Positions 1 through 64,000 of a DNA stretch of 64,000 bases are shown here, piece after piece. The notes beneath the pieces were generated by a model. The model was not told the DNA's origin. It worked only from the letters and a program-made list of their open reading frames with translations, and ran no database searches. The position numbers and the translations under genes were made by a program. The stretch's first letter is position 1. Each line of letters begins with the position of its first letter. Origin of the DNA: Lachnospiraceae bacterium (lineage in GTDB: Bacteria > Bacillota > Clostridia > Lachnospirales > Lachnospiraceae); assembly GCA_017439675.1 (NCBI GenBank), contig JAFSIQ010000043.1:58045-122044 (forward strand), written 5' to 3'.

Positions 1-885
1 TTCCGAAAAAGGAGCCTCCTGTATCCCAGGATGCCACACATAGACCACCTCTTTAATATCCGAATACGCAACGTAATATGTCTGTTTCTTCAACTTTAAT
101 GCTAAAAATGATTTTTTCAGCACTAGGTTTTTTAAAGACATTTCTCTCCAAAGCACTACACAGAAGAAAAATCCAAAGGCAATGACTATACAAATAAACA
201 CGAATGACCATTTATCACCTGTATCCATAAACTTTATATCATTATCTATATAAGCCACAACAACACTAATAACACAAACCACACACAGAATAAAAATTGT
301 ATTAGGTGCATTATCAAACTTTCGTTTCTTCACCTTAATTTCACCATTCACGCCATAATGCCAAGAAACTGGCCGGTTTGTTAATACATCCCCTGTATCT
401 TCAAACAAGCGAAGTAGTGTATTACGCGTTTTTCTATCTTCCACGTAAAATCCTAAGTATGTCATTACAAACAAAAACAACAGAAATAAAACACCTAAAA
501 AAATCAATTCCCCACATGTACCCGTTGTGAAAAACAGATATGTTCCTGATACCATAATCAACATACATGTACAAAGAAAAAACAAGAAAAAAGCATTGAT
601 TCCATGAGACAACGACGTCTGAATTGACAATATAACTTCGTCCCCTTCTTCTCTATAGCTTCCTTTCATTATAGGTAAAAAGGAATTGTAGTAAAATCCT
701 CGAGATTCTAACAAGGGGCTAATACAAAAACCTTCTTTCGTTACTTCACCCTTAAAGTACTTTCCTCTAGTGCGTGGACCAAACCCACCTTCAGCCACCA
801 CATCGTCCAAACGCTGATATACTTCAGACCTTGACAGACCTGTATGAATCTCATATTCATTTGTTGGAATTATACGTAGCTTCAT
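1..885 (-). CDS. Membrane protein of unknown family, 3' end outside window
   Basis: An open frame runs from an ATG at 885 to the window edge without a stop, giving at least 295 residues (MKLRIIPTNEYEIHTG...). A GGGAG ribosome site precedes the start. The first 95 residues look soluble; hydrophobic stretches lie at about 97-120, 126-147, 197-214 and 227-246, so four membrane segments arranged as two hairpins are likely. The part after the last segment (LKKSFLALKLKKQTYYVAYSDIKEVVY) resembles the soluble tail of PH-like membrane proteins, but I cannot assign a family. It is the last visible member of a minus-strand block of unrecognised genes. Confidence 0.75.
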   Translation of the reverse strand, partial: MKLRIIPTNEYEIHTGLSRSEVYQRLDDVVAEGGFGPRTRGKYFKGEVTKEGFCISPLLESRGFYYNSFLPIMKGSYREEGDEVILSIQTSLSHGINAFFLFFLCTCMLIMVSGTYLFFTTGTCGELIFLGVLFLLFLFVMTYLGFYVEDRKTRNTLLRLFEDTGDVLTNRPVSWHYGVNGEIKVKKRKFDNAPNTIFILCVVCVISVVVAYIDNDIKFMDTGDKWSFVFICIVIAFGFFFCVVLWREMSLKNLVLKKSFLALKLKKQTYYVAYSDIKEVVYVWHPGIQEAPFSE

Positions 886-957
886 TTCTTATTCTCCCAT
901 GTAATTCTGCATTTTCTATTATAATCATCGTATTGAAATCCTACTAATGTAACCCTC

Positions 958-2007
958 TCACAAAGCACATTCCTCAAACATCGCCAAATCAATTTTCCTA
1001 TCAGCAACTGGCGTTGATACAAAGCGGAATCCAAGTTGTTCCGCATAGGTCAAGGCAAATCGGTACACAATCTCTGGCTGTTGATAAATATCCTTCCCTT
1101 TCTTTTCCCAAAGCCACTTTTCCAAATTGCGAAATTCCCTCTCCAAATCATTTTGTTTCTTACCTATTGTTCCAATTCCAATATCATATACACAGCTTAT
1201 AAGACCATATACACAAGCATCCATATTAGTCTTTAATCCTCTAACTTTTTCTACATCCAAATGTTTCATCAAACCGTGTTGTCTATATTCTGCACATTGC
1301 AAAAACCACATTTGCAATAACGCTTCCACTAAATAAATGGAATCAGTCTCGACATCCATAACCTTTGTTAGTTCTCTTAATTTTTCGATAGAAATTTCAC
1401 CTTCTGGTATCAAATCTGAAGCTACAATACCTAAGAAATATTGATAAAGCTCAGTGTTCACATCTCCCACCAAGCATTTACACTTTTTCTTTTCCACAAT
1501 GGTAAGGGAACGCAATTGCATAACTGAAATCGCTTCCTGTGAAACCTCCACATACCTTCCGTCTTCATCCAATTCCTTTTCTTTCAAATAAACCTTTCCC
1601 TTTTGTATCCCCCATTCCTCTTGTAATGCATAATCTGAAACAAGTCCTTTGTATGAAAAATCAGTTGGTTCAGCACTCTCTACAAATGCAATAAAATACT
1701 TCATTATATTTCTCAACTCGCCCTCAGACAATGTACTGTCCCCACAGCGAATCATTAAGCCATGGCCATAGAACACCTCCATGCAAAACAAAATGTTATC
1801 TTCTCTCTCCACCTCGATATAATAACAAAACGCATCATCTTCCATATCATAAGCCACGTACTTTGTCTGTCCGAAGCGAGTAATCATTTTTCCCCATACC
1901 AAAATGACATCCTCTGTATCAAATTTCCACTCCAGTGTGACATCCTTATTTCCAATTGTATTTATAAATCTATCCCTTGTAACATTTTGAAACTTATATT
2001 CACTCAT
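958..2007 (-). CDS. Hypothetical soluble protein, 349 aa
   Basis: Start chosen at the ATG at 2007 (MSEYKFQNVTRDRF) because GAGAGG lies about 8 nt upstream; an in-frame start 28 codons earlier has no good ribosome site. No signal peptide or membrane segment is seen. The first ~130 residues are beta-rich and the last ~150 helical. No motif I recognise. It sits 72 nt upstream of the membrane protein at the window edge, on the same strand, so the two are probably cotranscribed. Confidence 0.7.
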   Translation of the reverse strand: MSEYKFQNVTRDRFINTIGNKDVTLEWKFDTEDVILVWGKMITRFGQTKYVAYDMEDDAFCYYIEVEREDNILFCMEVFYGHGLMIRCGDSTLSEGELRNIMKYFIAFVESAEPTDFSYKGLVSDYALQEEWGIQKGKVYLKEKELDEDGRYVEVSQEAISVMQLRSLTIVEKKKCKCLVGDVNTELYQYFLGIVASDLIPEGEISIEKLRELTKVMDVETDSIYLVEALLQMWFLQCAEYRQHGLMKHLDVEKVRGLKTNMDACVYGLISCVYDIGIGTIGKKQNDLEREFRNLEKWLWEKKGKDIYQQPEIVYRFALTYAEQLGFRFVSTPVADRKIDLAMFEECAL

Positions 2008-2195
2008 TTGATTTTCCTCTCTCCCCATTTTTTTCAAATGTAATAAGGGACCATTCTTTCCCCCACGAAACATGCTTTCCGTACCAACCATTTGCGGTGC
2101 TCGGCATCAACTTGATATAACAAATATATTTTCTCTTTATCGGTATACACATCTCCCTGTACCTTTTGGCTTTCATTGTCCTTCCCACAATAAAC

Positions 2196-3047
2196 TCACA
2201 ATACACATTTATCCAATAATGCTCTCGCCTCATCCACAACACTTAGTAGATTTCCATGTGCAACCACATAGTCTAAATGTGCTTTAGCATTTACATATTC
2301 ATCATCCACAATATCTAACTTAGCAAGTTTCATATGTATACCAACTTTATTCAACGTCGTCGTTTGCTGATCTAACAAATGATTCGCTAGTTCTCTTGCC
2401 TCTGTATTCCTTTCATCCCACATCAACTCATGTAACGTCACATAATTCATTACCTGCTGATATAACTGTTTTTCCGTTTTGTACTGTTTATGAATACGAT
2501 TCGGCAATTTCTCCAAATCTTTCTTTACCGCATCAAAGGATGGTCTATCCTTGTTCAAAACACTATAATTAGCAAATTCATTTAATCGAATGGATTCTGC
2601 CTGCATGGTCAACTTCTTAAATTTCACTTTTTTCAGATATTCCAATCCCTCTGTTTCTCTTTCTTTGATGCAACGACAACATTGTGCTTTATAAAGGAAA
2701 ATAGTACTCTTGGCACGTTGTTTTTTCACCTTTTTTTCTAGCACATCCATCACATCATAAAACTTAATCGGGTCACAATCAAACACGAAAATATCTCGCA
2801 AATGCATAGTACGAACATGTACAAGTAACTTACATATCAGAAATACAATTACCTCTATCAATACCAACCCCCAGGTTGCAAGAGTAAGCTTTTGAAAGAG
2901 AATATATACTAATAATGCCACCAAAATAACTATACTAGTCCAACCTGTAACCCTTGTCTTTCGCATATGCTTTTTCACTACTTCGTCAGCACTGCAATTA
3001 TAATAAATGCTATGTTTTTCTTGTATATTTGACTCCTGCTTCTTCAT
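2196..3047 (-). CDS. Membrane-anchored hypothetical protein, 283 aa
   Basis: Start at 3047 (MKKQESNIQEKH) follows TAGGAGAG at good spacing; the longer open frame would run into the preceding gene. Two hydrophobic segments (about residues 36-51 and 57-76) form a hairpin, followed by a ~200-residue helical, charged cytoplasmic part rich in Lys and Glu that looks like a TPR-type helical repeat (pattern LxxxxxLxxxxxxxA with 'EYVNAKAHLDYVV' near the C-terminus). Function unknown. It follows the gene at 3071-3820 with a 23-nt gap, so it belongs to the same operon. Confidence 0.7.
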   Translation of the reverse strand: MKKQESNIQEKHSIYYNCSADEVVKKHMRKTRVTGWTSIVILVALLVYILFQKLTLATWGLVLIEVIVFLICKLLVHVRTMHLRDIFVFDCDPIKFYDVMDVLEKKVKKQRAKSTIFLYKAQCCRCIKERETEGLEYLKKVKFKKLTMQAESIRLNEFANYSVLNKDRPSFDAVKKDLEKLPNRIHKQYKTEKQLYQQVMNYVTLHELMWDERNTEARELANHLLDQQTTTLNKVGIHMKLAKLDIVDDEYVNAKAHLDYVVAHGNLLSVVDEARALLDKCVL

Positions 3048-3070
3048 TTGCTCTCCTATCCGACATAATT

Positions 3071-3820
3071 TCATCTCTTTTGAATCTGTATTTTTCCTTT
3101 CACACTTGCTACATTGTATGCTTGTTCTCCACACCATACATTAAACTCTTCACAAACAATATTATAATTGTCTAATTGCGCTGTCGTTTCAAGATATATC
3201 TGTTCTAATCTCTCTTTATCAAGCTTGTAATTGTCTTCGTAATATAGATTTAATTGTATTGGAAATTCATGTAAATTATCGCCTGTATATCGAGGAATAA
3301 ATATCTCTTCTCTATAAAAATTGCCAGAATAAGCTTCTTTCGAATGTGATTTCACCAAAAAACACCAACTATAACATTTTAAGGATGATGTATCTATTTT
3401 GCTCGCTTCACCCTGCTCAGCAAAATATGCATATATACACTCAAATGCCAATTCCACTTGCTTATATAATTCATTTAGTTGCCCATTATCACCATACAAA
3501 TACGGATTTTTATCATCTTCTTTTACATAGCACAGAAACAAACACTCTTCACCAGCCATTTTAAATGAAAATCTGTAATCAAAGAAATTCGCAACATTTA
3601 ATTCTGAAAGTGGTAACCGCTCATTCTTTACATTGATATCCATTCCATATTTCTCTTCTAAAAAATCTTCTGCAAACTGATGCAAAACACATTGATCAAT
3701 AAATGCTGGAATAATGGACTTTGCCAACGGAACAAACAGCCAGCCCCACGCCACGAAACAAACCGCAACAAAGCTAGCTTTGACAAACCATAAGATACCT
3801 TTTCCTATTTTCGCTATCAT
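3071..3820 (-). CDS. Hypothetical protein with N-terminal membrane anchor, 249 aa
   Basis: ATG at 3820 preceded by AGGAAAGGAAAACAAT. One hydrophobic segment at about residues 9-38 is followed by a mixed alpha/beta domain with several Cys residues. No family recognised. It lies between a 56-residue membrane protein (21-nt gap) and the 283-residue membrane protein (23-nt gap), all on the minus strand; these three plus possibly the two downstream genes form one transcription unit. Confidence 0.7.
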   Translation of the reverse strand: MIAKIGKGILWFVKASFVAVCFVAWGWLFVPLAKSIIPAFIDQCVLHQFAEDFLEEKYGMDINVKNERLPLSELNVANFFDYRFSFKMAGEECLFLCYVKEDDKNPYLYGDNGQLNELYKQVELAFECIYAYFAEQGEASKIDTSSLKCYSWCFLVKSHSKEAYSGNFYREEIFIPRYTGDNLHEFPIQLNLYYEDNYKLDKERLEQIYLETTAQLDNYNIVCEEFNVWCGEQAYNVASVKGKIQIQKR

Positions 3821-3841
3821 ATTGTTTTCCTTTCCTGCAAT

Positions 3842-4012
3842 TTACAATGCTACGGCCAAAGCTAATGAAAGTAATGTGATTATTCCACATAGAACAATCC
3901 ATTTATCCTTCCAAAAAGAATATTTCTCTTTTCTTCTCATCTGCCATATCACTCTCGCAACGATATAAATCACAAGCGTATAGCTCCCAAAATAAGCTAA
4001 TAAATGAACCAT
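3842..4012 (-). CDS. Small two-segment membrane protein, 56 aa
   Basis: A short frame starting at ATG 4012 (MVHLLAYFGSYTLVIYIV...) with GAGGTGA upstream and stop TAA at 3842-3844. It encodes a hydrophobic segment at about residues 3-20, a basic linker (RRKEKYSFWKDKW), and a second segment at about 38-56: a helical hairpin. The ribosome site and tight fit between neighbours (40 nt after the lipoprotein gene, 21 nt before the next) support a real gene. No function can be assigned. Confidence 0.6.
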   Translation of the reverse strand: MVHLLAYFGSYTLVIYIVARVIWQMRRKEKYSFWKDKWIVLCGIITLLSLALAVAL

Positions 4013-4052
4013 TACTCACCTCTATCACTTCTCCTCACAGAAGTTTTTTCTG

Positions 4053-6320
4053 TTACTGATTCTTTCTCTCCAGTGAAATCACACCCAATCTGTAATATCC
4101 CTGTAATTGTTGCTGCCCCATTCCATCCATGACTTCTCGTACAATGCTTTGGAATTCTCCATTGGTAAGCGTCACATCTGTTCGTAAAACAACTTTACTT
4201 CCCAAAGATAATTCCTTAATAAACACATCTGCAATTTCTTCTTTCTCGTAATATTTCCCCACTAAATGATAGTATTCATATTCCTTACTCTTTGCAGCAA
4301 AATTCTCTAAGCTCTCTTTACAAAGATAACTCGCATCTTCCTTTAACATATAACCAGCTACTTCATCTGATACGTTTAATAAAATATTTTCCATCTCGTC
4401 ATTATCGTTGCTAGTCACATCCACAACAACCCAGTCATTCCCAATTTTGACCTTATTCCACGCATGCTTCTCGCTGCCATTCAATGTTCCTGTTACCACA
4501 ATGGATTCCACCCCCATGGACTTTGCCAAGAGCTGAAATGCCCCTGCATACGCAAGACAAACGCCCTTCTTATTAACCAATGCACCATAGGGTGTGAAAG
4601 AATCGGAATAATCCCCTAGCGAATCTTCCACCGCTTCATCATATGCTACATTGTCACAAAGATAAGCGTTAATTGCTAACACCTTATCTACATCTGACAT
4701 TCCATCTTCCACAATCTCATCTGCTACAAATTTCACTTTCCTGATTGTTTCATGTTGTTTCTGAACTCGTACCGTCTGTTCTTCCTCATAGATAATTGTA
4801 GCGGTTTTCCCTGACTTGGAAAAAGTCACTTCCTTCACTGACGGAATCAGCGGATTTTGATAATAAGCTTCATAAAAGGAATCTTCAAAGGTTTCTTTAC
4901 GAATTGTTCCAAACTCCTCAGGAATCGTTATCGTTTCCTGTCCCTTCAATAAACATTCAGCAAGATAACGGCTTATATCATTGGTTGCAACAGGTTCTGT
5001 TAAGAGGTTGTCACCAAAATCGTTCAAACTTGTTGAATCGTTCTGTTCTGAATGATTCCCTTCATTTGTGCAATCCTCATCACTTGCCGCCTCTGATTGC
5101 ACCGTAACCTCTACTTCCTTTAGCATCCCTTGCATTTTACTCTTAAGAATATTCTGTCGTTCCTCTAATGTCTTTAACTCCTTTTGATAAGAAGCCTTAT
5201 CAAACTCTTTTATATAAACCGTTCCCCAAAAATCTGTACCCTCAATGGTATAGGGTAATGAAATCATTTCCTTCGGTCCATCCTCCCAATCTGTGATATT
5301 CACAAGCTCGGCTTTTTCCACATCATACACAATGAGGCGTTGTACCATTGTTCCATCGCAAAGTTGAATCCATTGGTATCGAGGAGTCACCTCTATACTC
5401 TCCGCAAATCGCGCAAAAGAATACTCCTCTTCCCCTATTTCAGATTTGGCATAAGGAAGCCTACTTGCCATCTCCTTCTTAGAAATAAGCGTGCTTACCA
5501 TGGAGGTTCCTTCTTCACAAACCGCAATCACACCAATGTAGTACTCCCGGTCCGGCTCGTTAAAATGCACCATGTTCAGTTCTTGATTCATGTACTCATC
5601 CACAGTCTTAGCTTGCCAGGTCGTTTCTGTGGTTTCTGCAACAATATCACAACTCTCATACAATCCACTTAGTTCTTCATCTAACATATGTACTGCCTGT
5701 ACAATCAAATATTTTCTTGCACCTTCTACCGGCTCCCATGACAATGTTCCATTACCATATTCTGATACTTCAAAATGAAAATTCTTCGGTGTGTTTAACT
5801 CACCTTTTATTGTAAGCTCTGTGATTTCAGGAGCATCTAATTGCTCTCCAGTCTGCAAATCTCTCCAACAGACAAGATACATAGTTCCTAAATTACCCCA
5901 GTCCTGATTCTCATCTTTATCGAACAGATAATAATCGGAATGTTCTACTTCTCTTAACAACTCCGCACTAGCAAATACTGTGGAAACATTTAATATCGGA
6001 TATGTAGGTGGGGTCAAAGTAAGTGTCTTTTCTTCCTTATCCCAATCATATTGGCAATAAATCTTGTGTTGCAAATCCATATCCTGATAAAGCTCAACTG
6101 CGTCATCAAAATATTCAATCTGCAAAGCCTTAAAATCCATTCCGGTATCTAACACAATACTTTCCGAGCGCCCATACACATTCTCATTAGATTCCTCCGT
6201 CTGACTTTGCTTCATTCCCTCTGTAGTTGTCTCCTGCTCTTTTTCATGACTACAACTGATTAATTGCAATACTATTACAGCTATTAACAAACAGCCTATT
6301 CTTTTTTGCCATTTTCTCAT
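4053..6320 (-). CDS. Transglutaminase-like lipoprotein, 755 aa
   Basis: A lipoprotein signal peptide ends in the lipobox LISC (Cys23), so the protein is exported and lipid-anchored. Residues ~175-280 look like a fibronectin III-type domain. A predicted coiled coil lies near 375-400, and a low-complexity acidic linker near 408-445. The C-terminal third carries a transglutaminase-like domain (bacterial transglut_core type): Cys588 in KKGVCLAYA, His619 in KHAWN and Asp634 in VVVDVT form the expected triad. Such domains act as cysteine proteases, transamidases or non-catalytic wall-binding modules; the intact triad favours an enzyme. It lies 69 nt downstream of the anti-sigma-like gene and may be an output of that regulon. 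Confidence 0.85.
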   Translation of the reverse strand: MRKWQKRIGCLLIAVIVLQLISCSHEKEQETTTEGMKQSQTEESNENVYGRSESIVLDTGMDFKALQIEYFDDAVELYQDMDLQHKIYCQYDWDKEEKTLTLTPPTYPILNVSTVFASAELLREVEHSDYYLFDKDENQDWGNLGTMYLVCWRDLQTGEQLDAPEITELTIKGELNTPKNFHFEVSEYGNGTLSWEPVEGARKYLIVQAVHMLDEELSGLYESCDIVAETTETTWQAKTVDEYMNQELNMVHFNEPDREYYIGVIAVCEEGTSMVSTLISKKEMASRLPYAKSEIGEEEYSFARFAESIEVTPRYQWIQLCDGTMVQRLIVYDVEKAELVNITDWEDGPKEMISLPYTIEGTDFWGTVYIKEFDKASYQKELKTLEERQNILKSKMQGMLKEVEVTVQSEAASDEDCTNEGNHSEQNDSTSLNDFGDNLLTEPVATNDISRYLAECLLKGQETITIPEEFGTIRKETFEDSFYEAYYQNPLIPSVKEVTFSKSGKTATIIYEEEQTVRVQKQHETIRKVKFVADEIVEDGMSDVDKVLAINAYLCDNVAYDEAVEDSLGDYSDSFTPYGALVNKKGVCLAYAGAFQLLAKSMGVESIVVTGTLNGSEKHAWNKVKIGNDWVVVDVTSNDNDEMENILLNVSDEVAGYMLKEDASYLCKESLENFAAKSKEYEYYHLVGKYYEKEEIADVFIKELSLGSKVVLRTDVTLTNGEFQSIVREVMDGMGQQQLQGYYRLGVISLERKNQ

Positions 6321-6389
6321 CTGTTTATTCCCTTCATCTGTTGCTACTCTCTTCCACTATTGCATCTTACAACAAATTTACCATTGCTC

Positions 6390-7025
6390 CTATTCAAAAG
6401 CTTTCAATCTGTCTTTCACATAGCTTGTCATTTCCTGCTCTGTTACATTTTCACCCACAAGATAGTAGTGCTCTTTCCCTATATCAAATGCAGCCAAAAG
6501 CGTCACCCGCCCATCGATTGTCGTCTTGCCAAGAAATACTTCCTGTCCATGTATTGTCTGCGGTTCAATCTGGTACAAAAGTTGGTTACCAGCAAGCTCC
6601 ACCATTCCAATCTGCACAGTAATCCTACCCTCGCCAACACTGATTTCTTCCGTCGTTGCATCCTTATCAAACACATACAAATAGGACTCATCAAAATTCT
6701 TCAAGTATAGATTCCGCTCTTCTCCAAATTCTTTCTCTCTTTTTTCTATATAATCTCCATTTTCATCAGGAGTAAATTCCTGTACTAAATCCATATATGT
6801 AATTCGTGTATTCCATTTCCACGCACACACACATACCAAGCAGAGCACTGCCACAATTGCCAAGCCGTATTGCCATCTCACTCTATTCTGTACCCGTTTA
6901 TTTCTCCCCTGAAGATTTCTCTCCAACTTTTCCTTGGAAAATTCCATTGTTTTGGAGATGGCATCTTCTAATAATTGTTGAGATGGCTGTTGCTGTTCCA
7001 TAAATGATTTATAACTCTCTTTCAT
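6390..7025 (-). CDS. Anti-sigma-factor-like membrane protein, 211 aa
   Basis: Start at 7025 (MKESYKSFMEQQ) has AAGGAG at 7-nt spacing and overlaps the end of the sigma factor gene by 17 nt, which suggests translational coupling. A ~50-residue cytoplasmic N-terminus rich in Gln and Glu is followed by one membrane segment (about 52-70) and an extracytoplasmic domain with a DUF4367-like pattern (SVGEGRITVQIG...ITLLAAF style). Coupling to an ECF sigma gene and single-span topology are the standard layout of an anti-sigma factor; direct sequence similarity to a named anti-sigma family is not obvious, so the role is inferred from context. Confidence 0.7.
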   Translation of the reverse strand: MKESYKSFMEQQQPSQQLLEDAISKTMEFSKEKLERNLQGRNKRVQNRVRWQYGLAIVAVLCLVCVCAWKWNTRITYMDLVQEFTPDENGDYIEKREKEFGEERNLYLKNFDESYLYVFDKDATTEEISVGEGRITVQIGMVELAGNQLLYQIEPQTIHGQEVFLGKTTIDGRVTLLAAFDIGKEHYYLVGENVTEQEMTSYVKDRLKAFE

Positions 7026-7503
7026 CCCCAAACTCCTTTCCAAGTTTTTTCTTCAAAAGCTCTCTGCCCCGTGCAAGCTGGGATTTTACCGTCCCCTCTC
7101 TACGTTGCAGACACGCACTAATTTCCTTTACAGACAGCTCTTCATAATAGTATAAATGAACGACTACACGGTACTTTTCTGGCAAAGATTTCACAGCTTG
7201 GTATACAGCATAGCCCATGTCACTATCATCCTTCTCTTCTGACAACATCACATCTTCCATAAGGGGCAACGTCTGATCATTGGATTGTCTTTTTATATAA
7301 CTCTTGCCACAATTAGCTGTCACCCGAATCAACCAATTCCGAACATGTTCCTTGCTCTCTAACCGATTCTGATACCTCACCAATCGCAAAAACACTTCTT
7401 GAAAAATATCCTCTGCATCTTCCTTTGTCTTACCATAAACCAACGCAATTCGATACACCATAGCACTGTATTCATTTATGATTTGTTCTATATCAAACTT
7501 CAA
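7009..7503 (-). CDS. ECF-type RNA polymerase sigma factor, 164 aa
   Basis: Two-domain sigma-70 protein of ECF size. Region 2 is near residues 5-70 (YGKTKEDAEDIFQEVFLRL, the region 2.2 core-binding helix), region 4 near 105-155 (LPEKYRVVVHLYYYEELSVKEIS then REGTVKSQLARGRELLKK, the -35 recognition helix). The start appears to be TTG at 7503 with AGGAG 7 nt upstream. It leads an operon with the anti-sigma-like protein and the transglutaminase lipoprotein, so it probably responds to an envelope signal. The target promoter was not identified. Confidence 0.92.
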   Translation of the reverse strand: MKFDIEQIINEYSAMVYRIALVYGKTKEDAEDIFQEVFLRLVRYQNRLESKEHVRNWLIRVTANCGKSYIKRQSNDQTLPLMEDVMLSEEKDDSDMGYAVYQAVKSLPEKYRVVVHLYYYEELSVKEISACLQRREGTVKSQLARGRELLKKKLGKEFGDEREL

Positions 7504-7530
7504 GCCAATTCTCCTGTTCCTGTCATTTCC

Positions 7531-7557
7531 TGTGCAGCAATTTTTAATCGCTGCACA
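7531..7557. repeat. 8-bp inverted repeat upstream of the sigma gene
   Basis: TGTGCAGC at 7531-7538 and GCTGCACA at 7550-7557 form a dyad 28 nt upstream of the sigma factor start. There is no T-run on either side, so it does not look like an intrinsic terminator. It could be an operator or leader hairpin of the sigma operon. Confidence 0.4.
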
Positions 7558-7610
7558 GATATTTACATTTTAACATTCACAGGAATTCTTTACAATCACT
7601 TTACCACGCT

Positions 7611-8339
7611 TTAAAATGGAGCATTTTTAACTTGTATACTCTCTAAAACACCATCCCAGAAAGTAAACTCGACATACTTTGATGCATATTCTTCCTCATA
7701 GGTTAATGTCATCACTGACTCATCTCCAAATTCATTGGATGGTTCCCCATAAGCTACCTTCACGTCATCTACAGTTGCCACACCAGACTGAATTCCCTTT
7801 GGAAGAACAAACACCATATCATTTCCAGAATTATAGGATAAACTAACCCCAAAGCCTACAATATCACATTCTGCATATGGTTTGGGACTATCTGTCTGAT
7901 TAATGACATCTGCACTAATTTCATAGCTTCCATTATAAAATGTGCGCATCCCATCAAAGGTGTAGGCATCTAATTCTTCGCTGTCATCATTCTCATACAT
8001 CCACCCCATTGCTGTCAAATCTGCAAATGTCATCGGAAGCTGATATAACTCACCATTAATCACAATCTGATAGCTGTACAAGTCATCTGATAGTTCTGCC
8101 GGTACATCTGGTGCTTGTGATTGTTCTTCTACATCAACAGTCATCTCTTCTGTAGTTCCTTCCTCTGCCACTTCCGTTGTTACTTCTGCTAGTTCTTCAG
8201 TAGTTACCTCTTCTACAGTTTCTGTAACTGCCTCTGTTGTGACAATCACTTCTTCTGTTGCCAGACTCTCCGTATTACCACAACCTGTCATGCATAAAAG
8301 CATGAAAAAAATACAACCTGTTACAAATCTCTTTCTCAT
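7611..8339 (-). CDS. Lipoprotein with acidic Thr/Glu linker, 242 aa
   Basis: ATG at 8339 (MRKRFVTGCIFF) follows AAGGAG. The signal peptide ends in the lipobox MTGC, then a ~60-residue linker rich in Glu, Thr and Val (repeats of EEVTTE) leads to a globular C-terminal domain with Tyr- and Asp-rich beta strands. The overall plan, anchor plus Thr/Glu spacer plus surface domain, is common among Clostridia surface lipoproteins of unknown function. Transcribed toward the sigma operon but separated by about 107 nt. Confidence 0.75.
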   Translation of the reverse strand: MRKRFVTGCIFFMLLCMTGCGNTESLATEEVIVTTEAVTETVEEVTTEELAEVTTEVAEEGTTEEMTVDVEEQSQAPDVPAELSDDLYSYQIVINGELYQLPMTFADLTAMGWMYENDDSEELDAYTFDGMRTFYNGSYEISADVINQTDSPKPYAECDIVGFGVSLSYNSGNDMVFVLPKGIQSGVATVDDVKVAYGEPSNEFGDESVMTLTYEEEYASKYVEFTFWDGVLESIQVKNAPF

Positions 8340-8424
8340 ATGTGTTCTCCTTTTCTTTTTCAAGATTTATTTCTTACACATATCAATACTTCAAAAATTC
8401 GTAATTGGTTGCATTTTTTTATTT

Positions 8425-9048
8425 TCACCCGCCAAGGGTTACATCCTGTTTGCTATACCACTCCAATGCCTTGGTAAAATCCTCATCTGTATAATCCGGC
8501 CACAGATGATCCTCCACATAGAAGTCCGCATACACAGACTGAATCGGTAAAAATCCCGATAATCTACACATACCACCCCAGCGGATAATCAAATCAATCC
8601 TAGAGATATCCTCGGAATAAGGTTTTCCGTCTTCCTGCATACGGGATAAGTCCCACTGCCAGCCATAATTCACTAGGAAATTGACCTTAATTCCACCACC
8701 GTGAACCGAGATCCGAGTTGTGTATGGTAACAGTTCCTTTGGAAAACACTTCGAATTGCTGTCACCCATCACTAGCAACTCTACCCCTTCCTTTTTCAAC
8801 ATTTCCACCGCATCCACACATGCCTTTTGAAATGCCTGAAACTGCTCCTTCGGACGTTTGCAATTGTCTACTGTGAATCCATAGTATGTGATCTCCTTGA
8901 TTCCATGCTCCTTTGCCATTTGTAATAATTTAAGACCTGGCATCAACCCATGCTCATAACCATCCTTCTTGCTCATTCCCTGTCCTTCTGCCCAACGACG
9001 ATTTCCATCTGGAATGATACCGATATGTTCTGGTTTGTGTTTGCTCAT
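8425..9048 (-). CDS. Short cis-prenyltransferase (undecaprenyl diphosphate synthase family), 207 aa
   Basis: Start at 9048 (MSKHKPEHIG) is set by GAGGTGA 5 nt upstream. The family signature DGNRRWA is at residues 14-20, with Asp14 the catalytic magnesium-binding residue; further conserved blocks are GFTVDNCKRP and the C-terminal DLIIRWGG...RLSGFLPIQSVYADFY...LWPDYTDEDF, matching the UppS RTGG/RLSNF/LWPDF pattern with Trp for Thr. UppS is usually about 240-250 residues; this one is shorter and divergent, so it may be a paralogue making a shorter or specialised polyprenyl diphosphate rather than the housekeeping enzyme. Confidence 0.82.
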   Translation of the reverse strand: MSKHKPEHIGIIPDGNRRWAEGQGMSKKDGYEHGLMPGLKLLQMAKEHGIKEITYYGFTVDNCKRPKEQFQAFQKACVDAVEMLKKEGVELLVMGDSNSKCFPKELLPYTTRISVHGGGIKVNFLVNYGWQWDLSRMQEDGKPYSEDISRIDLIIRWGGMCRLSGFLPIQSVYADFYVEDHLWPDYTDEDFTKALEWYSKQDVTLGG

Positions 9049-9163
9049 ACTCATCACCTCAATTTGAGTATTGCCTACTAAGAAACAATTATACATATCT
9101 TGTTTCCGTTCCCTATCAACTGTCAGAACATATTATATTTCACCATCGCATTACTTCAGCATT

Positions 9164-9988
9164 TTATCCACAAACAACCTCTTCTCCACTATGAACATAT
9201 ATCAATTGTCTCCCAAGAATCTTCTTCATCACCTCAAATGGAAATTCACCAGTACAATGTCCCGTATAGAACACGGTATCTGTGTTGCAAAGCTCCTTTG
9301 CCGTCTCTTCCATAAGCGCAACGTCTTCTTCCGTGTAATCCGTCTTCTTTCGCATGTGGAATCCGCTAATCATAGCATACGGATTCTCCCCATACAATTC
9401 ACGATATTTTTCCAAAATATTTAGCACACCATTATGGGCACAGCCAGATACTAAAAGCTTCTTTTCTCCATCTATAATTACAAGATACTGCTCGTGTGAA
9501 AACTCGTCTTGTATAAATGCTCCATCCATCAACTCTTTCAGTTCCAAATTGCCCTGTGGCCAAAGCCTTCTACCTGTCACATGACTGAACAATTCTAATT
9601 CATCATCAAGTCTCAAATTCCCATCTACCAACACAACTTGGGATAGATTTGCAATATCCTTATCAATGCCGATATATTTTTCCATTTTCGCATCCTTATG
9701 GTAATAATCTCCCACTGCATTTTTTTGTATATAAATTCTCGCTTTAGAGTTCATTTTCACAAAAGCAAGGATTCCACCAGAATGGTCATAATGTCCGTGA
9801 CTTAATATCACCGTGTCAACTTTAGTCAAATCAATGCCCAGCATTTTTGCATTATGAATAAATGCTTCACTCGCACCAGTATCAACCAATAATTTGTGAT
9901 TTTTCGTTTCTATGTAAAAACTCAGACCGTGTTCATACAAACAGCCTTCTGTACCAGATGTATTTTCTATTAAATTGACAATTCGCAT
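9164..9988 (-). CDS. MBL-fold metallohydrolase, 274 aa
   Basis: The metallo-beta-lactamase motif HxHxDH is present as SHGHYDHSGG (His64, His66, Asp68, His69), with a later metal ligand in SGCAHNG and a further His in SGFHMRK / YTGHCTGE. The arrangement is like the subgroup annotated as 7,8-dihydropterin-6-methyl-4-(beta-D-ribofuranosyl)-aminobenzene-5'-phosphate synthase, but substrate cannot be read from sequence. Cytoplasmic; good ribosome site (GAGGTG) before ATG 9988. Confidence 0.85.
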   Translation of the reverse strand: MRIVNLIENTSGTEGCLYEHGLSFYIETKNHKLLVDTGASEAFIHNAKMLGIDLTKVDTVILSHGHYDHSGGILAFVKMNSKARIYIQKNAVGDYYHKDAKMEKYIGIDKDIANLSQVVLVDGNLRLDDELELFSHVTGRRLWPQGNLELKELMDGAFIQDEFSHEQYLVIIDGEKKLLVSGCAHNGVLNILEKYRELYGENPYAMISGFHMRKKTDYTEEDVALMEETAKELCNTDTVFYTGHCTGEFPFEVMKKILGRQLIYVHSGEEVVCG

Positions 9989-10440
9989 ATTAACACCTCA
10001 TTTCCTCTAACAGCTTTCATAATTTATTTTGTCAAGAATTATACATACAACTAATTACAATTCTCCTTTTTCTCGATAGTTAATTCGCATCCCTAATCTA
10101 CTTCTATATACATTATTATATCCCCCTCCGGTTTTTCGCGCAATCATTTAAAATGTCAACAATGCATTCAATATTATATCAATAAATTCAAACATATTAC
10201 TTTCTAATGCATAACTTTTCATTTTTTTTGATGATTTTATTAAAAAATGATTAGTCCAAGTCGCACTTTATTAAAATTCTATTTTTATTATAGCATCTTG
10301 TTCACATTTATAGATTTCTCAATCTTCTCATGCTAATATTACTCTACTTTGAAAGTCATACCAAAATCGCATTTTTAAATTTACGACATTACTTTCCCTA
10401 TTCCATTTTTGCTAAAATACATATATAATAGGAGATATAA
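9989..10440. other. AT-rich non-coding stretch upstream of the Rpn gene
   Basis: No convincing gene on either strand. Very AT-rich, with an ATATAATA stretch just before the ribosome site AGGAGATATAA of the Rpn gene. It separates the divergent MBL hydrolase and Rpn genes and so should hold both promoters. Confidence 0.6.
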
Positions 10441-11526
10441 ATGAACAAAAAACCTAAGAAATTCAAAAGAATACTCATGCCCTCATCGGTAAGACAACCA
10501 TTACGTAATCTACTCCGAGCCAGACACAATTTTAAAGATCGACTTTTCATCAAACTCTTTCATGATAAGAATGAATTGTTATCTTTATACAATGCGCTGA
10601 ACGGAAGTAATTATTCAGATCCTAATCTGCTAGAAATAACGACTTTAAGTGACATGGTATATATCGGAATTAAAAATGATTGTTCTTTTATTATTGGCAA
10701 TTATTTAAATCTATACGAACATCAAAGTACAATCAACCCAAACATGCCAATTCGCGGACTGAACTATTTTTCTACCATTTATCGCAATTACATTCAAACA
10801 AACGATTTGAATATCTACGGTTCTGTATTGGTAAAATTACCAACTCCACGATACATTGTCTTTTACAATGGTGAGCAGGAACTTCCTGACAAATCTGAAA
10901 TCCGTTTGTCCGAGGCTTTTCTTGAAAAAGATGGTTGTTTAGAATGTATTGCTACCGTGATTAACATTAATCTTGGCCACAACGAAGATTTAATGAAGAG
11001 TTGCAATACTCTTTTACAATATGCACAATTTGTAGCAAAAGTACGAGAATATTATTCCTTAGGCTACACACATCGTTCAGCTATTAATAATGCTGTAGAA
11101 TATTGTATTGAGCATGATATCTTACGAGGATTTCTTCTTAAAAATCGAAACGAGGTAAACTATATGTTTGAAACCGATTATTCAATGAAGAAATTCTGGC
11201 GACTTCAAGAAATCAGCTACAAAAGGGATATGAAGCCAGTTCTTAAAATTGAAATGCATGACGAAATCATGGATGAATTGCGGCCTGAAATCAAGAACGA
11301 ATTGCGACCTGAAATCAAGAACGAATTACGACCTGAAATCAAAAACGAATTGCGAATCGAATATGAAGAAGAATTGCGTGCTGAAGCAAAAGCAAACATT
11401 ATTGCAGAACTCAGTGCCCAAATTAAATCCGAAATACAAAACGAAATTAAAAGAGCGACAGATGAAAAAGATAAAGAAATTGCTTGGTTAAAAAAGCAAC
11501 TCGCAGAGGCACAAAAGCAAACATAA
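10441..11526 (+). CDS. Rpn-family recombination-promoting nuclease / PD-(D/E)XK transposase-like protein, 361 aa
   Basis: Resembles the PD-(D/E)XK nuclease family transposases (Rpn, YhgA-like): the N-terminal ~240 residues carry the characteristic RARHNFKDRLFIKLF start, NDCSFIIGNYLNLYEHQ core with an acidic-x-Gln site, PTPRYIVFYNG and LLQYAQFV blocks. The C-terminus is highly charged and helical with three near-identical 8-residue repeats (ELRPEIKN). Rpn proteins are DNA endonucleases linked to recombination and phage restriction; no inverted repeats flank the gene, so it is not an IS. An in-frame internal start with its own ribosome site is listed separately. One of the few plus-strand genes in its neighbourhood. 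Confidence 0.85.
   Translation: MNKKPKKFKRILMPSSVRQPLRNLLRARHNFKDRLFIKLFHDKNELLSLYNALNGSNYSDPNLLEITTLSDMVYIGIKNDCSFIIGNYLNLYEHQSTINPNMPIRGLNYFSTIYRNYIQTNDLNIYGSVLVKLPTPRYIVFYNGEQELPDKSEIRLSEAFLEKDGCLECIATVININLGHNEDLMKSCNTLLQYAQFVAKVREYYSLGYTHRSAINNAVEYCIEHDILRGFLLKNRNEVNYMFETDYSMKKFWRLQEISYKRDMKPVLKIEMHDEIMDELRPEIKNELRPEIKNELRPEIKNELRIEYEEELRAEAKANIIAELSAQIKSEIQNEIKRATDEKDKEIAWLKKQLAEAQKQT
11164..11526 (+). CDS. Candidate internal in-frame gene within rpn (short isoform, 120 aa)
   Basis: ATG at 11164 is in frame with the long Rpn protein (codon 242, MFETDYSMKKFW) and preceded by GAGGT at 11152-11156 with a 7-nt gap. The product would be the 120-residue C-terminal part, including the ELRPEIKN repeats. 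In Escherichia coli, rpn genes are known to encode a short C-terminal form from an internal start that binds and inhibits the full-length nuclease; the arrangement here matches that plan. This is inferred from the ribosome site and position only. Confidence 0.5.
   Translation: MFETDYSMKKFWRLQEISYKRDMKPVLKIEMHDEIMDELRPEIKNELRPEIKNELRPEIKNELRIEYEEELRAEAKANIIAELSAQIKSEIQNEIKRATDEKDKEIAWLKKQLAEAQKQT
11275..11346 (+). repeat. 24-bp tandem repeat, three copies plus partial, inside rpn
   Basis: Three 24-bp units at 11275-11298, 11299-11322 and 11323-11346, differing at only a few positions, each coding ELRPEIKN, followed by a partial unit (GAATTGCGAATCGAA). In-frame unit number can change without breaking the protein. 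Confidence 0.9.
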
Positions 11527-11540
11527 AATTAAAACACAAA

Positions 11541-11576
11541 ATGATACATCATATATTCTGCATAATGATGTATCAT
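11541..11576. terminator. Bidirectional terminator between rpn and the DUF368 gene
   Basis: 12-bp stem ATGATACATCAT (11541-11552) with ATGATGTATCAT (11565-11576), flanked by A-rich sequence on the left and TTTTATTATT on the right. Placed between converging genes. Confidence 0.75.
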
Positions 11577-11602
11577 TTTATTATTCCTTTGTTTACATAC
11601 CT

Positions 11603-12439
11603 TTACCCCATCTTCCTAGTCAACCCATACATCCCTACAAATCCAATAATTGCAATAAGAATACCCATAGCCGGCATTTCCATCTGCGTTCTCGGTATCA
11701 GTTGAACTAGGGAACCTGCAACAAAACCGATTATCGCCATATAAATTTCCTGCGGATAACATTCCATTCCCTTTTCTAATAAATCTGCTGTTAAAAATGT
11801 TCCCACAAACAAACCTACCACCAATGGTATTAAAGAAACAAACTGCAATGCATATACCTTTTGTAAAACTACTTCATACAATCCCATAATATAAAGGATA
11901 TGTGTCACACTAATCCCTGGTAAAATAAGGGCAATGGCAATAATTACTCCTGCCACAAACTGTAAAATCCAAAAAGTGATTCCACTTCCTACAACAAATA
12001 ATCCAGTAGGTAACATGGTCATAGCAAGCACAACCGCTGCTCCCACTAACAAGCACACAATATGTTTTCCCTTAATTTTGTCTATTTCTGACTTTCGAAC
12101 CAACAGCGGAATTCCACCTACCACAACTCCGCAAAAAAACAACTTGGTCAGGGAACTTGTGGCAGCACTCTCTAGCAATGCAGTAATCATTCTTGCAAAC
12201 ACAAGAAATCCTACAACCGCCCCTAGAGCAAATTGTAGCAAAAAAATCATATATACCTTAGGTTCGTTTTTGAGTCTATTGATTGCACGTATCAAGTCCT
12301 CATAAATTCCAACTACTACAGCCATGGTACCACCAGACACTCCTGGAACCGTCATCGTAGAACCAACCCATAGCCCCTTCAAAGTATTTGCAATCCAATT
12401 ACTTTCTTTTGTTTGGTTCCATTTATTTTCACTCTTCAT
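11603..12439 (-). CDS. popT: DUF368 membrane protein, PopT-type polyprenyl-phosphate translocase, 278 aa
   Basis: Start at 12439 (MKSENKWNQTK) has AAGGAG about 9 nt upstream. Hydrophobic throughout with about eight membrane segments. The two family signatures are present: VPGVSGGTMA near the N-terminus and LPGISVTHIL in the second half, an inverted-repeat arrangement as in DedA/DUF368 transporters. DUF368 proteins (PopT) were shown to recycle undecaprenyl phosphate across the membrane in other bacteria. A short cis-prenyltransferase lies 2.5 kb away, compatible with but not proof of a shared lipid-carrier theme. Confidence 0.85.
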   Translation of the reverse strand: MKSENKWNQTKESNWIANTLKGLWVGSTMTVPGVSGGTMAVVVGIYEDLIRAINRLKNEPKVYMIFLLQFALGAVVGFLVFARMITALLESAATSSLTKLFFCGVVVGGIPLLVRKSEIDKIKGKHIVCLLVGAAVVLAMTMLPTGLFVVGSGITFWILQFVAGVIIAIALILPGISVTHILYIMGLYEVVLQKVYALQFVSLIPLVVGLFVGTFLTADLLEKGMECYPQEIYMAIIGFVAGSLVQLIPRTQMEMPAMGILIAIIGFVGMYGLTRKMG

Positions 12440-12543
12440 ATATGATAACTCCTTATATTCATATGCTATGCTACATATATTCTCATATAAAGAATGCAGA
12501 TTCTGTCGAATCAATAGACCAAATGATATTTTACAGAAAGAGA

Positions 12544-12571
12544 GCGCAAGATGTCTATTGAAATCTTGCGC
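12544..12571 (-). terminator. Terminator after the SCP2 gene
   Basis: Nine-base stem GCGCAAGAT / ATCTTGCGC (12544-12552 with 12563-12571). The plus strand side ends in TTTTTT and the minus strand side in a pyrimidine-rich tail, so it can stop minus-strand transcription from the SCP2 gene. Confidence 0.65.
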
Positions 12572-12602
12572 TTTTTTCATCCAAAATGTACTTCAAAAAT
12601 GA

Positions 12603-12920
12603 TTAGATTAACTCCTTAATCTTCAATGCTTTATCAATATTGCCATCCACCTTAAGCTTTCCGAAAGTAAATGCTACCACTGGATCCAACTCCCCTTGGA
12701 TAATTTTAAACAAATTATCTGCTGAACAAGTAAAGGCTGCATCTCTATCATGATACTCATATGGCTCAATGGATAACTTTCCTTCCTTCACCTCTGCATA
12801 AAATGCACCGGAACCTTCACCAGTAATATTAAACTGATATGCCAAATGTTCTTGTACATTGCTTACATCTGTATCCTTAAACATATCTTTAAACTTCTCA
12901 AAAACCTGCTCATAAGTCAT
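12603..12920 (-). CDS. SCP2 sterol-binding domain protein, 105 aa
   Basis: Start at 12920 (MTYEQVFEKF) has GGGAGGT 8 nt upstream. The protein is a stand-alone SCP2-type fold: N-terminal helix, beta strands with GEGSGAFYAEVKEG and AAFTCSADNLFKIIQGELDP, then the typical end VAFTFGKLKVDGNIDKALKI. SCP2 domains bind lipids or act as partner domains; bacterial single-domain forms have no fixed function. Monocistronic, with its own terminator. Confidence 0.88.
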   Translation of the reverse strand: MTYEQVFEKFKDMFKDTDVSNVQEHLAYQFNITGEGSGAFYAEVKEGKLSIEPYEYHDRDAAFTCSADNLFKIIQGELDPVVAFTFGKLKVDGNIDKALKIKELI

Positions 12921-13088
12921 TATAACTACCTCCCATTCTCCATCTATACTGTCGAAAATGCACTTGTAATAATCAACTCTACGCACCTTCGCGTCTATTT
13001 TATCATGATGCATCTCTGATTTCAATCACTTCCTAATACTCAGATTGGTAAATCTAGCGCAGCAATACCAATAACATCAATCTAAAAC

Positions 13089-13132
13089 AAAAGTGCCTCC
13101 AATCGACAGGGCTAAGTCTTGGAAGCACTTTT
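13089..13132 (-). terminator. Hairpin downstream of the flavodoxin gene
   Basis: 14-bp stem with one mismatch, AAAAGTGCCTCCAA (13089-13102) and TTGGAAGCACTTTT (13119-13132). It can serve as terminator for the flavodoxin-side operon 160 nt away; the T-rich arm on both strands allows either direction. Confidence 0.6.
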
Positions 13133-13155
13133 CACACATGATTTATTAACATATA

Positions 13156-13171
13156 GTTAGGTGTAGCTAAC
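13156..13171. promoter_or_regulatory. DtxR/IdeR-like palindrome (copy 1)
   Basis: GTTAG-GTGTAG-CTAAC palindrome. The half-sites TTAG/CTAA match those used by DtxR/IdeR-type iron or manganese regulators. It lies between the flavodoxin and SCP2 genes; which promoter it serves is unclear because a hairpin separates it from the SCP2 start. Confidence 0.45.
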
Positions 13172-13294
13172 CATGTATATAGTACCCCATTTTTTTAACA
13201 AATACAAGTGGTATAATTGATAAGCTTTCTCAATATAATACATTTGTATTTTTGTCTTCAAAAACCAGAAATCGGGCATCCAACATTCTGTTGC

Positions 13295-13729
13295 TTAAAT
13301 GCATCCCGCCAACATTCGTCCTGCATCCTTACACTGCTCTATTGCATCATCCCCAGGCGCACCATTTATTGCAATTCCTTCTCCACCAATAACGGTTGCA
13401 CCAGCCTGGTTTATACGTTCTTCCCAATCACGCATCCATTCTTGATTTCCCCAACCATATGAACCAAATAACACAATCTGCTTGCCGGCAATAGAAGTTT
13501 CTAATTCACACATAAACGGTTCCATCTCTACTTCTTCTAATTGCTCTGCCCCCATGGACGGACAACCTAATGCGAATGCCTTTGCAGATTTCAAATCCTC
13601 CACCGACGCAATACTTACTGGTAACAAATCTGCTTCCTTTCCTGCGTCCTTCACACCTTCTGCAATATATGCAGCCATTGCCTCTGTATTACCAGTTCCA
13701 CTCCAATATACAATTCTTACTTTATCCAT
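13295..13729 (-). CDS. Flavodoxin, short-chain type, 144 aa
   Basis: The FMN phosphate loop WSGTGNTEAMA is at residues 9-19; later loops SYGWGNQEWM (stacking aromatic with acidic neighbours) and a C-terminal GAPGDDAIEQCKDAG complete the flavodoxin fold. Length fits short-chain flavodoxins. It transfers electrons in place of ferredoxin and is often induced when iron is short. It follows a DUF3793 gene by 108 nt on the same strand, and a DtxR-like operator stands upstream of that gene, so iron control of the pair is plausible. Confidence 0.92.
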   Translation of the reverse strand: MDKVRIVYWSGTGNTEAMAAYIAEGVKDAGKEADLLPVSIASVEDLKSAKAFALGCPSMGAEQLEEVEMEPFMCELETSIAGKQIVLFGSYGWGNQEWMRDWEERINQAGATVIGGEGIAINGAPGDDAIEQCKDAGRMLAGCI

Positions 13730-13837
13730 CTCTATGCTCTCCCTTTTCTAACATTATGTTTTTGCACATATGTGCACTCTCTTTGACTTTCATTTGTGAT
13801 AATTTCGGATGCCGGAGCATGCCAGACTCACCACGAT

Positions 13838-14425
13838 TCACACTGCAATTTCCCGTATCTTTTTCCCAGAAACCACTGCCTGAATTGCATGCTCCCGCAC
13901 CAAATCGTATTCCCTAAATTTCCGCAGAGTATTATTAACATCCGCATACACCTTCCAATATCCAGAATAAATGAAGTTCTTTCCATCGTTGTCTACAAAT
14001 CCTTTTACATCTATTAACGGATATTCCAAAAAAACTCCTATTTCATGTGGAAATTCTTCTTCACCATTACTGTAAATGTGGATTCGCTTCGACAGACGTT
14101 CTAACATCTCTTGAAAATTTTCAGTCTCATATCCATATCCTTTCAAAAAGGATTGAATATCTTCAGAATGCAAATACTTCATAATCTCCTGTTCCCGATA
14201 TAAATACAAAATCCCCTTATCACCTTTCGTTTTCAAAAAACAGTATGAAATGCCCGTATCCCGAAGCAAATCTCCGATTCGGAAAAATTCTCTTCCAGTT
14301 ACTGTCATAATATTAGCAGCCTTAATCCCTAAAAGAATAGGCGCACAATGAATTGCCAGCAATAATGACATTTTTGTTTCTTCATCTGTAGAAGTTTGTA
14401 ATTTCATAATTCCTTGTATTGGCAT
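13838..14425 (-). CDS. DUF3793 family protein, 195 aa
   Basis: Family hallmarks are visible: HCAPILLGIKAANI near residue 26, YCFLKTKGDKGILYLYREQ, FPHEIGVFLEYPLIDVKGF near 123-141 and YSGYWKVYADVNN followed by a C-terminal helix. DUF3793 proteins are confined mostly to Clostridia and are commonly found beside flavodoxin genes, as here; the biochemical role is not known. ATG 14425 follows AGAGGAAT; an ATG six codons in is an alternative. The palindromic operator at 14549 lies about 125 nt upstream. Confidence 0.85.
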   Translation of the reverse strand: MPIQGIMKLQTSTDEETKMSLLLAIHCAPILLGIKAANIMTVTGREFFRIGDLLRDTGISYCFLKTKGDKGILYLYREQEIMKYLHSEDIQSFLKGYGYETENFQEMLERLSKRIHIYSNGEEEFPHEIGVFLEYPLIDVKGFVDNDGKNFIYSGYWKVYADVNNTLRKFREYDLVREHAIQAVVSGKKIREIAV

Positions 14426-14548
14426 TCTCGATTCCTCTCACTTTCTTTGCAGTGCGCATTACTACGGTGAAACCGCTTGTTTTACATTTTAGTATTTTGG
14501 GCTTTCTCCCAATTATAGTATTTCCCGTTTGCAAACAGATTATTTTAA

Positions 14549-14576
14549 GGTTAGTCACAACTAACCTAGCATTATA
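14549..14576 (-). promoter_or_regulatory. DtxR/IdeR-like operator (copy 2) next to a -10 box
   Basis: GGTTAG-TCACAA-CTAACC at 14549-14566 is a perfect 6+6 palindrome (7+7 counting the inner T/A). On the minus strand a TATAAT -10 box (14576-14571) sits immediately upstream of it, so a bound repressor would cover the start of transcription of the DUF3793-flavodoxin pair. Shares the GGTTAG...ACA...CTAAC pattern with copy 1. Confidence 0.55.
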
Positions 14577-14745
14577 ATATGATACCTTTTACAAAAATGC
14601 AACCCTATATATTGATACTCTTTCTCGTTAATGCAAAAATAATTTTTATTTCTTCGCTAGCGTTTTCGCACTAAAAATTGAAGACAATTTTCTTAATAAA
14701 ACAAGAAGGAATGTCACTGGCGACATTCCTCTCAACATAATCTAG
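14577..14745. other. Rest of the DUF3793/EAL intergenic stretch
   Basis: The 320-bp gap between the EAL gene and DUF3793 gene holds the operator, a -10 box and a terminator (14707-14730). No other gene or element is seen in it. Confidence 0.5.
14707..14730 (-). terminator. Terminator after the membrane EAL gene
   Basis: Nine-base stem AGGAATGTC (14707-14715) / GACATTCCT (14722-14730); on the minus strand it is followed by TCTTGTTTTATT. Confidence 0.75.
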
Positions 14746-16677
14746 TTACTTATCCATTGCTGATTTTATAAACCTTATAAAATCATCCTTGGGTACCGGT
14801 TTGGAATAATAATATCCCTGAATATACTCACACTCCAAATCTGAAAATTGTTTCACGCCATGTTCCGTCTCCACGCCTTCCACTACGATTTGTAAATTCA
14901 TAGCTTTAATCATATTAATTGTATTCTGCAATACAATCATCATACGGGAATTTTCCTTCACATCCGTAAAACTCTTATCCAGCTTCACCAGATATAACGG
15001 CAAAGAAGCAATTCTTCTCATATTGGAATAACCCGTTCCGAAATCATCTAGCGAAAAATGAATCCCTGCATTGGTTAACGTACTGAGATTATCTAACATT
15101 GTTCTCTGCGAATATGACGCTGCTGTTTCTGTTATCTCTAAATTAATCTGTTCCGGTTTCACTTGATACTTTTCTAACATCGTCAAAACATCATTCGCCA
15201 AATTGCTATGCATACACTGTGCAACAGACAAATTGATTTCTATATAGTCCAAACCTAAAGCCTTAAAATCATCCGTTGCAATAAATCGACAAACCTCTTC
15301 TAACACGATCATTCCAATTCTATGAATAGCACCACTCTTTTCTGCCGCTTCTATAATAACATCAGGACGAATAAATCCATACTTGTCATCCTTTAAACGT
15401 AACAACGCTTCCGCTGAATGAAAACGTTCTTCTTTCACAGAATAAATCGGTTGATAATAAACCTCGAATTTGTGATTTGCTAGCGCAGACTCTATGATTC
15501 GGTCGATATCCTTCATAATATCATAGTACTCTTTGGTATAATGCTCCGAAGCATGCATTACATCCCCACTATGCTGTCTCTCATTCAAAGCATGTCCAAA
15601 TGCCAACAACGAATCCAAGTCACTAATTTCATCTGGACATTTTGCCACACAAACACAAGACACCAAATTCAAGTCCATGTGATGAAGCTGCAACTCTTCC
15701 TTCATAAATGTATTCATTGCCTGTGCCACCTGTTCCACCTTATCACCATGTCTATCCTCTGTCACAAAACGAAACTTACCATTTCCCAAGTAGTACAGTT
15801 CTGCACTCAAGCCATATTTTCGGTTCAACGCAACAACCTCTTCGGCTATCGCACTCTTTAAATCTACAGTTCTATCATAACCAAGCATATCTTGTAAAGA
15901 ACCATAATTCATTACATTTGCCATAATAACATATATTGGCTTCTCATTTAAAAAAGCCGCTCTTACATCCGATACATACGCAGCCATTTTCAACAAACCA
16001 GTTTCCGAATCAATACGCTCCTCCGGTCTTTGAATCATCATACAGATAAACAAAACAGCACACGCATTGGCAAACATTTCAACCAAAAGTTCCTTGTGAA
16101 TAAATTGAATCACAACGGAAATTGCTGTCAGCGGTATCACAGATACCAAAGCTATCAAACGTCGTATACTCACTGATTTTCTATAGTGATACACATAATA
16201 TACACCATATATCATGTATACAATTGCCACTGCGTACAATACAAAAAACGCATCGCCACGAGTATAGGCGTCTTGTTCATTCAAATAATATACAACCGGG
16301 TGGAAACAATTTACAATCATTAACACCGTCACAATTGCTATTGGCATACAAAAAATCACCTGTTGTATTCGACTTCTCCGTAGCTTATGTACTGTATCTG
16401 TATGAATTGCCAAGTAAATAATATAAGTAGGAATAATTAGACTGTGCAAATACAAATATGTTGTATGAAAAATATGTTTCCAAATTACATTTCCTGGTCC
16501 TAGATTATCTAGATATACCGCACCAACATCTGCCAGCGTTGTAATAATCCCCACTGAAATCATCACAATGAACATCTGATTCAATTTACCACGTGTCATT
16601 CGTCGCATAATCGTTGTCAATAGAACTAGTACAAATATAATCAACGCACCATAATCAAAGTATATAATTTTCTCCAC
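14746..16677 (-). CDS. Membrane EAL-domain c-di-GMP phosphodiesterase with degenerate GGDEF, 643 aa
   Basis: The start is GTG at 16677 with GGGGGGA upstream. Residues 1-220 form about seven membrane segments (7TM sensory type). A degenerate GGDEF-like domain follows (LGNGKFRF in place of GGDEF), then a full EAL domain: SAEALLRL (substrate/metal Glu), ITETAA, DDFGTGYSN (metal Asp pair), VKLDKS and VVEGVETE. These residues predict an active c-di-GMP phosphodiesterase controlled by a membrane signal. Separated by 76 nt from the upstream chemoreceptor gene, perhaps coexpressed. Confidence 0.92.
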   Translation of the reverse strand: MEKIIYFDYGALIIFVLVLLTTIMRRMTRGKLNQMFIVMISVGIITTLADVGAVYLDNLGPGNVIWKHIFHTTYLYLHSLIIPTYIIYLAIHTDTVHKLRRSRIQQVIFCMPIAIVTVLMIVNCFHPVVYYLNEQDAYTRGDAFFVLYAVAIVYMIYGVYYVYHYRKSVSIRRLIALVSVIPLTAISVVIQFIHKELLVEMFANACAVLFICMMIQRPEERIDSETGLLKMAAYVSDVRAAFLNEKPIYVIMANVMNYGSLQDMLGYDRTVDLKSAIAEEVVALNRKYGLSAELYYLGNGKFRFVTEDRHGDKVEQVAQAMNTFMKEELQLHHMDLNLVSCVCVAKCPDEISDLDSLLAFGHALNERQHSGDVMHASEHYTKEYYDIMKDIDRIIESALANHKFEVYYQPIYSVKEERFHSAEALLRLKDDKYGFIRPDVIIEAAEKSGAIHRIGMIVLEEVCRFIATDDFKALGLDYIEINLSVAQCMHSNLANDVLTMLEKYQVKPEQINLEITETAASYSQRTMLDNLSTLTNAGIHFSLDDFGTGYSNMRRIASLPLYLVKLDKSFTDVKENSRMMIVLQNTINMIKAMNLQIVVEGVETEHGVKQFSDLECEYIQGYYYSKPVPKDDFIRFIKSAMDK

Positions 16678-16753
16678 GGAATCCCCCCATTTCGAAACAA
16701 ACCCTCTTTATCCTCTAGCTTCAAGTTCACAAGTTATCCAGTATGATTCTTAT

Positions 16754-18469
16754 CTACACCATAAACTTGTCTAGCATATCGCTTAATTCGCCTACTATTT
16801 CCTCGTTCACCTCACCATTGCTACTTGCCAGTTGCATCTTCTCACAAATCTTATCTGAAACCTCTGCAACATTAGCAATACTCTCTGTTTCTCTTTCAAA
16901 CACTTCCATAATCTGGGTAATGTGCTCTTCAATGGTATTCATATTCTCTGCTAATTGCTGTGTCAATTCGCTAAATGCTTCAAATTGATTCATAAATTCT
17001 CTAGAATCATCGTAGTAGGACTGACCAATTCCTTCCATTGTATCATAATCCGGACTAATTTCTTTCTCCACGAACTGAACCATTTCCTCTGAAATAGCAA
17101 CTAAAGCATCTACCGTAGTAACTGTAAACTGGTTGATGGTTTCAATCTCTTTCGCTGTCTGCGCAGTAGCGTCTGCAAGCTTACCTACTTCTCCTGCTAC
17201 AACAGCAAATCCTTTTCCATCTTCACCAGCCCTAGCTGCTTCAATGCTAGCATTCAATGCCAATAATTGCGTCTGTTCCGAAATAGAAATAATATCATTC
17301 GTGAGTTTAATAATATCAAAAATCTTCTTAGACTCCTCAATCTTATCCGTTAGTTTATCAGACAGTTCTCCGATAACACGTCCCACATCAGACTTGGAAT
17401 TCTGACAGGTTTTCTTAGCCTCATCAGCGGTATGACTAACTTCATCTGCGTAGTGTACACCAGACTGTGTCTGTTCAAACAATGTATCTGACATATTCTT
17501 AACTGCCAAAGTTGCTTCTTGAATCTTAATAACCGAGGCATTTGTCTCTTGCATAGTCTGTGTCATTTCATTCAAACTTTCTGTAATATGATTCAAATCC
17601 TCTGTTGCCTCAAGTAATCCTTGGCTTGTCTGTGTTGTAGACATTTCTAAACGTTCACCACTATTCTTAACTGATAACATCATACTTCTCAATTTCACCA
17701 TAAAGGAATTAAAGCTATTGGCTACATTTTCCAACTCGTCACCACTTCGAATCTGAATCTCCTGTGTTAAGTCACCCTCCGAACCAGCCAACTCTTCCAT
17801 TTTACAATTGATTGTCATAACGTTCTTCGCCATCAAACGACCAGTCAACATGGAAATCAAGAATGCCACCACAATACAAATAATTTCAACGATGATTAAG
17901 GTTTTCACCATATCGTTAACCTTTTCATCGATACTATTCACCGTACAATCCACACCGACAATAGCAACCACTTCACCAGCATCATTTGTAATCGGTGCAA
18001 ATGCACTGTAGAAGCTTCCCCATTCATCGGTTGTGACCTCATCATCCATAGAAGCTTCGCCATCTAACGCCAAATCAATCTTATCATAGGTTTCATACTC
18101 TTCACCGATAGCGGCACCTTCTTCTGTATCCGCATCCACCACAAACTGTACAGTTCCATCCACTCTACGCATGGTATATATGTACTCCACATCCTCATCA
18201 ATTAAAAATGCTTGCAATTGTTCAAGTACTTCCAAATAATCCTCTGTTCCTTCGTCTCCAGCCTCAATGCCTGCAATCTGGTCAGCATCCACAGTAGCTG
18301 CTGCTGTCTGCGCCACTGACATTGTCTGGGAACGACTCACATTCAACAAATAATTCTTCATGTAACGAATACTGATTCCACTAATTAATAAACTGACAAA
18401 CAGAGCAATCAACAATGATGTCAATGTAATCTTTCCACTCAATTTCATCCCTCGTACATTTCCTCTCAT
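16754..18469 (-). CDS. Methyl-accepting chemotaxis protein, 571 aa
   Basis: Two membrane segments (about residues 13-35 and 190-212) flank an acidic periplasmic sensing domain with a dCACHE/sCACHE-like pattern ([41 protein letters not shown]). HAMP follows, then the signalling coiled coil with the hairpin tip [20 protein letters not shown] and [13 protein letters not shown]. It docks CheA/CheW; ligand unknown. Start taken as ATG 18469, nine bases after AGGAG; ATG 18475 is also possible. Confidence 0.92.
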
Positions 18470-18592
18470 ATACATCTTCTCCTCTGCAAATTGTAATCTG
18501 AATCATCTATCCATTTGCATCGCGTACTTATCCAGTCAACCTCTAAAATCAATCATCTCAAATGCTTTGCAACAAATATCAACTCTGCTTTA

Positions 18593-18622
18593 ATTATATA
18601 TCACACTAAAGTGTATTGTAAA
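18593..18622 (-). promoter_or_regulatory. Promoter of the chemoreceptor gene with dyad in the spacer
   Basis: On the minus strand TTTACA (18622-18617), 18-nt spacer, TATAAT (18598-18593). The spacer contains ACACT-AA-AGTGT (18603-18614), an operator-like dyad. Confidence 0.55.
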
Positions 18623-18660
18623 GGAAACATTACGAAAAATAAGAGAGAATTTCTTCTCTC

Positions 18661-19281
18661 CTATTTCCTTGCAATCATACAACAAAGCGGTGCAATCTTA
18701 CTCCCAACTCTGTCGTACTCAACCACCATGAATCCATTATCCTCAATAAACTTTGCAAACTCATCATTTGTCGGTTTCAAAAATGCTTTAAAACCAAATA
18801 ACTCAATCAATCCTGTTCGAAGTGCAAATCCAACACCTTCGCCATGTACAAAGGTTGGTGCAAATAACATGCCATCCTCTTTCAATACTCTTCGAATCTC
18901 TGCCAACGCTTTTTCCGGTTCTGGCATAATATGTAACGCATTGGCAATCATAACGGCGTCAAAGCTGTTATCTTCATAAGGCAAATTAGTCGCATCCTTC
19001 ACAGAAAAGGATAACCCTGCAATTGCATCTTTTTTCGCATATAACTTCTTGGCTTCCTCAATCATATTCTCCGAAAAATCCGTTGCTTCCCAACTCTTTG
19101 CACTGTTTGCCAATTGAAATGAAAACATTCCTGTTCCACATGCCAACTCCAACACCTTCATATCCTTTGTTAGGTATGGTCTTATCTTAGCACTAATCTC
19201 TTCATACTCTTTATCCGCACCCTTCATAAAACTAGAGTAAATTGGCGCATATCTTTGCCAGAACTTTTTATTATTGTCCAT
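18661..19281 (-). CDS. Class I SAM-dependent methyltransferase, 206 aa
   Basis: Methyltransf_11-type fold: SAM motif I VLELACGTGMFSF at about residues 43-55, acidic motif WEATDFSENMIEEA, DATNLPYEDNSFDAV (motif II/III), and ALAEIRRVLKEDGML. Substrate unknown. It starts only 28 nt after the metal P-type ATPase stop, so it is part of the metal-efflux operon; similar methyltransferases are found with metal or metalloid resistance genes, but this one lacks obvious metalloid-binding Cys clusters apart from CC near the C-terminus. Confidence 0.88.
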   Translation of the reverse strand: MDNNKKFWQRYAPIYSSFMKGADKEYEEISAKIRPYLTKDMKVLELACGTGMFSFQLANSAKSWEATDFSENMIEEAKKLYAKKDAIAGLSFSVKDATNLPYEDNSFDAVMIANALHIMPEPEKALAEIRRVLKEDGMLFAPTFVHGEGVGFALRTGLIELFGFKAFLKPTNDEFAKFIEDNGFMVVEYDRVGSKIAPLCCMIARK

Positions 19282-19309
19282 ATTACTTTCCCTTCTTATA
19301 TCTACATAT

Positions 19310-21193
19310 CTACAACTTCTTCGTAAAAAGTACCCTTATCGCATTCAACACAGCTATCACCATCACGCCTACGTCAGCAAAAATTGCAAGCCACATGTTT
19401 GCGATACCAAGTGCACCTAGTATCAAACAAATCACCTTGATACCGATAGAGAAAATGATATTCTGATATACAATCTTCATACACTTTCTCGAAATCTTAA
19501 TCGCTTTTACAATCTTCATTGGATTGTCATCCATCAACACAATATCTGCAGCTTCTATCGCTGCATCGGAGCCCATAGCACCCATGGCAATTCCTATATC
19601 TGCGCGAGACAATACCGGTGCGTCATTGATACCATCTCCAACAAACGCAAGCTTTTCTTTTGCATTTCTTCCTTCCAAAAGTACTTCCACTTTCTCCACC
19701 TTATCCTGTGGAAGTAACTCACTGTACACCTCATCCAAGTGAAGCTTCTCTGCAACCTGTTTTGCAACTTCCTTAGCATCACCAGTAAGCATAACTGTCT
19801 TCTTCACACCATTTTTCTTAAGATGCCTAATTGCCTGCTCGGAATCCTTCTTCACCATATCTGAAATCACAATATGTCCTGCATACTCACCATCGATTGC
19901 AACATGAATCACCGTTCCCACATAATGACACTCTTTGAAGGATACCTGCTGCATAGCCATCAACTTGTGATTACCTACTGCAACATGTTTACCATCTACC
20001 TTTGCCACGATACCGTGACCACTAATCTCTTGGATATCCGATACTATACTAAAATCAAGAGACTTTCCATACGCTCTTTGTAAGCTCTGGCTAATCGGAT
20101 GAGAGGATGCACTTTCTGCATGTGCCACATAGTAAAGCAACTGCTCCCTATCCATATTACTGTGATGGACTTCATTTACTTCAAACACACCCTGTGTCAA
20201 GGTTCCCGTCTTATCAAACACAATGGTGTCCACCTGAGATAAAGCTTCTAGATAATTAGAGCCTTTAATCAGCACACCTTCCTTACTAGCACCACCAATA
20301 CCTGCAAAGAAGCTTAACGGAATACTGATTACCAACGCACAGGGACAGCTAATTACAAGGAAAGTCAAAGCACGATAAATCCAGTTCATCCAATTCGCAT
20401 CGATTCCTAAAAATAACATGCTGACAAGTGGTGGCAACACTGCTAACGCAAGGGCGGAATAACATACAATCGGTGTATACACCTTTGCAAATTTGGAAAT
20501 GAAATCCTCAGAGCGGGACTTTCTAGAGCTTGCGCTTCCCACTAGTTCTAAGATCTTAGAAACGGTAGATTCACCAAATTCCTTGGTTGTCTGAATCTCT
20601 AAAACACCTGTCAAATTAATACATCCGCTAGTCACCTCAGCACCTGTCGCAATATCTCTAGGCACACTCTCACCGGTTAAAGCACTAGTATCTAATGTGG
20701 ATTCGCCTTCGATTACCACACCATCGATAGGAACCTTCTCACCAGGACGAACGATAATCACACTTCCGATAGTAACTTCATCTGGAGCCACTTGTACGAT
20801 ATCTCCGTCCCGCTCGATATTAGCATAGTCTGGACGAATATCCATCAATTCTGTAATATTTCTACGACTCTTTCCAACCGCATAGCTCTGGAACAGTTCG
20901 CCAATCTGATAGAATAACATAACCGCAACGGCTTCCGTATAATCACCCTCACCAGTTATCGCAATTACAATGGCTCCCACTGTGGCAATTGCCATTAAGA
21001 AGTTTTCATCAAAAATCTGCTTATTGTAAATTCCTAACGCAGCCTTCTTCAAAATGTCATACCCCACAATGAAGTAAGGAATCATATATAGTACAAATCG
21101 CAACCAACCTTCCACTGGTAAAAATGCAAATCCTATCATCAAGGCAAGTGCACACAATATTCTAGTTAACATCTTCTTTTGCTTTCGGTTCAT
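19310..21193 (-). CDS. P1B-type heavy-metal ATPase (Zn/Cd/Pb efflux class), 627 aa
   Basis: Contains all P-type signatures: TGES actuator loop, membrane CPC motif in ISCPCALVIS, phosphorylation site DKTGTLT, SSHPIS nucleotide-binding His-Pro, MLTGD, and hinge VGDGINDAP. The CPC motif together with the missing N-terminal HMA domain and a C-terminal segment with Asp (FADVGVM) is typical of the CadA/ZntA zinc-cadmium-lead class. The HMA metal-binding domain is supplied by a separate upstream gene. Operon: HMA protein, ATPase, methyltransferase; probably repressed by the divergent ArsR-family protein. Confidence 0.95.
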   Translation of the reverse strand: MNRKQKKMLTRILCALALMIGFAFLPVEGWLRFVLYMIPYFIVGYDILKKAALGIYNKQIFDENFLMAIATVGAIVIAITGEGDYTEAVAVMLFYQIGELFQSYAVGKSRRNITELMDIRPDYANIERDGDIVQVAPDEVTIGSVIIVRPGEKVPIDGVVIEGESTLDTSALTGESVPRDIATGAEVTSGCINLTGVLEIQTTKEFGESTVSKILELVGSASSRKSRSEDFISKFAKVYTPIVCYSALALAVLPPLVSMLFLGIDANWMNWIYRALTFLVISCPCALVISIPLSFFAGIGGASKEGVLIKGSNYLEALSQVDTIVFDKTGTLTQGVFEVNEVHHSNMDREQLLYYVAHAESASSHPISQSLQRAYGKSLDFSIVSDIQEISGHGIVAKVDGKHVAVGNHKLMAMQQVSFKECHYVGTVIHVAIDGEYAGHIVISDMVKKDSEQAIRHLKKNGVKKTVMLTGDAKEVAKQVAEKLHLDEVYSELLPQDKVEKVEVLLEGRNAKEKLAFVGDGINDAPVLSRADIGIAMGAMGSDAAIEAADIVLMDDNPMKIVKAIKISRKCMKIVYQNIIFSIGIKVICLILGALGIANMWLAIFADVGVMVIAVLNAIRVLFTKKL

Positions 21194-21340
21194 ATTCCCA
21201 ACTCCTCACTTCCGACTGTTATCAACTGCTTCTGAGTCAATCTTATTCTCATTGCATACTTCGATGATAACTGTTGCTTATCTTTACAGCCATCTCAGCC
21301 ACTATTATTTCTTATGTATGCTCTACAAACCAATCATCGT

Positions 21341-21559
21341 CTAGAACTCGATTTCGCAGTCAGGCTCTACCTTACGACAGCCCTTCAATACTTCCTTCAT
21401 AACCTTCTTTACATCTGCACCATCTTCGAACTCTACTTCCATCTTAAGCATCATAAAGTTCACGCTTGCATTCTTCACACCTACAGTGTTCTTTGCAACA
21501 TCCTCCATCTTGTTGGCACAGTTTGCACAATCCACTTCAATGTTATAAGTCTTCTTCAT
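21341..21559 (-). CDS. Stand-alone HMA heavy-metal-binding protein, 72 aa
   Basis: HMA ferredoxin-like fold with the metal site CANC (Asp-Cys-Ala-Asn-Cys) at residues 10-14 and a second Cys near the C-terminus (KVEPDCEIEF). Such DCxxC HMA domains are usually fused to zinc/cadmium ATPases; here it is split off and encoded 147 nt upstream of the ATPase, in the same direction. Strong ribosome site AAAGGAG. It should bind and hand over the metal or regulate the pump. Confidence 0.9.
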   Translation of the reverse strand: MKKTYNIEVDCANCANKMEDVAKNTVGVKNASVNFMMLKMEVEFEDGADVKKVMKEVLKGCRKVEPDCEIEF

Positions 21560-21643
21560 AATATAGTTCTCCTTTCAAATATGTATAAATGATATTTTTT
21601 CTCAACAACAATTAAATAGTCTTTTAATCGTTTCTACGACTAC

Positions 21644-21672
21644 ATTTAAACATATGTTTAATTGTTTGTCAA
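21644..21672 (-). promoter_or_regulatory. Promoter and palindromic operator of the metal-efflux operon
   Basis: On the minus strand TTGACA (21672-21667), 17-nt spacer, TTAAAT (21649-21644). A perfect 16-bp palindrome TTAAACATATGTTTAA (21646-21661) overlaps spacer and -10. Its position and its distance (about 265 nt) from the divergent arsR-type gene fit repression by that protein. Confidence 0.6.
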
Positions 21673-21736
21673 CACCTATTTTCATATTATTTCCAAAAAT
21701 CAATCCAACTTTTCCTTTTTCTAACTTTATGTTACA

Positions 21737-21880
21737 ATGACGATATGATTTCACTTGCTTGCAAGGGTGAAATCATGAGTCGGATTGTTTGCGTAGCAAG
21801 CAATATGACGATATTACTTTATTTACTTGCAAGAACATAATCATGAGTCGGATTGTTTGCGTAGCAAGCAATATGACGAT
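21737..21880 (+). repeat. 68-bp tandem repeat in the arsR leader
   Basis: Two 68-bp units (21737-21804 and 21805-21872) and the start of a third (ATGACGAT at 21873). The last 42 bases of each unit (21771-21812 and 21839-21880 when shifted) are identical; the first 26 have diverged. Each unit holds a hairpin ATTGTTTGC-GTA-GCAAGCAAT. The first unit also has a 9-bp dyad TGATTTCAC/GTGAAATCA around TTGCTTGCAAGG. A -10-like TACAAT (21733-21738) lies directly before, so the repeats would form the 5' end of the transcript. Confidence 0.85.
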
Positions 21881-21926
21881 GTAATTTTATTCTTATACAT
21901 TCATTCGAACAAAGGAGATAATCATT

Positions 21927-22289
21927 ATGTCACATACACATTTACCCCATGACCATGGTCATGATTTAGAACATATTGCTTCTGCCCTAGCCAAAGTGGA
22001 AGATTTTCAAACCGTATCTGAGTTGTTTCGTCAGTTAAGTGACTCTACTAGAATCCGTATTTTCTGGATTCTCTGTCACTGCGAGGAATGTGTAATGAAC
22101 ATTTCTGCCTTGATGGATATGAGTAGTCCCGCTGTATCCCATCATTTAAAGTTATTAAAATCAGCTGGTTTAATTGTAAGCCGCCGAGATGGCAAAGAAG
22201 TGTACTACACCGCCGCTGAAACTGCAGAGGCACAGAAGCTACATGAGATGATTGAGACATTTATCGAGATTACATGTCCGGGTAATTAA
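21927..22289 (+). CDS. ArsR/SmtB-family metal-responsive repressor, 120 aa
   Basis: Winged-helix ArsR fold: LSDSTRIRIFWIL, then helix 3 with CEECVMNISALMDMS, recognition helix SSPAVSHHLKLLKSAGLI and wing SRRDGKEVYYT. Metal ligands are likely: a His-rich N-terminus (HTHLPHDHGHD), Cys residues in CHCEECV as in CadC/SmtB alpha-3N sites, and a C-terminal ITCP. Divergent from the HMA-ATPase operon, so it probably derepresses efflux on binding zinc, cadmium or lead. Ribosome site AAAGGAGATAA. Confidence 0.93.
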   Translation: MSHTHLPHDHGHDLEHIASALAKVEDFQTVSELFRQLSDSTRIRIFWILCHCEECVMNISALMDMSSPAVSHHLKLLKSAGLIVSRRDGKEVYYTAAETAEAQKLHEMIETFIEITCPGN

Positions 22290-22346
22290 GGCATTCGTGC
22301 TAGTATGAATCTCAAATACGCCGAGCATCGTCTATAAAATGCAAAC

Positions 22347-22396
22347 AAAGCCTGCACAAGAGGATGACAGAAACCACTCCTCAAATGCAGGCTTTT
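22347..22396 (+). terminator. Terminator after the arsR-type gene
   Basis: AAAGCCTGCA (22347-22356) pairs with TGCAGGCTTT (22386-22395), inner stem GAGGA/TCCTC, followed by TTTTCTATT. Confidence 0.85.
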
Positions 22397-22432
22397 CTAT
22401 TATTTCATATGTATCATTTTCGTTGGTTATGA

Positions 22433-22627
22433 TTATGCACCTAATTTCCAACTACTAGCAATCTCTCTTGCATTGACAAATCTTCTATAGATACCATCTT
22501 GTTTCATTAATTCATCATACTTTCCTTGCTCTACGATTCTTCCCTTATCCACAACCAGAATCTGGTCTGCATTACGAACAGTCTTTAATCTATGAGCAAT
22601 CATAAGAATGGTCTTTTCTTTGGTCAG
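22433..22627 (-). pseudogene. C-terminal remnant of an ABC exporter ATPase
   Basis: Only the last ~64 residues of an ABC-transporter nucleotide-binding domain remain: the H-loop MIAHRL (switch His) and the end VDKGRIVEQGKYDELMKQDGIYRRF typical of fused permease-ATPase exporters. Walker A, signature and Walker B are missing. Homology stops near 22627, exactly where an AraC-family remnant begins on the opposite strand, so a deletion or rearrangement fused two genes. Confidence 0.85.
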
Positions 22628-22628
22628 G

Positions 22629-22817
22629 GCATACATTAAACAGCGACGCTTAGAGCATGCAAAAACGCTTCTGTCAACCACAGACACCACAATTGAACAG
22701 GTTTCAAAAGCTGTAGGATACAGCAATGCAGGACGTTTCGCCAACGATTTCAAAAAAGTTACCAATTTGTATCCTGTTGAATATCGAAAAACCATAAGTG
22801 GTGGAAGGAACAAATGA
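22629..22817 (+). pseudogene. C-terminal remnant of an AraC-family regulator
   Basis: About 63 residues ending in a typical AraC HTH second half: YIKQRRLEHAKTLLSTTD, then TIEQVSKAVGYSNAGRFANDFKK and YPVEYRK. The first helix-turn-helix start and any sensor domain are absent; upstream sequence belongs to the ABC remnant on the other strand. Confidence 0.85.
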
Positions 22818-22829
22818 AGAAAATAAAAG

Positions 22830-22867
22830 CGTCACCTTCACAGCAATCACACACTGTGAAGGTGACG
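22830..22867. terminator. Bidirectional terminator between two gene remnants
   Basis: Perfect 14-bp stem CGTCACCTTCACAG (22830-22843) / CTGTGAAGGTGACG (22854-22867), followed by TTTTATTTT on the plus strand and preceded by AAAATAAAA. Confidence 0.88.
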
Positions 22868-22874
22868 TTTTATT

Positions 22875-23321
22875 TTACTCTCTATTCTTAAGCACTTCTG
22901 CCAAATTCACCTTATTAAGTCTTCCCACCAACAACTGATTAATTACGAGATATACAAAAATTACTCCTGCATAAATGCTTCCATACAGCCAAGGCTCAAA
23001 GGTAAGATTCATGCCACATCCCACGTTGGCAACCATAGACGGATATATGATATCCATGCATTTCTTTGCTAACGGAATACAAATAAGCGCTCCCGCTGCA
23101 ATCACATAGAAGTTACCATTTAAGTAAAGCTTTTTAATTTCCTTTGTGCGATATCCAAATACCTTCACCATGGAAATGTGGAACGCCGAGCGGTCAATCA
23201 TTACCTTCATCATGAGATACATTACCACCGCAAAAATCAAAGAGGAACACACAACCATCATGGTAATCATCGGTGTCATCTCCTGAATAAATACATCTGC
23301 TTCTTTTGTCAACAGCTTTTT
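22875..23321 (-). pseudogene. C-terminal remnant of an FtsX-type ABC permease
   Basis: The frame encodes about 149 residues with three membrane segments and the FtsX pattern ISMVKVFGYRTKEIKKLYL and end NKVNLAEVLKNRE, the usual C-terminus of an FtsX/MacB-like permease. An in-frame TAG (23322-23324) closes it upstream, no ATG precedes it and the rest of the permease is absent, so it is a remnant. With the ABC and AraC pieces it marks a decayed transporter locus. Confidence 0.82.
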
Positions 23322-23427
23322 CTACAATTACTTTTCATACTGCCGAACAATGAATAACCATCCTACTTCCTCAAAATCTCAACAATCTCATTACAAATCC
23401 CCGATAAATTTTCATTTTAACCCCGTT

Positions 23428-23518
23428 CGGGTATAAAGCACATCTTTTGAATAAAACAACACCTTATCGGGTATAATTTCAACAAATAACCCTTGACATT
23501 ATACCCAAACGGGTACAA
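23428..23518 (+). promoter_or_regulatory. hipB operator cluster and promoter
   Basis: Half-site CGGGTATAA occurs at 23428-23436 and 23468-23476 (40 bp apart, about four helical turns); an inverted pair TTATACCC (23499-23506) with CGGGTACAA (23510-23518) forms a palindrome just before hipB. A TTGACA (23493-23498) abuts the palindrome. This layout fits autorepression by HipB. Confidence 0.65.
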
Positions 23519-23527
23519 AATATAATT

Positions 23528-23728
23528 ATGAATACAATTGCTCAATTTATCAAACAAAAAAGAAAAGAAGCAGGACTCACGCAAGAAGAATTTGCAATTC
23601 GATCAGGGCTAGGTCTTCGCTTTGTTCGTGAATTGGAACAAGGCAAAGAAACTGTGCGCATGGACAAAGTGAATCAAGCTCTTTCAATGTTTGGCATGAA
23701 GGCAGTTCCCGGAAGGAAGGATGATTAA
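23528..23728 (+). CDS. hipB: HipB-type antitoxin / repressor, 66 aa
   Basis: XRE-type helix-turn-helix: IAQFIKQKRKEAGLTQEEFAIRSGLGLRFVRELEQGKETVRMDKVNQAL, a compact HipB-like protein that should bind the repeated CGGGTATAA sites upstream. It has no visible Shine-Dalgarno sequence; TATAAT directly before the ATG hints at a leaderless transcript or very short leader. Its stop overlaps the hipS start (TAATG), so the genes are translationally coupled. Confidence 0.85.
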   Translation: MNTIAQFIKQKRKEAGLTQEEFAIRSGLGLRFVRELEQGKETVRMDKVNQALSMFGMKAVPGRKDD

Positions 23729-24057
23729 TGGATGCATATAGAACAGCGTATATATATGTACGGGAAACCTTTGCAGGTACTTTGAAAGAAACTGATTCTG
23801 GGTATTCATTCCTTTATGACAGTGAATATCTACAAAGTGACAATCCATCAGCAGTAAGCCTGACACTTCCACTTCGCACGGAAGAATATACATCCAAAAC
23901 TCTTTTTGCCTTTTTTGATGGTTTAATACCAGAGGGCTGGTTGCTGGATATTGTAATCCACAACTGGAAAATCGACCGAAAAGACCGCTTTGGACTATTA
24001 CTCGTCGCCTGCAAGGATCCTATTGGAAATGTTTGTATCAAGGAGGTAAAAGCATGA
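23728..24057 (+). CDS. hipS: HipS-type small antitoxin (HipA N-terminal subdomain), 109 aa
   Basis: Equivalent to the N-terminal subdomain 1 of HipA (couple_hipA): YVRETFAGTLKETDSGYSFLYD, AVSLTLPLRTEEYTSKTLFAFFDGLIPEGWL, and DRFGLLLVACKDPIGNV. In the tripartite HipBST systems this subdomain is a separate protein that neutralises the kinase. Position between a HipB and a HipA-like kinase missing that subdomain fits. ATGA overlap with hipT. Confidence 0.85.
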   Translation: MDAYRTAYIYVRETFAGTLKETDSGYSFLYDSEYLQSDNPSAVSLTLPLRTEEYTSKTLFAFFDGLIPEGWLLDIVIHNWKIDRKDRFGLLLVACKDPIGNVCIKEVKA

Positions 24058-25016
24058 AATATTGTTTATGCTGCGGCAAACCCTTCAAAACCTTCACCAC
24101 GAAACCAGAACAGGAAATCTACGGATGGCATGCAATCTGCATCAAAAATTTTTTTAATACTACAAAATTTCCTGAAATAGATGTGTCAAAAGAGGTTCTG
24201 AATCAGCTTGCACTTGATAGTACAAATAAAGGATATACCGTTCCAGGTGTGCAGAAAAAACTTTCTTTACATTTAACAGAAGGTAACAACCCACGGCTCA
24301 CTCTTGTGAATTATCCTACTGGATATATTCTCAAACCTCAAACCGATGATTATTCTGCTCTTCCCGAAATGGAATATCTGGTAATGCAAATGGCACAAGC
24401 AACTGGCATCAAAACAGTTCCATTTGCTTTACTCAACTTACACTCACAGGATAATTCATTTGCTTACATTACAAAGCGTGTAGATCGAGCATCGAAGCAA
24501 ATGCTTTCAATGGAAGATTTTTGTCAATTGGATAGACGCCTTACAGAAGACAAATATCGCGGTTCTTATGAACGATGTGGAAAGATTGTTTCAAGGTATT
24601 CCATAAATCCCGGATTAGACCTCTCTGAATTATTTCTTCGAGTTATCTTTTCCTTTGTAGTTGGCAACTCAGACATGCATTTAAAAAATTTCTCTCTCAT
24701 TGAAACATCAGAGGGAAGTCATGCATATGTATTATCTCCAGCCTATGATTTATTATCAACCAACGTTGTTATTCCAGCAGACCCTGAACAACTTGCTTTA
24801 ACAATGAATGGTAAAAAGAAAAATATACGAAGAAAAGATTTTCTTGTATTTGCTGATACAATCGGAATCCCGAAAAAATCAGCAGAAAAAATGATTTCAA
24901 CAATTGTAAAAATGGAGTCAAAATATATATCTATGTGTCATGATTCCTACATGCCTGATAATATGAAATCGGCATTAGACGAGTTAATCCAGCAACGTAT
25001 GAATACATTCAAATAA
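24054..25016 (+). CDS. hipT: HipT-type serine/threonine kinase toxin, 320 aa
   Basis: Start at 24054 has a perfect AGGAGG. HipA-like kinase core: glycine-rich loop GYTVPGVQKKLSL, catalytic GNSDMHLKNFSL (Asp and Asn) and metal-binding AYDLLS. The N-terminal HipA subdomain is missing, supplied by hipS. In E. coli HipT two serines precede the Gly of this loop (SxS-G); here the positions are Thr and Pro, so control by autophosphorylation may differ. The first ~35 residues have a small Cys motif CLCCGKPF...CIKNFF, common in Firmicutes relatives. HipT kinases phosphorylate a tRNA synthetase; target here not known. Confidence 0.88.
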   Translation: MKYCLCCGKPFKTFTTKPEQEIYGWHAICIKNFFNTTKFPEIDVSKEVLNQLALDSTNKGYTVPGVQKKLSLHLTEGNNPRLTLVNYPTGYILKPQTDDYSALPEMEYLVMQMAQATGIKTVPFALLNLHSQDNSFAYITKRVDRASKQMLSMEDFCQLDRRLTEDKYRGSYERCGKIVSRYSINPGLDLSELFLRVIFSFVVGNSDMHLKNFSLIETSEGSHAYVLSPAYDLLSTNVVIPADPEQLALTMNGKKKNIRRKDFLVFADTIGIPKKSAEKMISTIVKMESKYISMCHDSYMPDNMKSALDELIQQRMNTFK

Positions 25017-25023
25017 CGAAAAT

Positions 25024-25064
25024 AAAGGGTGCCAATCGGAATATCGTTCCGATTGACACCCTTT
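25024..25064 (+). terminator. Terminator of the hipBST operon
   Basis: 18-bp stem AAAGGGTGCCAATCGGAA (25024-25041) with TTCCGATTGACACCCTTT (25047-25064), one mismatch, then TTAAAAC. Confidence 0.85.
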
Positions 25065-25111
25065 TAAAACTCCTATCAGCGCTTGCAATATACTACTTCC
25101 CCACAGTGTAC

Positions 25112-25347
25112 TTACATAATCTCCAAAACCTCATATCCTAAAGTTTCGATTGCTTCGCGAATCACCTCATCACTGACTTCTTTTTCGTAAGAAACAACCG
25201 CTTCTTTCCCAAATTCACTTTGGCAGCCACACCATCTAACTCATTGAGGCGACGAATCACTCGGTTACTACACTGTTCACAATGCATACCATCAATCTTG
25301 ATTATTTTCTTTTGGACTACTTGGGTTAATTTTTTCTTCCTTTCTTT
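25112..25347 (-). pseudogene. Frameshifted HMA metal-chaperone gene
   Basis: Two frames join into one CopZ-like HMA domain: KKIIKIDGMHCEQCSNRVIRRL...DGVAAKVNLGK, then after a one-base loss near 25205, EAVVSYEKEVSDEVIREAIETLGYEVLEIM to a TAA at 25112. The metal motif GMHCEQC is intact. No proper start codon is visible upstream (only KERKKKL before it). A disrupted metal chaperone is the best reading; sequencing error is the alternative for the frameshift. Confidence 0.75.
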
Positions 25348-25401
25348 GCAGTTAGTAGAAACTATCTCTTTGGCCGATTATATTATTCTTCCTGCCAATT
25401 G

Positions 25402-27510
25402 TCAAATCCGTTTCCGAATCTCTTCCATCCTGGCATAATACTCTGGATGCTGCTTTTTCAAATGTTCTTCTATTTCCTCTCTGTGACGTTTCAAGATTTC
25501 AACCGCTTCCGGACTCAGATTATGAAGCTTCTCCTCAATCATATGACGTCTCTGTTCGATGCGCTGTTCAATCTCTTCAATATTGTCATATCCCTGCTGT
25601 TCTAATTCCGTCAAATGAAACTCTAGACGCTCAAGCAACTCATCCTCATCAAACAGACCCATACGTCCAAAGGAAACATCCTGCTCCGCCTCCATAATTC
25701 CCTTTAGACTGTGGTCCTTTTGATGTACTAAGCGGTCGGCAACCTCTGTTGCCAGTTGTTCCATTTGCTCCTCTGCCTTATCGCCAAAGGCCCAGACAAA
25801 CTCCGCCAAACGTTCATCATTCTCAGTATAGGTATAGGCTTCACCCTCTACAGTTCCTTCTAAAGGATATGGACGCGTCAAGCCCGCAGCTCGTAACGCT
25901 AATGTAATGGTTCGACGCACTGCCCCCTCCTCAATAAGCGTTCCTGCATCATACATGCGAAGCTGGTCATTGACCCCTTCCCCATGTTCCGTCAAGTAAA
26001 AATGAATCCCCGATGCCTTTAGATTATGAGACAGGATAACAAGACGTTCCGCTGCTGTCATATCTATATTTCCGATTCCTCTAGCGTCCACGATTACCTG
26101 CTTGGTATCTTCCTTAATCGCCTCTTCGATGTCTTGGCAAAACGCATTGATATTGCCGAAAAACAAATTACCACTAAAACGGTATATCACGGTATTACAA
26201 ATCGGCCTTGCGCTGCTATTGCGCTTTAAATTATAGAAATTCTTATGTCCTGGAATCACTCCCAAAAATGCCTTTGGGGGAATCACTGCACGAATAATCA
26301 CCGCCACAAAGGAAAGCATTACACCAATGATAACACCATATATAGTACCAAGTAACAACACTCCCAAAAATGCTGCCATAAAAATAACAAATTCGTGTTT
26401 GTCTGATTTCCATGTTTTCTTAGCTACGTCCATTTCGATAATACCAATTAATGCTGCCATCACAATGCCGGTAAGCACTGGAACTGGCAGATAAGATAAA
26501 ATTTCTGTTCCAAAAAGCAATACCAAAACCATAGTAATAGATGCGGTCAGTGACATCACTTGGGATTTTCCGCCATATTGGTCTCCGATTCCAGTTCTTG
26601 AAACACTACCATTAATTGGGCAGCATCCTACAAATGCACCTGCCATGTTACCCACTGCATAGGCTAATATTTCCCGGTTCCCCTCTATTTTGTAATTGTA
26701 CTTTAACGCATAATTATTAGCTGTGAGCAAAGTCTGGGCGACAATCACCATTGCAATGGTAAAGGACAACATCACAATATCCCTTCCGTGCTCTAACAAT
26801 AGTGCCACATCAGGAATATGAACATTAGGAAGACCTGCCTCTACTTGTGGCAACAAAGCTACACCATACCGCTGAGCCACGCCGGTAACACCTAAAATAG
26901 CCCCTGCTAACATCATAACAACAGACATCGGAAACTTCGGAAACCTTTTTTTTGATAATAAAATGAGAACAATCGTCCCTGCACCTAACAACGTAGCTAC
27001 GCCATTAAAATGCTTCCATTGCTCACATATGTGAATAACCAGAGTAACCAACTCACCAGTACCTGCATTTCCACCAAACAGTTTTGGCAATTGCATTAGA
27101 ATAATGGTACATCCGATACCGGAAATGAAACCACCCATTACAGGTTTTGAAATATAATTCACCAGCTTTCCAGCTTTCACGAAAAAGAATAACAGCAACC
27201 ATACTGCTGTCATCAATGTAATCACTGGAACTAGCTCCATCGCCTGTACAGAACCTGCCGTAATACCAAAACTCACAAGGGCACCACCCACTAAAGCGGC
27301 TGGTGTGGCATCCACACCAAAGATTAATTGTGGCGATGCTGCAAACAAACTATATAACAAAATGGGAAATACAGAACCATAAAGACCATACACAGCCGGA
27401 AGACCTGCAACCTGTGCATAACCCATAGAAATAGGAATAGACACCAGTGCCACAATGACACCGGCAACTATATCCTTCATTAAATTATCTTTTCGAAATA
27501 CAAATCTCAT
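25402..27510 (-). CDS. SulP-family anion transporter with STAS domain, 702 aa
   Basis: SulP transporter: signature VSIPISMGYAQVAGLPAVYGLYGSVFP near the N-terminus, about 11-12 membrane segments through residue ~410, then a STAS domain (FSGNLFFGNINAFCQDIEEAI...VIVDARGIGNIDMTAAERL). A ~130-residue charged, helical extension (EEQMEQLATEVADRL... through LKRHREEIEEHLKK) follows and is unusual in length. Substrate (sulfate, bicarbonate or other anion) cannot be told. Start ATG 27510 with GAGGTAAT. Confidence 0.93.
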   Translation of the reverse strand: MRFVFRKDNLMKDIVAGVIVALVSIPISMGYAQVAGLPAVYGLYGSVFPILLYSLFAASPQLIFGVDATPAALVGGALVSFGITAGSVQAMELVPVITLMTAVWLLLFFFVKAGKLVNYISKPVMGGFISGIGCTIILMQLPKLFGGNAGTGELVTLVIHICEQWKHFNGVATLLGAGTIVLILLSKKRFPKFPMSVVMMLAGAILGVTGVAQRYGVALLPQVEAGLPNVHIPDVALLLEHGRDIVMLSFTIAMVIVAQTLLTANNYALKYNYKIEGNREILAYAVGNMAGAFVGCCPINGSVSRTGIGDQYGGKSQVMSLTASITMVLVLLFGTEILSYLPVPVLTGIVMAALIGIIEMDVAKKTWKSDKHEFVIFMAAFLGVLLLGTIYGVIIGVMLSFVAVIIRAVIPPKAFLGVIPGHKNFYNLKRNSSARPICNTVIYRFSGNLFFGNINAFCQDIEEAIKEDTKQVIVDARGIGNIDMTAAERLVILSHNLKASGIHFYLTEHGEGVNDQLRMYDAGTLIEEGAVRRTITLALRAAGLTRPYPLEGTVEGEAYTYTENDERLAEFVWAFGDKAEEQMEQLATEVADRLVHQKDHSLKGIMEAEQDVSFGRMGLFDEDELLERLEFHLTELEQQGYDNIEEIEQRIEQRRHMIEEKLHNLSPEAVEILKRHREEIEEHLKKQHPEYYARMEEIRKRI

Positions 27511-27557
27511 ATATTACCTCACACCTTGAAGTTTTCTCCCCTTCATTCATGTGTGTC

Positions 27558-29834
27558 CTATCTCATGTACTGTTCTTCAAACTTCGCAACCTCCATTGGT
27601 CTTGCAAAGTAATACCCCTGGAACATGTCACAGCCAATAGCCGATAAGAACTTAACCTGACTTTCTGTTTCCACACCTTCCATTATAACTGGCATTGATA
27701 ACTGCTTCGATAGCAAGACTACCATCTCCAATATCTTCTTGCTTCGCTCCTCATCACGTGCCTTTGCCAAAAATGCCATATCAATTTTCAATACATCCAC
27801 ATCGATATCCTTCAACATGTTCAAGGAAGAGTGTCCACTTCCGAAATCATCCATCTCCACTACAAAACCTGCCTGCTGCAACTTTCCAATCAGCTCCATC
27901 TGTCGTTTAATATCTATCACAATAGCAGTTTCTGTAATCTCTAGCTTGATATTCTTCGGTTCAATTTCATACTTGCGCACCAAAGCCGTAAAGATTTGAT
28001 AAATATCCATAAAATAGAAATCCTTTGGCGAAATATTAACGGATATGTATACATCTTCCCTGCCTTCATCCTTCCACTTTCGGAGACGCTGACATGCACA
28101 TTCCCATATATACTTATCTACCTCAGAAATCAAACCATTTCTCTCAAAGACCGGAATAAAATCCCCCGGCATAACCATACCCTTTTCTGGATGAATCCAA
28201 CGCACCAAAGCTTCCGCACCTAACATAGTTCCGTCGGCTGACACCTGCGGTTGCAAATACATTTGTAAATGTCCTTCATCAATTGCCTCTCGCAAATCAC
28301 CAATCAAACGCTTCTCACGCAAGATGTCATCACGAATCATCTCGTCATAATACGCTACTCGTCTGTGGTAACCTCCCTTAATCTTCGTAATCGCCATACG
28401 GGCACGGTCACACATAACGGAAATTGGAAGATCTCGTTTCTTAACTTCATATACTCCCATATAGTTAACTACAGGGAATGACACTTCTATGTCCATACTA
28501 GCAAAATAATCCTCCTGCCGCATATTATCAAACAATGATTCTGTGTAATATGCCCGTGGCATCAATACTGCAAATACATCATTGCCAATTCGTCCATATA
28601 CTGTGTTCTGTCCAACATTTGTTTCAATAAAATGGGCAATATTCTTAAGAACCACATCTCCCACTTCAGTACCAAAGAAATCATTAATCATCTTAAAATC
28701 TTTGACATCTGTACAAACCATATACAATTCGGATTGCTCGTTATTGCGGATAAACCGCTTTGCGTTCTCATAAAAATATTCCTTATTATAAAAACCTGTC
28801 AACGCATCATGATTTGACATATAACGTTCCTGTGCCTGTTGTTTAATCTCCTCCGTACGGTCATCAATAACAAAATATCCACCCTGTAACTGATTATGCA
28901 CATCCTTCAGACGTTGCAATTGAATGCGCAATACCCTTTCTTTTCCTCGCTTGTAAAAAGAACAATCCTCAGTGAACTCCTTGGTTCCGTTGATATATTG
29001 CTCCTTACACCAGTGTTCTAAAGAACATCCCCGCTCGTCAACCAAAGCCCATTCCTCGCTGAGCATCTGTTGTCCCAATCGGTTATTGTACAATCGGTTA
29101 CCTTCCATATCCAGTAACAACAATCCCACATTCATATCCTCCGCCACACGAAACAACGTCTGTGGCAATAATCTCTGCGGTGTGTAGACAAAGGCACAAT
29201 AATAAATGCAAATTCCACCCACCACATAACCTAATACGGAAATATCAATTGGTGAATTGAAAAAGATAACATTTAACGCCACTAACAACAATAGGATAAT
29301 AGAAATCAAGAGATATTTATGACGATAAAACATAGGCGCCTTCACAGCTCCATAAAACAAACTAACTAGACATGCAACAGCTAAAACCATAACCAATACA
29401 TAATGTAACGCGAAGTATGGCGTTACATCTAGACAATACATAGATTCTCCTGCCACGAAAGCCTTTTTTACATCAAATGCATGCTTCGTGAAGGTATTCA
29501 AGGTCAAAGAAACGGTATCGATTGCAATCATAAATATGATAAGTTTCTTCTTTACATATTTGCTCAATTCCTTTCCAATGTACTCAAAAGAAAAGATCAG
29601 CAAAAACAATAACAGCCAGTCTGAAGATACATAATATCCGCTCAGTGCAAATCTAGCCCAAAGCGGAGAATCTGTACACAATTGCATAATATTGAACATC
29701 ACAATAACACCACCGATAGACAGAATACGTCCTACGGTCTTTTTCAATGCATGTTTTTCCTTATAAACTCGGCAGTTATAATATATAATAACACATAATG
29801 CAATTGTCAAAATCATTACTAATAACGTCTTCAT
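27558..29834 (-). CDS. Membrane PAS-GGDEF-EAL protein, c-di-GMP phosphodiesterase, 758 aa
   Basis: Start chosen at 29834 (MKTLLVMIL), with GAGG 6 nt upstream. Residues 1-220 match the histidine-kinase-type N-terminal 7TM domain, followed by a PAS-like segment (AEDMNVGLLLLDMEGNRLYNNR), a GGDEF domain whose active site is degenerate (RIGNDVFAVL), and a full EAL domain: GAEALVRW, VNISPKDF, ITETAI, MDDFGSGHSS, LKIDMAF and IMEGVETE. The sequence predicts phosphodiesterase activity only, with the degenerate GGDEF as a possible GTP sensor. Second EAL protein in this window. Confidence 0.93.
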   Translation of the reverse strand: MKTLLVMILTIALCVIIYYNCRVYKEKHALKKTVGRILSIGGVIVMFNIMQLCTDSPLWARFALSGYYVSSDWLLLFLLIFSFEYIGKELSKYVKKKLIIFMIAIDTVSLTLNTFTKHAFDVKKAFVAGESMYCLDVTPYFALHYVLVMVLAVACLVSLFYGAVKAPMFYRHKYLLISIILLLLVALNVIFFNSPIDISVLGYVVGGICIYYCAFVYTPQRLLPQTLFRVAEDMNVGLLLLDMEGNRLYNNRLGQQMLSEEWALVDERGCSLEHWCKEQYINGTKEFTEDCSFYKRGKERVLRIQLQRLKDVHNQLQGGYFVIDDRTEEIKQQAQERYMSNHDALTGFYNKEYFYENAKRFIRNNEQSELYMVCTDVKDFKMINDFFGTEVGDVVLKNIAHFIETNVGQNTVYGRIGNDVFAVLMPRAYYTESLFDNMRQEDYFASMDIEVSFPVVNYMGVYEVKKRDLPISVMCDRARMAITKIKGGYHRRVAYYDEMIRDDILREKRLIGDLREAIDEGHLQMYLQPQVSADGTMLGAEALVRWIHPEKGMVMPGDFIPVFERNGLISEVDKYIWECACQRLRKWKDEGREDVYISVNISPKDFYFMDIYQIFTALVRKYEIEPKNIKLEITETAIVIDIKRQMELIGKLQQAGFVVEMDDFGSGHSSLNMLKDIDVDVLKIDMAFLAKARDEERSKKILEMVVLLSKQLSMPVIMEGVETESQVKFLSAIGCDMFQGYYFARPMEVAKFEEQYMR

Positions 29835-29861
29835 ATTAATCCTCATCTGCGGGTAGCGCAT

Positions 29862-30183
29862 AACACAAAACTCAACACCTGTATTATTTTACCAAGAAAC
29901 ACCACACTCATGCAACCTATTTATCTTCATAATCTTCAGAATATCAATTTGAAATATATCCTTACATTTCAAATTTGTCAGACTTTTCCTATCGCATACA
30001 TACAATTTTCAAACTTTGTCTTATCATTTATTTATTATAATATGTTTTTTTCATTTTTACTACCTTCTTTGTAAATCCGTAGTCGAAAAAAAATGAAAAA
30101 AATAAAAAAGTACGTGAAAAAAGGCTTGTGATTTTTGTCATTTCCTATATAATACTCTATAGATTTATTAGGAGGATATAACT
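29862..30183 (+). promoter_or_regulatory. Intergenic region with carB promoter
   Basis: AT-rich divergent region. TTGTGA (30126-30131), 16-nt spacer, TATAAT (30148-30153), then the ribosome site TTAGGAGGATATAACT of carB. No PyrR-type or T-box leader was recognised, and the leader is short. The rest holds nothing I can assign. Confidence 0.65.
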
Positions 30184-33100
30184 ATGCCAAAAAGAACAGA
30201 TATTAACAAAGTACTCATTATTGGTTCTGGTCCTATTGTAATCGGACAGGCTTGTGAGTTTGACTATTCCGGTACTCAGGCATGTAAGGCTTTGAAGAAG
30301 CTTGGCTATGAGATTGTATTGGTGAATTCAAACCCAGCCACTATTATGACAGACCCAGAGACTGCAGATGTAACATATATTGAACCACTTAATGTGGAGC
30401 GATTAGAGCAGATTATTGCTAAGGAGCGTCCAGATGCTTTACTTCCTAATCTTGGAGGACAGTCTGGACTTAATCTTTGTTCAGAGCTGAATCAGGCAGG
30501 CATTTTAGACAAATACAATGTTAAGGTTATCGGTGTTCAGGTAGATGCCATCGAACGTGGCGAAGACCGTATTGAGTTCAAGAAAACAATGGACTCACTT
30601 GGTATTGAGATGGCTCGAAGCGAGGTTGCTTACACAGTAGAGGAAGCACTTGCAATTGCTGAAAAATTAAACTATCCGGTTGTACTTCGTCCAGCATACA
30701 CCATGGGTGGCGCAGGTGGCGGTCTTGTGTATAACAAAGAAGAATTAAAGACTGTATGCGCAAGAGGTTTACAGGCAAGTTTAGTTGGTCAGGTATTGGT
30801 TGAGGAATCTATCCTTGGATGGGAAGAATTAGAGTTAGAGGTCGTTCGTGACTGCGAAGGTAACATGATTACTGTTTGCTTTATCGAAAACATTGACCCA
30901 TTAGGTGTTCACACTGGTGACTCCTTCTGTTCTGCTCCAATGCTTACAATCTCTGAGGACTGTCAGAAACGCCTACAAGAGCAGGCTTACAAGATTGTTG
31001 ATTCCGTACAGGTTATCGGTGGTACAAACGTACAGTTTGCACACGATCCAGTTTCAGATCGTATTATCGTAATTGAGATTAACCCTCGTACATCCCGTTC
31101 TTCTGCATTGGCATCAAAGGCAACTGGTTTCCCAATTGCTTTAGTATCTGCTATGTTGGCAACCGGTCTTACACTGAAAGATATTCCTTGTGGTAAGTAT
31201 GGTACTTTAGATAAATATGTTCCAAATGGAGATTACATTGTAATCAAGTTTGCACGTTGGGCATTCGAAAAATTCAAAGGCGTTGAAGACAAGCTTGGTA
31301 CTCAGATGCGTGCCGTAGGTGAGGTAATGAGTATCGGTAAGACATATAAGGAAGCTTTCCAAAAAGCAATCCGAAGCTTGGAGACCGGACGCTACGGACT
31401 CGGACACGCTAAGAACTTTGATTCCTTGTCAAAGGAAGAGTTGTTACAGATGTTAATCACTCCTTCTAGCGAACGTCACTTCATTATGTACGAAGCAATC
31501 CGTAAGGGTGCTACCAATGAAGAGATTCATGAATTAACCAAAGTTAAGAATTACTTTATCGACCAGATGAGAGAATTGGTAGTGGAAGAAGAAGCATTAT
31601 TACAGTCAAGGGGTTCTCTTCCATCCGATGAACAGTTGATTTCCGCTAAGAAGAATGGTTTCTCTGATAAATATTTGAGCCAGATTCTTGAAATACCTGA
31701 GGATGATATCCGTAATAAGAGAATTAGCTTAGGTGTAGAAGAATCTTGGGAAGGTGTTCACGTAAGTGGTACTGAAAACAGTGCTTACTACTACTCAACC
31801 TACAACGCAGAGGATAAGAATCCTGTATCTGACAACAAGAAGATTATGATTCTTGGTGGTGGTCCTAACCGTATTGGTCAGGGTATCGAATTTGATTACT
31901 GTTGTGTGCATGCAGCGCTTGCACTTAAAAAGTTAGGATTTGAAACCATCATCGTCAACTGTAACCCTGAGACAGTTTCAACAGACTATGATACTTCTGA
32001 TAAGCTATACTTCGAACCACTTACTTTGGAAGATGTATTAAGCATTTACAATAAAGAAAAACCATTAGGTGTTATCGCTCAGTTCGGTGGTCAGACTCCA
32101 CTTAACTTAGCTGCAGACCTAGAGAAGAACGGTGTTAAGATTCTTGGTACTTCTCCTTCGGTTATCGATTTAGCCGAAGACAGAGATTTGTTCCGTGAGA
32201 TGATGGATAAATTAGAGATTCCTATGCCGGAGTCAGGAATGGCTGTTGACGTAAACGAAGCATTAGACATTGCTCATAAGATTGGTTATCCGGTAATGGT
32301 TCGTCCTTCTTATGTATTAGGTGGACGTGGCATGGAAGTGGTATACGACGACGAAAGCTTAACCGACTATATGAAAGCCGCTGTTGGCGTAACACCAGAC
32401 AGACCAATCCTAATTGACCGCTTCCTTATCAATGCTTTAGAGTGCGAGTCCGATGCAATCAGTGACGGAACACATGCATTTGTTCCTGCTGTTATGGAAC
32501 ATATTGAACTTGCAGGTGTTCACTCTGGCGACTCCGCTTGTATCATTCCTTCTGTACACATTACAGAAGAAAATGTTGCAACCATTAAGGAATACACAAG
32601 AAAAATTGCTGAAGAAATGCATGTCAAGGGTCTTATGAATATGCAATATGCTATTGAGAACGGAAAGGTATATGTATTAGAGGCTAACCCTCGTGCATCC
32701 CGTACCGTACCTTTAGTATCTAAGGTATGTAACATCCGCATGGTACCATTGGCAACAGAGATTATCACTAGCGAATTAACAGGTAACCCATCTCCTGTTC
32801 CCGCATTGAAGGAACAGAATATTCCATACTACGGTGTAAAGGAAGCTGCTTTCCCATTCAACATGTTCCAAGAGGTTGACCCAGTATTAGGACCTGAGAT
32901 GCGTTCTACTGGTGAAGTATTAGGCTTATCTCCTTCTTATGGTGAAGCCTTCTACAAAGCACAGGAAGGTGTGTCTTCTAAACTTCCATTAGAGGGTACT
33001 GTGTTAATTTCTGTCAACCGCAAGGATAAAGCTGATGTTGTAGAAGTTGCAAGAAGCCTTTCTAACGATGGATTTAAGATTGTTGCTACTGGTAATACTT

Positions 33101-33405
33101 ATGAATCTATTACAGAAGCTGGCATTCCAGCTGAGAAGGTTAAAAAGCTTTATGAAGGTCGTCCTAATGTTTACGATATGATTACCAACGGCAAGATTGA
33201 TTTGATTATCAATTCTCCAATTGGTAAAGGTAGCGTGAACGATGACAGTTACTTGAGAAAAGCTGCTATCAAGGCTAAGGTTCCTTATATGACAACTGTT
33301 GCTGCTGCCAAGGCAACCGCAGCAGGTATCCACTATGTGAAGACTCATGAAGAAAATGAGATTAAGTCATTACAGACATTGCATAGTGAGATTACAGATA
33401 AATAA
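30184..33405 (+). CDS. carB: Carbamoyl-phosphate synthase large subunit, 1073 aa
   Basis: Full-length CarB with two tandem ATP-grasp halves: N-terminal half (GSGPIVIGQACEFDYSGTQ, SNPATIMTDPE, GGAGGG, EINPRTSRSSALASKATG) and C-terminal half (GGGPNRIGQGIEFDYCCVH, NCNPETVSTDYD, LGGRGMEVVYDDE, EANPRASRTVPLVSKV), then an allosteric MGS-like domain (residues ~935-1073). It makes carbamoyl phosphate from bicarbonate, ATP and ammonia delivered by CarA, for pyrimidines and arginine. No carA lies beside it in the window, so the small subunit must be elsewhere. Own promoter and terminator; codon use and GC higher than neighbours, as expected for a highly expressed gene. Confidence 0.98.
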   Translation: MPKRTDINKVLIIGSGPIVIGQACEFDYSGTQACKALKKLGYEIVLVNSNPATIMTDPETADVTYIEPLNVERLEQIIAKERPDALLPNLGGQSGLNLCSELNQAGILDKYNVKVIGVQVDAIERGEDRIEFKKTMDSLGIEMARSEVAYTVEEALAIAEKLNYPVVLRPAYTMGGAGGGLVYNKEELKTVCARGLQASLVGQVLVEESILGWEELELEVVRDCEGNMITVCFIENIDPLGVHTGDSFCSAPMLTISEDCQKRLQEQAYKIVDSVQVIGGTNVQFAHDPVSDRIIVIEINPRTSRSSALASKATGFPIALVSAMLATGLTLKDIPCGKYGTLDKYVPNGDYIVIKFARWAFEKFKGVEDKLGTQMRAVGEVMSIGKTYKEAFQKAIRSLETGRYGLGHAKNFDSLSKEELLQMLITPSSERHFIMYEAIRKGATNEEIHELTKVKNYFIDQMRELVVEEEALLQSRGSLPSDEQLISAKKNGFSDKYLSQILEIPEDDIRNKRISLGVEESWEGVHVSGTENSAYYYSTYNAEDKNPVSDNKKIMILGGGPNRIGQGIEFDYCCVHAALALKKLGFETIIVNCNPETVSTDYDTSDKLYFEPLTLEDVLSIYNKEKPLGVIAQFGGQTPLNLAADLEKNGVKILGTSPSVIDLAEDRDLFREMMDKLEIPMPESGMAVDVNEALDIAHKIGYPVMVRPSYVLGGRGMEVVYDDESLTDYMKAAVGVTPDRPILIDRFLINALECESDAISDGTHAFVPAVMEHIELAGVHSGDSACIIPSVHITEENVATIKEYTRKIAEEMHVKGLMNMQYAIENGKVYVLEANPRASRTVPLVSKVCNIRMVPLATEIITSELTGNPSPVPALKEQNIPYYGVKEAAFPFNMFQEVDPVLGPEMRSTGEVLGLSPSYGEAFYKAQEGVSSKLPLEGTVLISVNRKDKADVVEVARSLSNDGFKIVATGNTYESITEAGIPAEKVKKLYEGRPNVYDMITNGKIDLIINSPIGKGSVNDDSYLRKAAIKAKVPYMTTVAAAKATAAGIHYVKTHEENEIKSLQTLHSEITDK

Positions 33406-33421
33406 AATATCATATCTATAC

Positions 33422-33463
33422 AAAATAAGAGGATACTTGAAAGAAGTATCCTCTTATTTTCGT
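33422..33463 (+). terminator. carB terminator
   Basis: Strong stem around AAATAAGAGGATACTT and AAGTATCCTCTTATTTT just after the carB stop. Confidence 0.88.
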
Positions 33464-33504
33464 TCCCAAAATAGAACTTAACCTGTAACACTCTCCATAT
33501 GGAG

Positions 33505-33759
33505 CTATGCTGATTTAGACATCTGCAAATCCCTTTCAATCACCAAAATATCATCCACCGATACTTGAAAGATTGCTGCTAACACAACTAGATTATCAAT
33601 CGTTGGCAATGCACTTCCTTGTTGCCATTTGTAAATTGCCTGTGGTGTTGTAAAACCAAACATCTCCTGTAAATCCTTTACCGTCAATCCGTTTTGTTTT
33701 CTTAACTCTATAATATTCTGTCCTGTTTTCACCATATCAATTATTGGAATATTGAACAT
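33505..33759 (-). CDS. XRE-family transcriptional regulator, 84 aa
   Basis: Single HTH_3/XRE domain at residues 12-70: VKTGQNIIELRKQNGLTVKDLQEMF, recognition segment TTPQAIYKWQQGSALPTIDNLVVLA, ending VSVDDILV. AGGAGGGG precedes ATG 33759. No sensor domain; target unknown. It stands alone; the small Cys-rich protein gene lies about 107 nt upstream on the same strand, separated by a hairpin. Confidence 0.9.
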   Translation of the reverse strand: MFNIPIIDMVKTGQNIIELRKQNGLTVKDLQEMFGFTTPQAIYKWQQGSALPTIDNLVVLAAIFQVSVDDILVIERDLQMSKSA

Positions 33760-33808
33760 ATCTTTCCCCTCCTAAGCTATCTTTCGTTCTTTTTTATAAT
33801 GCAACAAA

Positions 33809-33836
33809 GCCGCCTATCTCTCACAAGATAAGCGGC
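33809..33836 (-). terminator. Terminator after the small Cys-rich gene
   Basis: 11-bp stem GCCGCCTATCT (33809-33819) / AGATAAGCGGC (33826-33836) with one mismatch; on the minus strand followed by TTTGTTGCATT. Confidence 0.65.
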
Positions 33837-33866
33837 CCGAAAACGTCCATGTATGTTGTCACAAGT

Positions 33867-34025
33867 CTACTCTATATGACATCTATCACAATCATGTTCA
33901 CTTCTATGCCTTTCACTTACCCTACAAGAGCATACGCCAATTAAACTATGCTTTCTATCCGAAATATGCATAGTCACCGGTCGGTTATTCAACTTAGTTG
34001 TAATTGCTAAATTAATTGTAAACAT
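33867..34025 (-). CDS. Small Cys/His-rich protein, 52 aa
   Basis: A short frame from ATG 34025 (MFTINLAITTKLNNRPV...) with GGAAGTGAG upstream, ending at TAG 33867-33869. The second half holds VCSCRV and HDCDRCH, four Cys and several His spaced as in a small zinc-binding fold. A hairpin terminator follows 30 nt later. These features support a real small gene; function unknown. Confidence 0.55.
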   Translation of the reverse strand: MFTINLAITTKLNNRPVTMHISDRKHSLIGVCSCRVSERHRSEHDCDRCHIE

Positions 34026-34205
34026 GATCTCACTTCCTTTCCTTGGACATATCTGTCCGCTTATTCCATTCGCAACTATTCAGTACCTTCATAGTCACTT
34101 CTTTTTTATATATCGCACTATAGCACAAAAAAAATAAAATGTCCATTATACTTGTGGTATAAATTTCCTTTTATGCAAAAACATTTCATATTTAACAACA
34201 AAACA
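34026..34205. other. Non-coding stretch downstream of the alcohol dehydrogenase
   Basis: AT-rich with no gene seen on either strand; it contains the upstream region and presumed promoter of the small Cys-rich gene. Confidence 0.4.
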
Positions 34206-34237
34206 AATCCACCGCAGAAAAAACTCTACGGCGGATT
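34206..34237 (-). terminator. Terminator of the MATE-oxidoreductase-ADH operon
   Basis: Stem AATCCaCCGcAG / CTaCGGcGGATT with a run of A/T in the loop; on the minus strand it is followed by TGTTTTGTTG. Confidence 0.75.
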
Positions 34238-34260
34238 CATACTATCAATTATTTTATTTA

Positions 34261-35442
34261 CTACACAATCGCACGTGTTGCTATCGTATAAATGTTGGCT
34301 ACATCGGTAGCATTTAATTCCATAAATCCACCGCGGATACCATCTCCAATTCCAAGCACTTCCACAAGCTTTGGAATATCCTCTTCCTTTGCTCCTAGCT
34401 GTTCAAAGTTAATTGGCATACCGATTGATACTAAGAACTTTCTAAACTCCTTAATACCCTCCTTCGCAGTAGCTTCTGGATTGGAAAAGTTCATTTCGCA
34501 TCCCCAAACACGAACCGCCATTTGTGCAAAGCGCATCACGTCATGGTGCATCACATATTCCATCCATGCAGGCATCACTACCGCCAGGCCCGCACCGTGA
34601 GCACAATCATATAAACCAGACAATTCATGCTCTAATCCGTGACTATTCCAATCCTGGCTTCGACCCACACCTACGATATCATTATGAGCAACCATACCTG
34701 CCCACATAATATTCGCTCTTGCGTCATAGTTATTTGGATCTTCTATTACACGTGGAGTTTCCTTTACCATTGTCAATAGAACCGCTTCACACAAACGGTC
34801 TGTAATCTCCACTTCCTTGGTATTGGTAAAATAACGTTCAAACACATGCGCCATAATATCTGTAGCACCACAAGCAGTTTGATATGCAGGAAGCGTACAG
34901 GTAAGCTCCGGATTTAAGATTGAAAACCTTGGACGCAACAAATCCGAACCTACATCTCGTTTTAACATTCCTTCTTCCTTTGTGACCACCGACGCACCGG
35001 AACCTTCACTTCCCGCTGCCGCAATCGTCAACACGGTACCAATCGGCAAAGCATTCTCCACCTGCTTACCAGTTCCATAAAAATCCCAGAAATCTCCATC
35101 GTATGGTACTCCTAGTGCAATCCCCTTAGAGCTGTCTATACAAGACCCCCCACCGACAGACAAAATGAAATCTACACCTTCTTTACGACACAACTCAATA
35201 CCTTCATAAATCTTAGTATCACGAGGATTAGGTTGTACTCCACCCAACTCTACATAAGCAATCCTCTGCTCATCTAAAGATTTCTTTACTCGGTCTAATA
35301 ATCCAGAACGCACAGCGGAACCAGAGCCATAATGAATCAATACCTTTGTTCCACCATATTTCGCAACCATCTGACCACATTCCGTCTCTCTTCCTTTTCC
35401 AAACACAAACTCTGTTGGACTGTAGAAATTAAAATTATCCAT
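34261..35442 (-). CDS. Iron-containing alcohol dehydrogenase (butanol dehydrogenase type), 393 aa
   Basis: Start at 35442 (MDNFNFYSPTEFVFGKG) has GGAGGG upstream. Group III ADH: NAD(P) loop SVGGGSCIDSSKGIA, metal-binding region with TACGATDIMAHVFERYF and the signature SHGLEHELSGLYDCAHGAGLAVVMPAWM, whose Asp and three His bind iron. Closest in pattern to BdhA/YqhD enzymes that reduce aldehydes with NADPH. Last gene of an operon with the Gfo/Idh/MocA oxidoreductase and MATE transporter. Confidence 0.95.
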   Translation of the reverse strand: MDNFNFYSPTEFVFGKGRETECGQMVAKYGGTKVLIHYGSGSAVRSGLLDRVKKSLDEQRIAYVELGGVQPNPRDTKIYEGIELCRKEGVDFILSVGGGSCIDSSKGIALGVPYDGDFWDFYGTGKQVENALPIGTVLTIAAAGSEGSGASVVTKEEGMLKRDVGSDLLRPRFSILNPELTCTLPAYQTACGATDIMAHVFERYFTNTKEVEITDRLCEAVLLTMVKETPRVIEDPNNYDARANIMWAGMVAHNDIVGVGRSQDWNSHGLEHELSGLYDCAHGAGLAVVMPAWMEYVMHHDVMRFAQMAVRVWGCEMNFSNPEATAKEGIKEFRKFLVSIGMPINFEQLGAKEEDIPKLVEVLGIGDGIRGGFMELNATDVANIYTIATRAIV

Positions 35443-35515
35443 TCTCAAAACCCTCCATCCATTTTTAAATGTCATCGTACTATTAAAATGCAAACCACAC
35501 TATGAGCTTCCCTAC

Positions 35516-36541
35516 TTATTCACCCGGGTATTTCATCCCCCACTTGGCACGAATGGTATCTAGCAATTGCATCACGCGCAATGTCTCGCTATGGGGCATT
35601 GCTTCGCATTCCACCTGACCATTCTGAATAGCTCGCATGCAGGCTAACACTTCGTATTCATATCCGTTAATCTGTTCAGGAACCTCATATGTCGCTATCA
35701 ATCGGTGTTCTGTATCATACACATGTACACCCTCACAATTGTTAATATTGAGCACTTCCATATATCCTTTTTCACCATAAATGACTCCCAATCGGTCCGT
35801 TGGTGACAACATGGTGCTGTGCAAAATTGCCATCTCTTTTCCTTCAAATGTTAGGGTAACACTATTCACCCAATCCACACCCTCCGGCGACAAAACCACC
35901 GAAGTGTCTAATTGCACAATTCTTCCCCCAAATACCATCATTGCAAAATTAATCGGGTATACCCCAACATCTAGAAGCGCTCCACCAGCCAACTCCGGGT
36001 TACACAAACGTTCCTTCTGTCGCATGGCATATCCAAGATTCGCCACTAGAGATGTTGGAGCACCAATTACTCCGCTCTCCAGCACATCTCGAATCAATTG
36101 CCGGCTAGGCATGTATCTTGTCCAAATCGCCTCTGCCAATAACAAACCCTTTTCCTCGGAAAGAGCAATCAATTCTGCTGCTTGGCTTGCATTGATTGTA
36201 AATGCTTTTTCCACCAGTACATGCTTCCCATGTTCCAAACATAATTTTGCATGTTGAAAATGGTGAGAGTGAGGCGAAGCCACATATACTAGTTCCACCG
36301 CATCATCCTCTAACATTTCTTCATAGGTGCCATACGCTTTCTCAAATCCCCATTCCTCTGCAAACTGCTTTGCCCGTTCTAAGCTTCTAGATGCCACCGC
36401 ATACAATTCCAGTTCCGAGGTGCAAACCCCCATCTCCTGTGCTATCTGCTGAGATGTCAGAACGTCCCCGTCCCTCAAACCTTTCACTGCCTGCGCCATG
36501 CACTGTGCTATTTTCCCTGGTGCCAATATTGCAAATTTCAT
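35516..36541 (-). CDS. Gfo/Idh/MocA-family oxidoreductase, 341 aa
   Basis: N-terminal Rossmann fold with a GKIAQ dinucleotide loop (ILAPGKIAQCMAQ), ASRSLERAKQFAEEWG and VYVASPHSHHFQHAKLCLEHGKHVLVEKAF, where EKAF replaces the usual EKP catalytic Lys motif; C-terminal substrate domain includes GGALLDVGVYPINF. Probably oxidises or reduces a sugar or dihydrodiol-like compound with NAD(P). Its ATG overlaps the MATE stop by 4 nt, so the two are translationally coupled. Confidence 0.93.
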   Translation of the reverse strand: MKFAILAPGKIAQCMAQAVKGLRDGDVLTSQQIAQEMGVCTSELELYAVASRSLERAKQFAEEWGFEKAYGTYEEMLEDDAVELVYVASPHSHHFQHAKLCLEHGKHVLVEKAFTINASQAAELIALSEEKGLLLAEAIWTRYMPSRQLIRDVLESGVIGAPTSLVANLGYAMRQKERLCNPELAGGALLDVGVYPINFAMMVFGGRIVQLDTSVVLSPEGVDWVNSVTLTFEGKEMAILHSTMLSPTDRLGVIYGEKGYMEVLNINNCEGVHVYDTEHRLIATYEVPEQINGYEYEVLACMRAIQNGQVECEAMPHSETLRVMQLLDTIRAKWGMKYPGE

Positions 36542-37905
36542 AAAACAACCTCTTTCTTTCTCACAAAATTAAATGCTTTCCACTTGCCTTGCTTAAATCG
36601 AATATATCCCGTAGCACCCGCTAAAATCCATGTAAATCCATTCGTGAGCCATACACTCCAAAAGCCTAATAGTGGAATATTTGTTAAAATCGCGATAAAT
36701 ACCACTCTACCTAACACTTCACATACACCGTTGATGAGTGCATATCTTGCATCTCCCAAACCATTGAGTGTACCACGGCTAACATAAATAATTCCCAGAG
36801 CAATATGCAAAACGCTGGCAATTCGTAGTCCTGTTGCACCGATTGCGATAATCTCTGCTTCCTCCACAAAAAGTCCAATAATCAGGTTTCCAAATATCAT
36901 GAAGAATACTATCATAATCAAAGTGAAGATGGACATAATCTGCATTGCCTTGCGGTTTCCCTCTATCACTCGTTCTACTTGCCCTGCACCAGCATTTTGT
37001 CCTGCAAAGGTGGAGCATGCCTGCCCCAAAGAATTAAATGGCTGATGTACTAATTGTTCCACCTTACTAGTTGCGGTATACGCTGCCATCACCATAGTTC
37101 CGTAACCATTTACCACGCTCTGGAGAAGAATGCAGGATAAAGAAATTAATGCATTTTGTCCTGCCACCGGGATACCCAAACCAAAGATGTCATTTACCAA
37201 TTCTTTATCGATTGCAAAGTGGTTCAATCGGAAACGGAAAAACGGATTCTTCCATACCGCCACCACAACAGAGCCAAGTGCTGCTACACACTGACTAATT
37301 GCTGTTGCCAATGCCGCCCCTTCAACTCCCATATCCATGCCCATAACAAATGCAAGGTCTAACACTACATTCAATATACTGGCAACCACAAGGAAAATCA
37401 ACGGCGTCTTAGAATCTCCCAGTGCACGGAGAATAGCAGATATTCCATTATAAAATGCTACAACAATCGTTGCCGCACCAGTAATGCGCATATAATCTAA
37501 GGCGTACTGGTAATTATCCGCTGGGGTATTCATCCAACTTAAAATCTGTGGTGCCAACACCACCGCCAGAACACTCATCAAAATTCCAGTTCCACCTACA
37601 ACATAAATACTATTCGTAATCGTCAGCTTTACTTTCTCGTAATTCTCTGCTCCAAAATGCTGGGATACAATAATTCCCACACCTGCAGCCAAACCGGTGC
37701 ATAATGCGAAGAAAATAAACATGATATTTCCCACCGAGCCTACCGCTCCTAGTGCTTTCGAACCAACCACCTGTCCTACTATAATAGAATCAACAATATT
37801 ATAACATTGCTGTATCAAATTTCCAATCAACAAAGGAACCGTAAACCGCAACAAATGTTTTGTTACATCTCCCTTTGTCATATCCACAACACTGCTGTTT
37901 CCCAT
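36538..37905 (-). CDS. MATE-family efflux transporter, 455 aa
   Basis: Start at 37905 (MGNSSVVDMTKGD) is set by AAAGGAG nine bases upstream. Twelve membrane segments in two MatE halves; typical MATE text TVPLLIGNLIQQCYNIVDSIIVGQ, GAVGSVGNIMFIFFAL and, in the second half, NALISLSCILLQSVVNGYG...AAYTATSKVEQLVHQPFNSLGQA. Exchanges a cation for an organic substrate. First gene of the operon with the oxidoreductase and ADH; controlled by a promoter overlapped by a cre-like palindrome. Confidence 0.95.
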   Translation of the reverse strand: MGNSSVVDMTKGDVTKHLLRFTVPLLIGNLIQQCYNIVDSIIVGQVVGSKALGAVGSVGNIMFIFFALCTGLAAGVGIIVSQHFGAENYEKVKLTITNSIYVVGGTGILMSVLAVVLAPQILSWMNTPADNYQYALDYMRITGAATIVVAFYNGISAILRALGDSKTPLIFLVVASILNVVLDLAFVMGMDMGVEGAALATAISQCVAALGSVVVAVWKNPFFRFRLNHFAIDKELVNDIFGLGIPVAGQNALISLSCILLQSVVNGYGTMVMAAYTATSKVEQLVHQPFNSLGQACSTFAGQNAGAGQVERVIEGNRKAMQIMSIFTLIMIVFFMIFGNLIIGLFVEEAEIIAIGATGLRIASVLHIALGIIYVSRGTLNGLGDARYALINGVCEVLGRVVFIAILTNIPLLGFWSVWLTNGFTWILAGATGYIRFKQGKWKAFNFVRKKEVVL

Positions 37906-38047
37906 ACTTTCCATCTCCTTTCGTTTCCTTGATTTTCTATACATATCACTCGCATGCCACAAACGTGTCTTTTCAACATCATCCACTAATTCAATCTTAC
38001 CATTTTTCTATTCACAGAAATATCACTTTTCGGTATGAAACTATAAC

Positions 38048-38077
38048 AATATAACACAATTTGAAATCGGTTTCAAA
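38048..38077 (-). promoter_or_regulatory. Promoter of the MATE operon with cre-like operator
   Basis: Minus strand TTGAAA (38076-38071), exactly 17-nt spacer, TATATT (38053-38048). The palindrome TTTGAAA-TCGG-TTTCAAA (38060-38077) covers the -35 box and matches TGAAAnCGnTTTCA, the pattern bound by LacI/GalR-family proteins including CcpA. Repression by such a protein is inferred. Confidence 0.65.
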
Positions 38078-38176
38078 CAATTCTGCGTGAATGTTCCGCT
38101 TCCACCATGTCTTTCACTTAACTTTCTTACTTCTTGCTACATTTTATTACTTCTTGCTATATTCCCTTAATTTTTG

Positions 38177-38245
38177 TTGGTTTTTATAATATTTTATTGT
38201 ATAATGATGATATAATTGTACTTGCTTGCAAGGGTTATAACAATT
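38177..38245 (+). promoter_or_regulatory. Promoter and leader hairpin of the Spo0A-like regulator
   Basis: TTGGTT (38177-38182), 17-nt spacer, TATAAT (38200-38205). Just downstream, ATGATGATATAATT then CTTGCTTGCAAGGG flanked by AATTGTAC (38214-38221) and GTTATAACAATT (38234-38245). The same element, with different but still pairing arms, begins the arsR leader at 21737. Confidence 0.55.
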
Positions 38246-38273
38246 TTATTACATTAATTCGCAAAGGAGATTT

Positions 38274-39062
38274 ATGATGGAACGTGCTTTAAATGTTATT
38301 TTAGTAGAAGATGATGCCCAGACATGTACACGATTTTTGGAGCATGCAGAGACAATTGACAACCTACAATTACTTGGCGTGTCAAACAATTCTTATCGCG
38401 CCTTACAATTGGTAGAACAATATCACCCAGATGCTATTATTTTAGATTTGGAATTACATGACGGTACTGGAAGTGGATTGCAATTTTTGCAGGATTTGAA
38501 AACATTGGACATTCCTTTTATGCCGTATATTTTGGTTACTACCGACAATTCCGGTCACAATACATATGAATGTGCCAGACAATTCGGTGCAGATTTCATC
38601 ATGTCCAAACACGCACCTAATTACAGCGAACTCGAGATTCTTACCCTTCTTAGCATGATGAAAAATGTTATTCACACCAATCAGACATCCGGTACTTCAT
38701 CCCTCACTACGATTGAAACAAAGGACCAATTCGAAAGTCGCATCAAAAAGAGAATTTATATTGAATTGGAAAAGGTAGGGATTCACCCTAGATTCACTGG
38801 TCACAAATATCTGATTGATGCCATCTTTCTTATCATAAGCGATCAACCTAACAATGTGTCCGTAACCATTGCCAAAAAATACGGCAAGACTCACACTAGC
38901 GTAGAACGAGCTATGCAAAATGCCATTGATCGAGCATGGAAGGCGACTGATATTCAGGAACTATTAAAGCATTACACTGCTATCATTCGTTCCGAAAAGG
39001 GAGTTCCAACCATAATTGAATTCATCTCCTATTACGGAAACAAAATCAAATCAGGATACTAA
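38274..39062 (+). CDS. Spo0A-like response regulator, 262 aa
   Basis: Receiver domain at residues ~6-125 with the acidic pocket VEDD, phosphoacceptor Asp58 in IILDLELHDG, VTTDN and MSKHA (Lys). The C-terminal half resembles the Spo0A DNA-binding domain: IYIELEKVGIHPRFTGHKYLIDAI, then VTIAKKYGKTHTSVERAMQNAIDRAW. It diverges from canonical Spo0A ([25 protein letters not shown]), so it is probably a Spo0A paralogue rather than the sporulation master regulator. AAAGGAG lies upstream of two consecutive ATGs; the second (38277) has better spacing. Confidence 0.85.
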   Translation: MMERALNVILVEDDAQTCTRFLEHAETIDNLQLLGVSNNSYRALQLVEQYHPDAIILDLELHDGTGSGLQFLQDLKTLDIPFMPYILVTTDNSGHNTYECARQFGADFIMSKHAPNYSELEILTLLSMMKNVIHTNQTSGTSSLTTIETKDQFESRIKKRIYIELEKVGIHPRFTGHKYLIDAIFLIISDQPNNVSVTIAKKYGKTHTSVERAMQNAIDRAWKATDIQELLKHYTAIIRSEKGVPTIIEFISYYGNKIKSGY

Positions 39063-39070
39063 AATATATT

Positions 39071-39097
39071 AAGGGCAGTACACTACGTACCGCCCTT
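39071..39097. terminator. Terminator after the Spo0A-like gene
   Basis: 11-bp stem AAGGGCAGTAC (39071-39081) / GTACCGCCCTT (39087-39097), one mismatch, then ATCTTATAATT. It lies between converging genes. Confidence 0.8.
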
Positions 39098-39150
39098 ATC
39101 TTATAATTCCTCATCATACTCTTTATCGCAAATTCTTTCTATTTATTGTT

Positions 39151-40158
39151 TTACATCTGCTCCTCATAGGTTTGCAGAAAAATCTCTCTCTGTATCACAT
39201 AAATATCTGTACAATCATCTAGTCTTACCGCTAGATAATCTCCTGGTCTTCCAAGAAAATATTCCTGATTGGCATTAGCCGGAAACACCTTCGTTCGTCG
39301 TTTCAGCTCCACTCCATAAATTCCTATTCCTCGCTTCGGATAACAGAGACAGGCCACGTCATCTAAACTGATATACTCCCCATCTGATACCTTTTCGATA
39401 GCCGGAAGAAAATCCAACATCTGCTCAAACACGTCCAATTCCTCATCTGTAGCTTCATAGGTTCTCTCGAACTTTGCCCGGCTAATGTCATACACCTCGC
39501 CGCGACATCCAACCATAATATATGTATCCTCACTAGCGGTTAACAACATCCCAGATTCATTCTCCAAAGACTTGATTCGAACCTGTTCTCCCACCGGCAC
39601 CACGTCCGTAGATTTAACATATGCCCATGCAATCCGCTGCTTTACATATCGTTTCATCTGCTTAATTTCTGCCTCATTCTCTACACCATAACAGTTTGCC
39701 TCAATCCAATCACAATCCTCGTAATAGGACATTGCCATCCGAAGGAAATATTCCATCGTATCCGCCAAATCCATATCTGAAATCTGCACGGACAAAATAG
39801 CAGAGGATATCTGACCACTAGCACAGCCTGCATTACCGCGCACCAAACCAAATTCTGCAATCATATAATCCAAAAATTCTAACGCTCTCACTCTTCTCGT
39901 ATCACTTAAAAACAACAATCGTTCTTCATCTTGCGCCTTCCATGTAAGCAACAAAAAATGACAGGAAAACAGCGAAAGCAACTCCTGCGTATTGGATGTC
40001 CCACTATCTCCCAAGTAGTGCTCTGTCCATCGGTCACCATCGAACTGGCTCACCTGTGCCACCACAAAATCCTGCCCCTCGTACTTATAACACTGTTCTA
40101 TATGAAATTGAGGAAATTCCACATCCAACACTTTGAATCCATACTTTCCTACGTCCAT
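39151..40158 (-). CDS. Unknown protein, last gene of the TIR-cyclase operon, 335 aa
   Basis: ATG 40158 with GAGGAG. No family recognised. The N-terminal half is alpha/beta with a helix-rich middle (EFLDYMIAEFGLVRG). The C-terminal half seems to contain two related segments: DTYIMVGCRGEVYDISRAKFERTYE and CTDIYVIQREIFLQTYEEQ, each reading D-x-Y-x-V/M...I-x-R-x-x-F-x-x-T-Y-E, preceded by a PGDYLAV strand in the second. That suggests a duplicated small beta domain, perhaps ligand-binding. It is separated by 20 nt from the cyclase gene and probably works with it. Confidence 0.7.
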   Translation of the reverse strand: MDVGKYGFKVLDVEFPQFHIEQCYKYEGQDFVVAQVSQFDGDRWTEHYLGDSGTSNTQELLSLFSCHFLLLTWKAQDEERLLFLSDTRRVRALEFLDYMIAEFGLVRGNAGCASGQISSAILSVQISDMDLADTMEYFLRMAMSYYEDCDWIEANCYGVENEAEIKQMKRYVKQRIAWAYVKSTDVVPVGEQVRIKSLENESGMLLTASEDTYIMVGCRGEVYDISRAKFERTYEATDEELDVFEQMLDFLPAIEKVSDGEYISLDDVACLCYPKRGIGIYGVELKRRTKVFPANANQEYFLGRPGDYLAVRLDDCTDIYVIQREIFLQTYEEQM

Positions 40159-40178
40159 AATTCATCTCCTCATATTTT

Positions 40179-41735
40179 TTAAATCATGGCATCCACTTCC
40201 TCATTCACTCTCACTGTGCCTTCAATCTCCATTCCGGAGAATTTCTGAAAGCTACGACTGACATGAGTAAAATGTAATGTCACATGATTGAAATGTCGCT
40301 CTACCACTTTCGCATACACGCCTGTAAAGACTGCTTTGCCATCTGCACCTGCTGCAAAAATTTCTACGTCTGAATACACCTTGAGTTCTGCTTGGAAATC
40401 ATACAATTCCACCACCGCTCGCTTATAAGAATATTCTAGTAACTTGGCGGGTACCGTGTCTTCTTTTACCATCTTATCCTCAATCGGATAGAGGTTAAAT
40501 ACCACCAAATCCTCCGTCGGTTTCATCACATCAAATTCCACATTCGCTATACGCAACTGATATTCCCCACCGATACCAATCACCTCAGAAAGCTCCACTG
40601 GTTTCGCCACACCCTTTGCCACAATTTCCATATGATTGTGAACCTCCACTGGACAAGTGACACATTCTAATGCCTCCTGCGACACCAAAACCTGCCCACC
40701 TACACTGTAGCCTTCAATTCGTGAACACTCGTTGACAATCCTTCCAATTACGTTGTAGCGCATCATTTTCTCTGAACCAACATTGCCGATAAATGTTTCC
40801 CCTCGGTGAATTCCAACTCCCATCTCTAGACCTGGATATCCATTACGCTCGCAAAACCGGTTCACCTCACCCATAAGATTTTGCATAGTGATTGCTGCCG
40901 CGATAGCACATTCAGTCTGTTCCTTTGCCGCAATTGGTGCTCCAAACACTGCCAATACCGCATCCCCTAAAAACTCAATAATCGTACCGCCATAGCGGTT
41001 AATGGCTTCTGCCATTTTTTCAAAGTAGAAATTCAACAATGCGGTAACTGCTTCTGGTTCTAAGGACTCAGACAAGGAGGTAAATCCTCTCAAATCCGAC
41101 ATCATTACTGTAAGCTCTCTCTTCTCTCCACCAATGGCTGCCCCCTGCGGATTATCCAAAATCATATCCAGTACCTTACCGGAAAAATATCGTCCAAATA
41201 TCTGGTAAAGCAATTCATTACGCGCTTCTAACTGCTGATTTAACCGCACAATTTCTCTTGCCGATTGCAAATCTCCTGCCTGTTTTTGTAGCATTTTCTC
41301 ATAGTTCTTAGTCACCTCATGCTGCCATGAAGTGCGTTCCATACGAAGGATATCAACCCGGGTAAATGGCTTCGTCAACACGACCATCGCTCCCCTTTTG
41401 TAGCACTCCTCATCTAGCGTTTCACTTCGCGTCTCCATCATAAAGAAAAAAGGAACTCCAGCCAACGCCTGTTGATTCTTCAAAAACAGCAGTAGCCTAA
41501 ATTCCTCCTCTGATGCCATATCATAATCCAACACAATCAAAGATGGTGTACTGATTCGAGAGCGGATATGGGCATCTTCCAACACACTGACCTTCTCCAC
41601 AGCCTTTTCCACAGCCTGAAAAGAAAGCATGCAAAATGCACGCATGCTTCCAGTGGAATTAATCTGACGCTGCGCTTCAATCATCTCTTTTCTGTTGCTT
41701 CCTATCACCCAGATTATCTTCTCCAATATGTACAC
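40179..41735 (-). CDS. Receiver domain-class III nucleotide cyclase fusion, 518 aa
   Basis: Start appears to be GTG 41735. Residues 1-130: CheY-like receiver (phosphoacceptor Asp70 in LIVLDYD, Lys122 in TKPF). Residues ~140-195: coiled coil. Residues ~205-390: class III cyclase with metal Asp214 (MMSDLRGFTSLSE), Asp258 (FLGDAVLAVFGAP), and transition-state Asn335/Arg339 (GRIVNECSRIE). The base-recognition positions are Glu254 and Asn328, unlike the Lys/Asp(Thr) pair of most adenylyl cyclases. Residues ~430-512 resemble a PilZ-like beta barrel. Product (cAMP, cGMP or other) is open. Middle of a four-gene operon. Confidence 0.9.
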   Translation of the reverse strand: MYILEKIIWVIGSNRKEMIEAQRQINSTGSMRAFCMLSFQAVEKAVEKVSVLEDAHIRSRISTPSLIVLDYDMASEEEFRLLLFLKNQQALAGVPFFFMMETRSETLDEECYKRGAMVVLTKPFTRVDILRMERTSWQHEVTKNYEKMLQKQAGDLQSAREIVRLNQQLEARNELLYQIFGRYFSGKVLDMILDNPQGAAIGGEKRELTVMMSDLRGFTSLSESLEPEAVTALLNFYFEKMAEAINRYGGTIIEFLGDAVLAVFGAPIAAKEQTECAIAAAITMQNLMGEVNRFCERNGYPGLEMGVGIHRGETFIGNVGSEKMMRYNVIGRIVNECSRIEGYSVGGQVLVSQEALECVTCPVEVHNHMEIVAKGVAKPVELSEVIGIGGEYQLRIANVEFDVMKPTEDLVVFNLYPIEDKMVKEDTVPAKLLEYSYKRAVVELYDFQAELKVYSDVEIFAAGADGKAVFTGVYAKVVERHFNHVTLHFTHVSRSFQKFSGMEIEGTVRVNEEVDAMI

Positions 41736-41749
41736 TCACTTTCATTCTA

Positions 41750-42730
41750 TTAATATAAGGAATGCCATGAACCCTTTCTCATATCTGACTTCTTGTCAGG
41801 CCCTCCCGTCTTCTTACAGTTATCGCAAAGCGTTCCTGTTCGAATCGGTGCACCACACTTAGCACAAGGAACACGCACATTGGAATGAATAGGAATCTCC
41901 AAATACTCATCCCTGAAAAAATACTCTATGACTCGTTTGGGCACACCCGTATTGCGCTCAATCACTGCTGCTGGTGCATGCCCCACCTTATCGAGATAAT
42001 TGCGAATGGTCTGGAAATCATCATAACTATCCTTTCCACACTCCACACAACGATAAGTTCCCATTGTAATATTCTCTAACAGCTTACTTCCACAATAATC
42101 GCATTCCAATGGAATACGGTTCATTCGCAATGCATTGGAATCCGCTTTCTTACGAACCATACTTCTTCTCGGAAACTGTGCATCTCCACTTGCATCCTCA
42201 CTTTTCTCATCCAACGTTCCACGCAGTTGTGTATCCGTCGATACCACCACTTTACCACCATCTGCGGAAGGATTCTTCGCATGTGCATTATGAACTCCCG
42301 GCACAGCCTCATCCTCAATCAGAGCAAGTCCCAACAAATCTAACAACTGTTGCTTTAATTCTCCCATAGCTTCTTCCCCATTCTGTTCATAGGAAATCAT
42401 CTGGACGTTGTTAAGATAAAATCGAAATGTATCATTCAACGGAATATCATCAATTTGAAAGGGAATAATCGTCTTTCGATGTGAAATAGCACTATCCGTT
42501 TCCTTCTCTACCCAAATGGATTTCTGAGAAGTGCTAGATAGCACAAGTAAGAAGACTTCACATTCCTTGATTGCCCTTGGAATCTCCCTGGCATAGCTAG
42601 AACCTGCCGGTATCATTTCCGGTGCTTTCCAATAGGAAATCCCTGCATCCTTCATCATGTTCACGATTAAATTTACAAGCTTATGGTCCTGTGAGCTGTA
42701 GCTCACAAAAACGGACTTTGTTCCTGCCAT
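41750..42730 (-). CDS. TIR domain-zinc ribbon protein, 326 aa
   Basis: Residues 1-135 form a TIR domain: KSVFVSYSSQDHKLVNLIVNMM at the start, SSTSQKSIWVEKETDSAI carrying the catalytic-type Glu77 of NAD-cleaving TIR proteins (WVxxE). A ~70-residue linker follows. Then a zinc ribbon with Cys210/213/228/231, a small helix-turn-helix-like segment (YLDKVGHAPAAVIERNTGVPKRVIEYFF, ~245-272) and a second ribbon with Cys289/292/302/305. TIR proteins of bacteria make or cleave NAD-derived signals; the zinc-ribbon tail is unusual and may bind nucleic acid or protein. GGAGG before ATG 42730; 14 nt from the cyclase gene. Confidence 0.9.
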   Translation of the reverse strand: MAGTKSVFVSYSSQDHKLVNLIVNMMKDAGISYWKAPEMIPAGSSYAREIPRAIKECEVFLLVLSSTSQKSIWVEKETDSAISHRKTIIPFQIDDIPLNDTFRFYLNNVQMISYEQNGEEAMGELKQQLLDLLGLALIEDEAVPGVHNAHAKNPSADGGKVVVSTDTQLRGTLDEKSEDASGDAQFPRRSMVRKKADSNALRMNRIPLECDYCGSKLLENITMGTYRCVECGKDSYDDFQTIRNYLDKVGHAPAAVIERNTGVPKRVIEYFFRDEYLEIPIHSNVRVPCAKCGAPIRTGTLCDNCKKTGGPDKKSDMRKGSWHSLY

Positions 42731-42753
42731 ATAGTTTCCTCCAAAATCTGTTG

Positions 42754-43758
42754 CTAATCTTCTGCCACGACTCGGTTCCGCCCTGTCGTCTTCGCTTTAT
42801 ACAATCTACCATCTGCAATTTCAATGTTAGCTTCCACATTGCAATCCACATCTATCTCTTTCACACCAAAAGACATTGTCACCGGAATATCATTGTCCTC
42901 AAAATGACAAACCGCCTGCTCTACAGATTGTCGAATCTCCTCTGCCAACTGCTTTGCTTGTTCTACATTACGTTTTGGTAACAGCAACACAAATTCTTCT
43001 CCTCCCCAACGGAAGGCTTCCCCGCCGCCAACGCGCTCCTGCAACATTCTGCCAATCATCTGTAGCACTGCATCGCCTGCATTGTGCCCATATGTATCAT
43101 TCACCTTCTTAAAGAAATCAATATCACAAATCACAATAGACGCAACATCTTCCTGCAAAACTGGAGCAAGCTCCACATTGTAATATTCGTAGAAAGACCT
43201 TCTATTCTTAAGCTTAGTAAGCGCATCCACATGTGCCGCTTGATAGAGTAAATGCGACTCTAATGTCTTTCCGGAATAAGCCGCCGCCAAAGTCAGACGT
43301 TTTACATCCTTCTCTTCAAAATTACTCTCTCCATTCTCGTCTAACTTATTGATTGCCTGATAGGCTCCAATCACCTCGCCAGCTGTATTGGTCACCGGCA
43401 TACACAAGATGGACTTGGTCAAAAAACCGGTTTCCTTGTCCACTTTAGAATTAAATCTTGCGTCCTTGTAAGGATCATTGATTACAATAATCTCATTACC
43501 TTCAATAGTAGCACCTACAATCCCTGACCCTTCTGGTACAGTAAGCTGTTCTGTATCTGAAGCTACTAGAGTCCAGTACTGATGCTTCTCTTTATCCCAA
43601 TACCAAAAAGATACTCTCTCTGCATTTACCAGGATACGTCCCATATCGGTCAACAGTAATAAGGTCTTCTTAAAATCCTTCTCGTTTACCAAACTGTTCA
43701 TGTAATAAAAAATCTGTTCCAATAACGCTTCTGCGTCTAACTGCTTCTTTCCACCCAT
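42754..43758 (-). CDS. GAF-GGDEF diguanylate cyclase, 334 aa
   Basis: GAF domain at about residues 25-165 (LCMPVTNTAGEVIGAYQAINK) and GGDEF domain at 175-330 with the intact active site WGGEEF (252-256) and DIDFFKKVNDTYGHNAGD; no RxxD inhibitory site is seen at the usual place. Predicted to make c-di-GMP under control of a small molecule bound by GAF. First gene of the operon with TIR, cyclase and unknown genes (23-nt gap to the TIR gene). Confidence 0.93.
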   Translation of the reverse strand: MGGKKQLDAEALLEQIFYYMNSLVNEKDFKKTLLLLTDMGRILVNAERVSFWYWDKEKHQYWTLVASDTEQLTVPEGSGIVGATIEGNEIIVINDPYKDARFNSKVDKETGFLTKSILCMPVTNTAGEVIGAYQAINKLDENGESNFEEKDVKRLTLAAAYSGKTLESHLLYQAAHVDALTKLKNRRSFYEYYNVELAPVLQEDVASIVICDIDFFKKVNDTYGHNAGDAVLQMIGRMLQERVGGGEAFRWGGEEFVLLLPKRNVEQAKQLAEEIRQSVEQAVCHFEDNDIPVTMSFGVKEIDVDCNVEANIEIADGRLYKAKTTGRNRVVAED

Positions 43759-43869
43759 ATATAATCCCTTTCTTTCACAAACCTACTCTCAATTCCTACC
43801 TACCATTCTTAACTTCAATTTCGCAAATTTCCTCTTCACCCATAAAGCTCCCCGCATTAAGTCCTATTT

Positions 43870-44652
43870 TCACCGAAATACACCCACAAAATTCTCTTTT
43901 AAATAGCGAAGAGATTGCTCCTGTTCCTCCGGCAACACAGTCTCCACTAGAATGCTACACTGATCAAAATGCGTCCGATAATATTTTACAAATTGATTCC
44001 AGTTAATCTGCCCAGCCCCCAACGGCAAATGCAAATCACTCTTCAAATCGTTATCATTAATATGTATATGCTTCAAATATGGTGCCAACGCTTCCACCCA
44101 ATCCTGCATCGGCGTTTTGGAAATGCTTGCATGGGCATAATCCAAACACACCCCATAATTAGAATACTTTCCTAACTGTTCCGATATTTCTCTCAAAATC
44201 TTCGGGGACGCATCAAACATATTTTCAAGATAAATATCAATCTCTAAATATTCCTGCAACAATTCTTCCAGATAAGAAACCGTCATAGACACAACATTGT
44301 TGTCGTAGGCGTCACTAGCTAGCATAGGATTGCAGTTAGTATGAAACACTACTCCCCTTAGTCCCAACCTCTTTGCAATATCCATACTTTGTCTCATGCG
44401 TAGCTTAGAAATCTCCCGTATCTTTGCATCCGAGCTAAACACCACAACATCAAAAAAAGCACCATGCATGGTACTTCCTTTCGGAATCCCCACAGTCTCG
44501 TATTGATGAATAATTGCATTCTGCATATCCATATCATCTAACACGTCTGCTTCATAAAAATCATTCAGTTCAAAGTTCACCCCATACCGCTCTGAAACTG
44601 CTTTATATTCTGGCAATCTATCCACCTTGGATACCACCATAAATCTACTCAT
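43870..44652 (-). CDS. Sugar phosphate isomerase/epimerase-like TIM-barrel protein, 260 aa
   Basis: AP endonuclease 2 / xylose-isomerase-like TIM barrel: GVNFELNDFYEADVL, STMHGAFFDVVVFSSD, LRGVVFHTNCNP, DIYLENMFDASPKILREI, YGVCLDYAHASIS, LKHIHINDNDLKSDLHLPLGAGQINW, and SILVETVLPEEQ. The conserved His, Glu and Asp metal ligands are present. Substrate unknown. Transcribed in the same direction as the signalling operon, 111 nt upstream of it. Confidence 0.88.
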   Translation of the reverse strand: MSRFMVVSKVDRLPEYKAVSERYGVNFELNDFYEADVLDDMDMQNAIIHQYETVGIPKGSTMHGAFFDVVVFSSDAKIREISKLRMRQSMDIAKRLGLRGVVFHTNCNPMLASDAYDNNVVSMTVSYLEELLQEYLEIDIYLENMFDASPKILREISEQLGKYSNYGVCLDYAHASISKTPMQDWVEALAPYLKHIHINDNDLKSDLHLPLGAGQINWNQFVKYYRTHFDQCSILVETVLPEEQEQSLRYLKENFVGVFR

Positions 44653-44811
44653 ACGTAACCCCCTTTTTCTTCAAAAAAGTTATTTACATTTTACCATGAA
44701 CCCCTCTACATTTCCATTCTATTTTATGAATTCCTTATAAAAAGTTCACAAATCGCTTACACTTTAAATCCATTCTAAAACATTGGTTTGGAAGGGCAGT
44801 CTCCGACCAAA

Positions 44812-45789
44812 CTATACATTTTGCCAACGAATCTGTTGACTAGAAACTAGTGGATATCTTACAAGACTTTGCCCATCCAAATTGGTCTTGTACATATCAA
44901 CACCGGTAATCTGAGAATTATCATATGTTTTATAATAATATACCCCCTTTTTCGTATTACAGCAGGAGGAGTAAACCGTAATTTCATATTTATTATCACC
45001 CATATGCACTAAGCCTCTCTGCTGTTCCACCGCACCTAAAATGTGAAAAAACTGGCTAATGCTTTCCGAATCTCCAGTTCCGCATACAGAATTTTCCTTT
45101 GCAAACACAGCTCGGACAAAACGGGAAGTAGAAGATAAATCTCCCGGCAACCCCAAGGCACCCATTCCCCGACTATACACCGCAAGAGGAATGTTCGGTG
45201 CAAAATGATTCGTTGGAAGCTCCTTAGACAACGCCATGTATTGATTTAACTGAAACATTTGTTGTAAAAATGGTGGATTATTCGTAAGCACTCCCGTGAC
45301 ATTCTGATACACTTTAAGGCCGGAAGCCAACGACTCCACCACAATGCTTCGCTTTTCATCTGCAATCAACCAGTGTAATGGAGATAATGGAAGTTCTTTA
45401 TTGAAGGCTTCATTCACAATATTAACTGTGGATAACATCTCCTCAACCTCATCCACATCCGCACACTGCCCCAACAGATAAGGAATCAATTCAAAAGGAG
45501 TGACATTTTCCTTTTCTTGATTCTCCGGAAAATAGTGTGCATTTTCCTCAAAGCTTAGTCCTGCCATGCTAAGCCCTTTCTCATTAGTAGCATCGTAGTA
45601 AAGAGGATAATCATCCACCACATACGCCATCCCAATCATGGCATAATGATTGCGCAATTCCCCTGCCTTGCGAAACAAAAAGGGGTAATTGCGGGGTGTC
45701 ACCGTCACACTCTCCTCGTAGGAATATTCCAAGTCCAGATTACGCCCAAAGTAATGATTTTCTGTTTTAAATGAGATTGCTGTGCACAT
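44812..45789 (-). CDS. Choloylglycine hydrolase / linear amide C-N hydrolase, 325 aa
   Basis: Ntn-hydrolase of the bile salt hydrolase / penicillin V acylase family. The start at 45789 gives Met-Cys, so Cys2 becomes the N-terminal nucleophile after Met removal (MCTAISFKT). Other active-site residues follow the BSH pattern: Arg16 and Asp19 in FGRNLDLEYSYEE, Asn in GVLTNNPPF, Arg in LSSTSRFVRA. No signal peptide, so cytoplasmic, as for BSH. It would cleave conjugated bile salts or related N-acyl amides. AGGAGG precedes the start; the leader carries a 9-bp tandem repeat. Confidence 0.92.
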   Translation of the reverse strand: MCTAISFKTENHYFGRNLDLEYSYEESVTVTPRNYPFLFRKAGELRNHYAMIGMAYVVDDYPLYYDATNEKGLSMAGLSFEENAHYFPENQEKENVTPFELIPYLLGQCADVDEVEEMLSTVNIVNEAFNKELPLSPLHWLIADEKRSIVVESLASGLKVYQNVTGVLTNNPPFLQQMFQLNQYMALSKELPTNHFAPNIPLAVYSRGMGALGLPGDLSSTSRFVRAVFAKENSVCGTGDSESISQFFHILGAVEQQRGLVHMGDNKYEITVYSSCCNTKKGVYYYKTYDNSQITGVDMYKTNLDGQSLVRYPLVSSQQIRWQNV

Positions 45790-45800
45790 ATATGTTCCTC

Positions 45801-45836
45801 CTATCTTTCCTATCTTTCCTATCTTTCCTATCTGTA
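45801..45836 (-). repeat. 9-bp tandem repeat in the hydrolase leader
   Basis: On the plus strand CTATCTTTC three times (45801-45827) and a fourth partial copy; on the minus strand GATAGGAAA units lead directly into the GATAGGAGG ribosome site. Each unit contains a Shine-Dalgarno-like AGGAAA. Confidence 0.9.
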
Positions 45837-45869
45837 GTATTAACAAAATATATATGACTATACAAAGCA

Positions 45870-45908
45870 AACCCGGCAACCTTGCATTATTTGCAAAATC
45901 ACCGGGTT
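45870..45908 (-). terminator. Terminator after the sensory hydrogenase gene
   Basis: AACCCGG (45870-45876) / CCGGGTT (45902-45908), with an inner TTGCA/TGCAA hairpin; followed on the minus strand by TGCTTTGTATAG. Confidence 0.65.
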
Positions 45909-45953
45909 CACCCTCATTACTTACTATGCACTTATTAAACTTGTGAGATTGAA

Positions 45954-47873
45954 TTACATATTTTCCACAATATGCTTCAAGCTATCTGCCATCTCCTGCA
46001 AGCACTGTGTCTGTGCAGAAATCTCTTCTGAACTTGCTGCAATCGTAGAAACCTTCTCCGTCATACCCTCAATTTTATCAATTACCTCACGGATAATGTC
46101 CACGCTTCGGTTTACCTTCGGAATAATCTCCTGTGCCTCCTGATTATTGGCATCAATCAAGGACTTTGTGGAATCAGAAAGGTTACGAATCTCTTCCGCA
46201 ACTACAGCGAAGCCACGTCCCTGCTCACCCGCTCTTGCAGCCTCAATAGATGCATTCAGTGACAACAGATTGGTCTTATTGGCAATGCCAGAAATCTCCA
46301 AGTTACTCTGCTTATAAACTTCAATGAAGTCAACAATCAGCTTAAGTGACTCTGTCAACTCATCACAAATTGTAGAAATATCCTGTACCTCAGCTGCCAA
46401 ATCTGTAGTTTCGTTGGCAGATGCCTCATTTGCCATATTCAGCTCAACTGCTGTATCACGTAAGGAACCGAACTGCTCAAATACTGTCTCTAACGTTTTA
46501 TTCTTTGCCTCATGCTCCATCTGCATCTGTTCGTGCATCTCGCGAATGCTCTCACTCTCTTCCTCTGCCAAATCCTTAATATAATGAATACAATTCTCTT
46601 TCATATTCACATCATTATAGATTGCACACACCATATCCTCACAGGTTTCATAACCACAACAACCACAGTTAATCTCCCGGCTCTCTGGAGTAAACTTCTT
46701 CATGTCTTTAAAGATTGCATCCACATCCATACTACTTGGCTTGCGCATCTCAACTGTCTTATCGCTGTAATGACGCACGAAATCATTCAAATTCAAGGAT
46801 GCAAATTCCTTCATCAAATTGGCAAGTCTGTCTGCTGGTGTCAAGCCATCGGTCACCCATGGGCTAGTTGCTTTCTTCTTCTTACCCACACCAGTAGCTG
46901 CATCCTTATTTGCCAAGGTACGCATCTTAGAAAGTGTCAATAACACGTCATCTGTATTACGGGATGGCTCGGTAGCTGTTCCGTAGATACAACCCTTCTG
47001 ACAGTTCAAGATATCCACCATAAATGGAAGCTCTTTACCCTGACGAATTCTCTTGGAATACTCCTTCAAGTAATGGTAAGCTTCCTGTTCACCTTCCACC
47101 TGTCTTACAACATAATCCTTTCCAAGGAAATGCTCTACGTTCTCGCGAAGACCACCTGGCATTGGATAGATAGCACCTAGACCATAATCAATCTCATCAT
47201 TACATTCCGGTGCATTGCGATATGCATCCCCAATGTATTCCATCATCTTGGAATAGGTTACATTGTAGCTTACATAGCCATGTGTATTCTTATCTGTAAT
47301 TTCGAATTTCTTCGCAATACAAGGACTTAAGAATACCAAATCATCATTGTTATGTAAATACTTCTTCACATAAACTGCCGTACACATCATCGGACTGTGA
47401 ATTGGAACTAAACGGTCAATCAACTCCGGTTGATGTCTTTCAATATAATTCACAATTGCAGGACAAGGTTGGGAAATCCCCCCTGTAAAATTATTCTCTG
47501 TAATATACTTCAGATATGCCCATGTTGTAATGTCTGCACCAAAGGATACGCTATACAAATGATTCACACCCTGCTGTTTCAAATAGCCGAGCACCCTCTT
47601 GTACTCCTTTGGATAATTGGCAATAAATGCAGGCGCGATAATCACAGAAATATTCTTGCCCTTCTTAAGGTCTGCAAAGAAGCGTTCTGTATCATCTTCA
47701 AAATCACGCGCACCATGTGCACAGGAATCAAAACATGCACCACAGGCAATACAAGCTTCCTCATTCACAGTTACTTTTCCCGGTTCGATTGCCACATTGG
47801 ATGTTAGCACCGGACAGGTACGAACGCACTTATTACAACCTGTACACTTTTCGTTTGTAAAAACCAAACTCAT
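45954..47873 (-). CDS. Sensory [FeFe]-hydrogenase-like protein fused to a chemoreceptor signalling domain, 639 aa
   Basis: Two 4Fe-4S ferredoxin sites ([23 protein letters not shown]) in residues 1-55; hydrogenase large-subunit domain ~75-310 with H-cluster cysteines Cys137 (SQPCPA), Cys185 (SPCIAKKFE), Cys291 and Cys295 ([10 protein letters not shown]). The first Cys of the usual TSCCP loop, the proton-relay residue, is Pro, as in sensory rather than catalytic hydrogenases. Then an Fe-S domain (CGCCGYETC, Cys403-411) and a methyl-accepting chemotaxis signalling helix pair ~470-639 ([17 protein letters not shown]). No membrane segment. Predicted cytoplasmic H2/redox sensor feeding CheA. AGGAGG before ATG 47873. 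Confidence 0.92.
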
Positions 47874-47915
47874 AATACTCCTCCTAACGTTGTAAAAAAT
47901 TATCGGTCATTTGTT

Positions 47916-47952
47916 GTTTTCAAATCCTATAAACACGACCTAATTTGAAAAC
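47916..47952 (-). repeat. 10-bp inverted repeat in the sensory hydrogenase leader
   Basis: GTTTTCAAAT (47916-47925) and ATTTGAAAAC (47943-47952), perfect arms, 17-nt gap, 43 to 79 nt before the start codon. Could be a leader hairpin or an operator. Confidence 0.6.
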
Positions 47953-48031
47953 TATATTTGGAAACATTATACAATATTTCAATCTTTTTTTCCACCAGAT
48001 AGACATTTTTCCACATTATGTCTGACAAAAC

Positions 48032-48053
48032 ACGGAAAACTCCGTTTTTTTAT
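48032..48053. terminator. Terminator downstream of the DUF1624 gene
   Basis: ACGGA (48032-48036) / TCCGT (48041-48045) tetraloop hairpin flanked by AAAACA and TTTTTTT. Confidence 0.55.
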
Positions 48054-48122
48054 TCGTTTTTTGTGCATTTTCACCAAATAATTATATTTGCCAGCACTAA
48101 CATTTGTTAGATACAGACTATT

Positions 48123-48935
48123 TTATCTAACCAGATAATCCACCACACACAAAATTCCGTATAATGCTGGTTGGTGTAACATATAAAGGAGCAAAGAGTT
48201 CCTTCCCATCCATTGAAGCCATCTGCACACAGATACATTCAGGCATTCTACTACTTTCCCACGCATTACAATCCCGTGAAGATAATAGCCTGTTATAAAT
48301 AAAAACACCCAAGGAATCAGTGAAAAATAATCCGTAGAGAAAAATCCCGGCTCCATAAACCCAAGATAGGTAGTTAATTCATTGGCGTACCATTCCTGTG
48401 GCAACGGAAGCAGATTCCACGTCTCAAACCCAAGAAAACCTCGATTTACATTTCTTGTAAGGAAGAATAATGCGAAGAAAAAAATCGCACCAATATAACA
48501 ATTCCATTTCCTCAATAGCTTGTCCAACCCTATCATTAACAACATGCAGCTTCCCAACAAGGTCAATACACCAAATATAATGATATTCTCCCTCATAAAT
48601 AAATAAGTTACCCCCGTGATGACAGCTCCCGCTAAAAACACCTGTAATCCGCGTTTCCATTTGTTGCTCCCCAAATGCCAACAAAAGCCAGATAACAAGA
48701 TAAATCCCCAGCAGATACTTTGTTGCCACACATGAGCAATAGCGGATTGAAACCAGTCCATCTTCACTCCAAATATATAAACCAAATCCCACGTTCCATG
48801 ATAAAGAAACATACTAATCAAAATGCATCCACGCAAAGCATCCAACAAATGATATCTTGGAACTTGCCCCGACTTTCCACCTGGAATGATATTCTCTTGT
48901 TCATCTCTTTCTAGCTTTATAGCAACATTGCTCAT
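48123..48935 (-). CDS. DUF1624 / heparan-alpha-glucosaminide N-acetyltransferase-like membrane protein, 270 aa
   Basis: Start at 48935 (MSNVAIKLERDE) after AAGAGGATTAAC. Begins with the family signature RYHLLDALRGCILISMFLYHGTWDLVYIFG (split: LLDALRG, FLYHGTWD), then about seven membrane segments with WGFILLSGFCW. Acyltransferase_3/HGSNAT-type proteins move acyl groups across the membrane onto sugars or cell-surface polymers. The substrate here is unknown. Confidence 0.88.
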   Translation of the reverse strand: MSNVAIKLERDEQENIIPGGKSGQVPRYHLLDALRGCILISMFLYHGTWDLVYIFGVKMDWFQSAIAHVWQQSICWGFILLSGFCWHLGSNKWKRGLQVFLAGAVITGVTYLFMRENIIIFGVLTLLGSCMLLMIGLDKLLRKWNCYIGAIFFFALFFLTRNVNRGFLGFETWNLLPLPQEWYANELTTYLGFMEPGFFSTDYFSLIPWVFLFITGYYLHGIVMRGKVVECLNVSVCRWLQWMGRNSLLLYMLHQPALYGILCVVDYLVR

Positions 48936-49251
48936 GTTAATCCTCTTTTCCATTATTAATTGTCAGCTCCATTTTATAATAAAATGTGCTACTTTACCAC
49001 CTCTAACTCCTTATACAACTTCTATCCTCTCATCATTTTTCGACAAAAATCATCAGAGAAATTCACCCCAGACATGAAAACACTTCATCCTTGTATTTTT
49101 TTCGATACATATTTTCATATTTATTTATATTTGCTTGCATGATTAAAGGCTTCTGTGTATAATTAGATTGCATTTTTTCCTAGAGGCTATAGAGGGGACA
49201 AGCTCTCTGAGAAATGAATGCAAAAAATCTTGAAGAATGAAGGTATACAAC
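48936..49251 (+). promoter_or_regulatory. Intergenic region with promoter of the CofE-like gene
   Basis: TTGCAT (49135-49140), 17-nt spacer, TATAAT (49158-49163), then a ~85-nt leader. No gene or known riboswitch is seen in the rest. Confidence 0.6.
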
Positions 49252-50442
49252 ATGGAAAGAAAAGTAGGAACAGTATCAAGAGGAATCCGTTGTCCAATCA
49301 TCAGAGAGGGCGACAACCTAGTAGACATCGCTGTAACCAGTGTCATGGAAGCAGCTGAGAGTGAAGGCTACTCTTTCAGAGACAGAGATGTGGTAGCTTT
49401 GACAGAGTCTATCGTAGCTCGTTCACAGGGTAATTACGCATCTGTTCAGAACATCGCAGATGATGTAAGAGCAAAGTTAGGTGGTGGAACCATCGGCGTT
49501 ATCCTTCCTATCCTTTCTCGTAACCGCTTTGCAATCTGCCTTAAGGGTATTGCAATGGGCGCTAAGAAGGTAGTGCTTATGCTCAGCTATCCAAGCGATG
49601 AAGTGGGTAATGCACTCTTAACTTACGACCAGTTAGACGAAGCAGGTATCAACCCATATAATGATGTGCTTACATTAGAAAAGTATCGCGAGCTATTTGG
49701 CGAGAACAAGCATGAGTTTACAGGCGTTGACTATGTTCAGTACTATTCAGATATTATTACAGAGGCTGGTGCTGAGGTTGAGGTAATCTTTGCGAACCAG
49801 GCTAAGACAATTCTTAATTACACGGATTGTGTAATGACATGTGACATCCACACGAGAAAGAGAACCAAGCGTCTTTTGCTAGAGGCTGGCGCTAAGGCTG
49901 TATGTGGTATGGACGACATTTTAACTTCTTCTGTTAACGGAAGCGGTTATAACACTAAGTATGGCTTACTCGGTTCTAACAAGTCAACTGAGGATACCAT
50001 CAAGTTGTTCCCAAGAGAGTGTCAGGATTTGGTAGAGGACATTCAGGCACAGTTGCTTGAGAAGACCGGCAAGCATGTTGAGGTTATGGTCTATGGTGAT
50101 GGTGCATTTAAAGACCCACAGGGTAAGATTTGGGAGTTGGCAGACCCAGTTGTATCTCCTGCATTCACCAAGGGACTTATCGGAACACCAAACGAATTAA
50201 AATTAAAGTATCTTGCTGATAACGACTTTAAGGATTTAAGCGGTGCAGAGCTTAAGGAAGCGATTTCTAAGAGCATCCAGTCCAAGGATTCTAACCTTGT
50301 TGGCAACATGGCATCCCAGGGTACAACACCTAGACAGCTAACCGACTTAATTGGTTCCTTGTGTGACCTTACAAGTGGTTCCGGTGATAAGGGTACTCCT
50401 ATCATTCACATTCAGGGATACTTCGATAACTTTACAGACTAA
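49252..50442 (+). CDS. Coenzyme F420-0:L-glutamate ligase-like (CofE family) protein, 396 aa
   Basis: CofE-like N-terminal domain (RKVGTVSRGIRCPIIREGDNLVDI, VVALTESIVARSQGN, LGGGTIGVILPILSRNRFA) and later GMDDILTSSVNGSGYNTKYGLLGSNKS, LADPVVSPAFTKGLIGTPNELKLKYLAD. Clostridia of this type do not make F420, and no other F420 genes are here, so it more likely ligates a Glu-like amine to another carrier or has a different role. Codon use is like that of carB, suggesting strong expression. Start at 49252 (MERKVG) behind GAAGGT; an upstream ATG at 49237 is less well placed. Confidence 0.8.
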   Translation: MERKVGTVSRGIRCPIIREGDNLVDIAVTSVMEAAESEGYSFRDRDVVALTESIVARSQGNYASVQNIADDVRAKLGGGTIGVILPILSRNRFAICLKGIAMGAKKVVLMLSYPSDEVGNALLTYDQLDEAGINPYNDVLTLEKYRELFGENKHEFTGVDYVQYYSDIITEAGAEVEVIFANQAKTILNYTDCVMTCDIHTRKRTKRLLLEAGAKAVCGMDDILTSSVNGSGYNTKYGLLGSNKSTEDTIKLFPRECQDLVEDIQAQLLEKTGKHVEVMVYGDGAFKDPQGKIWELADPVVSPAFTKGLIGTPNELKLKYLADNDFKDLSGAELKEAISKSIQSKDSNLVGNMASQGTTPRQLTDLIGSLCDLTSGSGDKGTPIIHIQGYFDNFTD

Positions 50443-50527
50443 TCAGCAACACTTATTCATTACATACAGCGGTTTGGCATTGTGTCACCACTTACTAATG
50501 AATACAAAGCGATATAGAATTTATAAG

Positions 50528-50565
50528 AAAACGGCAATATCACGATTTGTAACATTGCCGTTTTT
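50528..50565 (+). terminator. Terminator of the CofE-like gene
   Basis: AAAACGGCAAT (50528-50538) / ATTGCCGTTTTT (50554-50565). Confidence 0.88.
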
Positions 50566-50670
50566 GATATGTTATGATTGTATATTTATATCCTTTTACA
50601 CACTTATTCTGTTATTTTGCACCATCAAATCTACATTACACAATCCAATCTGTCTTGTTTACATTCTTTT

Positions 50671-52230
50671 CTATTCCTCCATGGTTCTACCCTTCTCTTC
50701 TGTCGCTTTCTCATCCCACACAGGTACATCCACTCCAACCGTCTCTGAGGTAAAAGGCGTTCCATCATTTTTCTCAAAATGTGCGGTTGCTCTCTTCACA
50801 TACTTAAATCCAAGATACAACAACGGAATATTACAGTAGGCAATTAAAATGTTTGCAAAGTCTGACAAATCCCATAAGGAACCCAAATCCATACCTGCAA
50901 TGCTTGTCAGTACTCCAAAGGAAATGACAATCAGACACAACACACGAATCAATGCAATAAATGATTTCTTCTGGGAAATACGGTTCGCACATATCTCTGT
51001 AAAGGAGAAGAAGCCAAGCAGACAGGTAAATGCAAACAATCCAAAACAAATGGAAACCAATACAGACACAATGGCGTTAAAGGTTTCTCCCGGTGCCAGT
51101 TCGCCCACAGAAGCGATAAACTTTGGAAGCTTGCCCATCTCAAGCCACGCATCCGATTGTTCTGTCAACCACATGCGCCCCATTATAACTACAAAACTCG
51201 TCAAAGTACAGATTACAATGGTGTCTAAAAACACACCGATTGCCTGTACACATCCCTGGTCACAAGGATGCTTTGCATTGGAAGCTGCAGCCGGCATGGT
51301 AATGGTTCCCTGTCCTGCTTCATTGGACATAAGACCACGCTTCACACCTTGAATTAATGCCACACCAAAGGCTCCACCAAACACCGCATCTGGCTTAAAC
51401 GCCTGGGTAAATACAGATTGGAAAAACCATGGGATACGGTCAATATTGACAACGACTAATACCACAACTGTCAACACATAGATAACTGCCATAATCGGCA
51501 CAATCACATCCGTCACCTTGGTTACCTTCTTAATTCCCCCAAAGGAAATAATAATCAACATTACAATGAGCACCGCAAAGGAAATCCAATACAATGCAGA
51601 ATTGGTTGGAATGGTGGTTCCGGTAATTGTCTCTGCAATCTGCCCCACCGAGGAAACCGTATTAAAGCCCTGGGCCGGAAAACACAGCAGTGCATATACG
51701 ATATACATCACAGACAAAAACACACCTACAAAAGCGGAATTCTTCACCAGACGCTTGCCGTAAAACGCAAGACCACCGATATACTCGTCTTCCTTTTTCT
51801 CCTTAAAAATCTGCGCCATGGTGGACTCTGTATAAGCCGTTGCCATACCGAAAAATGCAGACACCCACATCCAAAATAACGCCCCGGGACCACCTACCGA
51901 AATCGCTCCAGTCACACCCAATATGTTACCCGGACCCACTCGCATGGCAGTGGACAAAAAGAAGGCTGCTAATGGGGAAATACCCTCTTTGCCCGCCTTG
52001 CTCTCCTTTAACACATGGAGTCCATATCGAAACCTTCTCACCTGAATAAACTTAAGACTACAAGTGAAATATATTCCCGAACCAATCAGCAATATAATTG
52101 CCAAGGAGAAGTTTCCCAAAACCGGTATATTGGCATACCAGTCAAAATTGGTGGGAAAATTCCAAAACAAATCCGACACCACCTGAATCTTTGCACATAT
52201 CTCATTGATTACATCAAATAATTCCTGCAT
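50671..52230 (-). CDS. Sodium:alanine symporter family (AGCS) transporter, 519 aa
   Basis: Typical AGCS text: GIYFTCSLKFIQVRRF, LSTAMRVGPGNILGVTGAISVGGPGALFWMW (split), ESTMAQIFK, GVKRGLMSNEAGQGT, and NIPLLYLGFKYV. About ten membrane segments. Imports a small neutral amino acid with Na+. C-terminal tail is hydrophilic and acidic. ATG 52230 after AAGGATAAC. Confidence 0.95.
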   Translation of the reverse strand: MQELFDVINEICAKIQVVSDLFWNFPTNFDWYANIPVLGNFSLAIILLIGSGIYFTCSLKFIQVRRFRYGLHVLKESKAGKEGISPLAAFFLSTAMRVGPGNILGVTGAISVGGPGALFWMWVSAFFGMATAYTESTMAQIFKEKKEDEYIGGLAFYGKRLVKNSAFVGVFLSVMYIVYALLCFPAQGFNTVSSVGQIAETITGTTIPTNSALYWISFAVLIVMLIIISFGGIKKVTKVTDVIVPIMAVIYVLTVVVLVVVNIDRIPWFFQSVFTQAFKPDAVFGGAFGVALIQGVKRGLMSNEAGQGTITMPAAASNAKHPCDQGCVQAIGVFLDTIVICTLTSFVVIMGRMWLTEQSDAWLEMGKLPKFIASVGELAPGETFNAIVSVLVSICFGLFAFTCLLGFFSFTEICANRISQKKSFIALIRVLCLIVISFGVLTSIAGMDLGSLWDLSDFANILIAYCNIPLLYLGFKYVKRATAHFEKNDGTPFTSETVGVDVPVWDEKATEEKGRTMEE

Positions 52231-52305
52231 ATTGTTATCCTTCCTATCACTCGTTGCGGCAAACCGCCTATGTTATTCACAACTGGATAGATTATAACAA
52301 ATTGA

Positions 52306-52334
52306 GGGGTGGTTGGCAATGTGGGGGGAGGGGG
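52306..52334 (+). other. G-rich stretch, possible G-quadruplex
   Basis: GGGG, GG, GG, GGGGGG and GGGGG runs within 29 bases upstream of the AGCS gene start, striking in an AT-rich genome. Confidence 0.4.
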
Positions 52335-52370
52335 AGATACATAACATCCTGTCCTTATATTTTGAAAAAC

Positions 52371-53249
52371 TTATTGTTCATTTTTCTTCTCTTTTGATTG
52401 TTCTAGCAAAAAAATCTTAACCTCTTTCTCCCAGATTGGCAGACACTCATTTTCCCAGAAACCCTTTTGTTCTTCAACAATAATTGCTTTGCATAAGGCC
52501 TGTCCTGCTTTAGTGAAAACGATATTTCCAACACTACAAGTACTCATCCCCTCTGGTAATTCATATGTATGGTCATAATAATTTATCACAACACGTTTTT
52601 TCTTATCTTCTGAAAAATAGCAATAACTACCATCATCAAAGCTCATTTCAATTAGCCCTAACGCTTGTAAATCAACCAAAGCATTCAACGTAAGTCCCAA
52701 CCCGTAAAACTTCTCCAGTTGTAAGGAATCAATAATAGGATAGTATTCTATTTTATTTTCATCATCCTTCATCCAAACTGCAAACGAACAAATTAACGAG
52801 AAGGCCGTCGCATCATTTTTATCCATCTGTTCCAAAATATGCAATAGCATCTTAGGAATGCTGTTTGGACAATTACATTCCTCTGCCAAAATCCTTCCCC
52901 ATATCAACTGAAATTCTCTATCTGATATCAATTTAGCCTTGTCCATAAACTGACTAACCCAATCATTTTCCACCATGTTAGGTTTAGCCGTTTCACAAAT
53001 CGATTCCGTGGCAATCGCGAATATTTCATTTTGATTACTATATTCCTTAATGATTTTCTTTGCATTACTTATTAAACACGCCTTTGTTAAAGAATCTAAG
53101 TTACTCCTTTTAATTTCTTCAATATATGTATCCACAGCAATTTTATAAGGTGTTTGTCTATTGGCAATCCAACCTGCAGCGTCCGCTAATTTATTAGTCA
53201 AGTTTACTAAAACCTCTCCTACGCCATCAAAATCAATTAAACTATTCAT
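52371..53249 (-). CDS. DUF2806 domain protein, 292 aa
   Basis: Start at 53249 (MNSLIDFDGVGEV) after AGAGGTGATAATA. Carries the DUF2806 pattern: NDWVSQFMDKAKLISDREFQLIWGRILAEE (split around LIWGRILA), MDKNDATAFSLICSFAVW, then LNALVDLQALGLIE and NIVFTKAGQAL. All-helical N-terminal half, no membrane segment. The family has no known activity. It lies 118 nt downstream of the dGTPase-like gene on the same strand and may be its partner. Confidence 0.82.
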   Translation of the reverse strand: MNSLIDFDGVGEVLVNLTNKLADAAGWIANRQTPYKIAVDTYIEEIKRSNLDSLTKACLISNAKKIIKEYSNQNEIFAIATESICETAKPNMVENDWVSQFMDKAKLISDREFQLIWGRILAEECNCPNSIPKMLLHILEQMDKNDATAFSLICSFAVWMKDDENKIEYYPIIDSLQLEKFYGLGLTLNALVDLQALGLIEMSFDDGSYCYFSEDKKKRVVINYYDHTYELPEGMSTCSVGNIVFTKAGQALCKAIIVEEQKGFWENECLPIWEKEVKIFLLEQSKEKKNEQ

Positions 53250-53366
53250 TATTATCACCTCTGACATTATATATACTTTCTAATCATTTAGTCTACCCTT
53301 GCTACTTATCATGACAGAATTCTAGATTTCAAACATTTGTCTTCTACTCACTTTACAGACATTTCA

Positions 53367-55304
53367 TCACTTCAACTTCTCATACTCCTGCAAAGCATAT
53401 CCATCTGTCATGCCAGCAATGTAATCTACAATTGCCCGAATTAGAATGCGACGCTTTTCAAAACATACCGTTCCATCTTCAAACTCCATATTTTGTATTA
53501 CATAATCTTCTTTTCCACTTATGTCTTTTTGAGTATCCAAAGTATGCACAACCACTATATTTCCATCAACCCACTTTAGTGGTGTCCTCGTCATCATCTC
53601 AATTTCTTTGCCAATAATCTTAATTCTTGCATCATTGAGATTCACTGCGCTATTAGAAACCGCTTCGTTTTTATGCTGTAACGTCTCTATAAAGATTTTG
53701 TGTAAAGTTCCCTTATGTAACAATCTTGGATTCTCATAATATTTTTCAAAAAGAGTCTTTACAATGACATTTGCATTATAGTCCGCCCTTGCAACCTCGC
53801 TATTACAGATAACCTTCTTTTGAATGACATTTTCTAAATAATCATTAACACCTTGCACTTCCTTTGAGAAACCAATCATTTTGGTGGTATTATCCATTGT
53901 AATTGAAGTTAAGTCATTATGCGCCTGAATCCTAGCCTTCGAGCTTCGAATTGTATCCTCAATCATGTAATTTACAATTGCTGATACAATTCTAGCCACC
54001 TTCAACTCATGTTGGTCTGGTATGATTCTGGCTGACGCATCTACACTGGCACACTCTTTCTCTATCTTTTCTCTCAAAGCAGTGCACTTATTAATCTGTA
54101 AAAAGTCGATCAGTTCAATCACCGTCATGACCCCAGAAGTTAATGCATCATCCACATCATGGCCACGCTGTGCTATTTCATCTGCAATCGCCACTGTTTG
54201 TCCCTCTAGCGTAGCACAGTTGGCATTTACACAATCGATTTTTTCTCTATATTCGTCCCTCAAAAAATCCACGACACTAACATCCTTATCTAATTTGGTA
54301 TGCTTCAAAACTCCTTCCACAACTTGAACACTAACATTTAGTCCTGGAAACTCCTCATATTTTTCTTCTAGCTGAGTTAATATACGTGCACTTTGATAGT
54401 TGTGTTTAAAGCCCCCAAAACGCTTATTCCTTAGGATATCGTCACCAACATTCAATCCCACCTGAATCTTTCCTGACAAAATATCATCTAATGTCCTTTC
54501 CCCTTGGTGTCCAAATGGCGTATGTCCAATGTCATGCCCTAACGCAATCGCTTCTGTCAAATCGACATTTAATCTCAACGCATATGCTATGGCTTTCGCA
54601 ATCTGATTTACCTCCAATGAGTGCGTCATTCTAGTACGATAATAATCTCCTTTTTCCGCACTAAAAATTTGTGCCTTGTCAACCATTCTCCTAAATGCCT
54701 TGCAATTAACCACTCTTTCCCTATCCCGTTGAAACTCCGTTCTTTCTTCTCCAACAGCACTTGATGGGAATATTCTAACTATTTGGTTTTCCTTTTGAGC
54801 AAATTTATGCAATTCAAAGCATTTATCCGTTGCATCTTTTACTGTATATTCCTCAATTCCTTTCCGATTTTTCACTGCTTTAATACGTTCATTCAATTCA
54901 TTGTATAAACATTGCATTTCGCACCGAATCACATAGCACTTTGGCGCAAAATCTTCAGCCAAATTCAAATCGATTTTATCGATAATACTAGCTATCGCCA
55001 AATTATGGTCCTCATTTAATATATGTCTATACATTGTATAATAAATTTTGTTTTCGACTGAAACGCTTATATCGCCTCCAATAAAAATATCCTTAATTTC
55101 TTTTTCATCTTGGTCTTCATAATTGATTAGTAAGATAATATCACTTTTATCACACTTATCTTTAATTGACATAACATATTGTCCATTAAGGCTATCAGGA
55201 GTAGCATAATAGTAACGTTCTTCACCTGTCATATAACTTTCTTGCGCAAATTGATAAATCTTTGGCTCCTTATTGTTATTCTTAATAATTAGTACCTGCC
55301 CCAT
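53367..55304 (-). CDS. dgt: dGTPase-like HD-domain triphosphohydrolase with N-terminal extension, 645 aa
   Basis: Start at 55304 (MGQVLIIKNNNKEPK) after AAGGAG. Residues ~180-500 match Dgt: FQRDRERVVNCKAFRRMVDKAQIF, RTRMTHSLEV (His228), ALGHDIGHTPFGHQGE (His257-Asp258), and ADEIAQRGHDVDDA (metal Asp). The first ~170 residues, including NYEDQDEKEIKDIF and CEMQCLYNELNERI, are an extra domain not found in standard dGTPases. Such enzymes hydrolyse dGTP; some act in phage defence by emptying dNTP pools. Context next to DUF2806 and the Rhs array hints at an accessory role. Confidence 0.88.
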   Translation of the reverse strand: MGQVLIIKNNNKEPKIYQFAQESYMTGEERYYYATPDSLNGQYVMSIKDKCDKSDIILLINYEDQDEKEIKDIFIGGDISVSVENKIYYTMYRHILNEDHNLAIASIIDKIDLNLAEDFAPKCYVIRCEMQCLYNELNERIKAVKNRKGIEEYTVKDATDKCFELHKFAQKENQIVRIFPSSAVGEERTEFQRDRERVVNCKAFRRMVDKAQIFSAEKGDYYRTRMTHSLEVNQIAKAIAYALRLNVDLTEAIALGHDIGHTPFGHQGERTLDDILSGKIQVGLNVGDDILRNKRFGGFKHNYQSARILTQLEEKYEEFPGLNVSVQVVEGVLKHTKLDKDVSVVDFLRDEYREKIDCVNANCATLEGQTVAIADEIAQRGHDVDDALTSGVMTVIELIDFLQINKCTALREKIEKECASVDASARIIPDQHELKVARIVSAIVNYMIEDTIRSSKARIQAHNDLTSITMDNTTKMIGFSKEVQGVNDYLENVIQKKVICNSEVARADYNANVIVKTLFEKYYENPRLLHKGTLHKIFIETLQHKNEAVSNSAVNLNDARIKIIGKEIEMMTRTPLKWVDGNIVVVHTLDTQKDISGKEDYVIQNMEFEDGTVCFEKRRILIRAIVDYIAGMTDGYALQEYEKLK

Positions 55305-55775
55305 AACTTTCTCCTTTTTCCATTCATCCACACAAAACTTATTAACAGTGCCCATATTTATTATTTATATACCCTAAACCAAAAGCCACACACCACAAAA
55401 CCCTTACAACGTGGTCAACGATGTTAATATTTTGTCATATTAATAAGTAGCAGGTATTATGATGCATGACTTTCGGTTCATGAATATTATCATATTTTCA
55501 AAAAATGTGCGGGTATTTGACAAAACTGGTACTTGTATTTGACAAATTTGGTAAAACTCCGACAAAAAAGACTGTCTCTCCAAAAAGTGACAGTCCTACA
55601 GATTCTTATTATTTATTTGTTTTTATATATTCCTTCCCACATCTATCTCTTTTTCATTTTTACGCCCTATCCAATACAATATCAAATATAATAAATCCGA
55701 ATCCTGTTTCGAAAAAACTCTGTTCTCTATTCATTTTGTTCTTTCCATCCTCCTAATATTTGCACTCTTCTTAAA
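55305..55775. other. 471-bp intergenic region between the dGTPase-like and Rhs-array genes
   Basis: Contains a two-copy 18-bp repeat TATTTGACAAAnnTGGTA (55514-55531 and 55536-55553), each with a TTGACA, and a terminator for the Rhs array (55564-55595). No convincing gene on either strand. Confidence 0.6.
55564..55595 (-). terminator. Terminator of the Rhs array
   Basis: GACTGTC (55570-55576) / GACAGTC (55589-55595), followed on the minus strand by TTTTTTG. Confidence 0.75.
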
Positions 55776-56405
55776 TCAACGTGTAAGCCATATAAAAAAG
55801 ATAATCCCACCATACCACAATATATAATCAATCAGATTAACAGGACCATAACTTCTTCTTGACGTATCTATATTCAACTCTTCTCTAAACAAAACAAAAT
55901 AATCGTTATAGTCATCTGCGTTTACTAGAACATTGATCGTCTTTAAATCTCGCCAATCTTCACCTTGTTTAAATGGTTTCGTCAAATCAACAGGTCTATC
56001 AATATGTCCTTTAAACATAAATGGAAAGCTTTTCCCATTTAAACCGTCGAAATACATAGAATATATACAGTAACTCCCCACAAGCAAAGAATGCGATAGT
56101 CTAAAACTTGTCTTTTCTCTAAGCACATTAGTTTTCAAAATTTTCCCATTATTAAAAATCCGATTAATTTTCAAAGAAACATTGTATATTCTTATTAATA
56201 TTATGATATTGGCGATAATCATAGATAGCACTATCCAACGTATAAATGATACTGATAACATATTAGGATTTGCACACAATATCATTAGTACCCCTATCAA
56301 TAAATTAAAAGAAAAATTAAACCAATATATTTCCAAACATCGTTCCAATAAACTCTTTTTATCAAAATATAGACCATCTATAGAACAACTATCATTGCGT
56401 AACAA
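55776..56405 (-). CDS. Putative immunity membrane protein (family D), 209 aa
   Basis: TTG start at 56405 with GAGGTG 7 nt upstream, lying in the end of the previous gene. Two N-terminal membrane segments (about 27-45, 55-75), a beta-rich soluble part, one segment at the C-terminus. It shares the VLVNxxxYNDYxVL pattern with the next three genes (here LKTINVLVNADDYNDYFVL), so it is a divergent member of one family. Fourth in a row after an Rhs tip; role as immunity protein is inferred from position. Resembles DUF3592-type proteins. Confidence 0.7.
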   Translation of the reverse strand: MLRNDSCSIDGLYFDKKSLLERCLEIYWFNFSFNLLIGVLMILCANPNMLSVSFIRWIVLSMIIANIIILIRIYNVSLKINRIFNNGKILKTNVLREKTSFRLSHSLLVGSYCIYSMYFDGLNGKSFPFMFKGHIDRPVDLTKPFKQGEDWRDLKTINVLVNADDYNDYFVLFREELNIDTSRRSYGPVNLIDYILWYGGIIFFIWLTR

Positions 56406-56408
56406 TCT

Positions 56409-56930
56409 TCAGCACCTCTTTTCCAAGCACTCAATAATATAATCATATTTTAAAATACTATAGTTATTGTAGTTTTCGGGATTTACTAATACATCTACAT
56501 AATTCGGCAATTCGTCTTCTCCTTTTAATTTCATCAAAACATCAGATATCATATGGTCGAAATACCACACTTCATCCTTATAAACATACGTCTTCCCTGA
56601 ATATGTATAATATGCTGTTATTCCACACACTTGCATTAAACGATCACCGCTAACAAAGAACTCACTTTTGTCTACTACTGCCTTTACACGCACACCCTTA
56701 CTTCTCAATTGATTTTCTTGTAAATTATATGTCACATGCTTTTTTATGAATAATATGAATTTTACAAACACACCTAGTAATACAATTATTGATGCACATC
56801 GTATATAACAATTAAGACTCTCAATCATACAAAAATTAATAATTGCCACAAGCAACACCGCGTATAATATGACATAGTATCCTACATGTACCAGTGCATC
56901 TCGTTTCATTTTATCTATAGAAATCAGCAT
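56409..56930 (-). CDS. Putative immunity membrane protein (family D), 173 aa
   Basis: Start at 56930 (MLISIDKMKRD) behind GGGGTGATT; a GTG further up is possible. Two membrane segments (about 15-60), then a beta-rich domain ending YVDVLVNPENYNNYSILKYDYI, the family D signature. Gap to the next gene is 3 nt. Cys-rich end EKRC. Paralogue of its neighbours. Confidence 0.72.
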   Translation of the reverse strand: MLISIDKMKRDALVHVGYYVILYAVLLVAIINFCMIESLNCYIRCASIIVLLGVFVKFILFIKKHVTYNLQENQLRSKGVRVKAVVDKSEFFVSGDRLMQVCGITAYYTYSGKTYVYKDEVWYFDHMISDVLMKLKGEDELPNYVDVLVNPENYNNYSILKYDYIIECLEKRC

Positions 56931-56956
56931 AATCACCCCATCCCTTGTTGTCACAA

Positions 56957-57529
56957 TTAAAACGGTATAAGTCGAGTCAAAACTATTATCAAAAGTAAAA
57001 ACAATATACCCATAATAAAAAGTTGATATTTACTTTTCCTACTTTCGTCGTTTAACAACTCATAATATAAGATTTCGTATTGATTTCTATTGACTGGATT
57101 AACCAAAACTTCGATATATTCTATATCAAAATACCTTCCACCCTGTTTGTATATCGAATCAATTTCCGTTGACATTGCCACAAAAGGAACCATTACTTTT
57201 TCTTCAAACTGATATGTATCGTCATTACTTTCCAAGTTAGAACTACATCGGATACGTAGCACACCATTATTAAAATCTGATATTGAATGTACAATCTTAC
57301 ATCTTATTCTCGTTCCAATTTTCATCAACTGGTTTAGCCTTAATACAATCGAAAAAACAATTACTGTATTCAAAACTACAATTAGAAATGGCATCCCATA
57401 TGCAAACCACGGCTCCATTTGAATTGTATTATGATGAACCATAAAAAAGCAGAACCAGGCAAGGCAAAATGCATATGTCCTCCAATACTTTTGAAAAGAC
57501 TTCTTCTGACATAATATCTCAACTAACAT
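56957..57529 (-). CDS. Putative immunity membrane protein (family D), 190 aa
   Basis: Start at 57529 (MLVEILCQKKSF) after AAGAGGATGGTAAT is preferred over 57559, which would overlap the previous gene. Two N-terminal membrane segments, a beta-rich domain ending YIEVLVNPVNRNQYEILYYELL, and one more C-terminal membrane segment. Gap to the previous gene 17 nt. Same family as neighbours, with clear divergence, as expected for immunity genes under diversifying selection. Confidence 0.72.
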   Translation of the reverse strand: MLVEILCQKKSFQKYWRTYAFCLAWFCFFMVHHNTIQMEPWFAYGMPFLIVVLNTVIVFSIVLRLNQLMKIGTRIRCKIVHSISDFNNGVLRIRCSSNLESNDDTYQFEEKVMVPFVAMSTEIDSIYKQGGRYFDIEYIEVLVNPVNRNQYEILYYELLNDESRKSKYQLFIMGILFLLLIIVLTRLIPF

Positions 57530-57546
57530 ATTACCATCCTCTTTTC

Positions 57547-58143
57547 CTAATATTTCCATGATTCATCATAATATTGTTCTAATTGTTTATAAACCATCTC
57601 CTTGTTTTGTCTAATAGTTTCTTCTATAAACTCATACCCTAACACCTTATAGTCCTTATAATTCTGGGGATTGACCAAAACCTTTACTTTAGGAAATTCA
57701 CCCTCTTGTTTGAGTTTAACGAAAACTCTATATAAATCATCTTGATCATCCCTTACTTTACCCGTAAATTTATAAGTACATGACTCCTCCACATAATATG
57801 CAACAATACAATACACTCCCATTCGCGGATAGCGTGTACCTGACGGAACAATACACAATTCCTCTCTATTGATATTACATTCAATCAATTCATAAATCTT
57901 ATTACTATCCACTTTTCTTCTTATTAACGGTATCCCAACAAATATTAATATAGCAATTAAAGTTATCACTATTAAATATACATATTCACTCAACTGTGAA
58001 CATGCAAGACTAAAAAAGCAAAAACAAATTATAATGGGATATATTCGATATACCGTCGCTCTATATCGTTTACTTTGCATCAAATGCGCTATCATATATG
58101 ATACTCTTTCGTCATTGCTCATACGGTCTCTTTTTTCATCCAC
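57547..58143 (-). CDS. Putative immunity membrane protein (family D), 198 aa
   Basis: Start as GTG 58143 (VDEKRDRMSNDERVS) behind GAGGTGATT; another GTG at 58164 would overlap the Rhs stop. Two membrane segments (about 40-80) then a beta-rich domain ending VKVLVNPQNYKDYKVLGYEFIEE. It directly follows an Rhs tip gene (20-nt gap), the classic place for a cognate immunity gene. Confidence 0.75.
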   Translation of the reverse strand: MDEKRDRMSNDERVSYMIAHLMQSKRYRATVYRIYPIIICFCFFSLACSQLSEYVYLIVITLIAILIFVGIPLIRRKVDSNKIYELIECNINREELCIVPSGTRYPRMGVYCIVAYYVEESCTYKFTGKVRDDQDDLYRVFVKLKQEGEFPKVKVLVNPQNYKDYKVLGYEFIEETIRQNKEMVYKQLEQYYDESWKY

Positions 58144-58163
58144 AACAATCACCTCTTCACACA

Positions 58164-58847
58164 CTACTCAACTACGGACTCTGGGTAATTTTCAAAAATA
58201 TTAGCCGCTTCTCCTAGCATCCAATCCTTAACGCTATTCGCTATCTCTACAAGTTTTTGCACATCCGAAAGCTTCATATCCGTTCCCATGATTTTCTTAA
58301 CAGGGCTTAGCATACTTAACAACGTAATTATAGCCTTTGTTGCTGACTCATAACGCACCTTATCTGTATTATTCGGATTCCAAGCTTGCATCGTATAAAG
58401 AGATGCATCAATACCCGCCAACATCGTACTAAAGAAATACAATTTTGCAAACAATGAAGTTGCACCTGCTGCCACCGCAACGTTTCCCGTTGATGTTGCA
58501 ATTATTCCTATTGATGTAACAGCCATTTCCGCTACCAAGATAATTACTTGTATGTGTGCAATTATGTTGTGTAACTCATTTATCACCTGATTAAATCGAG
58601 CTGTTTCCAACCCAAATGGGTCTAAGAAACTTATCGGATTCCCTTCTACATAAGAGAAGCGGTTCAAACTAGATATTCTTTCTAATGTACCAACCAAGAC
58701 GTCTTGGTTAATGAATCGCTTAATATCCACATTATAGTAACGTGCTCTCATGTAATAGAGTCCATTTCCATCTATCATGACACCGAACTGTCCATTGTAG
58801 AGGAAAGATATGTTTTCGTCATACTCACCCTCAATGAGTTCTCCATA
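58164..58847 (-). pseudogene. Orphan Rhs C-terminal cassette with tip 3
   Basis: The frame opens abruptly at 58847 just after an immunity gene stop and runs to TAG at 58164-58166. It starts inside the Rhs core (YGELIEGEYDENISFLYNGQ) and continues through GLYYMRARYYNVDIKRFINQD to the conserved NPISFLDPFGLE, then a tip of about 140 residues with hydrophobic stretches (VIILVAEMAVTSIGIIA; FSTMLAGIDASLYTM). No start codon or signal peptide belongs to it, so it is a displaced cassette available for recombination with a full rhs gene. Confidence 0.85.
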
Positions 58848-58853
58848 TCATAA

Positions 58854-59372
58854 TCATTTATGATATGGCCACCCTAATGACCGCTTAATATCTTCATCAC
58901 AAGCCTCTCTTGCCAGTGGGTATATTATCAAATATAACACATATGCTAAAAGCAATATGCCTATACCAAATACAGCATATAAATCTCCAATTTCATACAT
59001 AAACAAACCAAAAATAGTTGCCACAATAAAATCTTTAACTGTTCCTACTATAGTTAGTTTATCGGGGAAAATGACACTTCTTCTTGCTGTCAAGTCTCCA
59101 TTCGTAACAATTTCTATTTTATCACCATATTTATCTCTTTTGTCCTTATAAATAACAGCTTTTTTTTCCTCACCCGAATCATAATATTTTACTACTACAA
59201 ACACCGTATAAGCACCATAATTATTCATCCTTACTTCATCTGTAAAATAATCTATTTCGGCAAGGTATTTCTTACAACACTTTAATTTTGTCTTTATTAA
59301 AATCAAATCACCAAACACCGCTATAATTGTATCTATAACTAACACCAAAATCAAAAAAATTGATACTATCAT
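58854..59372 (-). CDS. Putative immunity membrane protein (family A), 172 aa
   Basis: ATG 59372 after AGGAGAAGAA. N-terminal membrane segment followed by GDLILIKTKLKCCKKYLAEIDYF, then a beta domain with KDKRDKYGDKIEIVTNGDL, two more membrane segments and the end DIKRSLGWPYHK. Shares the KDKRDKxGxKIEIV block with genes at 61231 and 61798. It follows orphan Rhs tip 2 by 8 nt and is thus its likely cognate immunity gene. Confidence 0.75.
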   Translation of the reverse strand: MIVSIFLILVLVIDTIIAVFGDLILIKTKLKCCKKYLAEIDYFTDEVRMNNYGAYTVFVVVKYYDSGEEKKAVIYKDKRDKYGDKIEIVTNGDLTARRSVIFPDKLTIVGTVKDFIVATIFGLFMYEIGDLYAVFGIGILLLAYVLYLIIYPLAREACDEDIKRSLGWPYHK

Positions 59373-59380
59373 TTCTTCTC

Positions 59381-60295
59381 CTATTCTGTAAAATTCTGCA
59401 ACGATGAGCTAATCCCCTCCAAAAAACCAAACACGCCATTATCAGTAGAATAATCAAGCATAAATGTCGAAATAGCTAACACCACCGAATCAAGAACCTC
59501 GCCCATCATTCTATAACTCGTGTCTATTTTATTATAATCACTTTCTAAAACACCTTCCCATGCTCGACCTATGCAAACGCCAATATCCATACTTGCAACC
59601 CAAAATACATCCAATAGCATCGCTATATTAAACGCTAAGAGGAATTTTGAATTTCTTTTTGCCTCTGTAAGAAACATCGTCAATCCCGATACGCCAGTCA
59701 TTACATATGTATAACCTTCCAACATCGCTTGTAGATAATCATGCCAATCATCATATATACTTCGTTCCAACCCAAACGGGTCTAAGAAACTTATTGGATT
59801 ACCCTCCACATAGGCGAAGCGGTTTAAGCTAGATATTCTTTCTAGTGTACCAATTAAGACATCCTGATTGATGAATCTCTTAATGTCAACGTTATAATAA
59901 CGCGCACGCATGTAATAGAGTCCATTGCCATCTGTCGTAACGCCAAACTGTCCATTGTAGAGGAAAGATATGTTTGCGTTGTATTCGCCTTCTAGAAGTT
60001 CTCCATAAGGACTATAGTTATACTTTGCTGTTACTTCTCCATCTGCATCTGTTACCGCCATAGTACTACCTACATTGTTAAAATGGTAGGTTAGATAACC
60101 TTCTTCATTCTCCTGCGTAAGCAATCCCTTACCATAATAGTAATACGTTGTCTGTGCTTTATCTTCTCTCCCAACTTCGTAAGTTTTACTTTGAAGAATC
60201 TGACTTAGCTCCGGCTGGGTGTTTATGACATATTCTGTTCTCTTTGTTCCTGTTGTGACAGCACCCTCATCTTTCGTTGTTGATACCTTTTCTTC
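59381..60295 (-). pseudogene. Orphan Rhs C-terminal cassette with tip 2
   Basis: Open frame from after a TAA (60296-60298) to TGA-type end at 59381. It contains YVINTQPELSQILQSKTYEVG, YYYGKGLLTQENEEGYLTYHF, the YD-repeat core and GLYYMRARYYNVDIKRFINQD, ending in NPISFLDPFGLE followed by a ~120-residue tip with hydrophobic stretches (GYTYVMTGVSGLTMFL; FLLAFNIAMLLDVFW). The upstream end overlaps the 3' end of the preceding gene in another frame. No own start or signal peptide: an orphan cassette. Confidence 0.85.
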
Positions 60296-60672
60296 TTATT
60301 CGTATATGCATAATTTTCTAGCAACAACAGACATACTCCAACAATAAAGAGAGACACATCCTGATATCCAATCACCAATTCTTTTCTGTAAACATTGCTA
60401 GTATCTTTATGTATTACTAATATGATGCTCTTTCCTACGCAATCGCCTATTGCATCTAGTACAATCTCTGTACGCTCCTGCCCTTCATAATCATATATAG
60501 CAAAAACATTGCAATGCCCTCCACTATATGTAATATCTGCAATATACGCTTGTTTAACAATGTAGTCTGAAGGATTCAACTCAATCAATAACTGTTGGAT
60601 GCAACGAAATACAAACGGCAGATATATCAAGCTTACAATCAACATCACTGATAAAATATGTTTTCTTTTCAT
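60223..60672 (-). CDS. Putative immunity membrane protein (family C), 149 aa
   Basis: ATG 60672 after GAGGTTGG. One N-terminal membrane segment, a beta-rich domain (QAYIADITYSGGHCNVFAIYDYEGQ), a second segment near residue 110, then a basic tail. Related to the protein at 62753 (same order: segment, IADIT/IADVS strand, segment, KKRYQQRK-type tail). The last ~24 codons overlap, out of frame, DNA that codes Rhs core in orphan cassette 2, so the C-terminus probably arose at a recombination junction. Confidence 0.7.
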   Translation of the reverse strand: MKRKHILSVMLIVSLIYLPFVFRCIQQLLIELNPSDYIVKQAYIADITYSGGHCNVFAIYDYEGQERTEIVLDAIGDCVGKSIILVIHKDTSNVYRKELVIGYQDVSLFIVGVCLLLLENYAYTNKKKRYQQRKMRVLSQQEQREQNMS

Positions 60673-60679
60673 CCCAACC

Positions 60680-61174
60680 TCATTCTATACATTTAGTAAT
60701 ATCAACTTCATAATTATCGTAATTATCTGGTTCTACAAACACACCAATGTAATCTCCTTCTTTACATGTGGCACGCCCAATCACTTTGCGCGTCTTAAAT
60801 GTTTTTTCAACTCCATCCTCCATTACATATTGACAATAAATACGCACATAATCATAATCCGCCTCTTCCTCATACCATATTTTCACAACTTTTGCTTTAA
60901 TGCAACCCGTTCTTCTCTCTTTTAAATTTTGTGCGGTATTTTCTTTCAGCTTATCAACACAAATCAACAATCGGATTACGACACAAAACACAAGTATAAA
61001 AAGCACTCCTGCCAAAAATAAAATAAACGATTGGAATACAACTGCTGTAGCAATCACAGAAATAATCATAGCCGGAATAATCGCTTTTTTCACAGCCTCC
61101 ATTGTATTTTCTTCTGTAGGAAACGGTTTAAAGGTCAATTTTTCCGCACCCCATTCAAACTTGTTTTTATCCAT
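60680..61174 (-). CDS. Putative immunity membrane protein (family B), 164 aa
   Basis: ATG 61174 after AAGGAG. Two membrane segments (about 28-70), then a soluble beta domain with RIYCQYVMEDGVEKTFKTRKVIG and the end YIGVFVEPDNYDNYEVDI. Paralogue of the gene at 62322 (VIIYCEY..., ITIWVDPLDYNNYYV). Gap of 7 nt to the next gene. Function as immunity protein inferred from position in the Rhs array. Confidence 0.75.
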   Translation of the reverse strand: MDKNKFEWGAEKLTFKPFPTEENTMEAVKKAIIPAMIISVIATAVVFQSFILFLAGVLFILVFCVVIRLLICVDKLKENTAQNLKERRTGCIKAKVVKIWYEEEADYDYVRIYCQYVMEDGVEKTFKTRKVIGRATCKEGDYIGVFVEPDNYDNYEVDITKCIE

Positions 61175-61230
61175 TTCCGTACTCCTTTTTATTTTATCTC
61201 AAATCTCCGACTTGTTTAAATGGTTATTTG

Positions 61231-61748
61231 TTATTTTTTACTATGCCAACCTAATCTATCCTTCATACTCTGGTCAGTTATTTCATATAAAAACGGATAA
61301 AACAATAGTATTATAATCAAACCCACTAATGTTATTAGTAAAGCTGCATCAAAAAAAAACATCTGACTAGCATTAAGATTAAATTGTCCAATAATCAACA
61401 CGATAACTGCCGCTATATACACACCTGGCGAACCCTTTTCTGCCATTGCAATTTTCTTCCTAACTGCTAAATTCCCATCTGTAACAATTGCTATTTTCGC
61501 TCCAATCACATCCCTTTTTGCCTTTATTATAAGCGCATCTCTCGATTTTCCATTATCTTGATAATTAATCACAGAAATCATATGTGCTCCTCTCATCAAA
61601 GGAATCTCATCAAAATAAACAATTTCACCTATATATGTTTTACAATTGCGCAATCTTGTTTTATAACTAACCATTCTCCAAACATTGACAACATGGTTCC
61701 TAGTACAAACAATACTATAATCAGTACTAATCTTAACGTTTCGTCCAT
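61231..61748 (-). pseudogene. Family A immunity gene with a -1 frameshift
   Basis: ATG 61748 after GAGGAG starts MDETLRLVLIIVLFVLGTML, the N-terminal membrane segment expected for family A, ending EWLVIK. The rest (TRLRNCKTYIGEIVYF, AKRDVIGAKIAIVTDGNLAV, then two membrane segments and MKDRLGWHSKK) is in the next frame. The switch is at an A-run (TTTT at 61659-61662 on the plus strand), one base short. Either a real inactivation, programmed slippage or sequencing error. Confidence 0.75.
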
Positions 61749-61797
61749 CTTGTATACTCCTCAATTCGTAGTGCCTGACACCTATTTGAAAGATGAA

Positions 61798-62301
61798 TTA
61801 TTCCCAATGCAATGCCGATTTCAATTCATCATCAAACATTTCACGAAAACAAATATCACATACAGACATTACTGTTAACAAAAGCATTGTTAGTCCCATA
61901 ATTACTACTATAACTATATCAAAATATTCGTACAAATAAGGACCCAACCAAATCATAATAACGGACACTAAAATAACTCTTATTATTTTTAATTCAACTG
62001 GATAAAAAATACCATTCCTGACAGCAAGCTTATCGGACGCAACAATTTCTATCTTTTTACCTACTTTATCTCTCTTATCTTTATAGAAAACTGCCTTTTT
62101 TTCTTTTCCATTATCCAAATATTTGACCACCGTTAAAACAGCAGGACTACTCCGACTCACTTCAATTTCAGCGAAATAAGCAATCTCTGCCACAAACCTT
62201 TTTGCATATTTAAGCTTTGTTTTCGCTATAAGCAAATCACCACATACCCAAAACAGAATTTGGCTCAGTGCCATTAATACATATAAGATAGAAACTATCA
62301 T
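61798..62301 (-). CDS. Putative immunity membrane protein (family A), 167 aa
   Basis: ATG 62301 after TTAGGAGGAC. Intact version of family A: N-terminal segment, GDLLIAKTKLKYAKRFVAEIAYF, KDKRDKVGKKIEIVASDKLAVR, then two membrane segments (about 107-150) and the end LKSALHWE. Twenty nt downstream of the family B gene. Confidence 0.75.
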   Translation of the reverse strand: MIVSILYVLMALSQILFWVCGDLLIAKTKLKYAKRFVAEIAYFAEIEVSRSSPAVLTVVKYLDNGKEKKAVFYKDKRDKVGKKIEIVASDKLAVRNGIFYPVELKIIRVILVSVIMIWLGPYLYEYFDIVIVVIMGLTMLLLTVMSVCDICFREMFDDELKSALHWE

Positions 62302-62321
62302 TTAATGTCCTCCTAAGGCCC

Positions 62322-62756
62322 CTAATTTTGTACTACATCATACATTTGCACATAATAATTATTATAATCCAATGGATCTACCCAAATCGTAATTGGTTCC
62401 CCTACTTTACAATCAGCTATACCAAGAACTTGTTTGCTTTTAAATCTATACTTCTTTCCATCGTGTCCATTATATTCACAATAAATGATAACTTTTTCAG
62501 TAAAATCATCTTTGTCTACTGTTTCTTCTACTTTTGTAATTATTCCAATTAATTGCTGAGTCCGTTTATCCGCCAAATGATTTATCCAGCTTTCCTTCTT
62601 GTCTATTGCTTTATCTTTCATAGTAAGCAAAAATATCGCAAATAAAAGTATTAAATAAAAGAGTATCAATAAAATTCCTGCTGGCATTTTTAAAACAATA
62701 AAAAATAATGTCATGCCCACAAGAACTATCAATTCCTTTTTTCCTATAATCTTCAT
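62322..62756 (-). CDS. Putative immunity membrane protein (family B), 144 aa
   Basis: ATG 62756 after GAGGAG, overlapping the previous gene's stop by four bases (ATGA). Two N-terminal membrane segments in a hairpin, then a beta domain with VIIYCEYNGHDGKKYRFKSKQVLGIADC and the end ITIWVDPLDYNNYYV. Paralogue of the gene at 60680. Confidence 0.75.
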   Translation of the reverse strand: MKIIGKKELIVLVGMTLFFIVLKMPAGILLILFYLILLFAIFLLTMKDKAIDKKESWINHLADKRTQQLIGIITKVEETVDKDDFTEKVIIYCEYNGHDGKKYRFKSKQVLGIADCKVGEPITIWVDPLDYNNYYVQMYDVVQN

Positions 62757-63223
62757 CCCTGCTCCTCTCTCTGTTCTTTCTCTTGTTGTCGCTTATACAG
62801 CTTGTTCGCATATTGTGCAGCGGCTTTTTCATGTTCTCTTTGATATGCTATATTGATAGACGATATCAGCACAAAAATCATTACCACACAAAAAATATCT
62901 GCCCAACTTACCACAAAACAATTTCGTACCACAGAATCATCCAAAATAAGAAGTTCCGTTGTTTTTCTTCCCATATCCCCAATTGTATATGCCACTTTCG
63001 ATTGTATAGTCTTATTGTTATATGTATAGATCACATGTGTTTCTAAATTTGTTATTCGATTATACTTCATCGAAACATCTGCAATTGTCGCTTCAACAAT
63101 TACAGATGTTTCCGATGTGGTTAGGCTTTTCAAAAAACTAATATTCTTAAAAACAATTGTAAAAATGCACATTACAAGAACAATATACAATATTCTTTTT
63201 ATCAACAAGTATTTTTTCGCCAT
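62753..63223 (-). CDS. Putative immunity membrane protein (family C), 156 aa
   Basis: ATG 63223 after GAGGTTTG. Membrane segment near the N-terminus, beta domain (VEATIADVSMKYNRITNLETHVIYTYNN), second membrane segment (ADIFCVVMIFVLISS) and a basic, Gln/Glu-rich tail. First gene after Rhs tip 1, 59 nt from its stop, so the likely cognate immunity gene. Related to the gene at 60223. Confidence 0.75.
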   Translation of the reverse strand: MAKKYLLIKRILYIVLVMCIFTIVFKNISFLKSLTTSETSVIVEATIADVSMKYNRITNLETHVIYTYNNKTIQSKVAYTIGDMGRKTTELLILDDSVVRNCFVVSWADIFCVVMIFVLISSINIAYQREHEKAAAQYANKLYKRQQEKEQREEQG

Positions 63224-63282
63224 ATTAAATCAAACCTCGCTAATCTATCAGAATAGAATCTAATTATACCCAAACAGTTTTA

Positions 63283-64000
63283 TCACATTTCATAATAAAA
63301 TATTGTTTCAAAGAAATCTTTTATTGTTGACGCAACTTCACTTGCCAAACCTGTCGATTCTGGCAGAGTACCTGAATCGGCCAAAATACCAAACGCATAA
63401 AAAGTTGCATTTACGAGGGTATTAATAAAACCTTCTATTAAGATCATCCAATCGAATCCACTATTAATAAATTCATTGATATATACACCAAAATCAAAAC
63501 CTATTAAGAATGCATTAATATAATAAGCAAGCGGTGTATTGGACAACCCAAACATAGATAACACAATATTTACATAAAAGGATGCCTGAGACACCCATCC
63601 ATGCAACATGTCATAAATCCATTTATCCAACCCAAACGGGTCTAAGAAACTTATTGGATTACCTTCTACATAAGAGAAGCGGTTCAGACTAGATATTCTT
63701 TCTAATGTGCCAATTAAGACATCCTGATTGATGAATCTCTTAATGTCAACGTTATAATAACGTGCTCTCATGTAATAGAGTCCATTGCCATCTGTCATCA
63801 CGCCAAACTGTCCATTATAGAGGAATGGGATGTTTGCGTTGTACTCTCCTTCTAGAAGCTCTCCATAAGGACTATAGTTGTACTTTGCTGTTACTTCTCC
63901 ATCTACAGCTGTTACCGCCATGGTACTACCAACATTGTTGAAGTGGTAGGTTAGATAACCGTTACTGTTTTCTTGTGCAAGCAGACCCTTACCATAATAG
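63283..64000 (-). CDS. Rhs-family protein, C-terminal part with tip 1 (continues beyond window)
   Basis: The frame is open to the window edge and so could be the C-terminal end of the full-length Rhs protein, or a third orphan. It contains YYGKGLLAQENSNGYLTYHF, YNYSPYGELLEGEYNANIPF, GLYYMRARYYNVDIKRFINQD and the break point NPISFLDPFGLD, then a tip of about 120 residues with long hydrophobic stretches (ASFYVNIVLSMFGL; AYYINAFLIGFDFGVYI; ILIEGFINTLVNATFYAFGIL). Rhs proteins deliver C-terminal toxins into neighbouring cells. Confidence 0.88.
   Translation of the reverse strand, partial: YYGKGLLAQENSNGYLTYHFNNVGSTMAVTAVDGEVTAKYNYSPYGELLEGEYNANIPFLYNGQFGVMTDGNGLYYMRARYYNVDIKRFINQDVLIGTLERISSLNRFSYVEGNPISFLDPFGLDKWIYDMLHGWVSQASFYVNIVLSMFGLSNTPLAYYINAFLIGFDFGVYINEFINSGFDWMILIEGFINTLVNATFYAFGILADSGTLPESTGLASEVASTIKDFFETIFYYEM

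Follow-up and report, generated by a model that had tools for sequence, protein, structure and literature searches.

A cluster of five genes in a Lachnospiraceae bacterium appears to be a signalling module not described so far, and not one of the known phage-defence systems. The cluster lies in a stretch of 64,000 nt of contig JAFSIQ010000043.1, which as a whole is called the window here, and it encodes a TIM-barrel protein (APE), a GAF-GGDEF protein, a TIR protein, a class III cyclase and a 335-residue protein (X335). Judged from the sequences, the whole scheme may be a conserved chromosomal second-messenger module with a TIR output, a reading to which we give a probability of roughly 0.45.

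Gene content and layout

The initial annotation had described four of these genes, and its account of their composition, strand and spacing was borne out: the GGDEF, TIR, cyclase and X335 ORFs at 39151–43758 on the minus strand are all intact, with gaps of 23, 14 and 20 nt. It was also right in calling TIR, class III cyclase and GGDEF an unusual mix and in seeing a duplicated small domain in X335. We counted the APE gene as a fifth member of the same unit (Table 1). Besides this gene, two features had been overlooked: the Glu that marks the cyclase as guanylyl-type, and the DHHA1 ancestry of X335. The Pfam matches to GGDEF, TIR_2 and Guanylate_cyc are above the family cut-offs, GAF_2 (E 2e-5) and Response_reg are below theirs, and for X335 no family is above cut-off. 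The hairpin scan gave 4 sites in the region versus a shuffle mean of 3.2, which is not above chance, and the hairpin behind X335 alone is no evidence.

Table 1. Features of the unit in the window (residues refer to the respective protein)
Feature	Position	Strand	Details
APE	43870..44652	-	260 aa; AP_endonuc_2/xylose-isomerase-like TIM barrel; Pfam PF01261 E 3e-20; first in unit
GAF-GGDEF protein, predicted diguanylate cyclase	42754..43758	-	334 aa; PF00990 E 7e-39
GGDEF domain, residues 175-329	42772..43236	-	Pfam match
TIR - zinc ribbon - HTH protein (HTH as read by us)	41750..42730	-	326 aa; TIR_2 E 4e-19
TIR domain, residues 7-122, conserved Glu77	42365..42712	-	Pfam
YvyF-like zinc ribbon and second Cys cluster region, residues 210-307	41810..42103	-	YvyF/TIGR03826 match
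Pseudo-receiver - class III cyclase - C-terminal beta domain protein	40179..41735	-	518 aa
Guanylyl-cyclase-type catalytic domain, residues 201-398	40542..41135	-	D214, E254, D258, N335, R339
Cyclase C-terminal domain, residues 400-518	40179..40538	-	mostly beta in model secondary structure
X335, predicted stand-alone DHHA1 and duplicated PGDYG-type C-terminal region	39151..40158	-	335 aa; hhalign, AlphaFold
DHHA1 domain, X335 residues 14-148	39715..40119	-	
C-terminal tandem region, X335 residues 149-335, common to long DHH proteins	39151..39714	-	hhalign
Terminator-like hairpin after X335	39070..39098	-	13-pair stem, consensus scan

Conservation of the unit

We compared 52 loci. One scan kept 241 relatives, and these loci are the short-form X335 members of its best 80; judged by length, several of the contigs are the same as those of L089–L110 and L027, and the sets were not summed. 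By name, the carriers are nearly all Lachnospiraceae or other clostridial bacteria. The initial annotation had read the genes as a single operon and had proposed to look for them together elsewhere. TIR, cyclase and X335 were found together in 50 of the 52 loci, the remaining two being cut by contig ends, and the GGDEF gene is present in 29 of the 52. It is missing in 23 loci (L126, L142 and L152 among them are cut by contig ends), and because of this c-di-GMP is not regarded as core. APE is found in 30 loci (several kb away in L170) and is missing in 22. Both genes occur in 27 of the 52, in five as one fused ORF; the APE-GGDEF fusion in L129 was confirmed by Pfam. Other upstream neighbours in the relatives are histidine kinases, GAF proteins and unrelated genes, with hybrid histidine kinases upstream in six loci without a GGDEF gene. 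One of the 50 loci, L141, has a predicted ORF of 83 aa between cyclase and X335. The absences of GGDEF and APE would suit ordinary neighbours, i.e. independent signalling genes that share a promoter; however, the three-gene core persists at 39–85% identity to the window proteins among the trio members aligned, and adjacent genes are fused, which makes this explanation very improbable.

For the residue counts below the rows of L142 and L164 (cyclase), L142 and L152 (TIR) and L164 (X335) were omitted; L164 was later shown to hold the trio. Within the genus, 14 of 16 good genomes carry the unit. Agreement between the operon tree and RpoB is only partial (r 0.64 in a Mantel test on 23 of the 25 operon genomes, G171 and G172 being without fetched RpoB, as is the operon-less G164), and two other genera nest within the genus. 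This pattern, which is also shown by mobile units, indicates some horizontal movement; several insertion contexts were observed among the carriers.

Predicted activities of the cyclase and the GGDEF protein

The initial annotation had further proposed to look at the catalytic residues, and the TIR Glu and the cyclase Asp residues each turned out to be invariant in 51 of 51 rows. In the cyclase the same holds for all of D214, E254, D258, N335 and R339, and the class III guanylyl signature is complete (two metal Asp, an Asn-Arg transition pair and Glu replacing Lys). The closest match is Cya2 of Synechocystis (PDB 2w01; 45% identity over 198 residues, E 1.8e-51 with the single sequence and 2e-67 with the profile), which has the same fold and whose specifying Glu aligns with E254. 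Since the cyclase is closest to Cya2 and retains this substrate-specifying Glu, its likely product is predicted to be cGMP. In the excerpt of PMC4215837, Glu replacing Lys is the guanylyl substrate rule, but not a strict one: Ma1120 with K-to-E swaps still prefers ATP, and the affinity of Cya2 is reported as equal for both substrates. Cya2 is CHASE2-regulated according to part of PMC5995499, whereas in the window protein the cyclase domain sits between a degenerate receiver and a mostly beta C-terminal domain. We placed the acidic pair of this receiver at residues 12–13; it is not conserved, even in loci behind histidine kinases, and phosphorelay control is therefore doubtful. For the C-terminal domain, the window protein gives no match in Pfam, no family matches more than one of 20 members, and in L101 and L103 the protein ends at 391 aa. 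From the predicted strand order we compared this domain with PilZ, which resulted in an hhalign probability of 1.4% (E 0.038, 50 columns). PilZ domains are marked by the motifs RxxxR and DxSxxG, and neither was seen by eye in the cyclase C-terminus (A7).

In the GGDEF protein, RWGGEE and D212 are both invariant in 30 of 30 rows. The protein thus has the sequence features required of a diguanylate cyclase, GG(D/E)EF and the metal Asp, and this activity is predicted. Its GAF domain matches adenylate-cyclase and PDE5 GAF structures, while the best match of the whole protein is the metal-dependent phosphohydrolase 4mcw. The motif NK..F..D is also found in GAF domains without cNMP binding. A close parallel for such a pair is the cGMP to c-di-GMP pathway of Xanthomonas XC_0250/XC_0249, where, in the available portion of PMC3770947, a guanylyl cyclase is coupled with a GGDEF protein that may bind a cyclic nucleotide through its input domain. 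The window has a GAF instead of the cNMP domain, other cyclase active-site residues (the guanylyl cyclase XC_0250 lacks the usual transition-state pair, same excerpt) and TIR, X335 and the TIM barrel in addition.

X335 as a DHHA1 protein

An hhalign comparison of X335 residues 61–335 with long DHH-DHHA1 proteins gave E 1e-50, and the AlphaFold model has a pLDDT of 89.9. By alignment and model, X335 is predicted to be a DHHA1 domain minus the DHH catalytic half, plus the region common to the longer DHH proteins. It has the DHHA1 fold of the DHH-DHHA1 phosphodiesterases (NrnA, GdpP, TmPDE) and both this fold and the C-terminal tandem region of the long Lachnospiraceae DHH-DHHA1 proteins. It differs from them in lacking the DHH catalytic domain: the alignments begin at the DHHA1 part and there is no DHH Pfam match. 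The DHHA1 motif GGGH is also lost, which makes ligand binding uncertain. A fifth or more of the comparison rows cover residues 14–148 only, and the PGDYG match (E 0.15) is below the Pfam cut-off. In a class-wide search (391 genomes, 26 matching) the frames listed outside the family were about 495–555 aa long, with no short X335 type besides that of the window. Two unannotated records in a phage collection match X335 weakly (26.7% and 25.7% identity). Literature searches returned nothing on PGDYG, and nothing relevant on DHHA1 among the matches listed.

The TIR protein

Glu77, which we take to be at the position of the TIR catalytic Glu, is the Glu conserved in all 51 TIR rows. With a TIR domain and this residue the protein has what is required in sequence of a TIR NADase, and NAD cleavage is predicted. 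The C-terminal part matches YvyF/TIGR03826 (E 2.7e-15), although the 56.6 bits are below the curated cut-off of 124.15 and the resemblance is one at the domain level only. The first four Cys of the zinc ribbon are found in 50 of 51 rows and the second Cys cluster in 39–40 of 51. As YvyF belongs to a flagellar-region family, these matches would fit a transcription or motility regulator, in which the TIR domain would be an oligomerization scaffold for the YvyF-type zinc ribbon and the nucleotides ligands only; c-di-GMP often controls motility. We consider such a regulator improbable, because a scaffold would not need the putative catalytic Glu found in every row and the YvyF score does not reach the cut-off of the model.

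Comparison with phage-defence systems

Three solved chains were matched by the TIR profile: Cat1, the NAD hydrolase AbTIR and one that is labelled Molecular chaperone Tir. In PADLOC the TIR protein matches ThsB, SAVED-TIR and other models. It has the fold and the conserved Glu of Thoeris ThsB, Cat1 and AbTIR, but carries a zinc-ribbon tail; no match to the Thoeris partner ThsA was found among the four operon proteins, APE and nine window neighbours. The cyclase matches 10 PycC models in PADLOC (best 2.7e-23, on a scale different from that of the Cya2 E values). These matches, some horizontal movement and several insertion contexts speak for a Pycsar-like phage defence, in which infection would activate the cyclase, X335 would bind the cyclic nucleotide, TIR would deplete NAD, and GGDEF or histidine kinases would tune the response. 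A class III cyclase gene beside a TIR gene is the Pycsar pairing in the excerpt of PMC11224242, and the cyclic-nucleotide logic is similar as well. However, the PycTIR effector of that excerpt has an N-terminal CNBD and a C-terminal TIR, whereas in the window protein the TIR is N-terminal and no cNMP_binding match was found in the four proteins in Pfam up to E 1. The pyrimidine-specifying residues given there for two PycC clades (F/K/F in clade D, F/R/Q in clade E) are unmatched: by our offset from the metal Asp, the positions are M212, L256 and L261 for clade D and M212, E254 and L256 for clade E, with the guanylyl-type Glu instead. The window unit further adds X335, GGDEF and TIM-barrel genes, and the N-terminus of its cyclase is receiver-like.

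A defence island around the operon was considered and rejected, as PADLOC at E 1e-5 gave no match for APE and nine flanking window genes (gene 45954–47873 left out). One scan of IMG/VR viral contigs gave 19 stretches that fit a pattern, none of them confirmed as a relative, and in plasmids 0 relatives were found. Together with the near-core occurrence in the genus and the hybrid histidine kinases upstream in loci without GGDEF, these results speak against the defence role that the initial annotation had considered; in some lineages, moreover, the kinases in front are of the 7TM type, which points to an input from the environment. We regard phage defence as rather unlikely; from the earlier interpretation composition, operon and duplication stand, while defence is not supported. 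Judged from titles and abstract starts among the matches listed, no paper describes this gene set; PMC7159879, as far as its excerpt goes, deals with other cyclase/TIR conflict systems.

Proposed signalling scheme

In the second-messenger module that we favour, the cyclase, with its degenerate receiver, Cya2-like catalytic domain and C-terminal beta domain, would produce cGMP, as predicted from residues and fold. Similarity of the GAF domain and gene linkage suggest that cGMP may be sensed by the GGDEF protein, which would then make c-di-GMP. X335 is probably a second cGMP receptor, a DHHA1 nucleotide-binding domain whose hydrolase half is lost; here the fold comes from a confident model and the ligand is conjectural. 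The cyclase is constantly accompanied by X335 and the TIR protein, and the central signal path therefore probably runs from the cyclase through a nucleotide and X335 to TIR, which may act on NAD as a regulated output. The front gene (APE-GAF-GGDEF, GAF only or a hybrid histidine kinase) would be an exchangeable input or output branch. A more specific proposal, which we put forward only tentatively, is an undescribed TIR system in which a guanylyl cyclase steers TIR via a stand-alone DHHA1 receptor, with swappable c-di-GMP, GAF or histidine-kinase branches, and which serves everyday signalling and not suicide in Lachnospiraceae.

Bacterial TIR domains are known chiefly from immunity, and cGMP signalling in Firmicutes is poorly known. 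Some of the records with the core carry no MAG label (Lachnospiraceae bacteria MA2020 and MC2017, Kineothrix sp. MSJ-39), so that culture work is probably feasible and the question can probably move there. An operon that ties TIR to a predicted cGMP source, often to a c-di-GMP source, and to a stripped phosphodiesterase relative would unite three fields of nucleotide signalling.

The operon and its proteins

The initial annotation had described a four-gene operon on one strand encoding a GGDEF protein, a TIR–zinc-ribbon protein, a cyclase and an unknown protein; we found all four ORFs intact on the minus strand at its coordinates, separated by gaps of 23, 14 and 20 nt. Pfam matches lay above cut-off for GGDEF, TIR and class III cyclase and below cut-off for GAF and receiver, and no Pfam family was found for the 335-aa protein (X335), a DHHA1 domain lacking the DHH catalytic half. 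We assign APE to the same unit because it adjoins or is fused to GGDEF in many relatives. A terminator-like hairpin lies 3' of X335, from a scan whose site count was no higher than in shuffled sequence.

Operon genes and further loci mentioned in the text
Feature	Location	Strand	Remark
APE	window 43870-44652	minus	AP_endonuc_2 TIM barrel, 111 nt upstream of GGDEF gene
GGDEF	window 42754-43758	minus
TIR	window 41750-42730	minus
Cyclase	window 40179-41735	minus
X335	window 39151-40158	minus
Spo0A-like response regulator	window 38274-39062		convergent with operon; in L089 and L090 a relative likewise borders the operon
Possible redox or H2 sensor	window 45954-47873		a single chain joins an iron-only hydrogenase large-subunit domain to ferredoxin and chemotaxis-receptor signalling domains
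TIR-DUF6273 protein immediately 5' of long DHH gene	L038:6735-9760		second TIR and DHHA1 association
Long DHH-DHHA1 genes	L193:3466-8192; L194:3630-8196		follow IMP cyclohydrolase and GGDEF-EAL genes (assigned by Pfam in L193)
CarD-like gene	L164:3075-3695		upstream of 7TM histidine kinase; similar-sized gene at this place in L161, L163 and L168

The TIR glutamate is conserved, as the initial annotation's reading required, with Glu 77 present in all 51 aligned rows; 50 of these rows also keep the first Cys of the zinc ribbon. The tail resembles YvyF (E 2.7e-15, under that model's cut-off), and the solved chains matching the TIR domain comprise Cat1, the NAD hydrolase AbTIR and a chain labelled Molecular chaperone Tir. 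Separate small YvyF-like zinc-ribbon proteins without TIR occur in many genus and family genomes, mostly in frames of ~135–175 aa; one adjoins a GGDEF gene (L111). RWGGEE is kept in 30 of 30 GGDEF rows. The N-terminal part of this protein first matched the metal-dependent phosphohydrolase 4mcw, presumably an HD-GYP protein, followed by the adenylate cyclase GAF structure 1ykd, which we take to be the cAMP-binding CyaB2, and PDE5 structures. All 30 rows also contain NK..F..D, a pattern reminiscent of the NKFDE motif known from cyclic-nucleotide GAFs but not specific to them.

A conserved core with an exchangeable front gene

At E < 1e-80, 18 of the 26 genus genomes carry the full-length TIR–zinc-ribbon protein (14 of the 16 with >=90% completeness and <=5% contamination), as do 9 of 397 family-sample genomes, including the window's own. 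Scanning an X335 alignment against contigs of 84,980 species gave 241 relatives, of which the best 80 were split by frame length into 52 short-form X335 loci (L126–L176, L178) and 28 with the long DHH form (L177, L179–L205). Lachnospiraceae or other clostridial names stand on 51 of the 52 short-form records, the exception being a MAG labelled Bacteroidales (L130). The genes do occur together outside the window: TIR, cyclase and X335 are clustered in 50 of 52 short-form loci, contig ends interrupting the other two (L142, L152). A predicted 83-aa ORF separates cyclase from X335 in L141; the two form one ORF in seven loci (L143, L149, L156, L166, L173–L175), as do APE and GGDEF in five (L129, L167, L173–L175). 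No TIR or cyclase gene was met in the upstream same-strand run of the 28 long-form loci, eight of which had no gene there. However, the short/long split is not clean, since a single 20-kb stretch of L027 contains the core as well as a long DHH gene, and in L038 a different TIR protein adjoins a long DHH gene. The other neighbours of the long genes in L193 and L194 resemble, as we take it, purine-synthesis genes, and these two genes perhaps link pGpG breakdown to purine salvage.

GGDEF is present in 29, APE in 30 and both in 27 of the 52 loci. Among the 23 loci lacking GGDEF, L126 (a fragment), L142 and L152 are interrupted by contig ends. Six others have a hybrid histidine kinase upstream of the core: a 7TM histidine kinase–receiver–HPt protein was found directly in L161, L164 and L168 and in L163 by way of L108, which we treat as one and the same contig, and a GAF–histidine kinase–receiver–HPt protein with an additional receiver protein in L158 and L160. 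A small GAF protein lies 5' of TIR in L150 (Pfam) and, on visual inspection, in L151, L154 and L158. Unrelated upstream genes encode an aminotransferase (L135, tested as L027), a helicase (L176), an ion channel (L165) and a glycosidase (L162), and seven loci show no clear replacement (L131, L134, L144, L147, L156, L170, L178). As the front gene varies, we define the core as TIR–cyclase–X335; this part of the proposed four-gene set is constant, whereas GGDEF is not. The gene combination is real and conserved, and our literature searches found no description of it.

Signalling or defence

The pairing of cyclase and TIR is common to the operon and Pycsar, and the PycC and ThsB models match operon proteins, so that a Pycsar-like role in phage defence is possible. 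Unlike Pycsar, however, the operon proteins contain no CNBD, and the cyclase does not match the pyrimidine-specifying residues of PycC clades D and E, the two clades mapped; PADLOC returned no match for APE and nine window neighbours. Operon and RpoB tree distances are correlated (Mantel test over 23 genomes: r 0.64, equalled or exceeded in 2 of 5000 permutations; within the genus alone, n=16: r 0.56, 3 of 5000). In the midpoint-rooted operon tree, with placements taken irrespective of branch supports, G125 and G358 from other genera nest within the genus, whose main group in turn excludes G163, G160 and G171; this suggests that the unit has occasionally moved. Grouping the 18 genus loci by flanks shared within 6 kb gives seven contexts, the largest with seven loci.

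In nine of the 18 carrier genomes, all drafts, the operon cyclase is the sole PF00211 match, and three of these drafts (G153, G158, G172) have no PF00027 match, which favours a receptor of non-CRP type. This receptor is perhaps encoded inside the operon. In Xanthomonas, according to PMC3770947, a linked GGDEF protein is activated by cGMP, and the proposed wiring from cGMP to GGDEF would be similar here. At a probability of about 0.45, slightly short of even, our best reading of the operon is a cGMP-based second-messenger module with TIR as its predicted output.
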